Both the position numbers and the translations under genes were made by a program. Below the pieces are notes generated by a model, which worked only from the letters and a program-made list of their open reading frames with translations, did no database searches and had not been told where the DNA came from. 48,032 bases of DNA from a virus, in IMG/VR virus record IMGVR_UViG_3300031658_000014, positions 1 through 48,032 of that record; one strand, written 5' to 3'. Of this stretch, positions 1-48,032 are shown piece by piece (position 1 is the stretch's first letter; each line of letters starts with the position of its first letter).

Positions 1-345
1 TGACGAAGTATATCAACGATCCATTTCAACCCGCAACACTGGAGTTAACAGATGCCGAAGGAAAGAAATTCAAACACATCGCCGTTGAGCTGCCCTACGA
101 AATACCGTTTCGCTCTTACCCGCACGTTGACATTATCCTCTGCGGAGTCATCGATTCATACGGCACGATGGATGGTGTCAAATGTTTCAAAGACATTAAG
201 TCCACGGCATCATGGGATATACCTAAGTTCTTTGAGAAGTATCGCACCAGCATTCAGCTGATGATATATGCGTGGGCAATGCGACACCTAGGTTGGGTGG
301 ACTACTACCCGCCAGCGATGATCGACGGGATATTTCTGCGAGACA
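1..345. repeat. Terminal redundancy, left copy (pairs with 47688..48032)
   Basis: Bases 1-345 match 47688-48032 at a constant offset of 47,687. I see three mismatches: 90 (C versus T at 47777), 92 (G versus A at 47779) and 218 (T versus C at 47905). In the reading frame of the nuclease gene that crosses the junction, all three are silent (CTG/TTA Leu and GAT/GAC Asp). The contig therefore closes into a circle of about 47,687 bp. The mismatches suggest assembly from a mixed phage population rather than a physical packaging repeat, whose two copies would normally be identical. Confidence 0.95.
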
Positions 346-638
346 ACATCAACAAGACTGCGAAGTTTGAACGGTCAGGGTTTATAGACTTCGAGGATTC
401 GCAAGTCGAGGACACAATGGATTGGGTGCGTGATAGGTGCGACAGGATTGCGACGTTGCTAGAAGAAGACGCACCATTCCTAAAGAACCCGACACGGTGC
501 GAGAAACTATTTGGCAAGTGTAAGTTTATGAACGTCTGCTGGGAGAACAACGAGACGCTACGTGATGTGCATATGCGGCGATTGAAGCAAGTGATCTACG
601 ACCCGAAAACATTCGGCACACCGAACAACCAGAAATAA
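1..638 (+). CDS. Cas4/RecB-like PD-(D/E)XK nuclease, C-terminal part (gene continues from 47363..48032)
   Basis: This is the 3' part of a gene that starts at 47363 and crosses the contig ends; joined, it encodes 320 aa. In joined numbering the RecB-type nuclease signature is complete: His60 in GSAIHN, Asp160 in GVIDSYG, Asp173/Lys175 in FKDIKST, and the QxxxY motif at Gln194-Tyr198. Cys275, Cys282 and Cys288, with Cys32 near the N-terminus, fit the four-cysteine [4Fe-4S] cluster of Cas4 and AddB nucleases. It probably resects DNA ends for recombination or replication; Sak4-like and ssDNA-binding genes lie downstream. The frame is open from base 3. Exact polarity and substrate cannot be read from the sequence. 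Confidence 0.9.
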   Translation, partial: TKYINDPFQPATLELTDAEGKKFKHIAVELPYEIPFRSYPHVDIILCGVIDSYGTMDGVKCFKDIKSTASWDIPKFFEKYRTSIQLMIYAWAMRHLGWVDYYPPAMIDGIFLRDNINKTAKFERSGFIDFEDSQVEDTMDWVRDRCDRIATLLEEDAPFLKNPTRCEKLFGKCKFMNVCWENNETLRDVHMRRLKQVIYDPKTFGTPNNQK

Positions 639-640
639 CT

Positions 641-874
641 ATGAGCAACGAACAACCAGAGAAGCACAAGTGTGCAAGATGCAAAGGTGAACGTGTGTGC
701 AGACATTACGCCAAACAGACTGTGGGTAGCAAAGCACAACATGTGTTTGTGTGCATACCATGCCTGGCTGACCTTGGCGAGAGTGTTATCGCGCGCAACA
801 TAAGTCGTATTGTAAACAAAGGCTACGGAACAGCTAATGACATGATTAAGAGAGCGGCAAGGAAAATAATATGA
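641..874 (+). CDS. Small putative zinc-binding protein (77 aa)
   Basis: I do not recognise a named family. The protein is basic and has a CxxC pair at Cys11/Cys14, Cys20, and a second CxxC at Cys38/Cys41, a layout that suggests a zinc ribbon or zinc finger. It begins 2 nt after the nuclease stop and its own stop overlaps the next start as ATGA, so it belongs to the same translationally coupled operon. Several other small Cys-pair proteins occur in this genome (6619, 37405, 37831, 38184, 39115). A role in nucleic-acid binding is inference only. Confidence 0.7.
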   Translation: MSNEQPEKHKCARCKGERVCRHYAKQTVGSKAQHVFVCIPCLADLGESVIARNISRIVNKGYGTANDMIKRAARKII

Positions 875-1152
875 GCAACTCACGTAACGATCCAGACAGC
901 AATGACAACCGTGAAGAGACGAAAGCTAATGAAGCATACATCAAAGGTTTGCAATGGCCAAACAATGATGTCCAATATGACACCGACGAACCTAGCCCTG
1001 ACTATGTCGATGCGCCATTCGAAACCTATTGTATCAACGTCCACATCGAAGAGACCAGAACCTGCCACAGCGAGGAAGAGCTTGCGGAGTTTGTTCTGCT
1101 ACGCAGCAATGACATGCCTCATGATCTCGACGAGCGTTACGGCGAGCACTAA
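871..1152 (+). CDS. Hypothetical acidic protein (93 aa)
   Basis: No family recognised. The protein is strongly acidic, rich in Asp, Glu and Asn, and its first 50 residues look disordered. The start codon overlaps the preceding stop (ATGA), the usual coupling in this operon. Its last 44 nt overlap the start of the lysozyme-like gene in another frame. Confidence 0.6.
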   Translation: MSNSRNDPDSNDNREETKANEAYIKGLQWPNNDVQYDTDEPSPDYVDAPFETYCINVHIEETRTCHSEEELAEFVLLRSNDMPHDLDERYGEH

Positions 1153-1447
1153 ACCCTACATCAACTTTGAAAAACTTGCCGATGCAATCTACTGGGCAGA
1201 AGGCGGAAGGAAAGCTAGGGTTCCTTACGGGATACTTAGTGTGCCGGTTTCTGGACACAGGGACGCTAGACGAATCTGTATCAACACTGTGCGAAACTCT
1301 TATCGCAGATGGGACGGAAGCGGACGATTCATTGTGCATCTCAGCAATACATACTGTCCGCGAAGTGTTAGCAAAAAGGGCAACGACAACTGGAATAAGA
1401 ACGTGAGACACTATTACTTTAACCCAAAACAAATACCAGCACAATAA
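1109..1447 (+). CDS. Lysozyme/transglycosylase-like protein (112 aa)
   Basis: The segment from about residue 20 onward (KLADAIYWAEGG, then VPYGILS, RRICINTV, and a C-terminal W-KNV stretch) resembles small phage lysozyme-fold or lytic-transglycosylase proteins in which the Glu of AEGG (Glu31 here) is catalytic. It would cut peptidoglycan during lysis or entry. The start is uncertain: ATG at 1109 or 1121 both lie inside the upstream gene and neither has a clear ribosome site. Residues 1-13 are mildly hydrophobic but lack the positive N-terminus of a normal signal peptide. It is placed in the recombination operon, far from the membrane protein and lipoprotein genes near 23 kb. The family assignment is from pattern memory. 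Confidence 0.6.
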   Translation: MTCLMISTSVTASTKPYINFEKLADAIYWAEGGRKARVPYGILSVPVSGHRDARRICINTVRNSYRRWDGSGRFIVHLSNTYCPRSVSKKGNDNWNKNVRHYYFNPKQIPAQ

Positions 1448-2244
1448 TGTATCAATCATCATTCGCCGAACCACTTAACAAAGACGACAAGACTATCAAG
1501 CTCGCACTTGTTGGTCCGCCGGGATCAGGCAAAACTTACTCGGCGCTTACCACATTTCCCAATCCAATCCTTGTCGACATTGACAACAACTTGCCAACTG
1601 AACTGCAAGACAAGGGATATCCTACGATCAAATTGTGGGACGAGGATTGGCGCAAGGCTAAGTTCGGTGCTGACGGAGCGCGTGTGCTTAGATCGCTGGT
1701 AGCTTTCATGGCCAAAGAGGGCAGGTTCTTTACCGAAGAACAAACACTTATCTTCGACTCGATGTCTGCGATCAACGATCATCTTGAAGCTGATACCGAG
1801 ACTGACACACCACGTCAGCCTGAAGGCGACAGAAACTTTCGCTACTGGAAAGCGCATCAGATGTGGTTGTCGATGTTTCTGCAAGCGATCCGTGCACTTA
1901 GTTGCAACGTGGTTGTGATCTGTCACGAAGATGAGCTACGTGATCCGAACACGAACATGATTAAAGCGCGACGTATTCAACTACCGGGCAAGAAGACTTC
2001 GCCTAGGTTGCCGTCGTTCTTTAACAATGTGTTCCGTCAAGTCCGTATAGCGCTGAAAGTCAGGAAGGTTCCGATTATACCTGCGCCTAAGACTGGGCCG
2101 AAAGAGACAGAGAAGTATGACATCGCATACCTGTGGCTTATCAAACCATACGACAACTTTGATATCGCCCGCACCACAATTGTCACTGACAAAAAGATGG
2201 TGTTGGCAACATACGAATCCTTTGGCTTAACCAAGCCTGAATAA
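1447..2244 (+). CDS. Sak4-like phage recombination ATPase (AAA_24-type, 265 aa)
   Basis: A RecA-fold P-loop ATPase. Walker A is GPPGSGKT at residues 23-30 and Walker B is LIFD at about 101-104, followed by SMSAINDH. A CNVVVICHEDE stretch follows further on. Sak4-type proteins are distant RecA relatives that help anneal or exchange DNA strands, usually next to an ssDNA-binding protein, as here (2303). The start overlaps the preceding stop as TAATG. Length and layout fit the family; activity is inferred. Confidence 0.8.
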   Translation: MYQSSFAEPLNKDDKTIKLALVGPPGSGKTYSALTTFPNPILVDIDNNLPTELQDKGYPTIKLWDEDWRKAKFGADGARVLRSLVAFMAKEGRFFTEEQTLIFDSMSAINDHLEADTETDTPRQPEGDRNFRYWKAHQMWLSMFLQAIRALSCNVVVICHEDELRDPNTNMIKARRIQLPGKKTSPRLPSFFNNVFRQVRIALKVRKVPIIPAPKTGPKETEKYDIAYLWLIKPYDNFDIARTTIVTDKKMVLATYESFGLTKPE

Positions 2245-2302
2245 TTTTCGCAGGCACTAACGTCTGCGAGATCAAGACCGCAACCTAAGATAGCATAAAG
2301 TT

Positions 2303-2884
2303 ATGAGTGTAGAAGAAGAAGCATTGGCCGCAGCAACAGCAGCCGCAGAGACACAATCCGAAGCAACCAGTCAGTCGAGCGAAGTCGTCAGCATTGACTT
2401 GGATGCAGCACCTGTTTCGAGTGGAGCAAGTGAAACGGACAAACCCAACATCCCTCGCGTTCCGAAATCGACGTATCAGCTTCGGTGCAAGAACGTGAAG
2501 TATGCCACGTCCAGAGCGGACAAGCCCATGCTCGTGTTTGAGTTCGAGCTTATCGCACCTGCAACCCGCATGGTTGAAGGCGTGGAGTATCGAATCGCTG
2601 GCATGGAATTCCTGTTCTATTGCTCGCTGGAGAACACGCGCAACCTCAAGACGGTTCACAAAGCGATGGATCTGCCGTTGAAGATCGACCTCGATCCTGC
2701 GAGCGGTGTCCCTATGGGAATCGAATACATCGGCAAGGAAGTCTGGGGTGTGTGCGAATCGAAACTCGTCGAAGAGATGGGTGAGAACGAGGCTGGAGAA
2801 CCCGAAGTCATGGTCAACCCAGTGACTGGCAAAGCGATGACGCGACAGATCTCCCGAATGGAGAGCATCATCACTGCTGACTAA
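2303..2884 (+). CDS. DUF669-like ssDNA-binding protein (193 aa)
   Basis: The first 50 residues are Ala/Glu/Ser-rich and look flexible. From about residue 52 a folded domain follows (STYQLRCKNVKYATSRADKP, then LVFEFELIAP), with the feel of the DUF669/OB-fold SSB-like proteins that accompany Sak4 ATPases in phages. Codon third positions are GC-rich compared with neighbours and a strong terminator follows directly, which fits a protein made in large amounts. It likely coats single-stranded DNA for replication and recombination. Family membership is inferred from pattern and context. Confidence 0.65.
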   Translation: MSVEEEALAAATAAAETQSEATSQSSEVVSIDLDAAPVSSGASETDKPNIPRVPKSTYQLRCKNVKYATSRADKPMLVFEFELIAPATRMVEGVEYRIAGMEFLFYCSLENTRNLKTVHKAMDLPLKIDLDPASGVPMGIEYIGKEVWGVCESKLVEEMGENEAGEPEVMVNPVTGKAMTRQISRMESIITAD

Positions 2885-2904
2885 TTGTCATTGCCCTGTG
2901 ACAC

Positions 2905-2944
2905 GTCCGTGACTGTGACAATTCCGTTGCAGTCACGGACTTTT
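2905..2944 (+). terminator. Rho-independent terminator after the SSB-like gene
   Basis: A perfect 11-bp stem (GTCCGTGACTG, 2905-2915, with CAGTCACGGAC, 2930-2940) with a 14-nt loop is followed at once by TTTT. It ends transcription after the SSB-like gene and may partly insulate 2971 onward. Confidence 0.88.
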
Positions 2945-2970
2945 AGCAAACAGAGAAACAGAATAACATC

Positions 2971-3840
2971 ATGAGTAACGAACAACGAGAACCAAGTAAT
3001 CCACCTGCATACAATACGGGTGACAAATCTATGCCATTCGCTCAACGTGTCGAGAGCGATGCACCTGTTAAAGTTGCTGACATTGTGGCACCTAAACCTG
3101 TCGCGGCGACTACGACAAAACCTGCTGAACAAGGGAGTATCAAGAAGTCTGTGCCTGTTCCCAAGCCAGTGGTCCCGGTTCCTATTCCTGGTGGTGACAG
3201 CGCAAAGGTTGACCCAATCGCTGCCGCACATGAAGCGCAGGTCACAGCAAAGTCCAGCCCGAACGCAATCACATCCGCACCTGTTGCGAACGAAGTGGTG
3301 AACCAGCGTAAAGATAATCAGCCTGTGAATATTCCTGCTAAGGTTCCCGGACCTTCGGCTGGGTTGGATCAGCAACGTGACTCACATGCGCCACATACAC
3401 GCGACGTTGACGACGATGCTGCGTTGCCTGAACAGGATCTTGCCGCGCTGCAAGTGATGTTGGAAAAGTTCGGCATGACAGTCGTGCCTACTAAGGACGC
3501 AGTTGTCTACGCCGCAGAAGAGAAGCTCGAACTGAATGTCGATGGCAAGACCGTGACAGAAGCGATGGAATATCTGCAACGTGTCGAAGAGCATGTGAAA
3601 CAATTCATCGGACACAAAGGATGCAACCCGTTCTTCTTTGTCAAAGAGCGGATCACTCCGTTGCGTATGCGATTCGCAGAAGGTGAGAACAATGAGAACT
3701 TCCTCAAGGAATGCTTTCTCGTTCCGATGGACAACCAACCCACTACGTCGTGTATTAGTGGACCGCAGACGATCGAGACAGTCATGACCACGTTGCCTGA
3801 CGGTAGCAGAGGCGTCGCGCACAAAGTGCACAAATCCTAG
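2971..3840 (+). CDS. Hypothetical protein with disordered Pro/Ala/Lys-rich N-terminus (289 aa)
   Basis: No family recognised. Residues 1 to about 135 are rich in Pro, Ala, Val and Lys, with repeated Pro-Lys-Pro type stretches, and are probably unstructured. From about 145 onward the sequence looks folded, with an amphipathic helix and a GHKGCNPFFFV stretch. It lies between the SSB-like gene and DNA polymerase, so a replication or recombination accessory role is possible. It begins 26 nt after the terminator at 2905-2944. Confidence 0.65.
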   Translation: MSNEQREPSNPPAYNTGDKSMPFAQRVESDAPVKVADIVAPKPVAATTTKPAEQGSIKKSVPVPKPVVPVPIPGGDSAKVDPIAAAHEAQVTAKSSPNAITSAPVANEVVNQRKDNQPVNIPAKVPGPSAGLDQQRDSHAPHTRDVDDDAALPEQDLAALQVMLEKFGMTVVPTKDAVVYAAEEKLELNVDGKTVTEAMEYLQRVEEHVKQFIGHKGCNPFFFVKERITPLRMRFAEGENNENFLKECFLVPMDNQPTTSCISGPQTIETVMTTLPDGSRGVAHKVHKS

Positions 3841-3880
3841 ACCTAACATACAGCGTGTCAGAAATGGCGCGTTGTTTGAT

Positions 3881-4159
3881 ATGCCTAAACCCATAGACAA
3901 TAACGAGGCTGCACAGCAAGTAATGCTGGAGCAGGATGTAATAATTAAAAACCTAAACCGTGAGGTCAGCATGCTTAAAGCGTTTACGTATATAATCATC
4001 CGTGACTATACTAAGTGTAGCATGCACAAACCGATCACAGTATCACACGATGATATCGTCAGCGTTACAGAAAGCAAGCCTGTGTTCTTGATCGAACCTA
4101 ACAACGAAGTTCCTGAGAAATCCACCGGGTTCACAGTCAACATCAAACGTGAGGACTGA
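3881..4159 (+). CDS. Hypothetical protein (92 aa)
   Basis: No family recognised. I chose the ATG at 3881 (MPKPIDNN); an in-frame TTG at 3872 is less likely. The N-terminal half has a heptad-like pattern and may be a short coiled coil. It overlaps the polymerase start by 11 nt, which suggests coupled translation. Confidence 0.6.
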   Translation: MPKPIDNNEAAQQVMLEQDVIIKNLNREVSMLKAFTYIIIRDYTKCSMHKPITVSHDDIVSVTESKPVFLIEPNNEVPEKSTGFTVNIKRED

Positions 4160-6614
4160 ACCACTACCCGGTTTCTATTGCGGCGTGACTTTGGTATTGT
4201 CAAAGCCGTCGCGATTCGATATCAAAGAAGACGAGCTAATGACTGGCATCGCTGGGACATTTGTAGACAATTGCCTACACCCATATGCACGTCACGAGAT
4301 GGACATTCGAACCATCGACGAAGGAACTGAACTATTGCAAGGCACAAAGGTTGTGCTGCTCATGGGCCTAGAGTCGTTACGCTTTCTTGAACTCAAGGGC
4401 GTAAGTCTCAACCAGATGCGAGGCCATCCACATGAGCGCAATGGTGTTGTGTTCATACCAACCGTTCACCCACAAGATACACAAGACCTACGAGATTATG
4501 AAAGTGGTTCTGATCCTAGTATTGTTGATGCTCCTGAAGATAGTCAGAACGTCCAGGAGGAAGCGAACTCTGTTCATGCGACAAAAAACAAAGCCTCCAC
4601 TGCGAGACGGAACTACAGATTCTGGTTCAAGCAAGACGTCACGAAGGCATTCCGTATTCTTCGAGATGGACTGACGCAGTATGAATGTGTGTATCGGATT
4701 CGTCCCGCGGATTTCGTGTTCACCGAATGGGCGAGTGCACAAACTGGCGAGGACATATCGTGCGACATAGAAACCAACCCCGAGACGTTGCGAATGACAG
4801 TGATCTCATTTGCTACAACAACAAGCGAAGTCTGGTGCATACCAATCACCGACCACAAAGGAGAACTGTGCTATGATATCGAAGTTACTGCTGAAATTTT
4901 TAAATCTATCTGTGGTCTGTTTCGTCGGAATACTATTGTGCTTCATAACGCCAGTTATGATTTGTTTGTATTGGCTTTCATGTATCGTATTCCGCCACCA
5001 CCGTATAGACAAATAAAAGACACGATGCTTATGCATCACCGACTGTTTCCTGATGTGGAAAAATCGCTCGGTCATTGTATCAGCCTATACACGGACAAGT
5101 CATACCACAAAGACGAAGGTATGTTCTTTCCGAAGAACTCAAAGCAAGACCAACAACTGTGGGTGTATAACGCAAAGGACGTTGAGACCACGTTGCTTGT
5201 GTATAACGAACTAAAGCTACGCACCGCTCGCACTCCCGGTGCCGCAGAATCTGGCGAGCAAGCATGTGAATTCATACGCACCTCGTTGCTGATGACACTA
5301 CGCGGTGTGCGTGTAGACCACAGTGAACTGATTGCAAAGATCACGGAGCTTGCAGCGCGGATCGGTATCGCGGAGTATAAGATTCTCCCGATTCTTGTCG
5401 GCTACTATATCAACCCGGGTTCGCCGCAACAAGTCGCACGATACCTGTATCAGGATCTCAAGCTCAAGGCGCCGTCTAAAGATCTGACTGGCAAGAAAAC
5501 ACTATACAGATTCCAGACTCGCAAGTATCGCGCTTCTATTCAAGTGATCCTAGACACTCGCCGTAAGCGCACAGAGATTGGCAAGCTCAAGTCACGGCTG
5601 TATGGCGAAGGTCATACGCGAATAACTGGCGCATACAATATCGCAGGCACCAAATCAATGCGGCTATCTTCCACCAAACTTCTGGGTGTATGGGGAACGA
5701 ACATGCAGAACTTCAACAAGAAGATCAAGCGGTTCATCATACCTGATCCGGGAATGGAATTGTGGCAAGTCGATCTCGCGGGCGTAGAAGCTGTGATCGT
5801 GTCACGCCTGACTAGACCGGGCAGTAACTTTCGCGAACTGTTCCGTGTTGGAATCAAGCCGCATGTGTATGTAGGGTTCAGATTGTTCTACGATCACTGG
5901 TGTGAAGTGTTCGACCAAGACCTAAGCGAGCTGCGTGAGTCTGAGATTAAAGACTTAGAGAAGTTTGATGTGTGGAAAGAGTTGGTCAGTGTGATTAAAG
6001 CATCTGACAACGACATTCCGTCACGGCGGTGGTATTACTTTGCAAAGCAGACATGCCATTCCGCGAACTATGGAATCCGCGCACCTACGTTTGCAATGAA
6101 CGTGCTAGACAAATCAGAAGGTGAAGTCGTGCTAGAAGTTCGTGACGCTACACGATTTCTGTCAGTGTATCACTCGCTATTCCCTGAGATACGTATGGAC
6201 TTTCAACAAGGTGTAGCTGCGTCGCTTGAATACGACATGACACTTGTGAACTTCTTCGGCTACCCACGACTGTTCTACGGTTCGTCTGTCAACGACGCTA
6301 TGCTGCGTGACGGGTATTCGTGGATACCACAATCGACTGGTAGCGGCATTACGGCGCAAGTTGCCGGTGCAGAACTACAAGCCGAACTAGACGAAGGACG
6401 TAGCGAGCTAGAATATTGTATCATGCAAAACAATCACGACTCGCTGATGGGACAAGCTCCTATTGGCACGGGTCAAGCTGTGTGTCAACGTGTAACAGAT
6501 GCGATGAACGTCGAACTCACCTCACCGTTCGGTGAACAGTTCAAGCTCAAGTCTGAAGCACAAGTTGGACGTAACTGGAAAGAGATGATCGAAGTAGATG
6601 TAATTAACAGATAA
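4149..6614 (+). CDS. Family A DNA polymerase with N-terminal UDG-like domain and 3'-5' exonuclease (821 aa)
   Basis: The replicative polymerase. Residues about 12-110 resemble a uracil-DNA-glycosylase fold (MGLESL, GVSLNQMRGHP, PTVHPQ). The proofreading exonuclease has Asp206/Glu208 (CDIE), Asp271 (HNASYD) and Tyr340/Asp344 (YNAKD). The polymerase core has SMRLSS at 503-508, motif A at Asp542/Glu547, motif B with Lys633 and Tyr641-Gly642, and motif C His763-Asp764. In motif B (KQTCHSANYG) the residue matching E. coli Pol I Phe762 is His637, which is unusual. The start appears to be GTG, overlapping the upstream gene by 11 nt, and is the least certain part. The glycosylase-like domain may be non-catalytic. 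Confidence 0.93.
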   Translation: MRTEPLPGFYCGVTLVLSKPSRFDIKEDELMTGIAGTFVDNCLHPYARHEMDIRTIDEGTELLQGTKVVLLMGLESLRFLELKGVSLNQMRGHPHERNGVVFIPTVHPQDTQDLRDYESGSDPSIVDAPEDSQNVQEEANSVHATKNKASTARRNYRFWFKQDVTKAFRILRDGLTQYECVYRIRPADFVFTEWASAQTGEDISCDIETNPETLRMTVISFATTTSEVWCIPITDHKGELCYDIEVTAEIFKSICGLFRRNTIVLHNASYDLFVLAFMYRIPPPPYRQIKDTMLMHHRLFPDVEKSLGHCISLYTDKSYHKDEGMFFPKNSKQDQQLWVYNAKDVETTLLVYNELKLRTARTPGAAESGEQACEFIRTSLLMTLRGVRVDHSELIAKITELAARIGIAEYKILPILVGYYINPGSPQQVARYLYQDLKLKAPSKDLTGKKTLYRFQTRKYRASIQVILDTRRKRTEIGKLKSRLYGEGHTRITGAYNIAGTKSMRLSSTKLLGVWGTNMQNFNKKIKRFIIPDPGMELWQVDLAGVEAVIVSRLTRPGSNFRELFRVGIKPHVYVGFRLFYDHWCEVFDQDLSELRESEIKDLEKFDVWKELVSVIKASDNDIPSRRWYYFAKQTCHSANYGIRAPTFAMNVLDKSEGEVVLEVRDATRFLSVYHSLFPEIRMDFQQGVAASLEYDMTLVNFFGYPRLFYGSSVNDAMLRDGYSWIPQSTGSGITAQVAGAELQAELDEGRSELEYCIMQNNHDSLMGQAPIGTGQAVCQRVTDAMNVELTSPFGEQFKLKSEAQVGRNWKEMIEVDVINR

Positions 6615-6618
6615 TATC

Positions 6619-6837
6619 ATGAACAAAAATTGCGATAATCCTATGTGTATGTGGCACCACAAGCACAAACTAATCAAATCAAAACAAGAAGACTACCCCG
6701 GTGACGACAAGATTAGCGAGTGGCAAGTTCGTGTGCCTGATGCTAAAGGTGCGATGCACACGCTTACATTTTGCGATGCCTGTGCGGACCCTATACGTGT
6801 GTTAAGAGAATTCGTAAAAACGATAGGCGCTGTCTAA
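6619..6837 (+). CDS. Small putative zinc-binding protein (72 aa)
   Basis: No named family. Cys5, Cys10 and the HHKH cluster near the N-terminus, with a CDAC pair at about 52-55, look like a metal site. It starts 4 nt after the polymerase stop and ends 1 nt before the helicase start, so it is co-transcribed with both. Confidence 0.65.
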   Translation: MNKNCDNPMCMWHHKHKLIKSKQEDYPGDDKISEWQVRVPDAKGAMHTLTFCDACADPIRVLREFVKTIGAV

Positions 6838-6838
6838 G

Positions 6839-8161
6839 ATGTCTAAGACGAACTTACAACGGTGGCAGCATTTCTGCAAAGACTTGCCTTCCCCGGATAT
6901 GTTCATCGAGTGGACGTGGTATTCAACCGTCGCTGCAAGTCTTGAGCGGCGTGTTTGGATTGGGCCAGATGGGATGAATCCTATCTATCCTAACATGTTC
7001 ATCATCTTTGTTGCAGAACCCGGAGGTGGCAAATCATTCGCGGCGAATCAAGCCCGAGACCATTTACTAATCCCGCTCGACAAAGTAGACGAGGCAGGTG
7101 TAGAACAGGAAGTAATCAAACGCGGACCTGATAGTGTCACACTCGCGCGACTAATCGAATACCTAAATGAACATGCCAAAGATAAACAAGTCGGAGTCCT
7201 CGACAATGGCAAGCCCAAAATCTACTCCTACGCAGGTCTATACTTCTGCGCGGGTGATGAGCTTGGGACTTTGCTTGCATCTGATACACACGACCTCGTT
7301 ACATTCCTCAATAAGTCGTGGGACGGAGGCACGTTCAAGAAGGAAACCAAGTTCGCGGGTAAAGACACTGTAAGAAACATCTGCGTCTCGCTGCTTGGTA
7401 GTTGCACACCGGAATGGATGCGCGCGAATTGTGATTCACGGATCATGAACGAAGGGTTCTCCGCTCGCACAATCTTCACTTGGGGTGGGCCTTCACGACC
7501 TGCGCCTATGTATCTTGACTATGCACAATCACAGCTCGACGACATGCTTCACCTACGCGCACATATCAAAGAGCTGACTGAGATTTATGGTCGTATAAAG
7601 ATGACTCCCGAAGTCAACGACTGGTGTAACAACTGGTCATACAAAGAGTCGAAGAAGCGGATCAACAATGACCGCAAGCTGGCATACTACTACGGGCGTA
7701 AAAACCAACACATCCTAAAGCTTGCGATTGCAATGCGATTCAGTGACACCTACGACAGCCTCAAGCTGCGTGTGGAAGATCTTGAACGTGCATGTAACTT
7801 GCTAATGCGGACTGAGGTCCACATGTCCGATGCGCTAGCGGCAGTGACTAAGAATCCAATCGCAGCTGTGGCCGCAGAGCTTGAACGATTCATCGTGGAT
7901 AACAAACGCGTATCGTGGCAAGTGATTCTTGTCCAGTGTTTCACACTAGGCGAAGAGTGGCAACTGAAAGCTGCGCTTAGTTATCTCACAGACTCAGGCA
8001 AAGTTTGGAAGAGCAAGGTCAGTGAAGAATGGTTCTCGAACAAGGAGAAAACCGCCGTAGTTGCTGAACCTGAATCAACTGTGGGAGATGCGCCCGTCGA
8101 ACACGTAGAAGCAAAACCCACAACATCACAATCTATCACGTCAATCAACATGGAATCATGA
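6839..8161 (+). CDS. DUF3987-like P-loop ATPase, probable replicative helicase (440 aa)
   Basis: Walker A is AEPGGGKS at residues 59-66. An acidic Walker-B-like stretch (CAGDELGTLL) lies near residue 140, and the LLGSCTPEW and GFSARTIFTW stretches are typical of the DUF3987/YfjI-type helicase-like proteins that serve as replication helicases or primase partners in phages without DnaB. Residues after about 395 are low-complexity and probably a flexible tail. It follows the polymerase operon closely and overlaps DUF3310 by 4 nt (ATGA). Confidence 0.75.
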   Translation: MSKTNLQRWQHFCKDLPSPDMFIEWTWYSTVAASLERRVWIGPDGMNPIYPNMFIIFVAEPGGGKSFAANQARDHLLIPLDKVDEAGVEQEVIKRGPDSVTLARLIEYLNEHAKDKQVGVLDNGKPKIYSYAGLYFCAGDELGTLLASDTHDLVTFLNKSWDGGTFKKETKFAGKDTVRNICVSLLGSCTPEWMRANCDSRIMNEGFSARTIFTWGGPSRPAPMYLDYAQSQLDDMLHLRAHIKELTEIYGRIKMTPEVNDWCNNWSYKESKKRINNDRKLAYYYGRKNQHILKLAIAMRFSDTYDSLKLRVEDLERACNLLMRTEVHMSDALAAVTKNPIAAVAAELERFIVDNKRVSWQVILVQCFTLGEEWQLKAALSYLTDSGKVWKSKVSEEWFSNKEKTAVVAEPESTVGDAPVEHVEAKPTTSQSITSINMES

Positions 8162-8379
8162 GCGAAAAAATACCAGACGCAATCAATCCGTCACACTACA
8201 CTAGCCATCCTTCGGGTGTTGAGTGTATCCAAATCACAGAGCACATGGGATTTAACCTTGGCAATGCGATGAAGTATATATGGCGCGCGGATTTGAAGCA
8301 CGACACAATCGAAGACCTAAAGAAAGCGAGCTGGTATCTAGCCCGTGAGATCAGCAAGCGTGAAAGACTTACGCCCTAA
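8158..8379 (+). CDS. DUF3310 family protein (73 aa)
   Basis: The INPSHYT start, the GVECIQITEHM stretch and FNLGNAMKYIWRA followed by EDLKKASWYL are the diagnostic pattern of DUF3310, a small phage protein often annotated as nucleotide-kinase related. Its function is not established. It is the last gene of the plus block. Its stop codon overlaps the stop of the 1758-aa minus-strand gene, so the two blocks converge with no spacer. Confidence 0.9.
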   Translation: MSEKIPDAINPSHYTSHPSGVECIQITEHMGFNLGNAMKYIWRADLKHDTIEDLKKASWYLAREISKRERLTP

Positions 8380-11300
8380 CGCAACTCCGGCACTTGCACT
8401 CGTGGCACTAGACCTTTCTTCGCATCGTTTAGCAACTGCTGTTGTTGGTATTCCTCTACCACACGCTGCATTTCGTCTCTGCCCTTTGTCGCTTCCAGAA
8501 AGTCGAGCACACGATTGTATCGCATCGGATTGTTTTCTGGGTCAGGCAATGTTGACGACGAGATATTCCGCAAGCTGTTCACATTCTTCGCAACTTGAAT
8601 AGGATTGTTACCTCCCATTCTCATCTGTTCTGCAATCGCCGCGTCTAGGTGTGCATTCGCTCCCTGTCCAGTTCGTGCATTCTTAAACGCTCGTGTCTGC
8701 GGGCTAAGCATCGGGTTGTTATCGCCCAGACCTAACTGTGTGCTGCTACCTTCAGTTCGGATCAACGCCTGTCGCACATCACGACGCACGTCTTTCTGCC
8801 GCATCTCTTCTTCATGCAAGAAGTTATAGAACAACCTTCCCGATTGTGCGATGTCTTTGTAGACCTCAGCCACGAAGATTGTGTATGCGTCATACGGTGC
8901 AGTCCCACGATCAATTGCTTCGCTTAGGTTTGCAATGTTCTTTGCAAGCCCGTCTTGCAACACAGTCTGCAACGGAAAGTCAAACCCTCGCATCATGTCG
9001 CCTTCGCTGACAGAACTCATTGATGCAAGTATGTCGCTCATGATTCCGCCAGTTCCTGACAGTTGCATTAAGTGAACCAGCGTTTCTACCTTGTCACCCA
9101 CCGTGGACATTTCCGGCGCCTCGATACTCAGCTCAATCTCTTCGGTCAACCCAGCAGCTTGATTGGCTTTGTTGTTCATGATCTCGCTAAGCTGATGAAT
9201 CACTTCTCCACCCAGCACTGAACCAAGTGTGTAACCCATCAACCTCTTCCACGCGCCGGGTTGTGCACCGCCGCTTCCTTTCTTCAAACCTAGCGGAGCA
9301 ATCACGTCTTTATAAATCGTGTTACTCTTCTCAATGCTCCAGCGAGCCAAGCCAAAGAATGGCTGACCTACACCACTCGCAGCCCAGCTAGGAATTCCCC
9401 GCTCATCATATGAGCCTTGTATCCGCTCAGTAAACGCAGCGCCCATTTCGCCTGACTCTTTCGGCAACAACGAACCACGCTGTTTGAAAGCGTCAATGTC
9501 AAACCCTGGCCCACCAAACTCTTTCAACCACTGAATAGCTTGTGCGTCACCGCCACGTGCTCGTCCAGCGTTTGCGTGTGCAAGCATCTCACCGTGCACG
9601 AATGTCAGTGCGCGCGAAAGTTGCTCACCTTTATTCCGTAGTTGAAATGTGCTAATCATGTTCGCGATGTTGGTGAACTTGTTTGTCAAGTTACTAACCG
9701 CGCTTGCCTGATACTCCCGCGACAACGCGCTGCTGCGATTCACACCGAACTCAAACGACTTACGCCATCCGCTGCTAAGACTACCGATCGCCTTAATAAA
9801 CAAGTGCGTATCTTGCAACCGCATATACGGCAAGCTGTTACTCCAACTCGACACAACGTCTCGCATCACCGACACTGGCCCAAGAAACGAAGCCACTGCC
9901 ACACGATTCGCAGACATCACAACGTCATCAAACCCGCTGGTTTCACGAGTCAAATATCGCATCAAGTCTTTCACTTCCCGTGTGCCTTCGTATCGAGTTA
10001 GCCCCGAGGGATTATCAGTTCGTAGACCTTTCTGGTCTGGCAGATTTAACATCGACCTAACACGTGGGTTGTCTTGCAATGCTTTGAAGTATGCAAGATC
10101 ATGCGCTGCACGACTACCGTATCGTGTCATGCTTGACATACCAGACTTGTCTACCATCTTCCACGGTAGTCCTAAACCTTGTGCCATACGCAACGCATTA
10201 AAGTGTTCGTGCGTGAACCCATCACGATTCACACCAAGCGCGATAAAGTAGTTGTCAACATCTTCCTGTGCCTTGCTAAGTGTGTAAGGCTCCTTCGTCT
10301 TTCTTCCAATAGCTTCACTACGCTTCACCCAGAACTCTGCAAGCTCTTCTTTCAGCTTTACTGTTTCAGCAGACCTCGGATTGTCGCGTATCTGTTTGCC
10401 TACTTCTACATCCAACATCGAGTTCTCATACTCTTTGTTAAATCCACCCTCACGAAAGTTCTCTCCGTCCTTAACCGTAAGTCCAGCTTCGTTCTGGAAT
10501 TGTCGTGATTTCAAATACTGCGCCTCGACATGGTTCTCCATGATCGACAACTCAGTAGGCGTGAGTCTGATATCTGACTCCTCACCTGTCCAACGCTTCT
10601 GCCGGAATTCACGAATCCTATCTAGCGCAGGTCCAAGCTCGCCACGTTTCAACGGCAAGTGTTCCATGTCATACACAACCACGTCCACTAGCTCGCCAGT
10701 ATATCGCACTTGCAATCTCGCGCGTTCGCCAAACGCTTCACCAAGCTCTACGTTCTGCTTGCCTTTAACTTTGTCAACCATCGACTCGAGCACTTCGAAG
10801 AATCCGAATTTCTGTTTTTCTGGCACGCCGTCTCTTGCAGCGTAACTCAACTTGCTACGTGAGCCTGCGTTAGCCCCAGTTGCCCAACCCGGCGCTTCAC
10901 GATTCACACGTGACCCAAGTGAATACATGATGTTAGGGTTATCCAGTTTGGCAAACTCACCCTGCATCGCTCTGTCCGCAGCACTCAGCTTAGGCGTAGG
11001 TTTACCCGCGTCATCTGGAGTAGCTGGCTTTGCTTCTTCAGTCTTTGCTCGCATCTTAGCGAACCCTGACTTGCTTTTAGCATCAGACGCTCGGGAGCCA
11101 TCCTGAAACCGCATGTTAGATTTCCCCAACTCTTCCACGGTTGTGGGTATGCCTAGTTTTTTAGTGAGGCTGTCTATTGGAGAATCGCCCACAGATTCCA
11201 ATGCTCCAGTTTCCGGGTTCTCTGTTCTGGCTCTAGTATCTAAATCATCTATCTGACCTATGCCCACGCGCTTCCTATAGCTCTGTAAAGTCTCGCCTGC

Positions 11301-13652
11301 AATTGGTCTAGGTCCTTTGCTAGCCTCCCCTCCTATAATATTAACTCTTGATAGGTCATCGTAAAGACGAGCAGTATCAAGTCCATGCCTTCCTAGAAGG
11401 TTCATAACCTCAGTAGCGGGCAATTCGTCTAACACACTTCTTACGCCGCCTAGTTCTGGCAATGATCGTGGAAGTCTGTTACCTCTGCCTGCATCTACTA
11501 GTTGACTTGACCTCTCTATAATAACAGATTCAATCCCACCACCACCTTGAAACTTTGCATCGCTGACCAAGATATTCTTCCCTGTCTGTGTCTGCAAATG
11601 CTCAAGCCCTTTGATAAAGTCACCGCGACTTTCGCGAATCTGCTCCGCGATAAACGCATCTGCGTCTGCTTGATTCTTCGCCGTGGCAATCAGATCACCG
11701 TTCTCTCGTATCTGGAATCCCTTGATTTCAACACGCTTACCTCCTTGAGCAACCACGTCTACGCCTTTGGTAACACTGTAGTCTTCGAACATTTTGTGCC
11801 GCACAATGTTACCATCGACAGTAAAGTGATCTAGAAATTTCGCACCCAATGCGCCACTAGGCACACGGTCAACGTCAATATGTGCAATCCGCATCTTGTT
11901 GTGATCGAACGCAGGATCATCCAACACCTTACGTGACAGCAAACGATTGATATCTTTGTCGCTGCCTTTACCGAATCGCACTTTCACATGCGACCAGAAG
12001 TCCTTTAGAAATTCAAGCGGCCCATCACCTTTCAACAAGTTGCTGGTTCCTTTTAGCCCAATACCTTCAACAAGAGCTTCTTCGCCGCCGAATGCTTTGA
12101 TCCCTTGCTCGACAAGTTTGCGTTCGAATCGTGAACCACCCTCTTGCAAGTCACGCAAAAATACATGTGCAACCTCGTGCAACTCTGTGTCAGGACCGAA
12201 AAGCGGATGGTCAGGATCAATCAGTGCAAGACGTTCTCTAAGAAACGCTGCGCCCGTAGCATCTGTGCCTGTTGCTGCTTTCACATTACCTTCTAGCACA
12301 ACTACTTCACGCTTAGCTGCAACCGCGACCATGAGATCACGAACAGTCATCGTCGATGCGCCGTCAAGATCCAAGCCTAGCGCGTCAAGCAATTTACGAA
12401 TAGACTCGCTTTGCAGGTTCCCGCGTTCTTGAAAGCGAACACCGTCAACACCATCGCCATGTTGCCGACTAAGAAACTCTGCCTCAGTTTGTGCAACACT
12501 TGGATCTGCCACAGGCTGTCCTTCAACAGGCAATTTAGCACCAGTCTGTCCGCTAATCTTGTTCCATTCAGTAGCATCATCCAACACACCTCTTGGAACT
12601 CCCGGAGGCGCAGTTTCATTTGTCTCAACTTCAAATGCTTTTTGCTCAAACGTCAACTCTTTATCTCGCACAGGTTCTTTTCTTCCGAACCTGTTGAACT
12701 TCGGTTTCGCATCTCCAGCGTTTCCTTCAAGAGCCTCAGCATTACCACGCACACCTGCCGCGTCAGCTTCTGCTTGCTCGAATGCTTTCTGTCTAACAGC
12801 ACTCTCTTCTGCTCGCACAGCTTCGTCCAGTTTAACTTTCTGAGCATTCTTTACCATCGTAACAAGCTGTTCTCTGTGCTCCGCGTCTCTAGGAACAACC
12901 ACTTCACCATCCGCCATAGTCACTGGCTCAAACGGTGTAGGCTTTGCTTGCACACGAACCTTCGATGGATCACCAAGCGTGGGGAATCCCATCTTCTTGC
13001 CAATCGCTGTCGGTGTGGTCATTAGTCCACCACCTAGTGTCGCGGCAAGAACACGTTTCGCATCCACGCCTTCACCTAATGTTGCTCCAAATCCTGCTTC
13101 AAATGTGCCACCAAGCGCAGCACTCACGCCCATGTTTGTCAGATGTGCTTTTTCAGTGTTCAACAACTTACGTCCACCTCGCAACTTTCCTGCCACGCCC
13201 GTGAATGCCGATTTGATACCGCTCGGTGAAGGCCGCAACGCAAGTGCCGATGGCAAAATCTCACCCACAACCTGCCCGACTGGATGCGCTGCACGATCCG
13301 CTAGCATCTGTCTGATCTCATCTTCTGTCAACGGATCAATCTTATCCTGCGCCATGCCCAGACCAACACCTGACGCAATAGCTGCGGCAATAACTGGTAT
13401 CGTGCCTACGCCAGATGCGAGCGCAACACCTGTCACAGCAAGACTTCCTATCGAAGGAATCGCAGAACGCAATGCGCTACGTTTTATCGTGCCACCCAGT
13501 GTCGACTCCAATGGAGCTTCAACAACAGGCTTGATGATCTTACGCTTGACAGGTAGTGATTGCTTCCACACAGTTCCGTCAGGTCGGATTGTGTGATACT
13601 GGGGATCAAACCCCATTTCTTTTAGTCGTGTAATTTCTCCGGGAACAGGCAT
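8376..13652 (-). CDS. Giant internal virion / DNA-ejection protein with zinc-protease motif (1758 aa)
   Basis: The last gene of the late operon and the largest. Residues about 60-105 and 170-215 are Gly/Ala-rich and hydrophobic and could enter a membrane. Residues 230-345 are charged and helical. A metallopeptidase motif HEVAH lies at 492-496, preceded by FGPDTEL. The rest is mostly helical with Gln- and Arg-rich stretches. Size, position after the other ejection proteins and membrane-active segments fit T7 gp16-like proteins, which leave the capsid and form a channel across the envelope. The protease motif could trim cell-wall or ejection proteins; this is inference. No lysozyme signature was seen in it. 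Confidence 0.75.
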   Translation of the reverse strand: MPVPGEITRLKEMGFDPQYHTIRPDGTVWKQSLPVKRKIIKPVVEAPLESTLGGTIKRSALRSAIPSIGSLAVTGVALASGVGTIPVIAAAIASGVGLGMAQDKIDPLTEDEIRQMLADRAAHPVGQVVGEILPSALALRPSPSGIKSAFTGVAGKLRGGRKLLNTEKAHLTNMGVSAALGGTFEAGFGATLGEGVDAKRVLAATLGGGLMTTPTAIGKKMGFPTLGDPSKVRVQAKPTPFEPVTMADGEVVVPRDAEHREQLVTMVKNAQKVKLDEAVRAEESAVRQKAFEQAEADAAGVRGNAEALEGNAGDAKPKFNRFGRKEPVRDKELTFEQKAFEVETNETAPPGVPRGVLDDATEWNKISGQTGAKLPVEGQPVADPSVAQTEAEFLSRQHGDGVDGVRFQERGNLQSESIRKLLDALGLDLDGASTMTVRDLMVAVAAKREVVVLEGNVKAATGTDATGAAFLRERLALIDPDHPLFGPDTELHEVAHVFLRDLQEGGSRFERKLVEQGIKAFGGEEALVEGIGLKGTSNLLKGDGPLEFLKDFWSHVKVRFGKGSDKDINRLLSRKVLDDPAFDHNKMRIAHIDVDRVPSGALGAKFLDHFTVDGNIVRHKMFEDYSVTKGVDVVAQGGKRVEIKGFQIRENGDLIATAKNQADADAFIAEQIRESRGDFIKGLEHLQTQTGKNILVSDAKFQGGGGIESVIIERSSQLVDAGRGNRLPRSLPELGGVRSVLDELPATEVMNLLGRHGLDTARLYDDLSRVNIIGGEASKGPRPIAGETLQSYRKRVGIGQIDDLDTRARTENPETGALESVGDSPIDSLTKKLGIPTTVEELGKSNMRFQDGSRASDAKSKSGFAKMRAKTEEAKPATPDDAGKPTPKLSAADRAMQGEFAKLDNPNIMYSLGSRVNREAPGWATGANAGSRSKLSYAARDGVPEKQKFGFFEVLESMVDKVKGKQNVELGEAFGERARLQVRYTGELVDVVVYDMEHLPLKRGELGPALDRIREFRQKRWTGEESDIRLTPTELSIMENHVEAQYLKSRQFQNEAGLTVKDGENFREGGFNKEYENSMLDVEVGKQIRDNPRSAETVKLKEELAEFWVKRSEAIGRKTKEPYTLSKAQEDVDNYFIALGVNRDGFTHEHFNALRMAQGLGLPWKMVDKSGMSSMTRYGSRAAHDLAYFKALQDNPRVRSMLNLPDQKGLRTDNPSGLTRYEGTREVKDLMRYLTRETSGFDDVVMSANRVAVASFLGPVSVMRDVVSSWSNSLPYMRLQDTHLFIKAIGSLSSGWRKSFEFGVNRSSALSREYQASAVSNLTNKFTNIANMISTFQLRNKGEQLSRALTFVHGEMLAHANAGRARGGDAQAIQWLKEFGGPGFDIDAFKQRGSLLPKESGEMGAAFTERIQGSYDERGIPSWAASGVGQPFFGLARWSIEKSNTIYKDVIAPLGLKKGSGGAQPGAWKRLMGYTLGSVLGGEVIHQLSEIMNNKANQAAGLTEEIELSIEAPEMSTVGDKVETLVHLMQLSGTGGIMSDILASMSSVSEGDMMRGFDFPLQTVLQDGLAKNIANLSEAIDRGTAPYDAYTIFVAEVYKDIAQSGRLFYNFLHEEEMRQKDVRRDVRQALIRTEGSSTQLGLGDNNPMLSPQTRAFKNARTGQGANAHLDAAIAEQMRMGGNNPIQVAKNVNSLRNISSSTLPDPENNPMRYNRVLDFLEATKGRDEMQRVVEEYQQQQLLNDAKKGLVPRVQVPELR

Positions 13653-13656
13653 AATG

Positions 13657-15813
13657 TTAAATGAAGAATTTTGTCAGCAAGTTCATGAAGTTTTTACCTC
13701 CATCACCAGAAGAAGAAGCATCGAGTTGTGCTTTGCTTCCAAGCTTGTCTTTGAGTTTACGTTGTGCTGCTGCTTTGACCATTCCGTCTCCGCCAGCATT
13801 TGCTGCAGCACCGCCTTGTATAAGTTTGCTAAGCATACCAGAAGGCTCACCGCCACCACCACCTAGACCACTCAGCATACTACCTATCGCAGCCTTAAAT
13901 TTCTCTTGCCCTAGCTCTTTAACAGAACCAGCATTCACAACCTGCCCAAATAGTCCATCGCTATCAACAGCACTCTTCGCAGCATCTTGACCCATAGCTT
14001 TAACAGACCCAGCTTGCATAAGCTTTTGAAGCAAACCAGCAGGTTCCGCACTTGCCGAATCGGGAGCTGTGGGCACGGGGACTACCTGCACACCACTGTC
14101 CCGCGGTTCCAATCCCCCGCCGCGAATGATGGCAGGCTGACCAGTAGGTAAAGGCCCCGGCACCATTGCAGGACTACGAGAAGGCGGGATAGGCTGGGAA
14201 GGTAGCGTAGCAGGTGTGGGAATTGCAGGAATAGGAATAACCTTCCGCTCTCTAGCAGGTGCAACGAATGGGGGCGGTGCAACGAATGTGGGCGTTGTAG
14301 CACTTTTTCCAATCTGTGACTCTATCGCTTTAATCTCAGCTTCGACTGCTAGACTTTGTTGCATAAGCCCGTCGATTCTCTGGCCTTCATTCCTAATCTG
14401 CACCGGATGATTAGGGTCTGGAGCATAACCAGGTAAAAACGATAACGGATTAAAGATTGTAGGTTCTGGGCCAGGTTTACGTTTTGCTTCAGCACCAAGC
14501 TCTTTAGATTTCTCCTTGAGCTCACGTAGCTTAGCATCTAGTTTTACTCTGGTTTGTTTACGCACAACTTCTTCGTGCTTATTTTGCGCTTTGAAAACAT
14601 CATTTAGCCGTGGCGAAGGTGAAGTTTCGCCAACCACACTTCGCGGATCAGCACCCGGCACACCACCTCCAGCATCCGGTGAGCCCGGAATCGGCACTCG
14701 TGGTTTGTCTTGCCTGTTGTAAAAAACTGTAAATGGATCTTGCGCTTCCACAACTTCCGTTGTGAGATTACCCTCAGAGTCTGTCACAGTAGTGGTTGAC
14801 GGATTCACCCCAGGACGAGTGACAACTTGGCTACCAAAAATTTTACCTGCATTAAGATCAGGGTTGACGGTTAGGATATTTTCACCAAGTGCGTCTGACG
14901 TGTTGCGATTAACATCGTTTCTGTATGAGTTGTGCTCCTCATCTTCGTTCTCTGTCGTCTGTTTTATACGCGTCCCAGTCAGGTTCTGCGTTCTAGTAGA
15001 CGCCCGATTCAAGTCGTTCACAACTCCCGCCGCATTGTGTTTCTCAATTACACTATCTTCATACGCTTTTTTTCCTTCGGGCGAATTAAGCACTCCAACT
15101 TCAGCACTGTCCTTCAGGGCTGATATCATCTTAGGCCCAAGCTCATTCATTTTGTTAAACTGCCTGCCAGAATTTTCCAGGTCCTTTAGCTCCATCGACT
15201 CCACGACACCAACAGCAGCTTTTAGACTAATCCCCTTATCAGTTCGAAGCTTTCTTATAGCCAAAGCACGACCTGTAGCCATGTTAACTATGCTATCAGC
15301 TTCTTTTGCTTCTTTGATTTTTTCCGCGCGTATTGCTTTCTCTATATCACGCTTGTCTTTGAGCTGTTTCTTTTTCTCTTTAGTAGTATTCTCTCCAGCA
15401 GTTTTTGCAAGCTTTGCATTAAGATTTGTAAGCCTCCTGTCACTTTTCGCGAGCTGTCTATTTGTCTCACGACGATTGTCCGTGGCAAGATCGATGTTAT
15501 TGACAGCATTAGTCTGTGCCAGCTTCGCAGCAGCTAGCCGTCGCGTTTGCAATTTGTTAGCTACTTTCTCAGCTTTATCATCCGAGAGTTTATTCAGCTG
15601 CATGCTACTTCGCAAATTTCTCGCATTCGCACCTGCGCTACCAAGCGAGAAGAAATTCTTCATCTTGCTAGGTTGCTCAACGACAAGCTTGCCGTCCACG
15701 ATACGCGTTTTTGGTGTAGCCAAAGAGTTCATTAGCAACTGGCGCATAGCACCATTCGCTGAACCTGCTCCGCTTCCACTACCCTTTGCTGGTCGTCTTG
15801 GTCTTCCTGCCAT
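13657..15813 (-). CDS. Internal virion protein, coiled-coil (718 aa)
   Basis: I chose ATG at 15813 (MAGRPRRP) with an AGGA ribosome site 8 nt upstream; an in-frame TTG further upstream is less likely. Residues about 60-260 are long, charged, helical and coiled-coil-like. The middle is Pro-rich and low complexity. The C-terminal 130 residues hold near repeats of the pattern GLLQKLMQAGSVKAMGQ / GLFGQVVNAGSVKELGQ / GMLSKLIQGG, three copies. It lies between other ejection proteins, as do T7 gp14/gp15-like proteins. Function is by position and architecture. Confidence 0.65.
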   Translation of the reverse strand: MAGRPRRPAKGSGSGAGSANGAMRQLLMNSLATPKTRIVDGKLVVEQPSKMKNFFSLGSAGANARNLRSSMQLNKLSDDKAEKVANKLQTRRLAAAKLAQTNAVNNIDLATDNRRETNRQLAKSDRRLTNLNAKLAKTAGENTTKEKKKQLKDKRDIEKAIRAEKIKEAKEADSIVNMATGRALAIRKLRTDKGISLKAAVGVVESMELKDLENSGRQFNKMNELGPKMISALKDSAEVGVLNSPEGKKAYEDSVIEKHNAAGVVNDLNRASTRTQNLTGTRIKQTTENEDEEHNSYRNDVNRNTSDALGENILTVNPDLNAGKIFGSQVVTRPGVNPSTTTVTDSEGNLTTEVVEAQDPFTVFYNRQDKPRVPIPGSPDAGGGVPGADPRSVVGETSPSPRLNDVFKAQNKHEEVVRKQTRVKLDAKLRELKEKSKELGAEAKRKPGPEPTIFNPLSFLPGYAPDPNHPVQIRNEGQRIDGLMQQSLAVEAEIKAIESQIGKSATTPTFVAPPPFVAPARERKVIPIPAIPTPATLPSQPIPPSRSPAMVPGPLPTGQPAIIRGGGLEPRDSGVQVVPVPTAPDSASAEPAGLLQKLMQAGSVKAMGQDAAKSAVDSDGLFGQVVNAGSVKELGQEKFKAAIGSMLSGLGGGGGEPSGMLSKLIQGGAAANAGGDGMVKAAAQRKLKDKLGSKAQLDASSSGDGGKNFMNLLTKFFI

Positions 15814-15814
15814 A

Positions 15815-16252
15815 TTAATTCCTGTGTGCAACAGCGCGTGCTTCGCTGCTAATTTCTCTTACAAAGTTATATCCTGCGACGATTCGCAAGACGGTTAAAA
15901 TCATATCATACCCTGCATGCCGTAACACATCTGCGTGTTCGCGCTTCCATCGTGTTCCGCCTTGTTCCCATTCAACACTATCTGCATACGTGTTAACAAT
16001 GATAAGAAACACCGGCGCCAAAGTCTCTTTGTGCTGTTGATAAAATGCTGACGAGAACACTCGTTCCGCGCGGATGAAGCTTTTGAGAAACGTTTCATTC
16101 TTCGCTCTAAGTATATCGTCTGTGTCTGTTCCGCGAATCGGCTCGTCGATAACGTCATCAATGTCGTGCACAAACGCTGTCCACTCAAGCACAAACGCTT
16201 TCGCATCTGGGAATTCATTAAGCTTCGCATCGACTTTTTCTTTCCAGCTCAT
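15815..16252 (-). CDS. Conserved-looking hypothetical protein (145 aa)
   Basis: No named family. The protein is helical and has an aromatic-rich C-terminal half (NTYADSVEWEQGG, then AGYDMILTVLRIVAGYNFVR). The start overlaps the preceding stop as ATGA. It is nested in the ejection-protein cluster, so it is probably a virion component or assembly factor. Confidence 0.6.
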   Translation of the reverse strand: MSWKEKVDAKLNEFPDAKAFVLEWTAFVHDIDDVIDEPIRGTDTDDILRAKNETFLKSFIRAERVFSSAFYQQHKETLAPVFLIIVNTYADSVEWEQGGTRWKREHADVLRHAGYDMILTVLRIVAGYNFVREISSEARAVAHRN

Positions 16253-17208
16253 AACGATCCGATACTACCTGCAACGGAGCTAACAGCGCCGAGTCCTACA
16301 TCCAAACCGCTGCGCCTGTTCGCATTGATGTTCGCAGAGTTTTGTGCGATCTGCTGGTTCCCACTGTTCATCGCCGAACCTGACTGAAATATTTGCGACG
16401 GATCAGATTCGCGCGACTTAAATTGTCCAGCACCTTGATTGTTCGTGCTCGGTCTACCGGTCGCAACTTGAAACGGATCAACCCCACTACGGCTGGAGTT
16501 CATAAACGACGACGCAGTATTCAACACTTCGTTCATCTCAGTCCTGCTCTGCGCCTCACGCTGCTGTTGTGCGCCACCAAATGTCATCGCACTACCCACA
16601 GCCTCAGAACTAGACGGTGCATTCTGCGTCCCACGTTGTGTGTCCTGTGCTGCAAGACCACGCTCAATCTCAGCACGCTCACCGCCTGAAAGATCTCCAC
16701 TCGCACCAATCTCACCGAACAGATTGAGCAAATTCTCTAGTCCTGCTTCACGTGCCTGAAAGAGTTCAGGATCATTTTCACGCCGCAGTTCACGTGCAGC
16801 TCTGACCAAATCAGTGCCAGGTCCTTGCAACACATCAAGCTCACCCTCAGCTTGTGCAATCGCGTTCTGGTTAATGATCTTCTGTCCCGCGGCGTTAAAT
16901 CGCGGCGTGAACTCTTCGAAGTTTTTAAGGTTCGCTTCGTTAAACTGCGGCGTGAAATTCTTCGTGACATCAAGTAACGCCTGTTCCAGGTTCGGAATCT
17001 CTGCAAGCTGCACACCAATATAGTCAGAAAAGTTGTCGATGAACGCACGATTAACTGAGCTTGCCGATTCTTGCACAGTCGGCGCAGGTGGGTCGCCATT
17101 GACAGCATCGTCCACGATACCATTCGGTGACAGCTCTTGCTTCGTTTCGTAAACCATCGAATGCGCCATCATCGTGGCGACACTTGCATTAAATTCAATA
17201 TCGTTCAT
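16249..17208 (-). CDS. Probable internal virion protein (319 aa)
   Basis: The centre holds FTPQFNEANLKN and FTPRFNAAGQKI, then REAGLENLLNLFGEIG and LSGGERAEIERGLAAQD followed by AVGSAMTFGG. I associate this pattern with helical internal or ejection proteins of podoviruses. The C-terminus is Gly/Ser/Ala-rich with a short hydrophobic end. An AGGT site lies before the ATG. It probably exits with the DNA and helps form the ejection conduit. Confidence 0.6.
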   Translation of the reverse strand: MNDIEFNASVATMMAHSMVYETKQELSPNGIVDDAVNGDPPAPTVQESASSVNRAFIDNFSDYIGVQLAEIPNLEQALLDVTKNFTPQFNEANLKNFEEFTPRFNAAGQKIINQNAIAQAEGELDVLQGPGTDLVRAARELRRENDPELFQAREAGLENLLNLFGEIGASGDLSGGERAEIERGLAAQDTQRGTQNAPSSSEAVGSAMTFGGAQQQREAQSRTEMNEVLNTASSFMNSSRSGVDPFQVATGRPSTNNQGAGQFKSRESDPSQIFQSGSAMNSGNQQIAQNSANINANRRSGLDVGLGAVSSVAGSIGSL

Positions 17209-17215
17209 GATATAC

Positions 17216-17581
17216 CTAAGTAACCTTGCCTAATCGTGCGACTAATTTAGCCGAATAAAGTTTAAGTTTCCCATCGCGGGTGCCTGTGATCGTTGTTTCG
17301 TTGTTGAACATTTGGTAAAACTTCTTCATCAACACCTGAATCACAACCCGACTCGGTGCATCGCTATGTGCAAGCACATTCGATATGTGCAAGTTGTTTG
17401 TGTCTTTATCATACTTACCAAAAATCACACCAACGAGTTTATCACCGTCTAGCATCGTTGCCATTCCGTCGTTCTGACTAGATACTAACACATGTTGCAC
17501 AACCTGAAGCTGTGTCCAATCTTTGAATGCACCGTCACGTCTATGCTCTAGGACAAACTTCGCTATGCCAAACACGGTCAT
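17216..17581 (-). CDS. Small GNAT-like protein (121 aa)
   Basis: Length, order of secondary structure and the strand-turn region around DGDKLVGVIFGKYD resemble a reduced GNAT acyltransferase fold. Small GNAT-like proteins occur at this place among podovirus internal virion genes (T7 gp13-like). No acetyl-CoA pyrophosphate loop is obvious, so it may be structural only. The start overlaps the upstream stop (ATGA). Confidence 0.45.
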   Translation of the reverse strand: MTVFGIAKFVLEHRRDGAFKDWTQLQVVQHVLVSSQNDGMATMLDGDKLVGVIFGKYDKDTNNLHISNVLAHSDAPSRVVIQVLMKKFYQMFNNETTITGTRDGKLKLYSAKLVARLGKVT

Positions 17582-19206
17582 GCTTTAACTCCTATCGGCA
17601 CCGTTGGTTGCGTGGTCTCACCGCTTAGTGTTGCGCTTGCAAGTGACCCTTGAAAGTCCCATTCAATAAACACACCAACTCGTTTCCCTGCCAGAATGTC
17701 CGGTGTTGGTATAACCACACTGACTAAACTTTTCGCATCGCTGCCCGGAAATGGTTTGGTATCAGTAGATACGAATGTCGATGCCTCAATCGCACGACTT
17801 CGTGTCGCAGCTTTCTTTCCATCTACCTGATACGTAGCATAAACCATACCACCGGTTCGAACGTTGTCAAAAGTCAGCGTGATCTTTTTCGGAACTTGCT
17901 GTTGGTCAGGGTGTGCAGCGGTAAAATCACCCAGATAAATCTGTGCACGTTCAACACCATCACCTGCGTCGAACTCATACAGGCTGTTGTCTTCTGTGAT
18001 AAATAGCAACCTACGCTTACCTGCCACTTTAATCTCCGAGAACATCTTGATCTGGTCGACACCTTCTAGCGTATCGACTGACACAAACCCGTTTGTCTGC
18101 TCGTCAAATATCACAACCACAGGCCCGTGAATGCTGTTCATCGCGAACATTCCGTAGTTGTCATGTTTGATCGTGGCGGTAACATTCTGGTCGATCTTGC
18201 GAAACAACTCATTCACTGATCTTGAAAACGATGCGTTCTGTCCTTCGTTCTTTGTGCTTCTAATCGCATTAAAGCTACGCACACCCAACTCGTCGATGAA
18301 AGCATTGTCACCTAGCAGCTCCACAAATGAGAACTGATTAAATGCGCCTGTCGAAAACAAGAATGTGTTATTGAATCGTGGCTCGCCGAAGATTCGCAAC
18401 TCAGGATTCGGTGTCACAAAATGTGATATGCGTCCCGATGAAACAAAAATCGAATTGTCTTGCAGCCCAACAGAAGCGAGGCATGTGATCTTTTCAAAAT
18501 CAACCGCATGCGAAACTTGCGCCGCACCACCTTCTGCTTCGTTGTCCAGTCTGTTACCATCCGGCTTGATGATAACCATAAAATCCAGCGGACGTCCTGT
18601 CAACGATCGCAACAGCTTGTTCCCTTCTGCATCGACAATATACAACACACTCCCGCTGTGCACCATACGTGAACCAATAGGCACATACTCACGCTTGTCT
18701 GGTGTCCACGACGTATAGCCTTGCGCCAATCGTGCATTCCCTTGCGAGTCAATAATCCACGGCTGGTTGATTCCATCTTGCACGACCACAGATTGCGGCG
18801 TGCCTGTAATTCCAGACACTAATGTAATCGCATCGCTTGGGTTCGTGCCTGCTTCACGCCCGTGATTCATCGACGACGCAGGCACAAGTGCGGCGTAGAT
18901 ATATTCCACATCCGGATCAAGAGCCAAGTTTTTAATCTGGTAGTAGTTAGATCCTTCAATAGCGAAGTTTTTAATCCACGCCTTGCCGTCGATAAACACC
19001 AAACTAAAAACAGACGCTGCGTAGTTCCCTTGGTAGTTACCTTCAGGCAAACCTAACGTCAGCTTCTTGGGCTTGTTGATCGGCTCAACCAGACCATCTC
19101 GCACACGCACATTGAATGCGATAGGATAGAATCCCGGCCGCTTGCCCACTTTACGTGGATGCACACCGAAGTCCAGTCCTGTGAAATCTTCAATAACGTG
19201 TTCCAT
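17578..19206 (-). CDS. Probable tail nozzle / tail tubular protein (542 aa)
   Basis: The protein is beta-rich throughout. It opens with EDFTGLDFGVHPRKVG, followed by repeated strand-turn blocks that suggest a propeller or platform (for example YVPIGSRMVHSGSVLYIVD and GKRRLLFITEDNSLYEFD). Gene order (adaptor, this gene, ejection proteins) and beta-propeller style match the T7 gp12-type nozzle, though it is shorter than T7 gp12. It starts 2 nt before the adaptor-like gene ends. Confidence 0.6.
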   Translation of the reverse strand: MEHVIEDFTGLDFGVHPRKVGKRPGFYPIAFNVRVRDGLVEPINKPKKLTLGLPEGNYQGNYAASVFSLVFIDGKAWIKNFAIEGSNYYQIKNLALDPDVEYIYAALVPASSMNHGREAGTNPSDAITLVSGITGTPQSVVVQDGINQPWIIDSQGNARLAQGYTSWTPDKREYVPIGSRMVHSGSVLYIVDAEGNKLLRSLTGRPLDFMVIIKPDGNRLDNEAEGGAAQVSHAVDFEKITCLASVGLQDNSIFVSSGRISHFVTPNPELRIFGEPRFNNTFLFSTGAFNQFSFVELLGDNAFIDELGVRSFNAIRSTKNEGQNASFSRSVNELFRKIDQNVTATIKHDNYGMFAMNSIHGPVVVIFDEQTNGFVSVDTLEGVDQIKMFSEIKVAGKRRLLFITEDNSLYEFDAGDGVERAQIYLGDFTAAHPDQQQVPKKITLTFDNVRTGGMVYATYQVDGKKAATRSRAIEASTFVSTDTKPFPGSDAKSLVSVVIPTPDILAGKRVGVFIEWDFQGSLASATLSGETTQPTVPIGVKA

Positions 19207-19208
19207 TA

Positions 19209-20156
19209 TTAATACCGGCCATTAAGCCACCTACCGTCCATCATTTCTGACACCGGATTTGCTGCGAAGTTCATTCCTTGCTTGTCATTCTTCCGCGCTT
19301 GTGCGTTCAAATCGTCTGCAAGATCTTTACCCATACCATTCAATATCAATGCTGCTTGCGAACCAGAACTATCTTGTCCTTTTGCTCGCGCAACTGCAAG
19401 CTGAATGATCGCCTCGTCGTATAGGTCACCGGCAGGAAATATATCCTCGTCGTTAACGAATGGCAACCACCGCATTTTGTATGAATACTCATACACCTCG
19501 TTCTCTGTCAAGCCTTGTCGCCCGTCAGACACTTGCACTAGCAGAAAGTCTGTCCTAAGCAATGCATTGTGCAACGACGAAACCTCCGTGCCTTCAACGT
19601 CAGACACTTTGATGTCCACCGCAGTGATCTTATCTTTCGACAAGTTATCCACACGCACCCATGACTTCGACGAACTCACACTAGTCACACCTGCAGCTAG
19701 CACAACCAACTCCCGCGACTTGCTTGCATCGGGTGTCTCACCGATAATCGCCATCGTCACATCTTCACTCAACGCTTCTTCCACGCTGAATGTGAGCACA
19801 CCTTTGTTCGTGGTATGCGTGTGAAATACAGACTTGCCCTTCACACGCCACCGATATCCGCCCACATCAATCCGCTGTTCGACATACCGTGGTCCGGTAT
19901 ATTCGTGCGGAATCTGCGTCAACGAATCACGATGCAGGATGTTCCACAACTCGCCCACTTCTGCAGGTAGTGTGATCTGGTCCTGTTGTGACGGCAACAC
20001 AAGCATGGCTTCACGATGAGACCATTTCAAGTCACGTGTGTCATACAGTGTCTTTGCTGCAGCGTTAACTTGCCGCAACAAAAACGACCTGTCTCGTGCA
20101 TCGTCTAGGGAATATCCCATCGACTCCGCCATCTCAGTGAGTATATATTTAAGCAT
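19209..20156 (-). CDS. Probable head-tail adaptor protein (315 aa)
   Basis: I chose the ATG at 20156 (MLKYILTEMAESMGYSL); an in-frame TTG 21 nt upstream is less likely. The N-terminal helix pair, then RDRSFLLRQVNAAAKTLYDT, then a beta domain with an LPAEVGELWNI stretch, resembles T7 gp11-like tail tubular A/adaptor proteins. It begins inside the upstream fibre gene (8-nt overlap) and is followed by the nozzle-like gene, the usual order in podoviruses. Confidence 0.6.
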   Translation of the reverse strand: MLKYILTEMAESMGYSLDDARDRSFLLRQVNAAAKTLYDTRDLKWSHREAMLVLPSQQDQITLPAEVGELWNILHRDSLTQIPHEYTGPRYVEQRIDVGGYRWRVKGKSVFHTHTTNKGVLTFSVEEALSEDVTMAIIGETPDASKSRELVVLAAGVTSVSSSKSWVRVDNLSKDKITAVDIKVSDVEGTEVSSLHNALLRTDFLLVQVSDGRQGLTENEVYEYSYKMRWLPFVNDEDIFPAGDLYDEAIIQLAVARAKGQDSSGSQAALILNGMGKDLADDLNAQARKNDKQGMNFAANPVSEMMDGRWLNGRY

Positions 20157-21297
20157 TGTGTCTAACGAATGCCTCAATTACGAGGTCGAAATCTACACTC
20201 AGGGCAGTTGTGCTTCCGCTATATGCGGTGCTTCGTGTGCCGTCTGCCTTAAGTATATGCCAGTTACCAAACGAGTTATCAAAAATTGTAACGTCCACGT
20301 TGGTCGCACTCATCATCAAACTATGACCACCGAACCTGTCGTCACTTTCACCTGCAAGATTGTTCAAGGGTATTCTGTCACCAAATGTATAATCGTGCGT
20401 GCCAAAATTAGCCTTGACTTGTAGGTATGCGAATGCAAAATCAGGCATCACAGCAACGCCCACTGCATTCGTTAACCCGTGCAAAAATGGTGTGGTTTTG
20501 TGTGTAGCAACACTTCCCGTATTCGCTGCTGTCGGATCATACCAATCAGTAATCAAACCTGTGGAATACTTCTTCAACGGTGCAACCCACTCGACCTCGT
20601 TCACTCCAACTTTCTTCACTGCGAACATCCTGTCTGTCACAGCAATCACGTTCAGCTTGTTCGGGTCGATTGTGTTATCCGCGATCTTCGCATTAGTCAC
20701 GGCCAGATCTTTGATCTTGTCTTCCTCAACAGCGTCAATCAGAATCTTACTCGCGTCCACACTATTAATAGCTAACGTCTCCAACGTGACCTGCAACAAA
20801 CCAATCTTCGGCGTGGTGACTGCCAAGTCTGCAATCTTATCTGTGGTAACGTTCAAGATCTTAATGTGTGCTGACACCACAGCGTTCGTTGCTATCTTAT
20901 TCTCACTCACCGAACCATCACCTAGCTTCGAGTTCACCACAGACATGTCATCAAGCTTCGTCTCGTCAACTGCAAGCGCCGCAATCTTAGATCGTGTAAC
21001 CGCACCATTGGCAATCAACGCCTCAACAATCGTGCCTGCACCCACTGCTCCCGGTGCCCATGTTGCGAGAACTGGGCTGTAAACCTTTGCAACATATGGC
21101 TCAGCGCTTGTGTCAATCCACACATATCGCTTGAACTTGGCATCCGCCCCTGTCACGCTTGGCTCAGTTGTCTGAACGATAACCAGTCCCCTATCTGCAG
21201 CAGGTTCAAGACCTTCTTGCATCGTGTTAAGGTCAGCTTTGGATGCTCCACGTCGGGTGTCGTAGTCGATTGCTTTGGTAAAATCTAAAGATGGCAT
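20149..21297 (-). CDS. Tail fibre protein with tandem short repeats (382 aa)
   Basis: The first 75 residues hold a fibre-like attachment domain (ADAKFKRYVWIDTSAEPYVA). Residues about 95-220 contain many copies of a 13-14-residue unit close to 'AVT..KIADLA' (for example LAVTNAKIADNT and VTTDKIADLAVT), as in phage fibre shafts with beta-helical or triple-stranded folds. The C-terminal 150 residues look globular and may bind the receptor. Product class is clear; receptor is unknown. Confidence 0.75.
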   Translation of the reverse strand: MPSLDFTKAIDYDTRRGASKADLNTMQEGLEPAADRGLVIVQTTEPSVTGADAKFKRYVWIDTSAEPYVAKVYSPVLATWAPGAVGAGTIVEALIANGAVTRSKIAALAVDETKLDDMSVVNSKLGDGSVSENKIATNAVVSAHIKILNVTTDKIADLAVTTPKIGLLQVTLETLAINSVDASKILIDAVEEDKIKDLAVTNAKIADNTIDPNKLNVIAVTDRMFAVKKVGVNEVEWVAPLKKYSTGLITDWYDPTAANTGSVATHKTTPFLHGLTNAVGVAVMPDFAFAYLQVKANFGTHDYTFGDRIPLNNLAGESDDRFGGHSLMMSATNVDVTIFDNSFGNWHILKADGTRSTAYSGSTTALSVDFDLVIEAFVRHNA

Positions 21298-21309
21298 AGT
21301 CTATATTGG

Positions 21310-22656
21310 TTATTGGTTAGGAATAACGTTGTTTACTCCGTAAAGTTTTGGATCAAAATGTGCGCCGTTGCTTTGAAGGGGCGGTTCTTCGTCATAGAGT
21401 GCGCCAAGACCTAGCACCCATGTGGAATACTTGCCTCGAAGAAACTTCCACAACCTCTCAGCTTCGTCATCAGTGAAAGTCTCGAGTGATGTAGCTAAAA
21501 ACTTAACATTGTTCGTCCCTTCCCAGCCTGCAACACTGCCATTGCCATTATAATAACCTACAATGTTCTGAGAGAACGCAACCTTATCAGCAAGATCACG
21601 GATCTCAAGCCTAAAAGTAGTCTCATCCCAATCTCCATATCCACTATCAGGACCGAGATCTACAATATGAAAGCGGGCAATGAACCATGTATCGTCATCA
21701 AGCCCTGCAACAACCTTCGCAGGATCTCCAAGATATTGAATGCCGCCGTTCCAGTACAAGCTAGCACCAGAGTAACCGATCTGTGCGACACTAGTGGATG
21801 CAAGAGTGATCCCAGATTTAACGCCTGTCACTGTCTGGAACATGAACCACATCTCTGTTTGGTTCTTAAGTCCTCCCGGATGCTCAACCGAATTCAGATG
21901 CATGCGCTGAGCTGAGCCATCACTATTCAAAACAGTTCCTGGAGTTGCATTAGTCTCAACTATGCCAATACCAATCGCAGGTGCTTGACCTGTGACGAGG
22001 TTTTTCAAATCAAGAATACCCACTTCGTCACGTAAGTAATAGTCAGCAGCAGGCAATTCGAGCTGTGCCCTCCATACATGGATAAATCTCGGCTCAAAAA
22101 TTTCCATCTCAGCATCCGGCATGTAGGGTTGTGCGAGCACATCGTCACCTGTCACCGCTACCTCGTTCGCAATAGCCACATCGCTAATCGTATAGTTCTG
22201 CGCGGGTGTTATATTGATCGAAGTCTCGATAACAACAGGCTCGATACTTCTGTAAAACGTAGTAGGATTGGTGATATACACATCAAATATACACTCCTTA
22301 TGAATCACTTGCCCATCGTATAGCTTGTAACTCCACTTCGTCACGTCGTCAGCGTAAAGCATATACGCATGATTCGTGTTCACCGACAGTCCATCAACCC
22401 ACTCAGTCGTGATCCACCGCACAACGATATTGAAGAACTGATCCCCAAGCCGCTTGGGCAGCTTGACAATATTGAACTTCTTTCCTGCATCTAGCGTGTA
22501 GGTAGCGACATGTTTGTGCTGCCCACCCTCAAACAACGTTCCACTCAACAGCGTGAGGCTTGCTGTTGGGACACTAATTAAACTCTTACGCAACCCTGCC
22601 TCCGACACAGGTGTCGCAGTTTTCCAATCAGTGTTATTGAAGTTGTCTGTTGACAT
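21310..22656 (-). CDS. Structural / receptor-binding protein (448 aa)
   Basis: No exact family. The protein is beta-rich. Residues about 250-445 have the feel of a lectin-like jelly roll (LNSVEHPGGLKNQTEMWFMF, then WFIARFHIVDLGP, then ETFTDDEAERLWKFLRGKYS). Phage virion proteins that bind polysaccharide often end with a similar acidic-helix stretch. It lies between the lipoprotein and the fibre, so a spike or baseplate-like role is likely. Confidence 0.55.
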   Translation of the reverse strand: MSTDNFNNTDWKTATPVSEAGLRKSLISVPTASLTLLSGTLFEGGQHKHVATYTLDAGKKFNIVKLPKRLGDQFFNIVVRWITTEWVDGLSVNTNHAYMLYADDVTKWSYKLYDGQVIHKECIFDVYITNPTTFYRSIEPVVIETSINITPAQNYTISDVAIANEVAVTGDDVLAQPYMPDAEMEIFEPRFIHVWRAQLELPAADYYLRDEVGILDLKNLVTGQAPAIGIGIVETNATPGTVLNSDGSAQRMHLNSVEHPGGLKNQTEMWFMFQTVTGVKSGITLASTSVAQIGYSGASLYWNGGIQYLGDPAKVVAGLDDDTWFIARFHIVDLGPDSGYGDWDETTFRLEIRDLADKVAFSQNIVGYYNGNGSVAGWEGTNNVKFLATSLETFTDDEAERLWKFLRGKYSTWVLGLGALYDEEPPLQSNGAHFDPKLYGVNNVIPNQ

Positions 22657-22660
22657 TATT

Positions 22661-23062
22661 TTATTTCAGCGGGCTTTTAAGTTTGGCCGCTTCTGTAATC
22701 ACGTTACTCAGTCGCTCTTCCGTGGCAACACCCTTGGCTTTCACACCCGAGTCGTTCTTGTATGTTCCCTTTCGGTTACCAACAAGCTCGTCAGCTTTGC
22801 TCTTTGCAATAATGCTCAAGCCTTTTGCCCGCGACAAGTCAGCAACATCCACGCTATACGCGTTCGTAGTGTAGTATGTGATCTTATATAGTTCACCATT
22901 CGTATAGTGAACCTCAAGAGCTGACACATTGTTTGTTCCGTCTTTGGGGAACTTAGCATGGAAACCAGACTCCTGACCATACCATAGTCCACCGCAACCC
23001 GTTAGCATCGCAGCAGCAACCGCCACCGCAGCTATGATTAGTTTTTTATTTATCTTTTTCAC
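22661..23062 (-). CDS. Phage lipoprotein (133 aa)
   Basis: The start is GTG with an AAGGA ribosome site 4 nt upstream. A basic N-terminus (KKINKK), a hydrophobic core of Ile, Ala and Val, and the lipobox LTGC with Cys23 form a type II signal peptide, so the mature protein should be lipid-anchored. It follows a small membrane protein, which recalls a spanin-type lysis pair or a superinfection-exclusion lipoprotein; it is longer than most Rz1 proteins. A near-perfect sigma-54 site lies just upstream (23074-23089), with a predicted start of RNA almost at the GTG. Confidence 0.75.
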   Translation of the reverse strand: MKKINKKLIIAAVAVAAAMLTGCGGLWYGQESGFHAKFPKDGTNNVSALEVHYTNGELYKITYYTTNAYSVDVADLSRAKGLSIIAKSKADELVGNRKGTYKNDSGVKAKGVATEERLSNVITEAAKLKSPLK

Positions 23063-23073
23063 AATGTCCTTGT

Positions 23074-23089
23074 AGCAATTCGCATGCCA
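23074..23089 (-). promoter_or_regulatory. Putative sigma-54 (-24/-12) promoter before the lipoprotein gene
   Basis: On the minus strand the sequence is TGGCATGCGAATTGCT, a close match to TGGCAYG-N4-TTGCW with GG-N10-GC spacing. It fills the 30-nt gap between two genes. The predicted RNA start falls at or next to the GTG start, which would make a leaderless message that lacks the AAGGA site. Either the start site shifts or this site is not used alone. Confidence 0.55.
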
Positions 23090-23092
23090 CTA

Positions 23093-23437
23093 TTATCTGC
23101 TGCCTGCAATTTTCAGCTCTAGCTTGTGCATCGCATTGGTGTGAACCTCGTTGTGGTCATAAAACGTCTCCACATGCTTGTCCATTCTCCCAACGAAATC
23201 CCTTTGCTCCTTACCCATCGCAACCACAGCAGCACAAACACGATCAACTGCGCTAGTGACTTCAGTTTTATCTGCTTTTTTATCCACAATGCTCTCCAGT
23301 CTCTTGATCTCTCTGAAGATCTTTTTGTCTCTGCGATCCAAGATCATGTTGATGAACTTGTATGCAGTGAATACTCCGCCGAGGACAGTGAAGAATCCTA
23401 TCAACACCATCCATAATATCTGATCTTGTTCTGGCAT
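23093..23437 (-). CDS. Small membrane protein with one N-terminal helix (114 aa)
   Basis: Residues about 8-30 (WMVLIGFFTVLGGVFTAYKF) form a single membrane segment, followed by a basic patch (DRRDKK) and a long helical, coiled-coil-like tail. The layout recalls holin-type or XhlA-like membrane proteins, or the inner-membrane half of a spanin pair with the lipoprotein that follows. Exact role is not provable from sequence. Confidence 0.6.
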   Translation of the reverse strand: MPEQDQILWMVLIGFFTVLGGVFTAYKFINMILDRRDKKIFREIKRLESIVDKKADKTEVTSAVDRVCAAVVAMGKEQRDFVGRMDKHVETFYDHNEVHTNAMHKLELKIAGSR

Positions 23438-23480
23438 TACTCATGACTTCCGTATTTGTATTTAGTCGCTGCGGCTTTCA

Positions 23481-23891
23481 TTAACTACCGGGCTGCTGCG
23501 GGTTTTCATCGACTTCCGACCATGCCTGATCTCGATCGGTGAGCGGGCCGAAATTGATTGATCGTTGCATTAGCACCCCCGCCTCGCGGACCTGAACTAC
23601 CAGCACGAACCCATTTCCGTCTGGTCCGTTGTATGTGTCAACGCGCCCCCGAGCAGTCATTAACGTGGCCGAAATATCAGCCAGATCAACCCAGCCCGCA
23701 GCCTGATCGGATGGTTTGTCGGCAAGAGTGTCAGGCAGGACTTTGGCGCCGTCTTCAGGAGCCGCGGCATGACTCCAAAGGGTTTGTGCGTAGGTTCCAT
23801 TTTGTGCAAGGTGGTTAGCTTGAGTCGCTGTGAGCAATGCCCTCCACTTCGACTCGATCTCTGCGTCTATGCTTTCAGTTAATGTGCTCAT
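23481..23891 (-). CDS. Hypothetical structural-region protein (136 aa)
   Basis: I chose ATG at 23891 because it overlaps the upstream stop as ATGA; an in-frame ATG 75 nt upstream would overlap the LamG gene heavily. Residues 1-40 look helical (STLTESIDAEIESKWRALL) and the rest forms a short beta domain (GRVDTYNGPDGNGFVLVVQV). No family recognised. Confidence 0.6.
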   Translation of the reverse strand: MSTLTESIDAEIESKWRALLTATQANHLAQNGTYAQTLWSHAAAPEDGAKVLPDTLADKPSDQAAGWVDLADISATLMTARGRVDTYNGPDGNGFVLVVQVREAGVLMQRSINFGPLTDRDQAWSEVDENPQQPGS

Positions 23892-24631
23892 AATTGCGAA
23901 TATTTTAGCCCGGCTCCCGAGTTGTGCAAGGTAGTAATCTCCGAAGAAGTTAGAACCCTGTTCCAAAAGCTTACAGGGCCTGCGGCGCCATCCATGAGTG
24001 AGATGGGAGATGAATTGCTATAATATGCCCCGATCCCGAACAGACCTGTCGAAGTTTTAAGAGACTTTGTCACCGCGAGTACGGCAGGAGTTCCGTTGTT
24101 GATGATTAACTGAAGCTCATTTTGGTCGTCAACTGTCACCACGATGTGATACCAGTTCCCAACGACCATCGGAGTCACAGCAGAAGCCGGTTGTGATACC
24201 GTTCCGTCTGGATGGTAGACTGCCCAATAAAGCTTCGCGGTTGGTGCGTAGTAATATAGCAGGTAGGACTGCTGAGTTCCCACCGAATCGTGCTTACTCA
24301 GAAAAGGTATAACCCCACCTGTCAATATATCTGGTTTCACCCACATGGAGAACGTCAGGGACAAAGGCTGCAACAACGAGTTGGATGCGTGGGATAGATA
24401 TTCGCTTTGAGCCGCTACAAAGTCAGCAGCATTCGCGTAAGTGTTTCCCGTAACTTGCCCTACGGTATTGTTGTCAGTCAGATCCAGCGAGTTGGTATGC
24501 GAATCCGCCCTCGTCCCACTGGCCTCATCCAATGCCCAATACGCAACCAAGCCAGTAAAGAGCGAGCTTGGTGCTGGTCCTGCTGCCGAACGACTCGACG
24601 CAATCACTCCATGTCTTACGAGATTGTTCAT
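23888..24631 (-). CDS. LamG / concanavalin-like lectin domain protein (247 aa)
   Basis: ATG at 24631 overlaps the upstream stop (ATGA). From about residue 25 the pattern LVAYWALDEASGT, then LSLTFSMWVKPD, then WYHIVVTVDDQNELQLIINN is the standard LamG-like jelly-roll signature. Such domains bind glycans, so this is probably a virion decoration or receptor-binding protein. It lies in a run of fibre-type genes. Confidence 0.85.
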   Translation of the reverse strand: MNNLVRHGVIASSRSAAGPAPSSLFTGLVAYWALDEASGTRADSHTNSLDLTDNNTVGQVTGNTYANAADFVAAQSEYLSHASNSLLQPLSLTFSMWVKPDILTGGVIPFLSKHDSVGTQQSYLLYYYAPTAKLYWAVYHPDGTVSQPASAVTPMVVGNWYHIVVTVDDQNELQLIINNGTPAVLAVTKSLKTSTGLFGIGAYYSNSSPISLMDGAAGPVSFWNRVLTSSEITTLHNSGAGLKYSQL

Positions 24632-25734
24632 GCTTTGAGTGATCCGATCAGATACCAAGTATCGGTTGCTTCTTTGACTAGAGTCGCAGCAGCGAACTGT
24701 GCGTTCAGTTTCCGCTCGCTCGCTTCAGAGTTGATCGTAACGCCCACACCTGCTGCGAAGCTGGTTTCGCCCACGCCCTTCCATATCCCTGTGATCTGTG
24801 TACCAACAGGAAACGCGACGGATGAGTTTGGCGGGACTGTAATCACGTTCGCGCCTGCGTTGGACATCGTGACGACATTGTCAGTCAGGACGAGGGTGTA
24901 AGCTGCCAGTGTCTGCGCGTTGATCGTGGCGATGATCGTTTTGTTCGTCAGCGTTTCCGCGCTGCTCGCAGTGATAAGTGTGGCAGGATCAACCGATGAA
25001 GGCGTCAAATTATTCGACGCATCCCAGTAGAGCAATCGGTCCTGCGTCGGAGATCCATTGTGAGTGAAGCCGTTAGCGGATGCTCCGTGGGTCTGCGCGT
25101 CGATAGGAGCCTCGAAACTCACAATGCCGCCCATCGTGTCTCCGATGGCGAATCCGTTGGTGTCCAGTGTTGCTGTCAACTGAGGTGCAGCGTCTTGAGC
25201 AAGCGCGTTTAGATACCCAGCATTTGCATGGTTGTTCCAGTTGAAAGCTGTATTCCAGTCCGCCGCCGCGTTCGCGGGACCACCAACCAGATCGCCGTCG
25301 ACGTTCCAAACCGCCAAGTTGCCGTTACCTCCCTCCGTTCCAGTGACGAGCTTGAGATCCAAACCAGTCTTCAAGAGTGCCGCTTCAGTATTGTCAACTT
25401 TCTCCCACGCTGTGCCGTTATAGATTACCCAATCGTTGACTTTCCAATCAACAATCCCATCTAGGTTTGTCGCACCGTCAACAGAGACTTTGTAGTAGAA
25501 GCCTTTTGTCCCTGCTCCTGTTGCAAGTGCCGGAACATTCGTGCTCGCATTCCACACGCCTTGATAAATCACAGCACCGATCAAACCACCCACAAGATTC
25601 GCCCGGGTGACATACTTCGTCGTGCCACCAAGACCATGCGAGAGGTCATCGATGTCTTTAATAACAAGCACATCACCTGCTGCGGGTGTTACCGCAAGTT
25701 CTGTGAATCCTCCAAACTTTTTTCCTGTAGCCAT
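24628..25734 (-). CDS. Tail fibre / virion structural protein (368 aa)
   Basis: Beta-rich, with features common in phage fibres: a DGNLAVWN-type repeat region, TQDRLLYWDASNNL at about 230, and SAETLTNKTI. The C-terminal 110 residues (LAAYTLVLTDNVVTM, then PPNSSVAFPVGTQI) resemble a domain frequent in phage and prophage structural proteins. The ribosome site GGAG lies inside the end of the small gene upstream. Confidence 0.7.
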   Translation of the reverse strand: MATGKKFGGFTELAVTPAAGDVLVIKDIDDLSHGLGGTTKYVTRANLVGGLIGAVIYQGVWNASTNVPALATGAGTKGFYYKVSVDGATNLDGIVDWKVNDWVIYNGTAWEKVDNTEAALLKTGLDLKLVTGTEGGNGNLAVWNVDGDLVGGPANAAADWNTAFNWNNHANAGYLNALAQDAAPQLTATLDTNGFAIGDTMGGIVSFEAPIDAQTHGASANGFTHNGSPTQDRLLYWDASNNLTPSSVDPATLITASSAETLTNKTIIATINAQTLAAYTLVLTDNVVTMSNAGANVITVPPNSSVAFPVGTQITGIWKGVGETSFAAGVGVTINSEASERKLNAQFAAATLVKEATDTWYLIGSLKA

Positions 25735-25738
25735 ATAT

Positions 25739-25918
25739 TTATTCCTCCGAGAGAATTACTGAATCGTCTTCTGCTAGAAACCAGTTAAGCGCTTCCTCAG
25801 ATATGATCGCGGTTGTGTGCCCAGCCGGTGGCGCAGTCGTAGTCGCAACCTCGCCATGCCCGGGAAACCTGAACGACGCGCTCAAAGGAGCATTAAAAAT
25901 TGGTGCAGATTTTACCAT
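25739..25918 (-). CDS. Small protein (59 aa) between capsid-accessory and fibre genes
   Basis: A short open frame with ATG at 25918, overlapping the upstream stop (TAATG), and TAA at 25739-25741, 4 nt before the next ATG. The product starts MVKSAPIFNA and ends in an acidic tail (AEDDSVILSEE). Tight spacing at both ends and a ribosome site for the next gene inside it (CGGAGGAA) support real coding. No family recognised. Confidence 0.7.
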   Translation of the reverse strand: MVKSAPIFNAPLSASFRFPGHGEVATTTAPPAGHTTAIISEEALNWFLAEDDSVILSEE

Positions 25919-26319
25919 TACGCAGCCCGAAATCCTTGTGCACGTAAGACTGCGCCGCCAACAGCGTCGTCAATCCACAATGCGTCGATAAATTCTTGTT
26001 TAGTCAGCCACACATTTGAGCCTTTCGCAAGTGCGAGTCCCAAACCTCCTGCAACTGGTGTCTGTCCATCAAGCGTATACTTGACAGCGCTTGTCGACTC
26101 CGAAGCAACCTCGACTAAAAACATCGTAGCCGCATGTTCAATCGTTGGTGTTGCACCACCGAGATACGCCGCAATCGCAGTCGCTGCAAGCGTGGTTGAA
26201 ATCATTGGTCCCACTGTGGAAACCTGCCCCGCGTTCATGCGGTGCGCGTCAGTTGTGTCCACTCCCGAAGCAAGTGTGACACGACGTGGAACGTAAAGAT
26301 GAGCTGTTTCTGCTGGCAT
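25918..26319 (-). CDS. Small capsid-region protein (133 aa), possible decoration protein
   Basis: Ala/Thr/Val-rich beta-type sequence directly after the capsid gene. The layout (VPRRVTLASGVDTTDA, then TMFLVEVASESTSAVKYT) recalls small head decoration or spike-base proteins, but I see no diagnostic motif. It lies beyond the terminator that follows the capsid gene, so it depends on read-through or an unseen promoter. Confidence 0.55.
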   Translation of the reverse strand: MPAETAHLYVPRRVTLASGVDTTDAHRMNAGQVSTVGPMISTTLAATAIAAYLGGATPTIEHAATMFLVEVASESTSAVKYTLDGQTPVAGGLGLALAKGSNVWLTKQEFIDALWIDDAVGGAVLRAQGFRAA

Positions 26320-26345
26320 AATAAAATTTTAATTGAAATTGGTAG

Positions 26346-26382
26346 AAAATGTGGTGGGTTTGATGTTATCTCACCCACCACA
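26346..26382 (-). terminator. Rho-independent terminator after the capsid gene
   Basis: A perfect 10-bp stem (26350-26359 with 26373-26382, minus strand TGTGGTGGGT...ACCCACCACA) with a 13-nt loop is followed by TTTT on the minus strand. It can end the abundant capsid message while letting a fraction continue. Confidence 0.85.
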
Positions 26383-26406
26383 ATGATGTCACTCTTGCCC
26401 TGTGAC

Positions 26407-27708
26407 CTAGGCCGCAACCCTAGTCCGACGGAATATAACCGCGAATGCATGACGACGATTCACAGGCAGAATCCCGTGAACGGTGTCGGCAATAAGCTGC
26501 ACGAATTCACCGTATTTATTCGTCTCCAACACCGGAGTTCCTGCTGTGCCGTAGTTCACGAGGAAGTCCGAAGTAAGGCGAACCTCACCATTCCAGCGAA
26601 GCTGGGAGAACTTCCGCGCATCCATACGACCTGTTCCGAATTCTTTGGGAGGTGCGCCAACGTCGATTGACTCATACGCACCACCACCAATGCAGAATGC
26701 AACCTCGAACGGTGCATCGACATACGCAGGATTCGGAATCGTCTCGCCCAAGTTGAACGTGCCACCAACGGCATTCTCAATCTGCGGCGCAGGAAACTCT
26801 CCACCTGCGTCAATACGCAACGGGAAACGTTCCGTCTTCCAAACTCCCTTGCTTCCGATCAGACCAGAAAAGTCCTCACCGGTGTAGTCCTTGTCGTTGG
26901 ATCGCAACGCAAGAACGTTCGCATCGTGCTCGAAGTATTCGAATGCTTCGTTCGAACCGACCCAGCACAGTTTGCCCTTGATCGTTTCGTTCGGAGAAGG
27001 CATACCTTGCATCTGTTCGAAACCAGGCATCTGCAAGTCCTCGGTCGCAATCGTCTGCGCCTTCTTGGCGAGGTTGAACTTCAACGCACCAGAAGCTCCA
27101 GCAGGGATCTCTGCAATCGCACCTTGAATCCACGCCGTAGTTTTCGCAGCAGTTCCAGCGATGTTGCCAATCCCAGACGGTGCAGCAACAAAGTCATCAC
27201 CGATGTATCCGCCAGTAGTCGTGGTGCTCTTACCAGCAAGCAACACATACGGGCAGTAATGAAACAGCATTGTGCGAATGAACTGATCGTTCGCAATCGC
27301 AATCTGCTGAGTGAGGTCCGCCATGTTGTGCGGAATTTGCTGGCGACGAAAGTCCGCGAACGAACCATTGAAACGAATATACTTCGTCTCATACTGATGC
27401 CTGTAAACAACCGCATCTTCAGTCCGCTCACCAGTTTGATGCACGTCACGATTCGGTGCCGCGGCAGTGATCGCATTGGGGAAGAACTGCTGACGACCAA
27501 CAGGACTGAACTCAGCGTTGACACCTTTCAGTGTATCACCCTGATTCGCTTCCCATTTTCGTTTGCCGAAGAGTTTGTTGAACACATGCCATCGCGGAAA
27601 CAATCGCGAGGACATCAGCGCCAAATGATATGGCAGCTTGTTATAGAGCGTAGTGCTCTGTGAATCCCAGATATCTGGGGTTTTGGGTAGATCGTATGTG
27701 CTAGGCAT
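26407..27708 (-). CDS. Major capsid protein (433 aa)
   Basis: It follows portal and scaffold and has the size and texture of an HK97-fold capsid protein: an N-terminal arm (LPYHLALMSSRLFPRWHVF), a long helix region around ADLTQQIAIANDQFIRTMLF, and a C-terminal domain with SLGSNEAFEYF-like and GGAYESIDVGAP stretches. GC-rich third codon positions fit high expression. It has its own cassette: a terminator at 27916-27949, a sigma-54 type promoter at 27886-27901, a short leader ORF, and a terminator at 26346-26382. The call rests on position, size and expression signals; no single motif proves it. Confidence 0.82.
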   Translation of the reverse strand: MPSTYDLPKTPDIWDSQSTTLYNKLPYHLALMSSRLFPRWHVFNKLFGKRKWEANQGDTLKGVNAEFSPVGRQQFFPNAITAAAPNRDVHQTGERTEDAVVYRHQYETKYIRFNGSFADFRRQQIPHNMADLTQQIAIANDQFIRTMLFHYCPYVLLAGKSTTTTGGYIGDDFVAAPSGIGNIAGTAAKTTAWIQGAIAEIPAGASGALKFNLAKKAQTIATEDLQMPGFEQMQGMPSPNETIKGKLCWVGSNEAFEYFEHDANVLALRSNDKDYTGEDFSGLIGSKGVWKTERFPLRIDAGGEFPAPQIENAVGGTFNLGETIPNPAYVDAPFEVAFCIGGGAYESIDVGAPPKEFGTGRMDARKFSQLRWNGEVRLTSDFLVNYGTAGTPVLETNKYGEFVQLIADTVHGILPVNRRHAFAVIFRRTRVAA

Positions 27709-27836
27709 TACTTTATTCTTTCAAGGGTTCGCAAACAAAAGCCTGTGACGTTGCGATGCCCTTCGCGAAAGAAGCTGGTCATGCCCTTGACCGATAAGAA
27801 GCGTTTGGGAAGTTTGAAAAGCTCTCCGGCTTTCAA
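27708..27836 (-). CDS. Possible 42-aa leader protein coupled to the capsid gene
   Basis: An open frame from TTG at 27836 to TAA at 27708-27710, whose stop overlaps the capsid ATG as TAATG. The product, KAGELFKLPKRFLSVKGM and onward, is basic and protein-like, and wobble positions are GC-rich. Another frame of the same stretch (45 codons from an ATG) looks random. No clear ribosome site precedes the TTG, so the start is uncertain. The overlap suggests coupling of capsid translation to it. Confidence 0.5.
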   Translation of the reverse strand: MKAGELFKLPKRFLSVKGMTSFFREGHRNVTGFCLRTLERIK

Positions 27837-27885
27837 TTTGCGGTGTTTTCTTCACCATTCACAGGCTCATAACAATACAACATAA

Positions 27886-27901
27886 AGCACATACCATGCC
27901 A
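27886..27901 (-). promoter_or_regulatory. Putative sigma-54 (-24/-12) promoter of the capsid gene
   Basis: Minus strand TGGCATGGTATGTGCT, with GG-N10-GC spacing. It differs by one base from the site at 43872. It lies just downstream of the scaffold terminator and about 180 nt upstream of the capsid ATG. Predicted RNA start is near 27876. Confidence 0.72.
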
Positions 27902-27915
27902 ACGCTGCAAGCAAG

Positions 27916-27949
27916 AAAAAAAGGAACACCCATTTCTGAGTGTTCCTTT
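27916..27949 (-). terminator. Strong terminator between scaffold and capsid genes
   Basis: An 8-bp stem (AGGAACAC, 27922-27929, with GTGTTCCT, 27940-27947), extendable by A-T pairs, is followed on the minus strand by seven T (27916-27922). It can also work weakly on the plus strand. Confidence 0.88.
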
Positions 27950-28000
27950 CTCCTCATGTTTGTGCAGCGTTCAACTTGCACAGCCTTAGTCCTAACCTCC

Positions 28001-29260
28001 TTACATGGGATTTCCGTCTTCGTCATCCCAACCTATACTATCAAGCATGTGTTCTGCTCCACCTGTTTGACCAGCAACGTGATTGCCAGTTGGTCCCGCC
28101 GCTTGCATTTCTGCATTTACAGTTTGCGCGGGCTGCCCTGCTGCCGTTTGCTGTTGTTGATTTTGTGTTCCTGCCGGTGCGAGTGCGCCGAATCGTTTAT
28201 GATACGTCTGCAACTGCGCCGTGACTGACGACAATGTGATAAACATTTTCGACACCGTCGGCATGAGCGGATCATTCCTAAACGACGAAGGCATCATCTC
28301 GGTAAACTGCTCTGCCTGTTTGGCACCTGTGGTTTTCCAATACTCACCGTCTGACTTCAGATTGGAAAAATACCGATCTTCCAACGCATGGATCATACCC
28401 AGATCTTCGTTGTATTTTTCCACATGCCCAGTCTCAATGCTCTTCAACACAGCCAACTCACCCTCACGCTCACTGTTCGTCGTGGTGTGCGATTGTGTCA
28501 GGTGCTGTATCGCAGCCTCACGTGTTGTCTGTCCAGCTTCCTCACCAATCGGATGTTGCGAATACTGCGGCTCACCTGCGTCATTGTAACCAGAGATCGT
28601 GTAAAACGACACCTGATCTGGATTACCCACCACAGCGTTCAACTGATTCTCATAGAACGTTGCCTGTGTGTTCGCTGCTTGATACTTATCAAGCCCTGAC
28701 TGATACGCTGGCGTAAGTGTGTATGCCTGATCGTGGCTTTGATAACTCGCCGGCACTCCTGCAGAATCTGTCAACTGCGCTGCAACAGCTTCCGCATCAG
28801 TCACTCGCTTCTGCAATGCTGGCAGTCGTGTTTTGAAATGGTCAAACGCCGCGTTCGGCATCCCGCGCAACGCAGCACGATCACCTTCTTCAAACACATC
28901 AAGCTCACGCCCTTGTGCTTCAGGAAGCGGTGCAATAGTTACTGGGGCCTGCGGCGCTGCAACTACAGCTTCCGCAGCAGTTCGTGCAGCAATTTGTTCC
29001 GCAGTCAGTCCAGTTGTATCTGGCGCAAGCTCAGGCTCAACAACCGGTGCAGGTGCAGGTGCAGGTGTGCTTCCCATGAAGTCTTCGAAATCTCCCATAT
29101 CGAGGATCTCTCCTTCTCCACCTAGCATCGCGTCGTTACCTCCACTATTGGGCAATGCTACTGCTGGTGGTGCACCGTTTGCACCGCCTGGGATTGTTGT
29201 TGTGACATCTTTCGGAGGGCTAGCTCCGAAGTCTGGTAGTGGTGTAGTCGGTGTTGACAT
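28001..29260 (-). CDS. Probable scaffolding protein (419 aa)
   Basis: Acidic, Ala/Pro/Gln-rich and mostly helical. The N-terminal 110 residues are disordered (Pro-Ala repeats such as PAPAPAPVVEPE), the middle is helical (EGDRAALRGMPNAAFDHFKT), and the tail is Gln-rich. Position between portal and capsid is the usual place of a scaffold. It overlaps the preceding small gene by 41 nt and has no strong ribosome site, which suggests coupling. Confidence 0.7.
   Translation of the reverse strand: MSTPTTPLPDFGASPPKDVTTTIPGGANGAPPAVALPNSGGNDAMLGGEGEILDMGDFEDFMGSTPAPAPAPVVEPELAPDTTGLTAEQIAARTAAEAVVAAPQAPVTIAPLPEAQGRELDVFEEGDRAALRGMPNAAFDHFKTRLPALQKRVTDAEAVAAQLTDSAGVPASYQSHDQAYTLTPAYQSGLDKYQAANTQATFYENQLNAVVGNPDQVSFYTISGYNDAGEPQYSQHPIGEEAGQTTREAAIQHLTQSHTTTNSEREGELAVLKSIETGHVEKYNEDLGMIHALEDRYFSNLKSDGEYWKTTGAKQAEQFTEMMPSSFRNDPLMPTVSKMFITLSSVTAQLQTYHKRFGALAPAGTQNQQQQTAAGQPAQTVNAEMQAAGPTGNHVAGQTGGAEHMLDSIGWDDEDGNPM
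28073..28088 (-). promoter_or_regulatory. Weaker sigma-54-like site inside the scaffold gene end
   Basis: Minus strand TGGCAATCACGTTGCT has the right GG-N10-GC spacing and a full TTGCT. It lies in coding sequence, upstream of the terminator at 27916-27949, so any RNA from it must pass that terminator to reach the capsid gene. It may be coincidental. Confidence 0.35.
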
Positions 29261-29525
29261 ATTTTTTCAGGGCGTTAAGTGTTCGTGCTTTGTTTAGTTT
29301 GTATCTCAGCTCATCGGAGTTGCGGCCGATGTTATCTGATTCTTCTGTGGTTTCGTCGACAAGTTCAAGATACTCAATTTGAATATTCAGCATGAGTAAC
29401 TTAAACAAAGGGTTTGCTTCAAGCATCGCACGTAGGCGTAGCTTTTCATTTGCAATTTGTGCACGGTCTATGTCGGTCAACCCAACCAGTCCGTGCTTTT
29501 TAATCAGCGCACTAAGCTCCTCCAT
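29220..29525 (-). CDS. Hypothetical helical protein (101 aa)
   Basis: I chose ATG at 29525 because GGAGG lies 5 nt upstream; another in-frame ATG at 29537 has a poorer site. The protein is all helical and charged, with a coiled-coil pattern around ANEKLRLRAMLEANPLFKLL. It overlaps portal at its start (14 nt) and scaffold at its end (41 nt), so it is tightly coupled to both and may assist head assembly. Confidence 0.65.
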   Translation of the reverse strand: MEELSALIKKHGLVGLTDIDRAQIANEKLRLRAMLEANPLFKLLMLNIQIEYLELVDETTEESDNIGRNSDELRYKLNKARTLNALKKYVNTDYTTTRLRS

Positions 29526-31425
29526 CTTGGCCTCCATCTTCGCCAGCGGATTTCATATGCTCTTGTGCGCCTGCTAGAACATCTTGGACTTTTTGCATCG
29601 CCTCGGGCGGTAAGTTCGCGTTTTGCGAGACCGCTTGTAGAGTCGTAGCAAGTGCTTGTATAATCCCGCCAGTGGGCTTCTCGGTCCGTAGAATCTTTTC
29701 ATATCTATCAGCTTGGTCAGGCAACGCTTGCTTGAGCATATCAATCATAAACTCCAGCTTCAGTGACGTCGCACTAGCCACAGGCCAGAATTCTTGCATC
29801 ACGGACAACATACGTTGCTTTTGCACAACGTCGTTTTCACCTGCTGACTTTATCACAAACGAACACTCCAATAGTGTCAATCGTTCTTGCGACTTGTCGT
29901 TTGCTTTAAATGTATCGGTTGTCTCATCTTCGCCCGGTTCGACTACTCGCAGAAAGTTCGGCAGATCACCTTGTCTTGCACGTGCCTGAGCAATCGCCCA
30001 ACTGCGCCGCACAATCGCTGTCTGAAACGTAGACCATCGCGTAACTGAAATCCCATCCAGTCCACTTTGCGCGCTTTCAGCTACTTCAAATTCTTTCTTC
30101 GTCTTACGCGCATCCTTACGGTTCAACACGCCCACATTAAGCGCACCTGTCTCTTGTGAGTTTTCACCTGCAAGTGCCTGCGCCGCAAGTATAGCAGTCC
30201 CGTCTGGCGAAGGCGTCGACCAGAAGTCCACAGCCTTGTCATACATATGATCCGGGCGTAGTTCAGAATTCTCCAACACACTCGGTGCGCCTGCTCGTGT
30301 CGTGTTTGCTGCTTTAGGCGATGCGTAAATGTTAGAGCTACGCACAAGTTTATTAATAAACCCAGTCCACATCGACGTCTGCGCCTCCTGCGTGTGGTAG
30401 TCGTAAAATGCACGCCCGCGATTCTCCACAATCGACGACTCTTCTGTCCCGTGGCTAACGAATATGTCAATCGGAAACTCTGTCTCATACAACGGGCCAC
30501 CGTCCTCATTCAAATCACTCGCTTTAAACGCAGATTGTATCTCACCTAGTCGCACGTTGCTTCCTAACTTCTTCCCTAGGAACAACGGCTTCGGCACTTT
30601 CAACCACTCCATACAGCTCTCGTGATACCACGCCGTATACACAGTCCCGTTGTCAGCCTTATACAACAACTGATACACTTGCAACACAGTATCACCATAC
30701 TCTGCCGAAGACTTCTGCGCCAACATATCGACTTGATCTGCGTCGAATCCGAACTTCTTCACCCAGCTCTTGAGCTTCGACACCGTAGTATCCACGATCA
30801 CAGACACATACTCCGCCATCTGAATGTCCGTGATCCCAATCGGAAACATGAACTTATCCGTTGCAAGAAACTTGTGCGAGAAATGTCCAGGCTTGTCAGG
30901 ATCGAATAGTGTCTGCAACCCAGCCCACCCAGATAACCACGCCGCATCGAGACATTTAAAGTGAGGCTCTTCCCAACCTTCAAAGCGGGACACGCGTGTG
31001 AAATCTACTTCGAGCTTGTCTGTGTTGATACCGAAACGATCTTCACATTCAAACAATGCAGTCCGTGTAGGTAGCTTTAGGTATGCCACAAATGGCGGCT
31101 TGGCTCGTTCGATATTGGTATCGACAATACGTCGCGGATACATTCCCGCGTCTTTGGCGATCTTGCCGCTAGCACGCATGTCTTTGACATTGACATCGGC
31201 TTTGCGAACTTCGCGGTCGTTGGCGACTTGGGTGTGGATCTTTCCCCAGTCTTGGTGTAGTCGTGCGAGTTTCTCTTTGTGGTCTGCCCACGGCCAGATG
31301 AACGTGTTGCTCGTGGAGAATTCCGGCGCGAATCTTTGCTTCTCGTCTTGTTCAGGCGTAGTCAGGAGTTGTCCCGCCATCGCAAAGGTTTCTTCTACTG
31401 ATTGAAGTGTAGTTGCTTTCGGCAT
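29512..31425 (-). CDS. Portal protein (637 aa)
   Basis: Position directly after large terminase, a length near that of podovirus portals, and the layout (N-terminal wing with RIVDTNIERAKPPFVAYLK, WEEPHFKCLDAAWLSGWAGL, long C-terminal helices, and a Gln/Ala-rich end QDVLAGAQEHMK) fit a portal. It forms the dodecameric DNA gate at one capsid vertex. The last 60 residues have a barrel-like Gln/Leu/Ala pattern. The start is ATG, 4 nt from the terminase stop. Confidence 0.82.
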   Translation of the reverse strand: MPKATTLQSVEETFAMAGQLLTTPEQDEKQRFAPEFSTSNTFIWPWADHKEKLARLHQDWGKIHTQVANDREVRKADVNVKDMRASGKIAKDAGMYPRRIVDTNIERAKPPFVAYLKLPTRTALFECEDRFGINTDKLEVDFTRVSRFEGWEEPHFKCLDAAWLSGWAGLQTLFDPDKPGHFSHKFLATDKFMFPIGITDIQMAEYVSVIVDTTVSKLKSWVKKFGFDADQVDMLAQKSSAEYGDTVLQVYQLLYKADNGTVYTAWYHESCMEWLKVPKPLFLGKKLGSNVRLGEIQSAFKASDLNEDGGPLYETEFPIDIFVSHGTEESSIVENRGRAFYDYHTQEAQTSMWTGFINKLVRSSNIYASPKAANTTRAGAPSVLENSELRPDHMYDKAVDFWSTPSPDGTAILAAQALAGENSQETGALNVGVLNRKDARKTKKEFEVAESAQSGLDGISVTRWSTFQTAIVRRSWAIAQARARQGDLPNFLRVVEPGEDETTDTFKANDKSQERLTLLECSFVIKSAGENDVVQKQRMLSVMQEFWPVASATSLKLEFMIDMLKQALPDQADRYEKILRTEKPTGGIIQALATTLQAVSQNANLPPEAMQKVQDVLAGAQEHMKSAGEDGGQDGGA

Positions 31426-31429
31426 AAAT

Positions 31430-33040
31430 TTAGTTTCGTGTTGCGCCCATGTAACCGTAGACTGGTGCAGATTTTCGCGACTCTCCGCGCGCGTCTACGC
31501 CAGAGAAAGAATATTTGCTTTTATCGTATTCCGCAATAATATCTTTAGTGGTTCTGCGACGAAGCAGACGTGAATTTTTAACTAGGTGTTCGTTTGAATA
31601 GAGCGGGTATTCCTTATCAGCAAGAGCAAGAACTGTGCCATCAGCACGGTCAGGAGATCCGTGACCTTTCGCACGTGCAACACGTTTTGACTCAAGCACA
31701 ATTTTTCCGTGAACCGCGCCTTGCATATAGTATCGTGTCGCAAGTTGCCGCTTGAGTGCGTCGTCGTCGAACAACACAAGGTCTAGGTTCTTGAGGAATA
31801 TTGCAAAGTTAAACCACATCTCTGCGCCGCGATTACCGTATGTCGAATTGTCAATCGCCCGCGCTTGGTTCAATACTCGGTTAACTTGAAACCCGTCCTT
31901 CCACAACTGATCTATCATAGACTTGCCCACGCCGCCGTCGTCAGCGTTGATATTTTCTGGCGGAATCTTATACCTATTTATCAAACCCTTCACATGATCC
32001 ACCGCATCGGTCGTGTCGTCATACCTAAAGCAAGGCATCGCAATCTGTTTGTTGCCATCAAATATACTGAACACATTTTCGTCACCTCCCGCCGCAAGAT
32101 CAAGCCCACCGTATCGTATGCCTGTCGGTATCACAACCGGAGGTTTTCGATACGCGCGCATGACCTCTTCAAATGTCATCACTAGCATCTCGTCTATGCT
32201 ACAAAATTCGGCTAGGTATGCAGACCTAAACCACGCGGAATTTTCACCGAATCGTTCTCGCGCTTCGTCTACTTCGTCCTGTGATATGTGCGGACAGTCA
32301 CGATACGTGACTTTGAACCGATGCCAACGCTCTGACTCGAAACAACCATAGAAATGCCCGGATGGGGAACCTGGTGAAGACACATCCAACCGCCGAGTGA
32401 GATTATTACACCGGGCGAGAGCTTCGAAAATGGGCTCCGTGACAGTTTTTGCTTCGTCAACAAAGATTGCAAATTCGCCATCGGGTCGGAGAGTGTGATA
32501 ACCTTCAGCCAAGCCCGCGTCGTCGGTAGCAAAGAGTTGGATCTTAGATTTGGTTGGGATAAATGTGAGACTGCGGTAGTTGATCTTCCAGAGGATTTCG
32601 CCATGGAGCTCATTGATAAATCTGCACAGCCGTGAAACTGCGTAGAAGGTTTGTCTGTCAAGTTGCGTGCCTGACGCGGAAGTAATCACACAATTCGCTT
32701 CCACGTGCGCCATCGCAAGCCACACTGCACACGGTGCAATTAAAAACTGCGATTTTCCCGAACCATTGTTCGCGCACGTCGCAATACGCAACACTTTATC
32801 CGGCAGCTTGCCATGTGCAAACAACGTCATGACTTGAATCTGCCATGTGTGCACTTTTACGTCGTGATCGCGGATGTATGGGTCGTAGATGTGCAACAAC
32901 ATCAACGGATCTTTGATCTTGAACCCATTTGCGCCAGCCCAACCCTTCGCATCGGTAATCGACGCTTTAGGCAAGCGCGATTCCTGGTCGACAGTGGCGT
33001 TTTTGATCTGTGCTTCTACTGTTTGTCGAAAAGGCGCCAT
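31430..33040 (-). CDS. terL: Terminase large subunit (536 aa)
   Basis: Packaging motor and nuclease. Walker A is ANNGSGKS at residues 90-97, Walker B with the catalytic Glu is FVDEAK at 193-198, and a coupling motif lies around DVSSPGSPSG. The RNase H-like nuclease has acidic sites at Asp314 (GGLDLAAGG), Asp367/Asp368 (NADDGG) and the SPDRADG stretch near 462-468. It starts inside the lipase gene (25-nt overlap). A sigma-54-like site lies in its 3' part (31625-31640). Confidence 0.93.
   Translation of the reverse strand: MAPFRQTVEAQIKNATVDQESRLPKASITDAKGWAGANGFKIKDPLMLLHIYDPYIRDHDVKVHTWQIQVMTLFAHGKLPDKVLRIATCANNGSGKSQFLIAPCAVWLAMAHVEANCVITSASGTQLDRQTFYAVSRLCRFINELHGEILWKINYRSLTFIPTKSKIQLFATDDAGLAEGYHTLRPDGEFAIFVDEAKTVTEPIFEALARCNNLTRRLDVSSPGSPSGHFYGCFESERWHRFKVTYRDCPHISQDEVDEARERFGENSAWFRSAYLAEFCSIDEMLVMTFEEVMRAYRKPPVVIPTGIRYGGLDLAAGGDENVFSIFDGNKQIAMPCFRYDDTTDAVDHVKGLINRYKIPPENINADDGGVGKSMIDQLWKDGFQVNRVLNQARAIDNSTYGNRGAEMWFNFAIFLKNLDLVLFDDDALKRQLATRYYMQGAVHGKIVLESKRVARAKGHGSPDRADGTVLALADKEYPLYSNEHLVKNSRLLRRRTTKDIIAEYDKSKYSFSGVDARGESRKSAPVYGYMGATRN
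31625..31640 (-). promoter_or_regulatory. Putative sigma-54 promoter inside terL, ahead of portal
   Basis: Minus strand TGGCACAGTTCTTGCT matches TGGCACG-N4-TTGCT at all but one base and has the correct spacing. It is in coding sequence about 200 nt before the portal start, so it could give extra portal-scaffold mRNA. Coding-region location lowers confidence. Confidence 0.5.
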
Positions 33041-33777
33041 ACTAGTCTCTTATATTTACTCATATCGTGGTCTTGAACTGGGTTAAAGTTAAATTGGCGT
33101 ATTGCACTCCACACTCCTTGGAATAAATCACGCAATAGAAACATGCGCGAAGGATTTACGTGGAACTCGCCACGTGTATCGAAGTGAATAAGCGGGACTG
33201 CAATACGCCGAAAATTAATCACAGGAATCCACGTCACAATATCGTTGTTGTCCCGAAACGTGACCGCATGCTTGTCGCCAGCGAACCTACGTGCGTATTT
33301 TCCGTTCCCTACTCGAGGACTAGCGAACGCGCACAGGTAAATTGCCGGGTTTGTGGTTGGGAATCCGTATGTTTTCGTGTTCGAATACATAATCGTCGCT
33401 ATCGCCGCGCCTAGACTATGCCCTGTGAACACAATTCTGTCATACGTAGGTTGGCGACGCAAGATTTCAACCAACAACCCTAACCACACCCCTTGCACAC
33501 GTCGCATAAACCCACGATGCACGCGACTTCCATCTTTGTCGAACTTCACTTTCCTCACCATCACGTTCGCAACCCAGTCTCGCGCCGCAAGCGTGCCGCG
33601 CACTGCCACATACAACGTCCTGTCTTTGTTGTCTAGGTGCAGTATCGCATGTGTGCCGTGAGTTCCGTCGAACTTCATATACAGGCTTGAATCGCCATAT
33701 GCCTCAACACACAAATCTGCCGCGCAAGTGACCCATCGTGACTGTAGATGCGCGTGTTTGTATATCGGGTTAGACAT
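33016..33777 (-). CDS. Class 3 lipase-like alpha/beta hydrolase (253 aa)
   Basis: A full class 3 lipase signature is visible: the YVAVRGT oxyanion strand, nucleophile elbow GHSLGA at 119-124 (Ser121), then FASPRVGN at 151-158, Asp179 in NNDIVTWIP, and His198 in PLIHFD. Such enzymes hydrolyse acylglycerols or other esters. No signal peptide is seen. It sits between small and large terminase, overlapping both, so it is made with the packaging proteins. It could be a virion esterase acting on surface lipid or acyl polymer, or a lysis helper; the sequence does not say which. Confidence 0.85.
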   Translation of the reverse strand: MSNPIYKHAHLQSRWVTCAADLCVEAYGDSSLYMKFDGTHGTHAILHLDNKDRTLYVAVRGTLAARDWVANVMVRKVKFDKDGSRVHRGFMRRVQGVWLGLLVEILRRQPTYDRIVFTGHSLGAAIATIMYSNTKTYGFPTTNPAIYLCAFASPRVGNGKYARRFAGDKHAVTFRDNNDIVTWIPVINFRRIAVPLIHFDTRGEFHVNPSRMFLLRDLFQGVWSAIRQFNFNPVQDHDMSKYKRLVWRLFDKQ

Positions 33778-34189
33778 CAACTGGTTGCCCTTTCGTAATT
33801 CGCTCGTTGAGTCGCAACATATCTTTCTCGTAGCTGCTATTCGCTTCCACGATCACAGTGTTGAACACCGCCGCCGTCATTTCGCTTTCACGCTCGCCTG
33901 GATTGAAACATCCGTGCGCGAGTTTGATAATAAACTCACTTGCCCGCTGCGCCACACCCGGCGATTCTTCTTCCAGATACGTCAAGTTCTGCATCGTCCG
34001 CAACGCTCCTGGCGCAAGCTTCGCCGCCTCTTCTTGCAAGTCTAACGTCGGCGCCTTACGCCCTTTCGCAGACATCAAACATATCTGCGTCACCGCCTCT
34101 GGCGTCATTCCCATCGCATCGGCAATACTTTCTATCGGCATCCCTTGTTGGTGATGCATCGCCGAGATTCGCTTTTGATCGCTGTTCAT
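33770..34189 (-). CDS. Probable terminase small subunit (139 aa)
   Basis: An N-terminal HTH-like segment (MHHQQGMPIESIADAMGM, then TPEAVTQI) followed by helices, at the head of the packaging operon and two genes before terL. This fits the DNA-recognition subunit. No diagnostic motif beyond the HTH was seen, so the call is by position and fold pattern. Confidence 0.62.
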   Translation of the reverse strand: MNSDQKRISAMHHQQGMPIESIADAMGMTPEAVTQICLMSAKGRKAPTLDLQEEAAKLAPGALRTMQNLTYLEEESPGVAQRASEFIIKLAHGCFNPGERESEMTAAVFNTVIVEANSSYEKDMLRLNERITKGQPVDV

Positions 34190-34407
34190 ATTGTTACGCC
34201 AGTAAACTGTTCCACCAACATTCTTTCGCTCTCCCTCGCTTCACCTTTGATGTCTGCGTCGTGCGCCGCAGGCCTACGGCTCGCACATTCGCCCTCTTCT
34301 CCTTTCCACCTCCACTGCAACATCTTATTCATCGGCGCCGTCGTCGCACTTCTAATCGTTGCACTCCCAAACCCTACTTCTTTTCCTCTATGCTTGTGTG
34401 TATTCAT
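34186..34407 (-). CDS. Possible small first gene of the late operon (73 aa)
   Basis: An open frame from ATG at 34407 whose stop overlaps the small terminase ATG (ATGA). That coupling, and the sigma-54 site just upstream at 34420-34435, support it. Against it: no clear ribosome site beyond GATAGAGA, an Arg/Glu-rich composition with no recognisable fold, and a predicted RNA start only 2 nt before the ATG. It may instead be leader sequence. Confidence 0.45.
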   Translation of the reverse strand: MNTHKHRGKEVGFGSATIRSATTAPMNKMLQWRWKGEEGECASRRPAAHDADIKGEARESERMLVEQFTGVTI

Positions 34408-34419
34408 TCTCTATCTTAT

Positions 34420-34435
34420 AGCAATTCCCATGCCA
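34420..34435 (-). promoter_or_regulatory. Putative sigma-54 promoter of the late (structural) operon
   Basis: Minus strand TGGCATGGGAATTGCT is a textbook -24/-12 element (TGGCAYG-N4-TTGCT). It stands in the gap upstream of every structural gene and points into them. Predicted start of RNA is near 34409. Confidence 0.78.
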
Positions 34436-34842
34436 TGCTTCCGTGCGTCGTTTCGTGTACCACGTTTTCACAATCAAATATGTCAAGTCGATTCGTAATT
34501 TTGGTCATTTTGTAAGATATACACTGTTCGGATGCCGAACTCAGATCGGGCTTTTTATTTCCGCGGCGTAGGATTAGATCGCCTAATGGTTAGCATAAGG
34601 AAAACTAATCATAAGTGAATTACTTATATATGTTAAGCGCGCGGGAAGTTAATACATACGCCAAGCGGGGACGCCGTGAATCCTTAACAACTTTGGTTAG
34701 GAATTGAATCGCCAGTGTGAAAACCCTAGAAAATCGCCGGAGGATCAGAGAGCACGACGAGAGGGCAAACATGAAACGCATATGTCTTTTCAGAATATCC
34801 GGTTTGGTCTGGGGAATGGGCGGTTACTCTTTTCCGTGGAAT

Positions 34843-35007
34843 GTGAAGAGAACCTTTCCATTCCACCCCCCCGCTCTCGAATGGGCAAATGGGCAATTCC
34901 ACATTAAAGAGGATTTAATAAAAAAAACATATATACCAAATACTCTCTTTTGTGGTCTACCAAAGTTGCTAACAGTCGACGGAGAAGTAGTGAAGAGAAC
35001 CTTTCCA
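34843..35007. repeat. 18-bp direct repeat pair
   Basis: GTGAAGAGAACCTTTCCA occurs at 34843-34860 and again at 34990-35007, 147 bp apart, within the non-coding region. It might be a binding site pair or part of an RNA fold. Confidence 0.85.
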
Positions 35008-35097
35008 CATTCCACATTCTCTCCCTTGTCCCTTGTCCGGTTCATGGTTCATACGGTTCCACGCTTTGCTTTGATTCACGCCAGAGGATGAAGGAAT

Positions 35098-35182
35098 GAA
35101 GGAGCGGGAGAGTGAAGGAGCGCACGACGCAAGGGAATGGACAAGGGAAGGAGCGCGGAGAATGGGAGTGAATGAAGGAGCG
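35098..35182. repeat. Four copies of GAAGGAGCG in a purine tract
   Basis: GAAGGAGCG starts at 35098, 35114, 35147 and 35174, and the last two extend to GAAGGAGCGCGGAG. Each copy contains a perfect Shine-Dalgarno-like AAGGAG with no start codon in reach. Irregular spacing (16, 33, 27) argues against a phased iteron array. Confidence 0.8.
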
Positions 35183-35283
35183 CGGAGGTAATAGGTAAAG
35201 GGGAAAAGGAGCATGGGAAAAGAATCAGAAGAAAAAGCGAATAGGGGGTTGACGGGAAAAGGGAAAGAGTCCATTCTCTCCGT

Positions 35284-35322
35284 GTCGCCAATTGGTGACC
35301 CGGATTTATCCGGTTGTTTTTT
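35284..35322 (+). terminator. Possible terminator in the divergent region
   Basis: Two adjacent hairpins, GTCGCC/GGTGAC with an AATT loop (35284-35299) and CCGGA/TCCGG with a TTTA loop (35300-35313), are followed by TTGTTTTTT. It could mark the 3' end of a plus-strand RNA made from this region. Confidence 0.55.
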
Positions 35323-35623
35323 GACAGGTTCGCAGTTGAGACGGTTTCCATGAAACCAGATTGACTAGAACAAATTGAATAGGTGAAAGGAAAACCTTTC
35401 ACGCCGGTGGAGTATCGGCACAAGTCCTAAGCTTGCGAATGAGTTCATTGCCTTCGAAAATTCAGGGTTACAAGCCAAAGTAGAGTTGTGTCTAACGTTC
35501 AAGATCGGCGGTGAAATGGAATGGCCGGAAACTTAGAGAAATTGGGTTTACATAGGAGAATCTCTGGATTCTAATATGTGGATTCGCCCGGTAATAATGC
35601 CACGAATTCACATTTTAAAACCT

Positions 35624-36382
35624 ATGTCAAACACACAAACATTGGAAATTCCAACCAAACGCAATGTCAAGTCTGCCGATATTGCAACGGGAAAAGGTAT
35701 CACTGGCGCCGACGCTAAGAACCAAAGCTCTGTGAAATATTGGGACGAGGGTGGAGCATTCAACACGATCGCAGTTGCAAGACTCGTCCGTGAAATTGCT
35801 ACCAAGTCTGCAAAGCGTGGATACAATATCAATGTGACCAGTCTCGCTGCTGCCGCTGCAAAACGGATCAAAGCGACTGTTGGCAAAGATATGTTGACTC
35901 GGGAAGAGTTCTACGCTGTGACGGATGCTGCTAACGTGTTACTTTTCAATCTCATCAGTGATATTGAAAACGACACCGACGGTGGATTCGTCAACGAGGA
36001 CGGTTCACGCTGCGGATACGAGCGCGAGTCGTTCTCTGCCGAGAAGATCAACGTCAACCATAAATTGGAGAAGGTGCATCTCACCAAGACTGCAACGTGG
36101 CGCAAGTTGCTCGACCGTGTGACGGAGATTGACAAGCTGGAAGAGGCTATTGCGAACAAAGTCGCGAGCCTCCGCAAGCTGCGTGAACGTCAGAACGATT
36201 CGTTCGATGCCGACAAGATCGACGAAATGGGATTGCAAATCCTGTCCGGCGAGGAATGGTTGGAGCGAAGTGATTCGCTACTCGCCAAAGACGGTTGGAA
36301 GCCTGTGCAAGACGACGCACACTATGTGAACCCATCTTCCCGGAACTACTGGGAAGAATTCGGCAACACCATTGCCGAGTGA
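35624..36382 (+). CDS. Hypothetical, probably highly expressed protein (252 aa)
   Basis: First gene of the plus block. I chose ATG at 35624 (MSNTQTLEIP); upstream in-frame ATGs at 35576 and 35597 would add unlikely residues. No clear ribosome site. The protein is helical and charged in its second half (KLEEAIANKVASLRKLRERQ). Third codon positions are GC-rich, and it has its own strong terminator, so it is probably abundant, like the genes at 2303 and 44209. No family recognised. Confidence 0.7.
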   Translation: MSNTQTLEIPTKRNVKSADIATGKGITGADAKNQSSVKYWDEGGAFNTIAVARLVREIATKSAKRGYNINVTSLAAAAAKRIKATVGKDMLTREEFYAVTDAANVLLFNLISDIENDTDGGFVNEDGSRCGYERESFSAEKINVNHKLEKVHLTKTATWRKLLDRVTEIDKLEEAIANKVASLRKLRERQNDSFDADKIDEMGLQILSGEEWLERSDSLLAKDGWKPVQDDAHYVNPSSRNYWEEFGNTIAE

Positions 36383-36388
36383 AGCAAA

Positions 36389-36421
36389 GCGGGAGAGGAC
36401 TTCAAACTCTCCCGCACTTTT
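36389..36421 (+). terminator. Rho-independent terminator after the 252-aa gene
   Basis: A perfect 9-bp stem GCGGGAGAG (36389-36397) with CTCTCCCGC (36407-36415), a 9-nt loop, then ACTTTT. Confidence 0.9.
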
Positions 36422-36688
36422 CGTTCCTTCAAATCTGCGTTGCATTGCATTGCAGCATAGATTTGAGCGAATCATATTCGTTCTACTGCGGACCATTGCA
36501 CACACTGTGCATAGCCAGCCGCAACGCTAGCTAGTAGGTCACAAGAGTTCTTGTGCAATCACTGTATTGCATACCCTCTTCGTCTACAATAGCGAGATAC
36601 GCCCGGCAGAACTAGACTGAAAACTACGGGATAGACGACAGAACACAAGAACTGTGTATTGTGCTCGTGATACTACGAAAGGAATATC
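36422..36688 (+). other. Intergenic region with hairpin and palindrome
   Basis: Holds a hairpin TCAAATCT/AGATTTGA (36429-36436 and 36459-36466) enclosing repeated TGCATT units, and a 16-bp palindrome CACAAGAGTTCTTGTG (36540-36555) that could be an operator or a promoter-proximal hairpin. A related ACACAAGAACTGTG stretch follows near 36644. The 11-mer GTGATACTACG lies at 36667 and recurs near 37085. A promoter for the next gene is expected here, but I see no convincing -35/-10 pair. Confidence 0.6.
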
Positions 36689-36955
36689 ATGAAAAAACTT
36701 ATATTGCAGGCTGAACAGTTGCGTCAAGAATGCAACATGGCTATCTCCAATATCAGAGCACGTCTATCCCATGTCCCTTGGGAACAAGGGTTGCGGATGG
36801 ACTCAGAACTCACTGAATGTCATTTGCACAGATGCGCGAATATGTTGCGGAACATTAGCGACGACTGTGCAAACAACAGAGTCAGTGAGGTGTCAGCGCA
36901 AGGCGACATCGCAGGTGTTGAAAAGCACATGACGGTGATTGCGAAATACTTGTAA
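36689..36955 (+). CDS. Hypothetical protein (88 aa)
   Basis: Starts at ATG 36689 with a good ribosome site (AAAGGAAT, spacing about 5). The product is helical and charged with four Cys, but not in zinc-finger spacing. No family recognised. It is followed by about 360 nt without a convincing gene and then a terminator. Confidence 0.7.
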   Translation: MKKLILQAEQLRQECNMAISNIRARLSHVPWEQGLRMDSELTECHLHRCANMLRNISDDCANNRVSEVSAQGDIAGVEKHMTVIAKYL

Positions 36956-37316
36956 CCCTATCTCACGGGCACACTACACGGTTCTTGGATGTGAAAGATC
37001 TGTCAGCGGCAATCTATGGGACCGCACAGTCAAGAACGAGCGGATAAATACAGTGTTGGGAATCGCGATTGCGCCGCAGGCTTGTGATACTACGCAAGCC
37101 ACGGAGATGCAAAACCTACCCGACACAACTTCTGGGACGACTACTCTAGTATTGGCTGAAGGGAGACGAAGCATTAGAAACGGCAGAGAGTGGAGAGAAA
37201 TCCATGTGACAAACTCTGTTTATGACCGTTCCGCGTATAGGTTAGCGGCTATTGGCAAGGTAAATGCTCCCGTGTAGGACAATGGTTCTACAAGATAAAC
37301 CCGAATTACACGATTG
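36956..37316 (+). other. Possible non-coding RNA or long 3' leader
   Basis: No reliable gene: a 112-codon open frame from a TTG near 36939 has no ATG start and an odd composition. A hairpin GGCTTG/CAAGCC lies near 37079-37100 and the stretch ends in a strong terminator at 37317-37360. It may be a structured RNA or the tail of the 36689 message. A sigma-54-like site at 37253 could start a short separate RNA. Confidence 0.45.
37253..37268 (+). promoter_or_regulatory. Sigma-54-like site before a terminator (possible small RNA)
   Basis: TGGCAAGGTAAATGCT has GG-N10-GC spacing and shares TGGCA-N-GGT with the sites at 27886, 38680 and 43872. RNA would start near 37279 and reach the terminator at 37317-37360, giving about 80 nt, including a TGTAG/CTACA hairpin. 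Confidence 0.45.
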
Positions 37317-37360
37317 GGAGCGCACAGTTTACAGACACTCTGTGCGCTCCTTCTCTTTTT
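37317..37360 (+). terminator. Strong rho-independent terminator
   Basis: A perfect 11-bp stem GGAGCGCACAG (37317-37327) with CTGTGCGCTCC (37340-37350), a 12-nt loop, then TTCTCTTTTT. Confidence 0.92.
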
Positions 37361-37404
37361 CATATCTCAATTCAGACTAGGGATAGCATAGCTTGAATTC
37401 AGAT

Positions 37405-37563
37405 ATGAAAGAATACAAACATCACCGTTTATGTGGGCATGGTGGAATCAAATGCCCTTGCTGTTCGCCGATGAACACAGTCAAGAAATCACGTGTTATG
37501 ATTAACCGCCGATACCGGCGCACGTGCAAACAAGAACTGCATACCTATGACGAAAGCGAATAA
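37405..37563 (+). CDS. Small Cys-rich protein (52 aa)
   Basis: ATG at 37405, TAA at 37561-37563. The product contains KCPCCSP followed by a basic segment (SRVMINRRYRRTCKQEL), a pattern of small phage zinc-ribbon proteins with one CxCC knuckle and a later Cys. No strong ribosome site. The basic stretch could contact nucleic acid. Confidence 0.6.
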   Translation: MKEYKHHRLCGHGGIKCPCCSPMNTVKKSRVMINRRYRRTCKQELHTYDESE

Positions 37564-37639
37564 GATCAGAGATGGCCCTGTCATGGGCTAATATTCTCAA
37601 TCACCGAAGTTGGCCCGGTAATAATAGGCCAACACATAC

Positions 37640-37736
37640 TTCAATTCAGGAGGAAGTGTAGACCATCGGCGAAATGTTTGATTATGACCCAAACTACTGA
37701 CGGTAACGCTAGGTGGAGCCTTCCTTCTGAATTGAA
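37640..37736 (+). promoter_or_regulatory. 17-bp stem with AGGAGG arm just upstream of a small membrane gene
   Basis: Arms 37640-37656 and 37720-37736 pair over 17 positions (16 Watson-Crick, one G-U) around a 63-nt loop. The left arm contains AGGAGG with no usable start nearby, and the right arm ends 2 nt before the ATG at 37739, which has no ribosome site of its own. A second stem, GTTGGCC/GGCCAAC, lies just upstream (37609-37633). This may be a folding-dependent leader that controls translation. Confidence 0.6.
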
Positions 37737-37738
37737 TT

Positions 37739-37834
37739 ATGAACAAAACTGATAGAATCCTTATCGTCCTGTGCATCATGCTTGCGCTACTTGTGGTCAT
37801 GGCAAATGTTGCAGGCTACATCACTCACCGATGA
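37739..37834 (+). CDS. Small single-helix membrane peptide (31 aa)
   Basis: ATG at 37739, with the stop overlapping the next ATG (ATGA). Residues about 7-27 (ILIVLCIMLALLVVMANVAG) form one hydrophobic helix, preceded by NKTDR and followed by ITHR. A holin-like or regulatory membrane peptide is possible. The ATGA overlap supports its reality. Confidence 0.6.
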   Translation: MNKTDRILIVLCIMLALLVVMANVAGYITHR

Positions 37835-38187
37835 TTGCTTGCCCTGAATGCGCCGCAGGCTTGGTCTTGCCGAGTTACGTGGACGGAATTGTCAAGTGTC
37901 CAGAGTGTGACATGCTGTTTCAATACACGAAACCTGTGCCGTCACAACCACCCACACCCACATACGATGGGATAGGTAGACGTGTGAATCGTAGGATGCG
38001 GCAAGTAGACATGGACATCGCATGTGAAAAACTTTACGACAAGCATGTTGCAAGGCTAGGATACGTCCCTGAGCGTATGGAACTTTACTTGTTGTTGAAG
38101 TCGATGGAGAATGCAGTGCGCGGACGTATGATTGCGCGAATGTGGGACGAGGAATTGCGGAGGACATTTCACGAGGTATTACAATGA
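37831..38187 (+). CDS. Zinc-ribbon protein (118 aa)
   Basis: Starts at ATG 37831 in an ATGA overlap. CPEC at residues 4-7 and CPEC at about 23-26 form a classic zinc-ribbon knuckle pair; a helical basic tail follows. The ribbon resembles transcription-factor-like small phage proteins and may bind nucleic acid or protein. Its stop overlaps the next start. Confidence 0.75.
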   Translation: MIACPECAAGLVLPSYVDGIVKCPECDMLFQYTKPVPSQPPTPTYDGIGRRVNRRMRQVDMDIACEKLYDKHVARLGYVPERMELYLLLKSMENAVRGRMIARMWDEELRRTFHEVLQ

Positions 38188-38390
38188 ACGCGAAAGAGTT
38201 TGAAGAAGCAACAGGTGATGAGCCACGTCAGGATGATTTGGAGCGTGCAAACTGCATTCTTGCAGGTGCCAGTGGGCATCAAGATTGTGGCATATGTGAA
38301 CCGCACGGTTTGCCTATTAGCAAATGCGCGCTCTGCTTTATCCTTCCTGCTAAGGATGTCAAAAGAAAACCAAACAAACAAACGGAATAA
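38184..38390 (+). CDS. Small Cys/His-rich phage protein (68 aa)
   Basis: ATG at 38184 in an ATGA overlap. The start MNAKEFEEATGDEP, then DDLERANC, then GHQDCGIC, resembles a small family I associate with phage genomes, with Cys/His residues spaced for one metal ion. Function unknown. Confidence 0.65.
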   Translation: MNAKEFEEATGDEPRQDDLERANCILAGASGHQDCGICEPHGLPISKCALCFILPAKDVKRKPNKQTE

Positions 38391-38392
38391 AC

Positions 38393-38674
38393 ATGAACGA
38401 AATACTAAATGACTTGAAAGATCTCTATCATGCAGCGATAGACAATCGTAACCTCTTTGCTGCGCGTGCTGCTGCTGCGCCATGTGAAGACATGGTGTTG
38501 CACAACAACCTTATGTCTGTGTCGGAATCGTATGCTGCAATCGCGCTGCGTATCGGGGACATCATTAGCAAGTATGACGAGGTTGATCCTGAAGTTGCAC
38601 CTGTCACATCCACGCGGGAACATTGCCATGACAAGTTCAACAACATTGGCGAAGCAATTGATGATGCATCATAA
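38393..38674 (+). CDS. Hypothetical helical protein (93 aa)
   Basis: Starts 2 nt after the preceding stop. The product is helical and Ala-rich with an acidic tail, with no known motif. It ends just before the sigma-54 promoter at 38680. Confidence 0.6.
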   Translation: MNEILNDLKDLYHAAIDNRNLFAARAAAAPCEDMVLHNNLMSVSESYAAIALRIGDIISKYDEVDPEVAPVTSTREHCHDKFNNIGEAIDDAS

Positions 38675-38679
38675 ACGTG

Positions 38680-38695
38680 TGGCATGGTTCTTGCT
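38680..38695 (+). promoter_or_regulatory. Putative sigma-54 promoter of the helicase/activator operon
   Basis: TGGCATGGTTCTTGCT matches TGGCAYG-N4-TTGCT fully, in the 78-nt gap between genes ending at 38674 and starting at 38753. RNA would start near 38706. The operon it heads includes the sigma-54 activator gene at 42878, so it suggests positive autoregulation. Confidence 0.78.
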
Positions 38696-38752
38696 ACACA
38701 TTCATTGCCTAGTCCAACCCTTTCCACCCTTTAGTGTATCACACATATCGTT

Positions 38753-39118
38753 ATGACAATCAAGCACACACAAACACGTGCGCCAGTTAGGGTTGCTAAC
38801 CACTTTCGCGTTGCTAAGTATCGCGAGACACTGTGGATAGTGTATACACTGACTGATCTCATTGCCAAGATCAAAGCGTCGATGCTAGCATCAGGTAAAC
38901 ACAGGCATATTGTGGTCGTGACACACTTCGATCATGTCAGTGTGGACAGTGATGGTGTGACGTTTCACAGGTATGAAAGTATCAGCACAGGACATTCGTA
39001 TATGAATAACGAAATCATTATACCATCGTGCGAACTTACGGCAGGTGCATTAGAGAGGCTTGAACATATGCAAGAACACTCTGCACTATGCAGTCAAGTT
39101 GATCGACAACAATCATGA
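38753..39118 (+). CDS. Hypothetical protein (121 aa)
   Basis: First gene after the 38680 promoter. Mixed alpha/beta composition with HRHIVVVTHFDHVSVDSDG in the middle; no family recognised. No clear ribosome site. The stop overlaps the next ATG (ATGA). Confidence 0.65.
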   Translation: MTIKHTQTRAPVRVANHFRVAKYRETLWIVYTLTDLIAKIKASMLASGKHRHIVVVTHFDHVSVDSDGVTFHRYESISTGHSYMNNEIIIPSCELTAGALERLEHMQEHSALCSQVDRQQS

Positions 39119-39363
39119 ACACAAGAAATAAACCTTGCCCCTGTGGAAGCGGGAGCAAACACAAGAAGTGTTGCTTAGCTAAGCAGCAAGAACAACGGAA
39201 GCTTGATAGCGAACCCGAAGGGTTGCGGCGTAATCGTAAACACAAGAAGTCACTTGTCCCTGCGGCAATTACACTAGCTGCAACAGATCAACTGCTAGAC
39301 TGTGGCCCGAAGTCTACGCTTCCGAACTTCAACATCAACGCATTCAACACTGACAATGAGTGA
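39115..39363 (+). CDS. SEC-C motif protein (82 aa)
   Basis: CPCGSGSKHKKCC at residues 8-20 is a textbook SEC-C zinc motif, as at the C-terminus of SecA and in many small metal-binding proteins. The remainder is a basic linker. In SecA the motif binds SecB and ribosomes; here the partner is unknown. Confidence 0.85.
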   Translation: MNTRNKPCPCGSGSKHKKCCLAKQQEQRKLDSEPEGLRRNRKHKKSLVPAAITLAATDQLLDCGPKSTLPNFNINAFNTDNE

Positions 39364-40012
39364 CCATATTCCATCGCACAACCCAACACCGTTGCCTACC
39401 GTGCTCAAGGTGCCGGGATACAGTGTTGCTGTGTCTCGTTTGATCGACTGGATCATTGCACCGGGCGAAATTGTGGGTGCAGGTGGGTTGCTTGAACCGC
39501 GCGAGATTAACATCGTGCTTGCAGACTTCATGCTACGGCATTCCAAGTTCCACGAATACGGAATGATCCACGCTGTTGAACAAATGGGCGAGCACACACG
39601 CTACTGGCTGTGGCGTAAACGTGACTGGAGCGAGCGAGCACATGTGCATCGTATCGACAAGGCAAAGAACGACATTGAACGAACACGGAGTATGCGTAGC
39701 ACCAAGACACGCGACACAATCTTTAGTCGGTTGTGTAAAATGTTCCCGAAGTTTCTGACTGAGCGTAAGCTGGGTATGGAAATGGTTCGGATGTGGATCA
39801 GTGAACACGACGACAACGACGAGTTCAAGTATTGGCTGAACAAGATGGGATACTTTGAACTGTCGGAAACTGATAGAGCTGCGGTTGAAGAGGCAGCGGA
39901 TGAAGCAGACGAGATTGAAGCAGCAGATCCGTTCGATCCGAATTGGATCAGCGAGATAGACGCAGGACTACTTGCACGAATGAAGAAGGAATACAGCAAA
40001 CCATTATCATGA
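39356..40012 (+). CDS. Hypothetical helical protein (218 aa)
   Basis: ATG at 39356, an 8-nt overlap with the SEC-C gene. The protein is charged, with helices and an acidic C-terminus (ADEADEIEAADPFDP). The PREINIVLADFMLRHSKFHE stretch might be DNA- or protein-binding. It is coupled (ATGA) to the helicase at 40009, so it may be its partner. No family recognised. Confidence 0.65.
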   Translation: MSDHIPSHNPTPLPTVLKVPGYSVAVSRLIDWIIAPGEIVGAGGLLEPREINIVLADFMLRHSKFHEYGMIHAVEQMGEHTRYWLWRKRDWSERAHVHRIDKAKNDIERTRSMRSTKTRDTIFSRLCKMFPKFLTERKLGMEMVRMWISEHDDNDEFKYWLNKMGYFELSETDRAAVEEAADEADEIEAADPFDPNWISEIDAGLLARMKKEYSKPLS

Positions 40013-42153
40013 CACCTGAACAGATCAAAGCATCGCTATTCAAGCTGATGCCTAAAGCAGCACCGGGCAATGCGCTTGCACGTGCTGAAGAACAAGCGAA
40101 AGTTGACGCGGAGAAACGACAACGTGCACGTGCTGTGCTAGAAGCAGAGGTTGCTAAGTTCGTTGGCGAATCAGCTGCGTCTAACATGGGTGAGAAACGA
40201 CTTCGCGAGATGCGAGACATTGGACGCAAGGCTGCGGAAGATGCGACGTTCCATGCTGCACTTGCCGATGCGAAAGATAACCCTGTTGATACTGTTGACG
40301 AACAGATCGCCGCGCTGACTAGCATTCACGAGAACAAAACACCTGCTCGTGGACGTATGACACCTGCTACTCACGACAAGATGTCTGCTGTTATCAAGTT
40401 CGAGCCTGAAGTATTGGACATGTATGCCATGCGATACGGCAGCGACGAGAAGAAATCGTTCCGCATTGATTTGGAAAACCGAATGCTTCCATGCTTGAAA
40501 CAGTTCAATCGTGGCCCGAAGTTACTGCACTTTCAAACACATCCGTTACCAAGGGCATTGCGTTTGCTTGGAGACGAGCATCAATCAGCATTGTTGATCG
40601 CGCCGACAGGTGCGGGCAAGACATACTTCTTTGCGACGTTGATTAAATATCTGCGACTATACTTTCCCGAAGACTATCCGAAAGATAGACAGATCATGGT
40701 TGTCACGAAGCCAACGGTGGTTAAGCAGACACAGCGTGTGTTGTTCGGTGAGTTTGGGATTACGAATGTGATGGTGACGTCGTATCCAGAGATGACACGG
40801 TCGCAGATTAGTGGGATATATGTATCATGGGAGACACGGGTTACGAGAGATGGTGAGGTGAAAGAGGTTCCGATATGGAATCCAGTGTTCAGGCCGTCAC
40901 TAATCATATGGGATGAGTGTCAGTGTCTCAAGAATTTCGGCAGCACACAGAGCATAATTGCAGCAGCGTATGGGCAACGATTGAATCCGACAGGACATGT
41001 GGCAAGTGCAGCGGATTGGGAAGGTGACCCGATTAGTTTGAGTGTGTCTGCCACGCCATACTCACGTCCGCAGAATGCGAAGGTTGTGATCTCGTTGCTA
41101 GGCCCAGTGATTAACAATCGCAAGGTAACACTTAACAACTTCAACGAGTGGGCACGGGATATATGTGCAAGACACAACACAGACTTAGATAAGTGGAGTC
41201 CGGTTGCGATGAAGAGTATTCAGGATTCGATTGAACACCTTACGATTAGGTTCGACAGGATTCAGTATCGGAAGCGGACACTTATCAAACAGAAGGTGAT
41301 TGAGTTCGAGACGGTGGAAGAGAAGAGCGAATACGGTGAAGCGTTTACTGAATACATGAAGAAGCGCGAGGAGTTGGAGGCGAAAGAACTGTCGTCAGGA
41401 ACTGAGATACTAGTGGCGATGATGATGTTTCGCAAGAAGGCAGAGATCATTCGTGCACCGCGGCTTGCACAGATGGGACTGGATAGTATGGACTTGAGCA
41501 ACAACGTAATCATTGCGTGTGCATTTCGTGAGACACTTGAAACAATCAACGAACTGTTGCTAGACGTTGGTGTAGGTAGTGACAAGATTGCACAGATCAA
41601 AGGAGGACAAACAGCAGATGCCAGACAAAAACAAATCGACGGATTCCAACGGGACGAGCGTCATATTATGTTGCTTATGTTTAGTGCAGGTGGAGCGGGA
41701 CTTTCGTTACATCAATCAAACACTGGAGATTTCCCGAACAAACGTCCACGAGTTGTGTATCTGCCACCAGTGTGGAACGCAGAGGAACTCGTTCAAGTCC
41801 TTGGTCGAGCACATCGCGTTACTTCTGATAGCACAACTCGACAATACATAGTCTGGTATAAGGACACGATCGAGAGCGAGGTTGCTGAGAAAGTTAAGAA
41901 GAAGTGTAGCGCACTTAAAGAAGTTGTCGGGAAGAAAGAAGACTGGAGTATTGCATTCGCAGGCAAGGAGATTGGTGAAGGGATAGAAGATCAGATGGAG
42001 ATAAATTTCAAAGGTGTGCGAGACAAGAGCGACGAAGAAGTGAATGACGACGACGACGAGAATGAAGTGGCATCAGACTTCGAGGTCATGGATTCTGAGG
42101 AAGAACTCAAGCGAGCCGAGGTTGCGGATGCTATACTTGAACATACATTATGA
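40009..42153 (+). CDS. SF2 helicase, SNF2/DEAD-like (714 aa)
   Basis: Residues 1-190 are an unusual helical, charged N-terminal extension. The motor follows: Walker A APTGAGKT at 198-205, DECQ box (WDECQ, 301-305), SATP at 347-350, then motif V-like GGAGLSLHQ near 561-569 and motif VI QVLGRAHR at 596-603. The C-terminus is strongly acidic. It probably remodels DNA or protein-DNA complexes in replication or recombination. Starts in an ATGA overlap. Confidence 0.88.
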   Translation: MTPEQIKASLFKLMPKAAPGNALARAEEQAKVDAEKRQRARAVLEAEVAKFVGESAASNMGEKRLREMRDIGRKAAEDATFHAALADAKDNPVDTVDEQIAALTSIHENKTPARGRMTPATHDKMSAVIKFEPEVLDMYAMRYGSDEKKSFRIDLENRMLPCLKQFNRGPKLLHFQTHPLPRALRLLGDEHQSALLIAPTGAGKTYFFATLIKYLRLYFPEDYPKDRQIMVVTKPTVVKQTQRVLFGEFGITNVMVTSYPEMTRSQISGIYVSWETRVTRDGEVKEVPIWNPVFRPSLIIWDECQCLKNFGSTQSIIAAAYGQRLNPTGHVASAADWEGDPISLSVSATPYSRPQNAKVVISLLGPVINNRKVTLNNFNEWARDICARHNTDLDKWSPVAMKSIQDSIEHLTIRFDRIQYRKRTLIKQKVIEFETVEEKSEYGEAFTEYMKKREELEAKELSSGTEILVAMMMFRKKAEIIRAPRLAQMGLDSMDLSNNVIIACAFRETLETINELLLDVGVGSDKIAQIKGGQTADARQKQIDGFQRDERHIMLLMFSAGGAGLSLHQSNTGDFPNKRPRVVYLPPVWNAEELVQVLGRAHRVTSDSTTRQYIVWYKDTIESEVAEKVKKKCSALKEVVGKKEDWSIAFAGKEIGEGIEDQMEINFKGVRDKSDEEVNDDDDENEVASDFEVMDSEEELKRAEVADAILEHTL

Positions 42154-42464
42154 ACAAAGATCTAGCACTAGAAGATGCGATTGAATTGATCGACGCGATC
42201 ATGAAGGGTGAGATAAACCCGGAGGATGAGTGTGAGAAATGGCTGAGGGCATATGCACCTAAGCGATTACGAGATGCTACGAGCCACGACAAGGACAAGA
42301 TAGCTGAACACAATGTGAGAATCATACACATTATGCAGAAGATAAATTGGCTTGAAGGACAGTGGGACAGGAACGACAACAACAACAAATGTAACAAGTT
42401 TGTTCAAGACAAGCTGACGAAACTACACACAGAACTAACCAAACTACAAACAAAAGATGAGTGA
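42150..42464 (+). CDS. Hypothetical helical protein (104 aa)
   Basis: Charged all-helical protein with a coiled-coil C-terminus (Lys/Leu/Thr repeats). Starts in an ATGA overlap and overlaps the next gene by 8 nt. No family recognised. Confidence 0.6.
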   Translation: MNKDLALEDAIELIDAIMKGEINPEDECEKWLRAYAPKRLRDATSHDKDKIAEHNVRIIHIMQKINWLEGQWDRNDNNNKCNKFVQDKLTKLHTELTKLQTKDE

Positions 42465-42885
42465 TACAGACCTGACCAAAGAAGAGATTGCGGACGGCGA
42501 CGACTACATTGCCGAGACAATCGCGCAACAAGCGCGAGACAAAGCTGCGGCAAAGAAACCACCAGCACGACAGCTTGAATTGTATGTGATCTTCGCGTGG
42601 AAGACACCGCAGTATAGGCTGCACGAATGGTGTCAGACTGGTGAGACGGCACCTAACGACTCTCAGTGTGTGCATTGTGATCGCACGATGGGTGACGCTG
42701 ATGATCGTGTATGTGATTCAGGCATGGCTGGTGCGCTTGGTGGATGGAACGACTACAAAGGTGGTAGTGGAAACTTCGGCATTGCGATGTTGAAGTGGCA
42801 GACATTGAAAGCGCAAGGACATAACAACTGTCAGGTGTTGAACATACACAGCGGCAAGCTAGAGTTGGAGGTGTATGATGCTTAG
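42457..42885 (+). CDS. Hypothetical protein with CxxC pair (142 aa)
   Basis: N-terminal 45 residues are charged and helical. A central WCQTGETAPNDSQCVHC region may hold a metal. The rest is beta-rich (GGSGNFGIAMLKWQTLK). It directly precedes and overlaps the sigma-54 activator gene, whose GGAGG ribosome site lies in its last codons. No family recognised. Confidence 0.6.
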   Translation: MSDTDLTKEEIADGDDYIAETIAQQARDKAAAKKPPARQLELYVIFAWKTPQYRLHEWCQTGETAPNDSQCVHCDRTMGDADDRVCDSGMAGALGGWNDYKGGSGNFGIAMLKWQTLKAQGHNNCQVLNIHSGKLELEVYDA

Positions 42886-43861
42886 CACAGAGGAGTTGGC
42901 GCGGATAAATGAGGCGACCAAACGGCAAGCGGCAACTGTTGAAGCGAACAAGGCGCGGTTGCTAAATCAACCACCGAACCCTAGCGGAGTGGATCACGGT
43001 GCGATCAAACGTAAGCTAGAAAAGATGGGACTGTTTGAGTTGGCGAATGATCTCAAGGTCTGTCGTCCAGCAAGTCTTGCTTCGCTTGATGAGTTTATCA
43101 CAGATGACGCGGCGATGTTGCGGCTCAAGAAACAGGTTGAGTATCTGTGCGAGATGGATGACCCAGTGTTGATTCACGGTGAGAGTGGGACAGGCAAGGA
43201 GTTGATAGCTCGTGCGTTGCATGGACGAAAGTCAGCGCCGTTTATCGCAGTCAACACGACAGCACTACCACTTCATCTGATGGAGAGTGAGTTATTTGGT
43301 CATGCGAAAGGATCATTCACCGGTGCAGATGCGAACAAGATCGGGATACTTGAAGGCGCAGGTAACGGGACTGTGTTTCTGGATGAGATAGGTGACATGG
43401 AGTTGACGCTGCAATCGAAGTTGTTGCGTGTGTTGCAAGAGAAAGTAATCAGACCTGTCGGCACGAATGCTGAGCGTGAGATACATTGTCGAGTAGTGGC
43501 AGCCACGCATCAGGTGATACGACGTGAGGAAACAGTTCATGGAACTAAGTCAGTCACGTGGAAGAAAGGTTTCCGTCAGGATTTATACTGGCGTCTTGCT
43601 ACACACACGCTTCACATCTCACCGCTTCGTGATCGTCCAGATGATATCCGTGAGATACTAGATGCGGTCATAGATCCTGACCAACGATTGCCTGAATCAT
43701 TCCGTGACGAGATGGTAACGATGCAACTGGAAGGCAACTTCCGTGAACTCAATGCGTTGTGTCAGCGTAAGTTTCTTGCAATGAAAGTGGACGATACGCA
43801 GGGTGAACTTTATATACCCGGTGTTGTGACACACGCAGCCTACGTCCACACAAAAGAGTAA
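42878..43861 (+). CDS. Sigma-54 activator AAA+ protein (enhancer-binding protein core, 327 aa)
   Basis: I chose ATG 42878 because GGAGG lies 6 nt upstream (an ATG at 42875 is also possible). Motifs: Walker A GESGTGKE (101-108), the sigma-54-contact loop GSFTGA (145-150, the usual GAFTGA with one change), Walker B GTVFLDEIGD (164-173), arginine-finger segment FRQDLYWRL (232-240), then LRDRPDDI, and sensor II around GNFRELNAL (286-294). ATP hydrolysis by such hexamers opens the closed sigma-54 promoter complex. It has no receiver, GAF or other sensor domain; about 60 N-terminal residues are novel, and there is no C-terminal Fis-type HTH. It may therefore act from solution or through another protein. 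Confidence 0.93.
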   Translation: MLSTEELARINEATKRQAATVEANKARLLNQPPNPSGVDHGAIKRKLEKMGLFELANDLKVCRPASLASLDEFITDDAAMLRLKKQVEYLCEMDDPVLIHGESGTGKELIARALHGRKSAPFIAVNTTALPLHLMESELFGHAKGSFTGADANKIGILEGAGNGTVFLDEIGDMELTLQSKLLRVLQEKVIRPVGTNAEREIHCRVVAATHQVIRREETVHGTKSVTWKKGFRQDLYWRLATHTLHISPLRDRPDDIREILDAVIDPDQRLPESFRDEMVTMQLEGNFRELNALCQRKFLAMKVDDTQGELYIPGVVTHAAYVHTKE

Positions 43862-43871
43862 CGCAACCTGT

Positions 43872-43887
43872 TGGCACGGTATGTGCT
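43872..43887 (+). promoter_or_regulatory. Putative sigma-54 promoter just after the activator gene
   Basis: TGGCACGGTATGTGCT has TGGCACG exactly and GG-N10-GC spacing, with one deviation (GTGC for TTGC). It starts 11 nt after the activator stop. RNA would begin near 43898 and cover 43915-44899, ended by the terminator at 44869-44899. A CCACCTCC stretch in the leader copies the anti-Shine-Dalgarno core. Confidence 0.75.
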
Positions 43888-43914
43888 GTATAAGAACTGT
43901 CCACCTCCCCGAGT

Positions 43915-44148
43915 ATGAACAAGAAAATATTTAGAAATTCTGTCGGCTGGATTGTTCTGGTATGGAATCGTGCTGACTGGGAGTTCATCGCAGTCCATGA
44001 GAACGGTTGCTGTAAGGACATACCGTGGACAGCAGTGGAAGAGAAAGATAAAAGTCTTGCGATTGATACGATCATCGGCAAGCTGACAAGACGTGAGTTC
44101 AAATACCAACAAGAACTCCAACAAGATTTGCCCAACGCTACTTCGTAG
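43915..44148 (+). CDS. Hypothetical protein (77 aa) in the sigma-54 operon
   Basis: First gene of the predicted transcript. The product has an aromatic-rich N-terminal half (GWIVLVWNRADWEFIAVHE) and a charged C-terminus. No ribosome site was seen before its ATG, only the anti-SD-like CCACCTCC. No family recognised. Confidence 0.6.
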   Translation: MNKKIFRNSVGWIVLVWNRADWEFIAVHENGCCKDIPWTAVEEKDKSLAIDTIIGKLTRREFKYQQELQQDLPNATS

Positions 44149-44164
44149 CACGGCATTAACAAAC

Positions 44165-44177
44165 GAGCATAATGCTC
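44165..44177 (+). promoter_or_regulatory. Short palindrome GAGCATAATGCTC
   Basis: Six-bp inverted repeats around one base, between the genes ending at 44148 and starting at 44209. A possible operator or activator-binding site; too short to be sure. Confidence 0.35.
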
Positions 44178-44208
44178 ATCGACAAGAACAGTTAGAAAAA
44201 GCAAAGTT

Positions 44209-44856
44209 ATGAGTAACGAAGCCGCAGACCAAAACGTTGAGACCGAAGTTGCCGATGCCCCGGCACAAGCCATCGACCTGAGCAACGACAGCGCTGCTGA
44301 AGCGAACAAAGCCGTGGTCATCATCGACCCTGAGACTGGTAAGGACAACACTTACCTGACTGACGACGACGGCGACAACTACTTGGAGTTCGAAGGACTC
44401 CGTGTGTATGTCACCACATTCGGCGGCGCATTGAAGGGTGTGCTGTATCACTACAAACAGTTCACCTCGCTTGACAAGGCGATTGAAGTGCACGGCGCAG
44501 ACAAAGTCCTCGCTGCGTTGAACGACAACCTGAATGCCGGAACCCGTAACAAGGTGAAGTCGTCCAAGATTCCGAAGTTCGACGACAGCAAGGCGCAGGA
44601 GTCCGCGATTCGCACGATGCTTACGGAACATCCTGTTCAGTTCACCATCAACGAAGCGATTCGTTACGAGCCGGGTGAGCGCGATCAGACGTCTGGTCAG
44701 ATCCTCGCCGTGCTGAAGGCAGCGCAGAAGGATGGTGTCGGAACGACCAAGATCGCCGCGATCATGCAGCGTTTGATGGCCGTGATGGCGAAGGAGAACT
44801 TGCGTCGTGGTATCGACGACGGACAGGTTCACGTTGCCGACGACGACGAGCAGTAA
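44209..44856 (+). CDS. Hypothetical, probably highly expressed acidic protein (215 aa)
   Basis: Third codon positions are GC-rich, in contrast to the flanking genes. The first 60 residues are acidic and flexible, the middle is mixed (YLEFEGLRVYVTTFGG), and the rest is helical with an AVLKAAQKDGVGTTKIAA stretch. Together with the own-terminator layout this suggests large amounts made late or mid infection, driven from the sigma-54 site at 43872. No family recognised. Confidence 0.7.
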   Translation: MSNEAADQNVETEVADAPAQAIDLSNDSAAEANKAVVIIDPETGKDNTYLTDDDGDNYLEFEGLRVYVTTFGGALKGVLYHYKQFTSLDKAIEVHGADKVLAALNDNLNAGTRNKVKSSKIPKFDDSKAQESAIRTMLTEHPVQFTINEAIRYEPGERDQTSGQILAVLKAAQKDGVGTTKIAAIMQRLMAVMAKENLRRGIDDGQVHVADDDEQ

Positions 44857-44868
44857 GAAGTCACATGT

Positions 44869-44899
44869 TGGGGAGGACATCCACTCCCCAGCATTTTTT
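44869..44899 (+). terminator. Rho-independent terminator of the sigma-54 operon
   Basis: TGGGGAG (44869-44875) pairs with CTCCCCA (44884-44890), an 8-nt loop, then GCATTTTTT. Its T tract is also the outer arm of the long stem that follows. Confidence 0.85.
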
Positions 44900-45008
44900 A
44901 AATCGAACACACTAGCAAGCACAACGCAATGGCGATTTCGTTTATTGGTTTAGCTGGATCGCAGGTCGTGACTAAACACCATGATGTTAGTGTGTTCGAT
45001 TTAGAAAA
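44894..45008 (+). promoter_or_regulatory. Long stem-loop leader (21-bp stem, 73-nt loop)
   Basis: Arms 44894-44914 and 44988-45008 pair over 21 positions with one G-U; the inner 15 bp (44900-44914 with 44988-45002) are perfect. A nested stem GTTTAG/CTAAAC lies in the loop (44948-44953 and 44972-44977). The left arm uses the T tract of the terminator just before it, so the two folds compete. It stops 18 nt before the ATG at 45027. It may act as attenuator or antiterminator, or be a DNA element. Confidence 0.7.
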
Positions 45009-45024
45009 TGCAAACAGGAAATAG
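44929..45024 (+). CDS. Possible 31-codon leader ORF inside the stem-loop
   Basis: ATG at 44929 to TAG at 45022-45024, 2 nt before the next ATG. The peptide (MAISFIGLAGSQVVTKHHDV and onward) looks more protein-like than random, but there is no ribosome site and it lies within the stem-loop. It could be a translated leader or chance. Confidence 0.35.
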   Translation: MAISFIGLAGSQVVTKHHDVSVFDLENANRK

Positions 45025-45026
45025 AT

Positions 45027-45680
45027 ATGAGTATTGACCCAATCAAGTTAGCGATAGGTGACAATGAAGGCCACGAAGGTCAGTGGAAGCAACGCAGGTT
45101 GAAGCGTAGCACATACACGGTGAAGAATGCAATGAAATTTCAAGCATACTTTGACCTGTCTATACGTGACAAGAAGCCTGTGTTGATACCAGCAAGACCA
45201 TACAATGTGAAGCTAGACACGTTGTATAAAAAGGTATGCGATGGTTTGTTGTGGCTAGTGCAGAACATGCAACAAGGTGCAGCGCAGCAAGCGTATGCGT
45301 TGCTCAAGTCGCAGTCGCAGTTTACTAGAGTCGAGGGACATGCAGGCGGCGTGAAGATTACATGGGATGTGCACGAAGAGATACTTTCACCAGAATCAAT
45401 CAAAGCTGTGACAGGTGTTGCGCCTGTTGGGATATTACAATCAGCTACGACGCAAGAGCAGATGTCGGATGCAGTAGCGGACATCAAACAAGTCGGGTTG
45501 ACTGACAGAATCAGGACGCATCTGGAGAGCACAAGCGACACTGGTATATTCAACGAGCAAGGACTGAACCTGTCACCGGAAAAGGTGCGGGACATAGCGC
45601 GACTTCTCACAGACGCAGGTGTGCCACCGGCATTGGCTGTGATCGAACCGACGCAAGTAAGATTCTTCAAACCATCGTAA
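45027..45680 (+). CDS. Hypothetical protein (217 aa)
   Basis: ATG at 45027 with CAGGAA 8 nt upstream. The product has a helical start and a C-terminal helix-rich region (SPEKVRDIARLLTDAGVPPALAV) that might form a small helical domain. No family recognised. It follows the stem-loop leader. Confidence 0.65.
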   Translation: MSIDPIKLAIGDNEGHEGQWKQRRLKRSTYTVKNAMKFQAYFDLSIRDKKPVLIPARPYNVKLDTLYKKVCDGLLWLVQNMQQGAAQQAYALLKSQSQFTRVEGHAGGVKITWDVHEEILSPESIKAVTGVAPVGILQSATTQEQMSDAVADIKQVGLTDRIRTHLESTSDTGIFNEQGLNLSPEKVRDIARLLTDAGVPPALAVIEPTQVRFFKPS

Positions 45681-45681
45681 C

Positions 45682-45882
45682 ATGGACATGATTAACAAAC
45701 TGGTTGACACACCTGCAGGTGTAGGGTTGTGCAGGATTATAATTAATGGGCAAGCTATTGTCTATTATCTTGACAAGCCATTCTTTGCGTATGATGTTGG
45801 CGATATCAAACTGTGCGACATGCAAGATGAAATGTTGTATGCACAGATTGAAGCTAAAGCAATCGAGGAACTATCGAAATGA
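45682..45882 (+). CDS. Hypothetical protein (66 aa)
   Basis: Starts 1 nt after the preceding stop and ends in an ATGA overlap with the ligase gene. The small mixed protein ends in an acidic helix. No family recognised. Confidence 0.6.
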   Translation: MDMINKLVDTPAGVGLCRIIINGQAIVYYLDKPFFAYDVGDIKLCDMQDEMLYAQIEAKAIEELSK

Positions 45883-46712
45883 AACCACCGTTTAAGTCAA
45901 TGCTCTTTTGTAACGAAGAGTGGGAGTGGAGTGATGTGATGTTGCCTGCGATGGTGCAGCCTAAGCTAGATGGTGTGGCTGCGTATAAGGCAGGCGGTGA
46001 GATATGGACGAAGCGAGGTAAGTTGTTTCCGAACAATCGCATACGCACATACTTGCGCGAAGTTCTTGAAGAAGGAATGGACTGTGAGATATGGCATCCG
46101 CACATGACATTTCATCAGATCTCTGGGTTCTGTCGGAGGATAAAAGATACACCACCAATTGGTTGGCTTGCGATGGTGTATGATCGTAGTCGTCCGTATA
46201 TGTCGGAGGCGTATGTGATAAGGTATCGCAAGCTGCTTGAGTGGTATGACGACTCGCCGCATGTGAACGAGCAACAGACAGTTCGAATCATGGACAGTGT
46301 ATTGTGTCACACGCAAGAAGACATAGAAGCAACTCACTTTGAGAACACACTACAAGGACAAGAAGGTAGTATGATACGTGCGTTGCATGCGCCATACTAT
46401 CACGGGCGGACTGGGATTAAAGATGGGTTCGGATTCAAGTTCGTAGGACTGGAGTATGACACGGCGATGTTCACTGGAACTACCGCGAATTCCAACAGCG
46501 TCAAAGCTGCGACGATGATAGGTGCGATAGTGTGCGAACATAAAAAGTGGGGCAGGCTACATATAGGAAGCGGGTTCGACCATACGCTGTCCAAAGATAT
46601 GTATGACAACCCTGCTCGTTACACAGGCCAAGTGGTAAGATTTAAGTATAAGAAACATGGAACAGAAGAGAAGCCACGTCAACCTATCTTCGTGAGCTTC
46701 GAAGGGAAATAA
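45879..46712 (+). CDS. ATP-dependent DNA ligase (277 aa)
   Basis: Adenylation motif I is KLDG at 29-32 with Lys29 as the AMP-accepting residue, motif Ia/RG follows (TKRGKLF), motif III is around Glu70 (DCEIWH), motif IV GQEGSMIR at 160-167 (Glu162), and Lys187 fits motif V. A C-terminal OB-fold stretch (GQVVRFKYKK, then RQPIFVSFEG) completes a compact phage ligase. It seals nicks during replication and recombination. Confidence 0.88.
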   Translation: MKPPFKSMLFCNEEWEWSDVMLPAMVQPKLDGVAAYKAGGEIWTKRGKLFPNNRIRTYLREVLEEGMDCEIWHPHMTFHQISGFCRRIKDTPPIGWLAMVYDRSRPYMSEAYVIRYRKLLEWYDDSPHVNEQQTVRIMDSVLCHTQEDIEATHFENTLQGQEGSMIRALHAPYYHGRTGIKDGFGFKFVGLEYDTAMFTGTTANSNSVKAATMIGAIVCEHKKWGRLHIGSGFDHTLSKDMYDNPARYTGQVVRFKYKKHGTEEKPRQPIFVSFEGK

Positions 46713-46716
46713 GATT

Positions 46717-47004
46717 ATGGTCATAACAGAACTGAAGGTGCGACTGGTTAGATTCCAGAATGCATGGATGGCGATACCATTGGTGAGACATGCGGAAGTG
46801 GTAGGTCACACTAAAAGTTATCTGCCTGCACAAATCGAACATCGTAAAGGCTACGGCGATTCACCGCATGAGGCACTTGGCCACTTGCTATCGTTGTTCA
46901 ACAAAGACACGATCCAACTTACCCGTGCGTTTGTTGATATCAACGACGAGGCGACAATGCGACACTGTGTGTTCACTTGCAGATCTGAATACGAACTGAT
47001 ATGA
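46717..47004 (+). CDS. Hypothetical protein (95 aa)
   Basis: Begins 4 nt after the ligase stop and overlaps the next gene by 4 nt (ATGA). A small alpha/beta protein with a KGYGDSPHEALGHLLSLF stretch that resembles the short HicB-like or phage accessory fold, but I cannot assign it. Confidence 0.6.
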   Translation: MVITELKVRLVRFQNAWMAIPLVRHAEVVGHTKSYLPAQIEHRKGYGDSPHEALGHLLSLFNKDTIQLTRAFVDINDEATMRHCVFTCRSEYELI

Positions 47005-47366
47005 ATCCGATCGCATCGAACATCGACGAGCTGCTTGGACATTCGCTAGCAGACTTGGAGCGTATGACCACGGCGCAGATGGTATTGTTTCTCACGCCAG
47101 CATTGTTGGATCAGCCAGCGATGAACATGAAAGAGCTGGAGAAAAGCGCGAGTGAGACTAAGATCACGATACCTAAGAACATCGACATGTCCGGTGTGAC
47201 GCGTAGACCTAGCGCGAAGAAAGGTCCGAGCGATTTGAAGAAGAGCGTGAAGAAACGTGGCTCGCTGGTGAGAGGGAAGAAATTCCTAGACAACAAAGAC
47301 TTCGACCAGCTGTGTAAAGAAACTGGATTTGATCCTGAACTGATAGACGACCCAAACCAAGAATGA
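47001..47366 (+). CDS. Hypothetical basic protein (121 aa)
   Basis: Helical N-terminus (IDELLGHSLADLERMTTAQM), then a Lys/Ser-rich basic stretch (GPSDLKKSVKKRGSLVRGKK) that could bind nucleic acid. It directly precedes the Cas4/RecB-like nuclease, overlapping its ATG (ATGA), so it may be a partner of it. Confidence 0.6.
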   Translation: MNPIASNIDELLGHSLADLERMTTAQMVLFLTPALLDQPAMNMKELEKSASETKITIPKNIDMSGVTRRPSAKKGPSDLKKSVKKRGSLVRGKKFLDNKDFDQLCKETGFDPELIDDPNQE

Positions 47367-48032
47367 GCCTTAAACGATTCAGCAAATATACAACCTACGT
47401 CCCCGGTGAGAAACTCATCGTGCGACTAGATCCATCCACGTTTGCAATCTCTGACTGCGAGCGTGAGCTTGAGCTAGGCAACCTGTTAGGTTGGGTGGAG
47501 AAAGTATCGTCGCACAAAATGGAATACGGTTCTGCGATTCACAATGCGGCGGCGGAATTTGTCAGCAAGAAGTGCACGGTCATGCAAGCGGTGCAAGTTG
47601 CGATGGAATACTTTCGTGACTGTGGTTGTGATCCCGGCAAAGACTGGCGTAACGCTGGGCATTTGCTAATGACCACGAACGGATACCTGACGAAGTATAT
47701 CAACGATCCATTTCAACCCGCAACACTGGAGTTAACAGATGCCGAAGGAAAGAAATTCAAACACATCGCCGTTGAGTTACCCTACGAAATACCGTTTCGC
47801 TCTTACCCGCACGTTGACATTATCCTCTGCGGAGTCATCGATTCATACGGCACGATGGATGGTGTCAAATGTTTCAAAGACATTAAGTCCACGGCATCAT
47901 GGGACATACCTAAGTTCTTTGAGAAGTATCGCACCAGCATTCAGCTGATGATATATGCGTGGGCAATGCGACACCTAGGTTGGGTGGACTACTACCCGCC
48001 AGCGATGATCGACGGGATATTTCTGCGAGACA
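47363..48032 (+). CDS. Cas4/RecB-like PD-(D/E)XK nuclease, N-terminal part (continues at 1..638)
   Basis: ATG at 47363 overlaps the preceding stop. This part holds the putative first iron-sulfur cysteine (Cys32, ISDCEREL), His60 (GSAIHN), Asp160 (GVIDSYG), and Asp173/Lys175 (FKDIKST). The frame is open to the window end and continues into base 3 of the window. The three base differences between the two copies are silent. Confidence 0.9.
   Translation, partial: MSLKRFSKYTTYVPGEKLIVRLDPSTFAISDCERELELGNLLGWVEKVSSHKMEYGSAIHNAAAEFVSKKCTVMQAVQVAMEYFRDCGCDPGKDWRNAGHLLMTTNGYLTKYINDPFQPATLELTDAEGKKFKHIAVELPYEIPFRSYPHVDIILCGVIDSYGTMDGVKCFKDIKSTASWDIPKFFEKYRTSIQLMIYAWAMRHLGWVDYYPPAMIDGIFLRD
47688..48032. 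repeat. Terminal redundancy, right copy (pairs with 1..345)
   Basis: Repeat of bases 1-345 with three silent differences, at 47777, 47779 and 47905 in this copy. It shows a circular or permuted map and a mixed template population. Confidence 0.95.

Follow-up and report, generated by a model that had tools for sequence, protein, structure and literature searches.

Promoters of the sigma-54 type carry the consensus TGGCACN5-7TTGCT (PMC12316311), and closed complexes of sigma-54 polymerase need an AAA+ activator to open, as is well established (PMC9770992, PMC6028918). Activators of the NtrC, PspF and FleQ class (bEBPs, PF00158) have an AAA+ core with Walker A and B motifs, a GxFTGA-type loop and an arginine finger region; a C-terminal Fis-type HTH is present in most of them, not all, and is not strictly defining. 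The HTH-less bEBPs FlgR of Helicobacter and CtcC of Chlamydia are host proteins that have receiver domains and are thought to act from solution.

Several phages turn on their late genes through the host polymerase by means of a phage factor, as P2 does with Ogr and lambda with Q. Activation of T4 late genes likewise involves the host polymerase and a phage factor (PMC2988020). The window analysed here, the whole 48,032-nucleotide stretch of viral DNA (IMG/VR record IMGVR_UViG_3300031658_000014), would resemble T4, P2 and lambda in having a phage product that turns on late genes via the host polymerase. Those phages rely on the sigma-70 polymerase, on replacement of the sigma or on antitermination, whereas host sigma-54 and a remodelling ATPase are proposed for the present phage. 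Comparison of sequences makes it likely that it switches on its late genes with host sigma-54 polymerase and an activator of its own. We know of no phage that runs its late genes in this way, and the literature searched, largely without subscription papers, contained no description of a sigma-54 activator encoded by a phage, nor of late promoters of the sigma-54 type. The timing of late genes by a phage's own sigma-54 activator looks like a previously undescribed viral strategy.

A stand-alone activator and its phage lineage

The activator gene, which the earlier note on the promoter at 34420 did not mention, lies in a rightward region together with helicase, polymerase A, ligase and primase genes:

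42875-43861, plus strand: stand-alone sigma-54 AAA+ activator (bEBP), 328 aa, PF00158 at E=1.6e-53

The Sigma54_activat domain (PF00158) scored 181 bits against a curated cut-off of 20.2, and the best PDB relatives are the AAA+ domains of FleQ, NtrC-type proteins and PspF. The AF2 model (pLDDT 86), which ends after the AAA+ lid, gave Foldseek matches to FleQ, FlrC, NtrC1 and PspF. The protein contains Walker A (GESGTGKE), a GSFTGA loop, Walker B (FLDEIGD) and an arginine-finger region, and Walker A, Walker B and the arginine finger region are invariant columns in the activator alignment (A4). The sigma-54 contact loop is of the GAFTGA type but departs from the classical loop at its second residue, reading GSFTGA in the window and most relatives, GAFTGA in two (G008 and G016) and a variant such as GSYTGA in a few. 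PF00158 was present in all 18 family members scanned, in which no HTH or other DNA-binding family, including the Fis-type HTH, was found. The phage protein thus has the core, motifs and fold of the NtrC, PspF and FleQ class and differs from it in being virus-encoded, 240-330 aa long, mostly GSFTGA and devoid of a receiver or Fis-type HTH. It shares with FlgR and CtcC the absence of a DNA-binding domain and differs from them as a viral stand-alone core. The window activator also matches PHROG 7998 (5e-42), a family of unknown function, which suggests a function for that family.

No phage-encoded sigma-54 gene was found in any record tested, so that host rpoN would be required. The records of Listeria phage LM 4-14-1 and Salmonella phage S.Kent 1-2-1 match bacterial-type sigma-54 activators, and several such 'phage' records look like host contamination.

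The many relatives of the window activator in IMG/VR fall into full-length bacterial types, mostly in open frames of 450-640 aa, and short stand-alone proteins of about 240-330 aa, and in a tree the bacterial types branch apart from the short phage ones with a support of 0.975. The short activator is encoded on 27 other IMG/VR contigs, which share with the window terminase, portal, capsid-like, tail, polymerase, primase and helicase genes at 25-48% protein identity and therefore form one divergent phage lineage. Among records of at least 47 kb chosen by the capsid-like protein, 21 of 21 have the short activator; the records without it are fragments shorter than 37 kb. Judged from these genomes, the lineage consists of widespread, uncultured phages that share the activator and the promoter arrangement.

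The nearest annotated relatives of the window's terminase large subunit (TerL) by tblastn are terminases of Akkermansia phages (33% identity), a weak hint of a host in Verrucomicrobiota. A search of genomes with the terminase yielded no host, and a search of viral contigs with the single terminase protein yielded no relatives. The polymerase was also tried as a host clue and set aside, since only cellular-type polymerases (22-26% identity) were retrieved from genomes.

The two ends of the window (3-89 and 47690-47776; about 343 bp per end) carry a near-identical repeat inside an exonuclease-like gene, and the record is therefore probably a complete genome with terminal redundancy. Rfam and tRNA scans of it were empty.

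Sigma-54 sites and the genes they face

The earlier note had described a textbook sigma-54 promoter in front of the structural operon, and the minus strand does read TGGCATGGGAATTGCT at 34420-34435. The site sits in the gap that precedes the leftward packaging and structural genes, and it faces them. The genes, called with a simple ORF finder, are as follows:

34420-34435, minus strand: predicted sigma-54 promoter TGGCATGGGAATTGCT ahead of the terminase/structural operon, predicted start about 34409
34186-34407, minus strand: 73-aa ORF that begins 2 nt past the predicted start and whose stop overlaps the next ATG (ATGA)
33770-34189, minus strand: putative terminase-small-subunit-like protein (TerS), 139 aa, second gene after the promoter, assigned by position and an HTH-like N-terminus
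33016-33780, minus strand: class-3 lipase-like protein (PF01764, 1e-22) whose gene lies inside the packaging operon, flanked by the TerS-like gene and TerL
31430-33040, minus strand: TerL, from tblastn to annotated terminases and a family alignment
29512-31425, minus strand: portal candidate by position, with conservation in 14 genomes
26407-27708, minus strand: major capsid protein candidate, 433 aa, from position and conservation

Past TerL the operon continues with portal, capsid-like and tail genes. A family search with the capsid-like protein gave no match, and its low-confidence model, too poor to prove a capsid fold, had phage capsids as its best PDB matches, none of them significant; position and conservation point weakly to 26407-27708 as the major capsid protein.

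The 34420 site has the consensus GG and GC of a -24/-12 promoter at the fixed spacing (-24 GG at 34434-34433, -12 GC at 34422-34421). A matrix trained on other genomes only, without the window, scored it at 19.1, and shuffled windows average 0.12 matches at 16.5 or above and 0.48 at 14 or above. A sigma-70 scan of the gap gave one match against 2.8 expected, nothing notable, so the statement that no other promoter is visible holds for the gap but not for the operon, which has further sigma-54 sites at 27886 and 23074.

The window contains five TGGCA-N6-TTGCW sites against a mean of 0.3 in dinucleotide-preserving shuffles, none of 200 of which reached five, and there are variants at 27886 and 43872. 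Besides the 34420 site, those scored by the same matrix are:

38680-38695, plus strand: predicted sigma-54 promoter TGGCATGGTTCTTGCT upstream of 38753-39118 in the rightward (early/middle) part of the window, score 23.6
31625-31640, minus strand: possible internal sigma-54 site TGGCACAGTTCTTGCT within the 3' end of TerL and 200 nt upstream of the portal gene, score 21.0
27886-27901, minus strand: sigma-54-like site TGGCATGGTATGTGCT, 178 nt ahead of the capsid-like gene, score 17.5
23074-23089, minus strand: predicted sigma-54 promoter TGGCATGCGAATTGCT directly before a small lipoprotein-like gene (22661-23062), score 16.9
43872-43887, plus strand: sigma-54-like site TGGCACGGTATGTGCT, 11 nt past the activator stop codon, score 12.6

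The site inside TerL is uncertain as a sigma-54 site, with a counterpart at the same place in one relative (G023) and no conservation otherwise. The weak 43872 site is directed into 43915-44148 and beyond, away from the activator gene and toward the exonuclease/polymerase side, and would therefore not be simple positive feedback on the activator. The sigma-54 reading predicts several exact transcription starts, two of which (23063 and 34409) fall no more than 2 nt from the downstream start codon, and messages from these would be leaderless or nearly so. Many window genes have no obvious Shine-Dalgarno sequence ahead of them.

Three classes of position are conserved among relatives when scored by a leave-one-genome-out matrix, and the window sites at 43872, 27886 and 34420 belong to the first, second and third class, respectively. 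The first, 3-46 nt past the activator stop, is occupied in 21 of 27 relatives; this number includes several near-identical marine contigs, and dereplication reduces it to six of 12. Three further relatives have a site at 439-689 nt. The second, 108-178 nt ahead of the capsid-like gene, is occupied in all 14 genomes with that gene, and the third, ahead of the TerS/TerL operon, in most relatives. A few relatives lack one conserved site, and G024 has none at the threshold used. An independent set was drawn from 41 loci found by the capsid-like protein alone, of which 28 were left once already-used loci and duplicates were excluded; TGGCAY-N6-TGCT occurs within 420 nt upstream of the capsid-like gene in 27 of these 28, against 3.5% of random windows.

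The enrichment, the consensus match, the phage's own activator and the equivalent sites across the lineage all support the reading of the 34420 motif as a sigma-54 promoter. Together with the full explanation of the late switch, we hold with good confidence that it is a genuine RpoN -24/-12 promoter belonging to a phage-run regulon.

Between the divergent halves of the window, 34440-35575 is a 1.1-kb stretch without convincing genes. Imperfect repeats of the GAATGAAGGAGCGC type and an 18-nt direct repeat without mismatches occur in this stretch, which is possibly an origin or early-promoter region.

Proposed late switch

Host RNA polymerase with host sigma-54 would sit as a silent closed complex at the phage late promoters, preloaded in front of the terminase operon, the capsid-like gene, the lipoprotein-like gene and a few others. 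This silence would end when the phage makes the AAA+ activator from its rightward helicase/polymerase/ligase region; using ATP to remodel sigma-54, the activator would open the promoters together, leading to packaging and structural expression. The placement of the activator among replication genes, combined with late sigma-54 promoters, could provide a built-in delay and a sharp switch. Comparative evidence favours the proposal that the 34420 site is a late-switch promoter, but not that it is the single one: the small regulon to which it belongs has about six promoters, and the actual switch is probably the activator gene rather than this promoter.

A shared enhancer (UAS) upstream of target promoters is usual, not universal, for bEBPs, and a search for shared k-mers upstream of the target promoters found none beyond chance in five genomes, a weak test. 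With no DNA-binding domain in the activator and no such element found by this search, activation from solution is likelier than activation from an enhancer, and this mode, proposed by analogy with the HTH-less bacterial activators, is the most likely one.

These two observations would also fit promoters that are real but fired by host activators responding to nutrient or stress signals, with the phage AAA+ protein serving another purpose, for example hijacking or blocking host sigma-54 programmes, and other viral contigs carry sigma-54-like sites with no detected activator. This reading is unlikely, as the phage activator is found in every near-complete member of the lineage, retains the sigma-54-contacting loop and the catalytic motifs, and has a promoter placed right after its gene. 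Slightly less probable again is an activator aimed mainly at the host sigma-54 regulon (motility, envelope and nitrogen genes), for which the phage promoters would be secondary. The bEBP mechanism implies that an activator free of DNA binding should act on any sigma-54 closed complex, but the phage sites are strongly conserved and stand before terminase and capsid-like genes. Host and phage targets are compatible rather than exclusive.

A wider form of the preferred reading, late-gene activation by the phage's own protein, accommodates both. Throughout the lineage, late promoters may be preloaded with silent host sigma-54 polymerase, and the DNA-binding-free ATPase may be a diffusible key to every closed complex, firing those at phage promoters and those of the host sigma-54 regulon at once, with the sigma-54 barrier as the timer; we advance this tentatively, rating it somewhat below an even chance. 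If late-gene activation by the phage's own protein is correct, it would represent a new class of viral late switch and would tie phage success to the sigma-54 state of the host. The activator would also offer mechanism studies a natural sigma-54 activator core that is minimal and has no DNA-binding domain.

Site enrichment across genomes

Thirty contigs contain the motif 63 times with the correct spacing of 6 nt, against 7, 7, 1, 6, 3 and 7 times at spacings of 3, 4, 5, 7, 8 and 9; these contigs include two with bacterial-type activators (G036 and G037), and one of the 63 sites is in G036, leaving 62 for the lineage including the window. Although the genomes are about 94% coding, 42 of the 63 sites are intergenic, compared with one of 31 at the other spacings (Fisher P ~1e-9). 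Removal of similar genomes (13 kept) left 43 sites at the correct spacing against 0-6 at the others (P ~1e-22). Columns unused in the selection also fit the sigma-54 consensus, with Y in 42/42, R in 41/42, the final T in 42/42 and T at -1 in 33/42. Among controls, 11 other phages (447 kb) hold one site, with no excess, the sites are not in excess either in prophage records that have host-type activators, and the feces phage MT121960, which has a distant PF00158-like region, has no sites.

Chance or coincidence with coding sequence is a highly improbable source of these matches. Some exact matches do lie inside genes, but only the 6-nt spacing is enriched, the sites are intergenic, and they recur at homologous places in genomes with 25-48% protein identity. 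At the level of the lineage the chance reading is refuted, and single weak sites such as 31625 may be chance matches. An exact 16-mer scan of viral contigs, which gave at least 120 matches against 10 for a spacing-shifted control, was set aside because it is confounded by peptide coding, GGCATGGTTCTTGCT being able, by our own reading, to encode the common peptide GMVLA. Only three of the 44 long records matched by that scan have the short activator.

That the motif is recognised by some phage or host protein other than sigma-54 is scarcely credible: all informative positions, unselected ones included, match the sigma-54 consensus, and motif and sigma-54 activator co-occur across the lineage.

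In other viral contigs, sigma-54-consensus sites form tandem arrays with a period of 27-29 nt (L127:18-256, L148:3009-3196 and L202:3012-3163), and no activator was detected in most long records of this set. The arrays may be decoys that draw host sigma-54 polymerase, or they may be of another nature. Facing palindromic pairs of sigma-54-like sites, TTGGCATGGTTCTTGC-TAAT-GCAAGAACTGTGCCA, occur at L149:8887-8920 and L199:2288-2321 and in L159 and L231.
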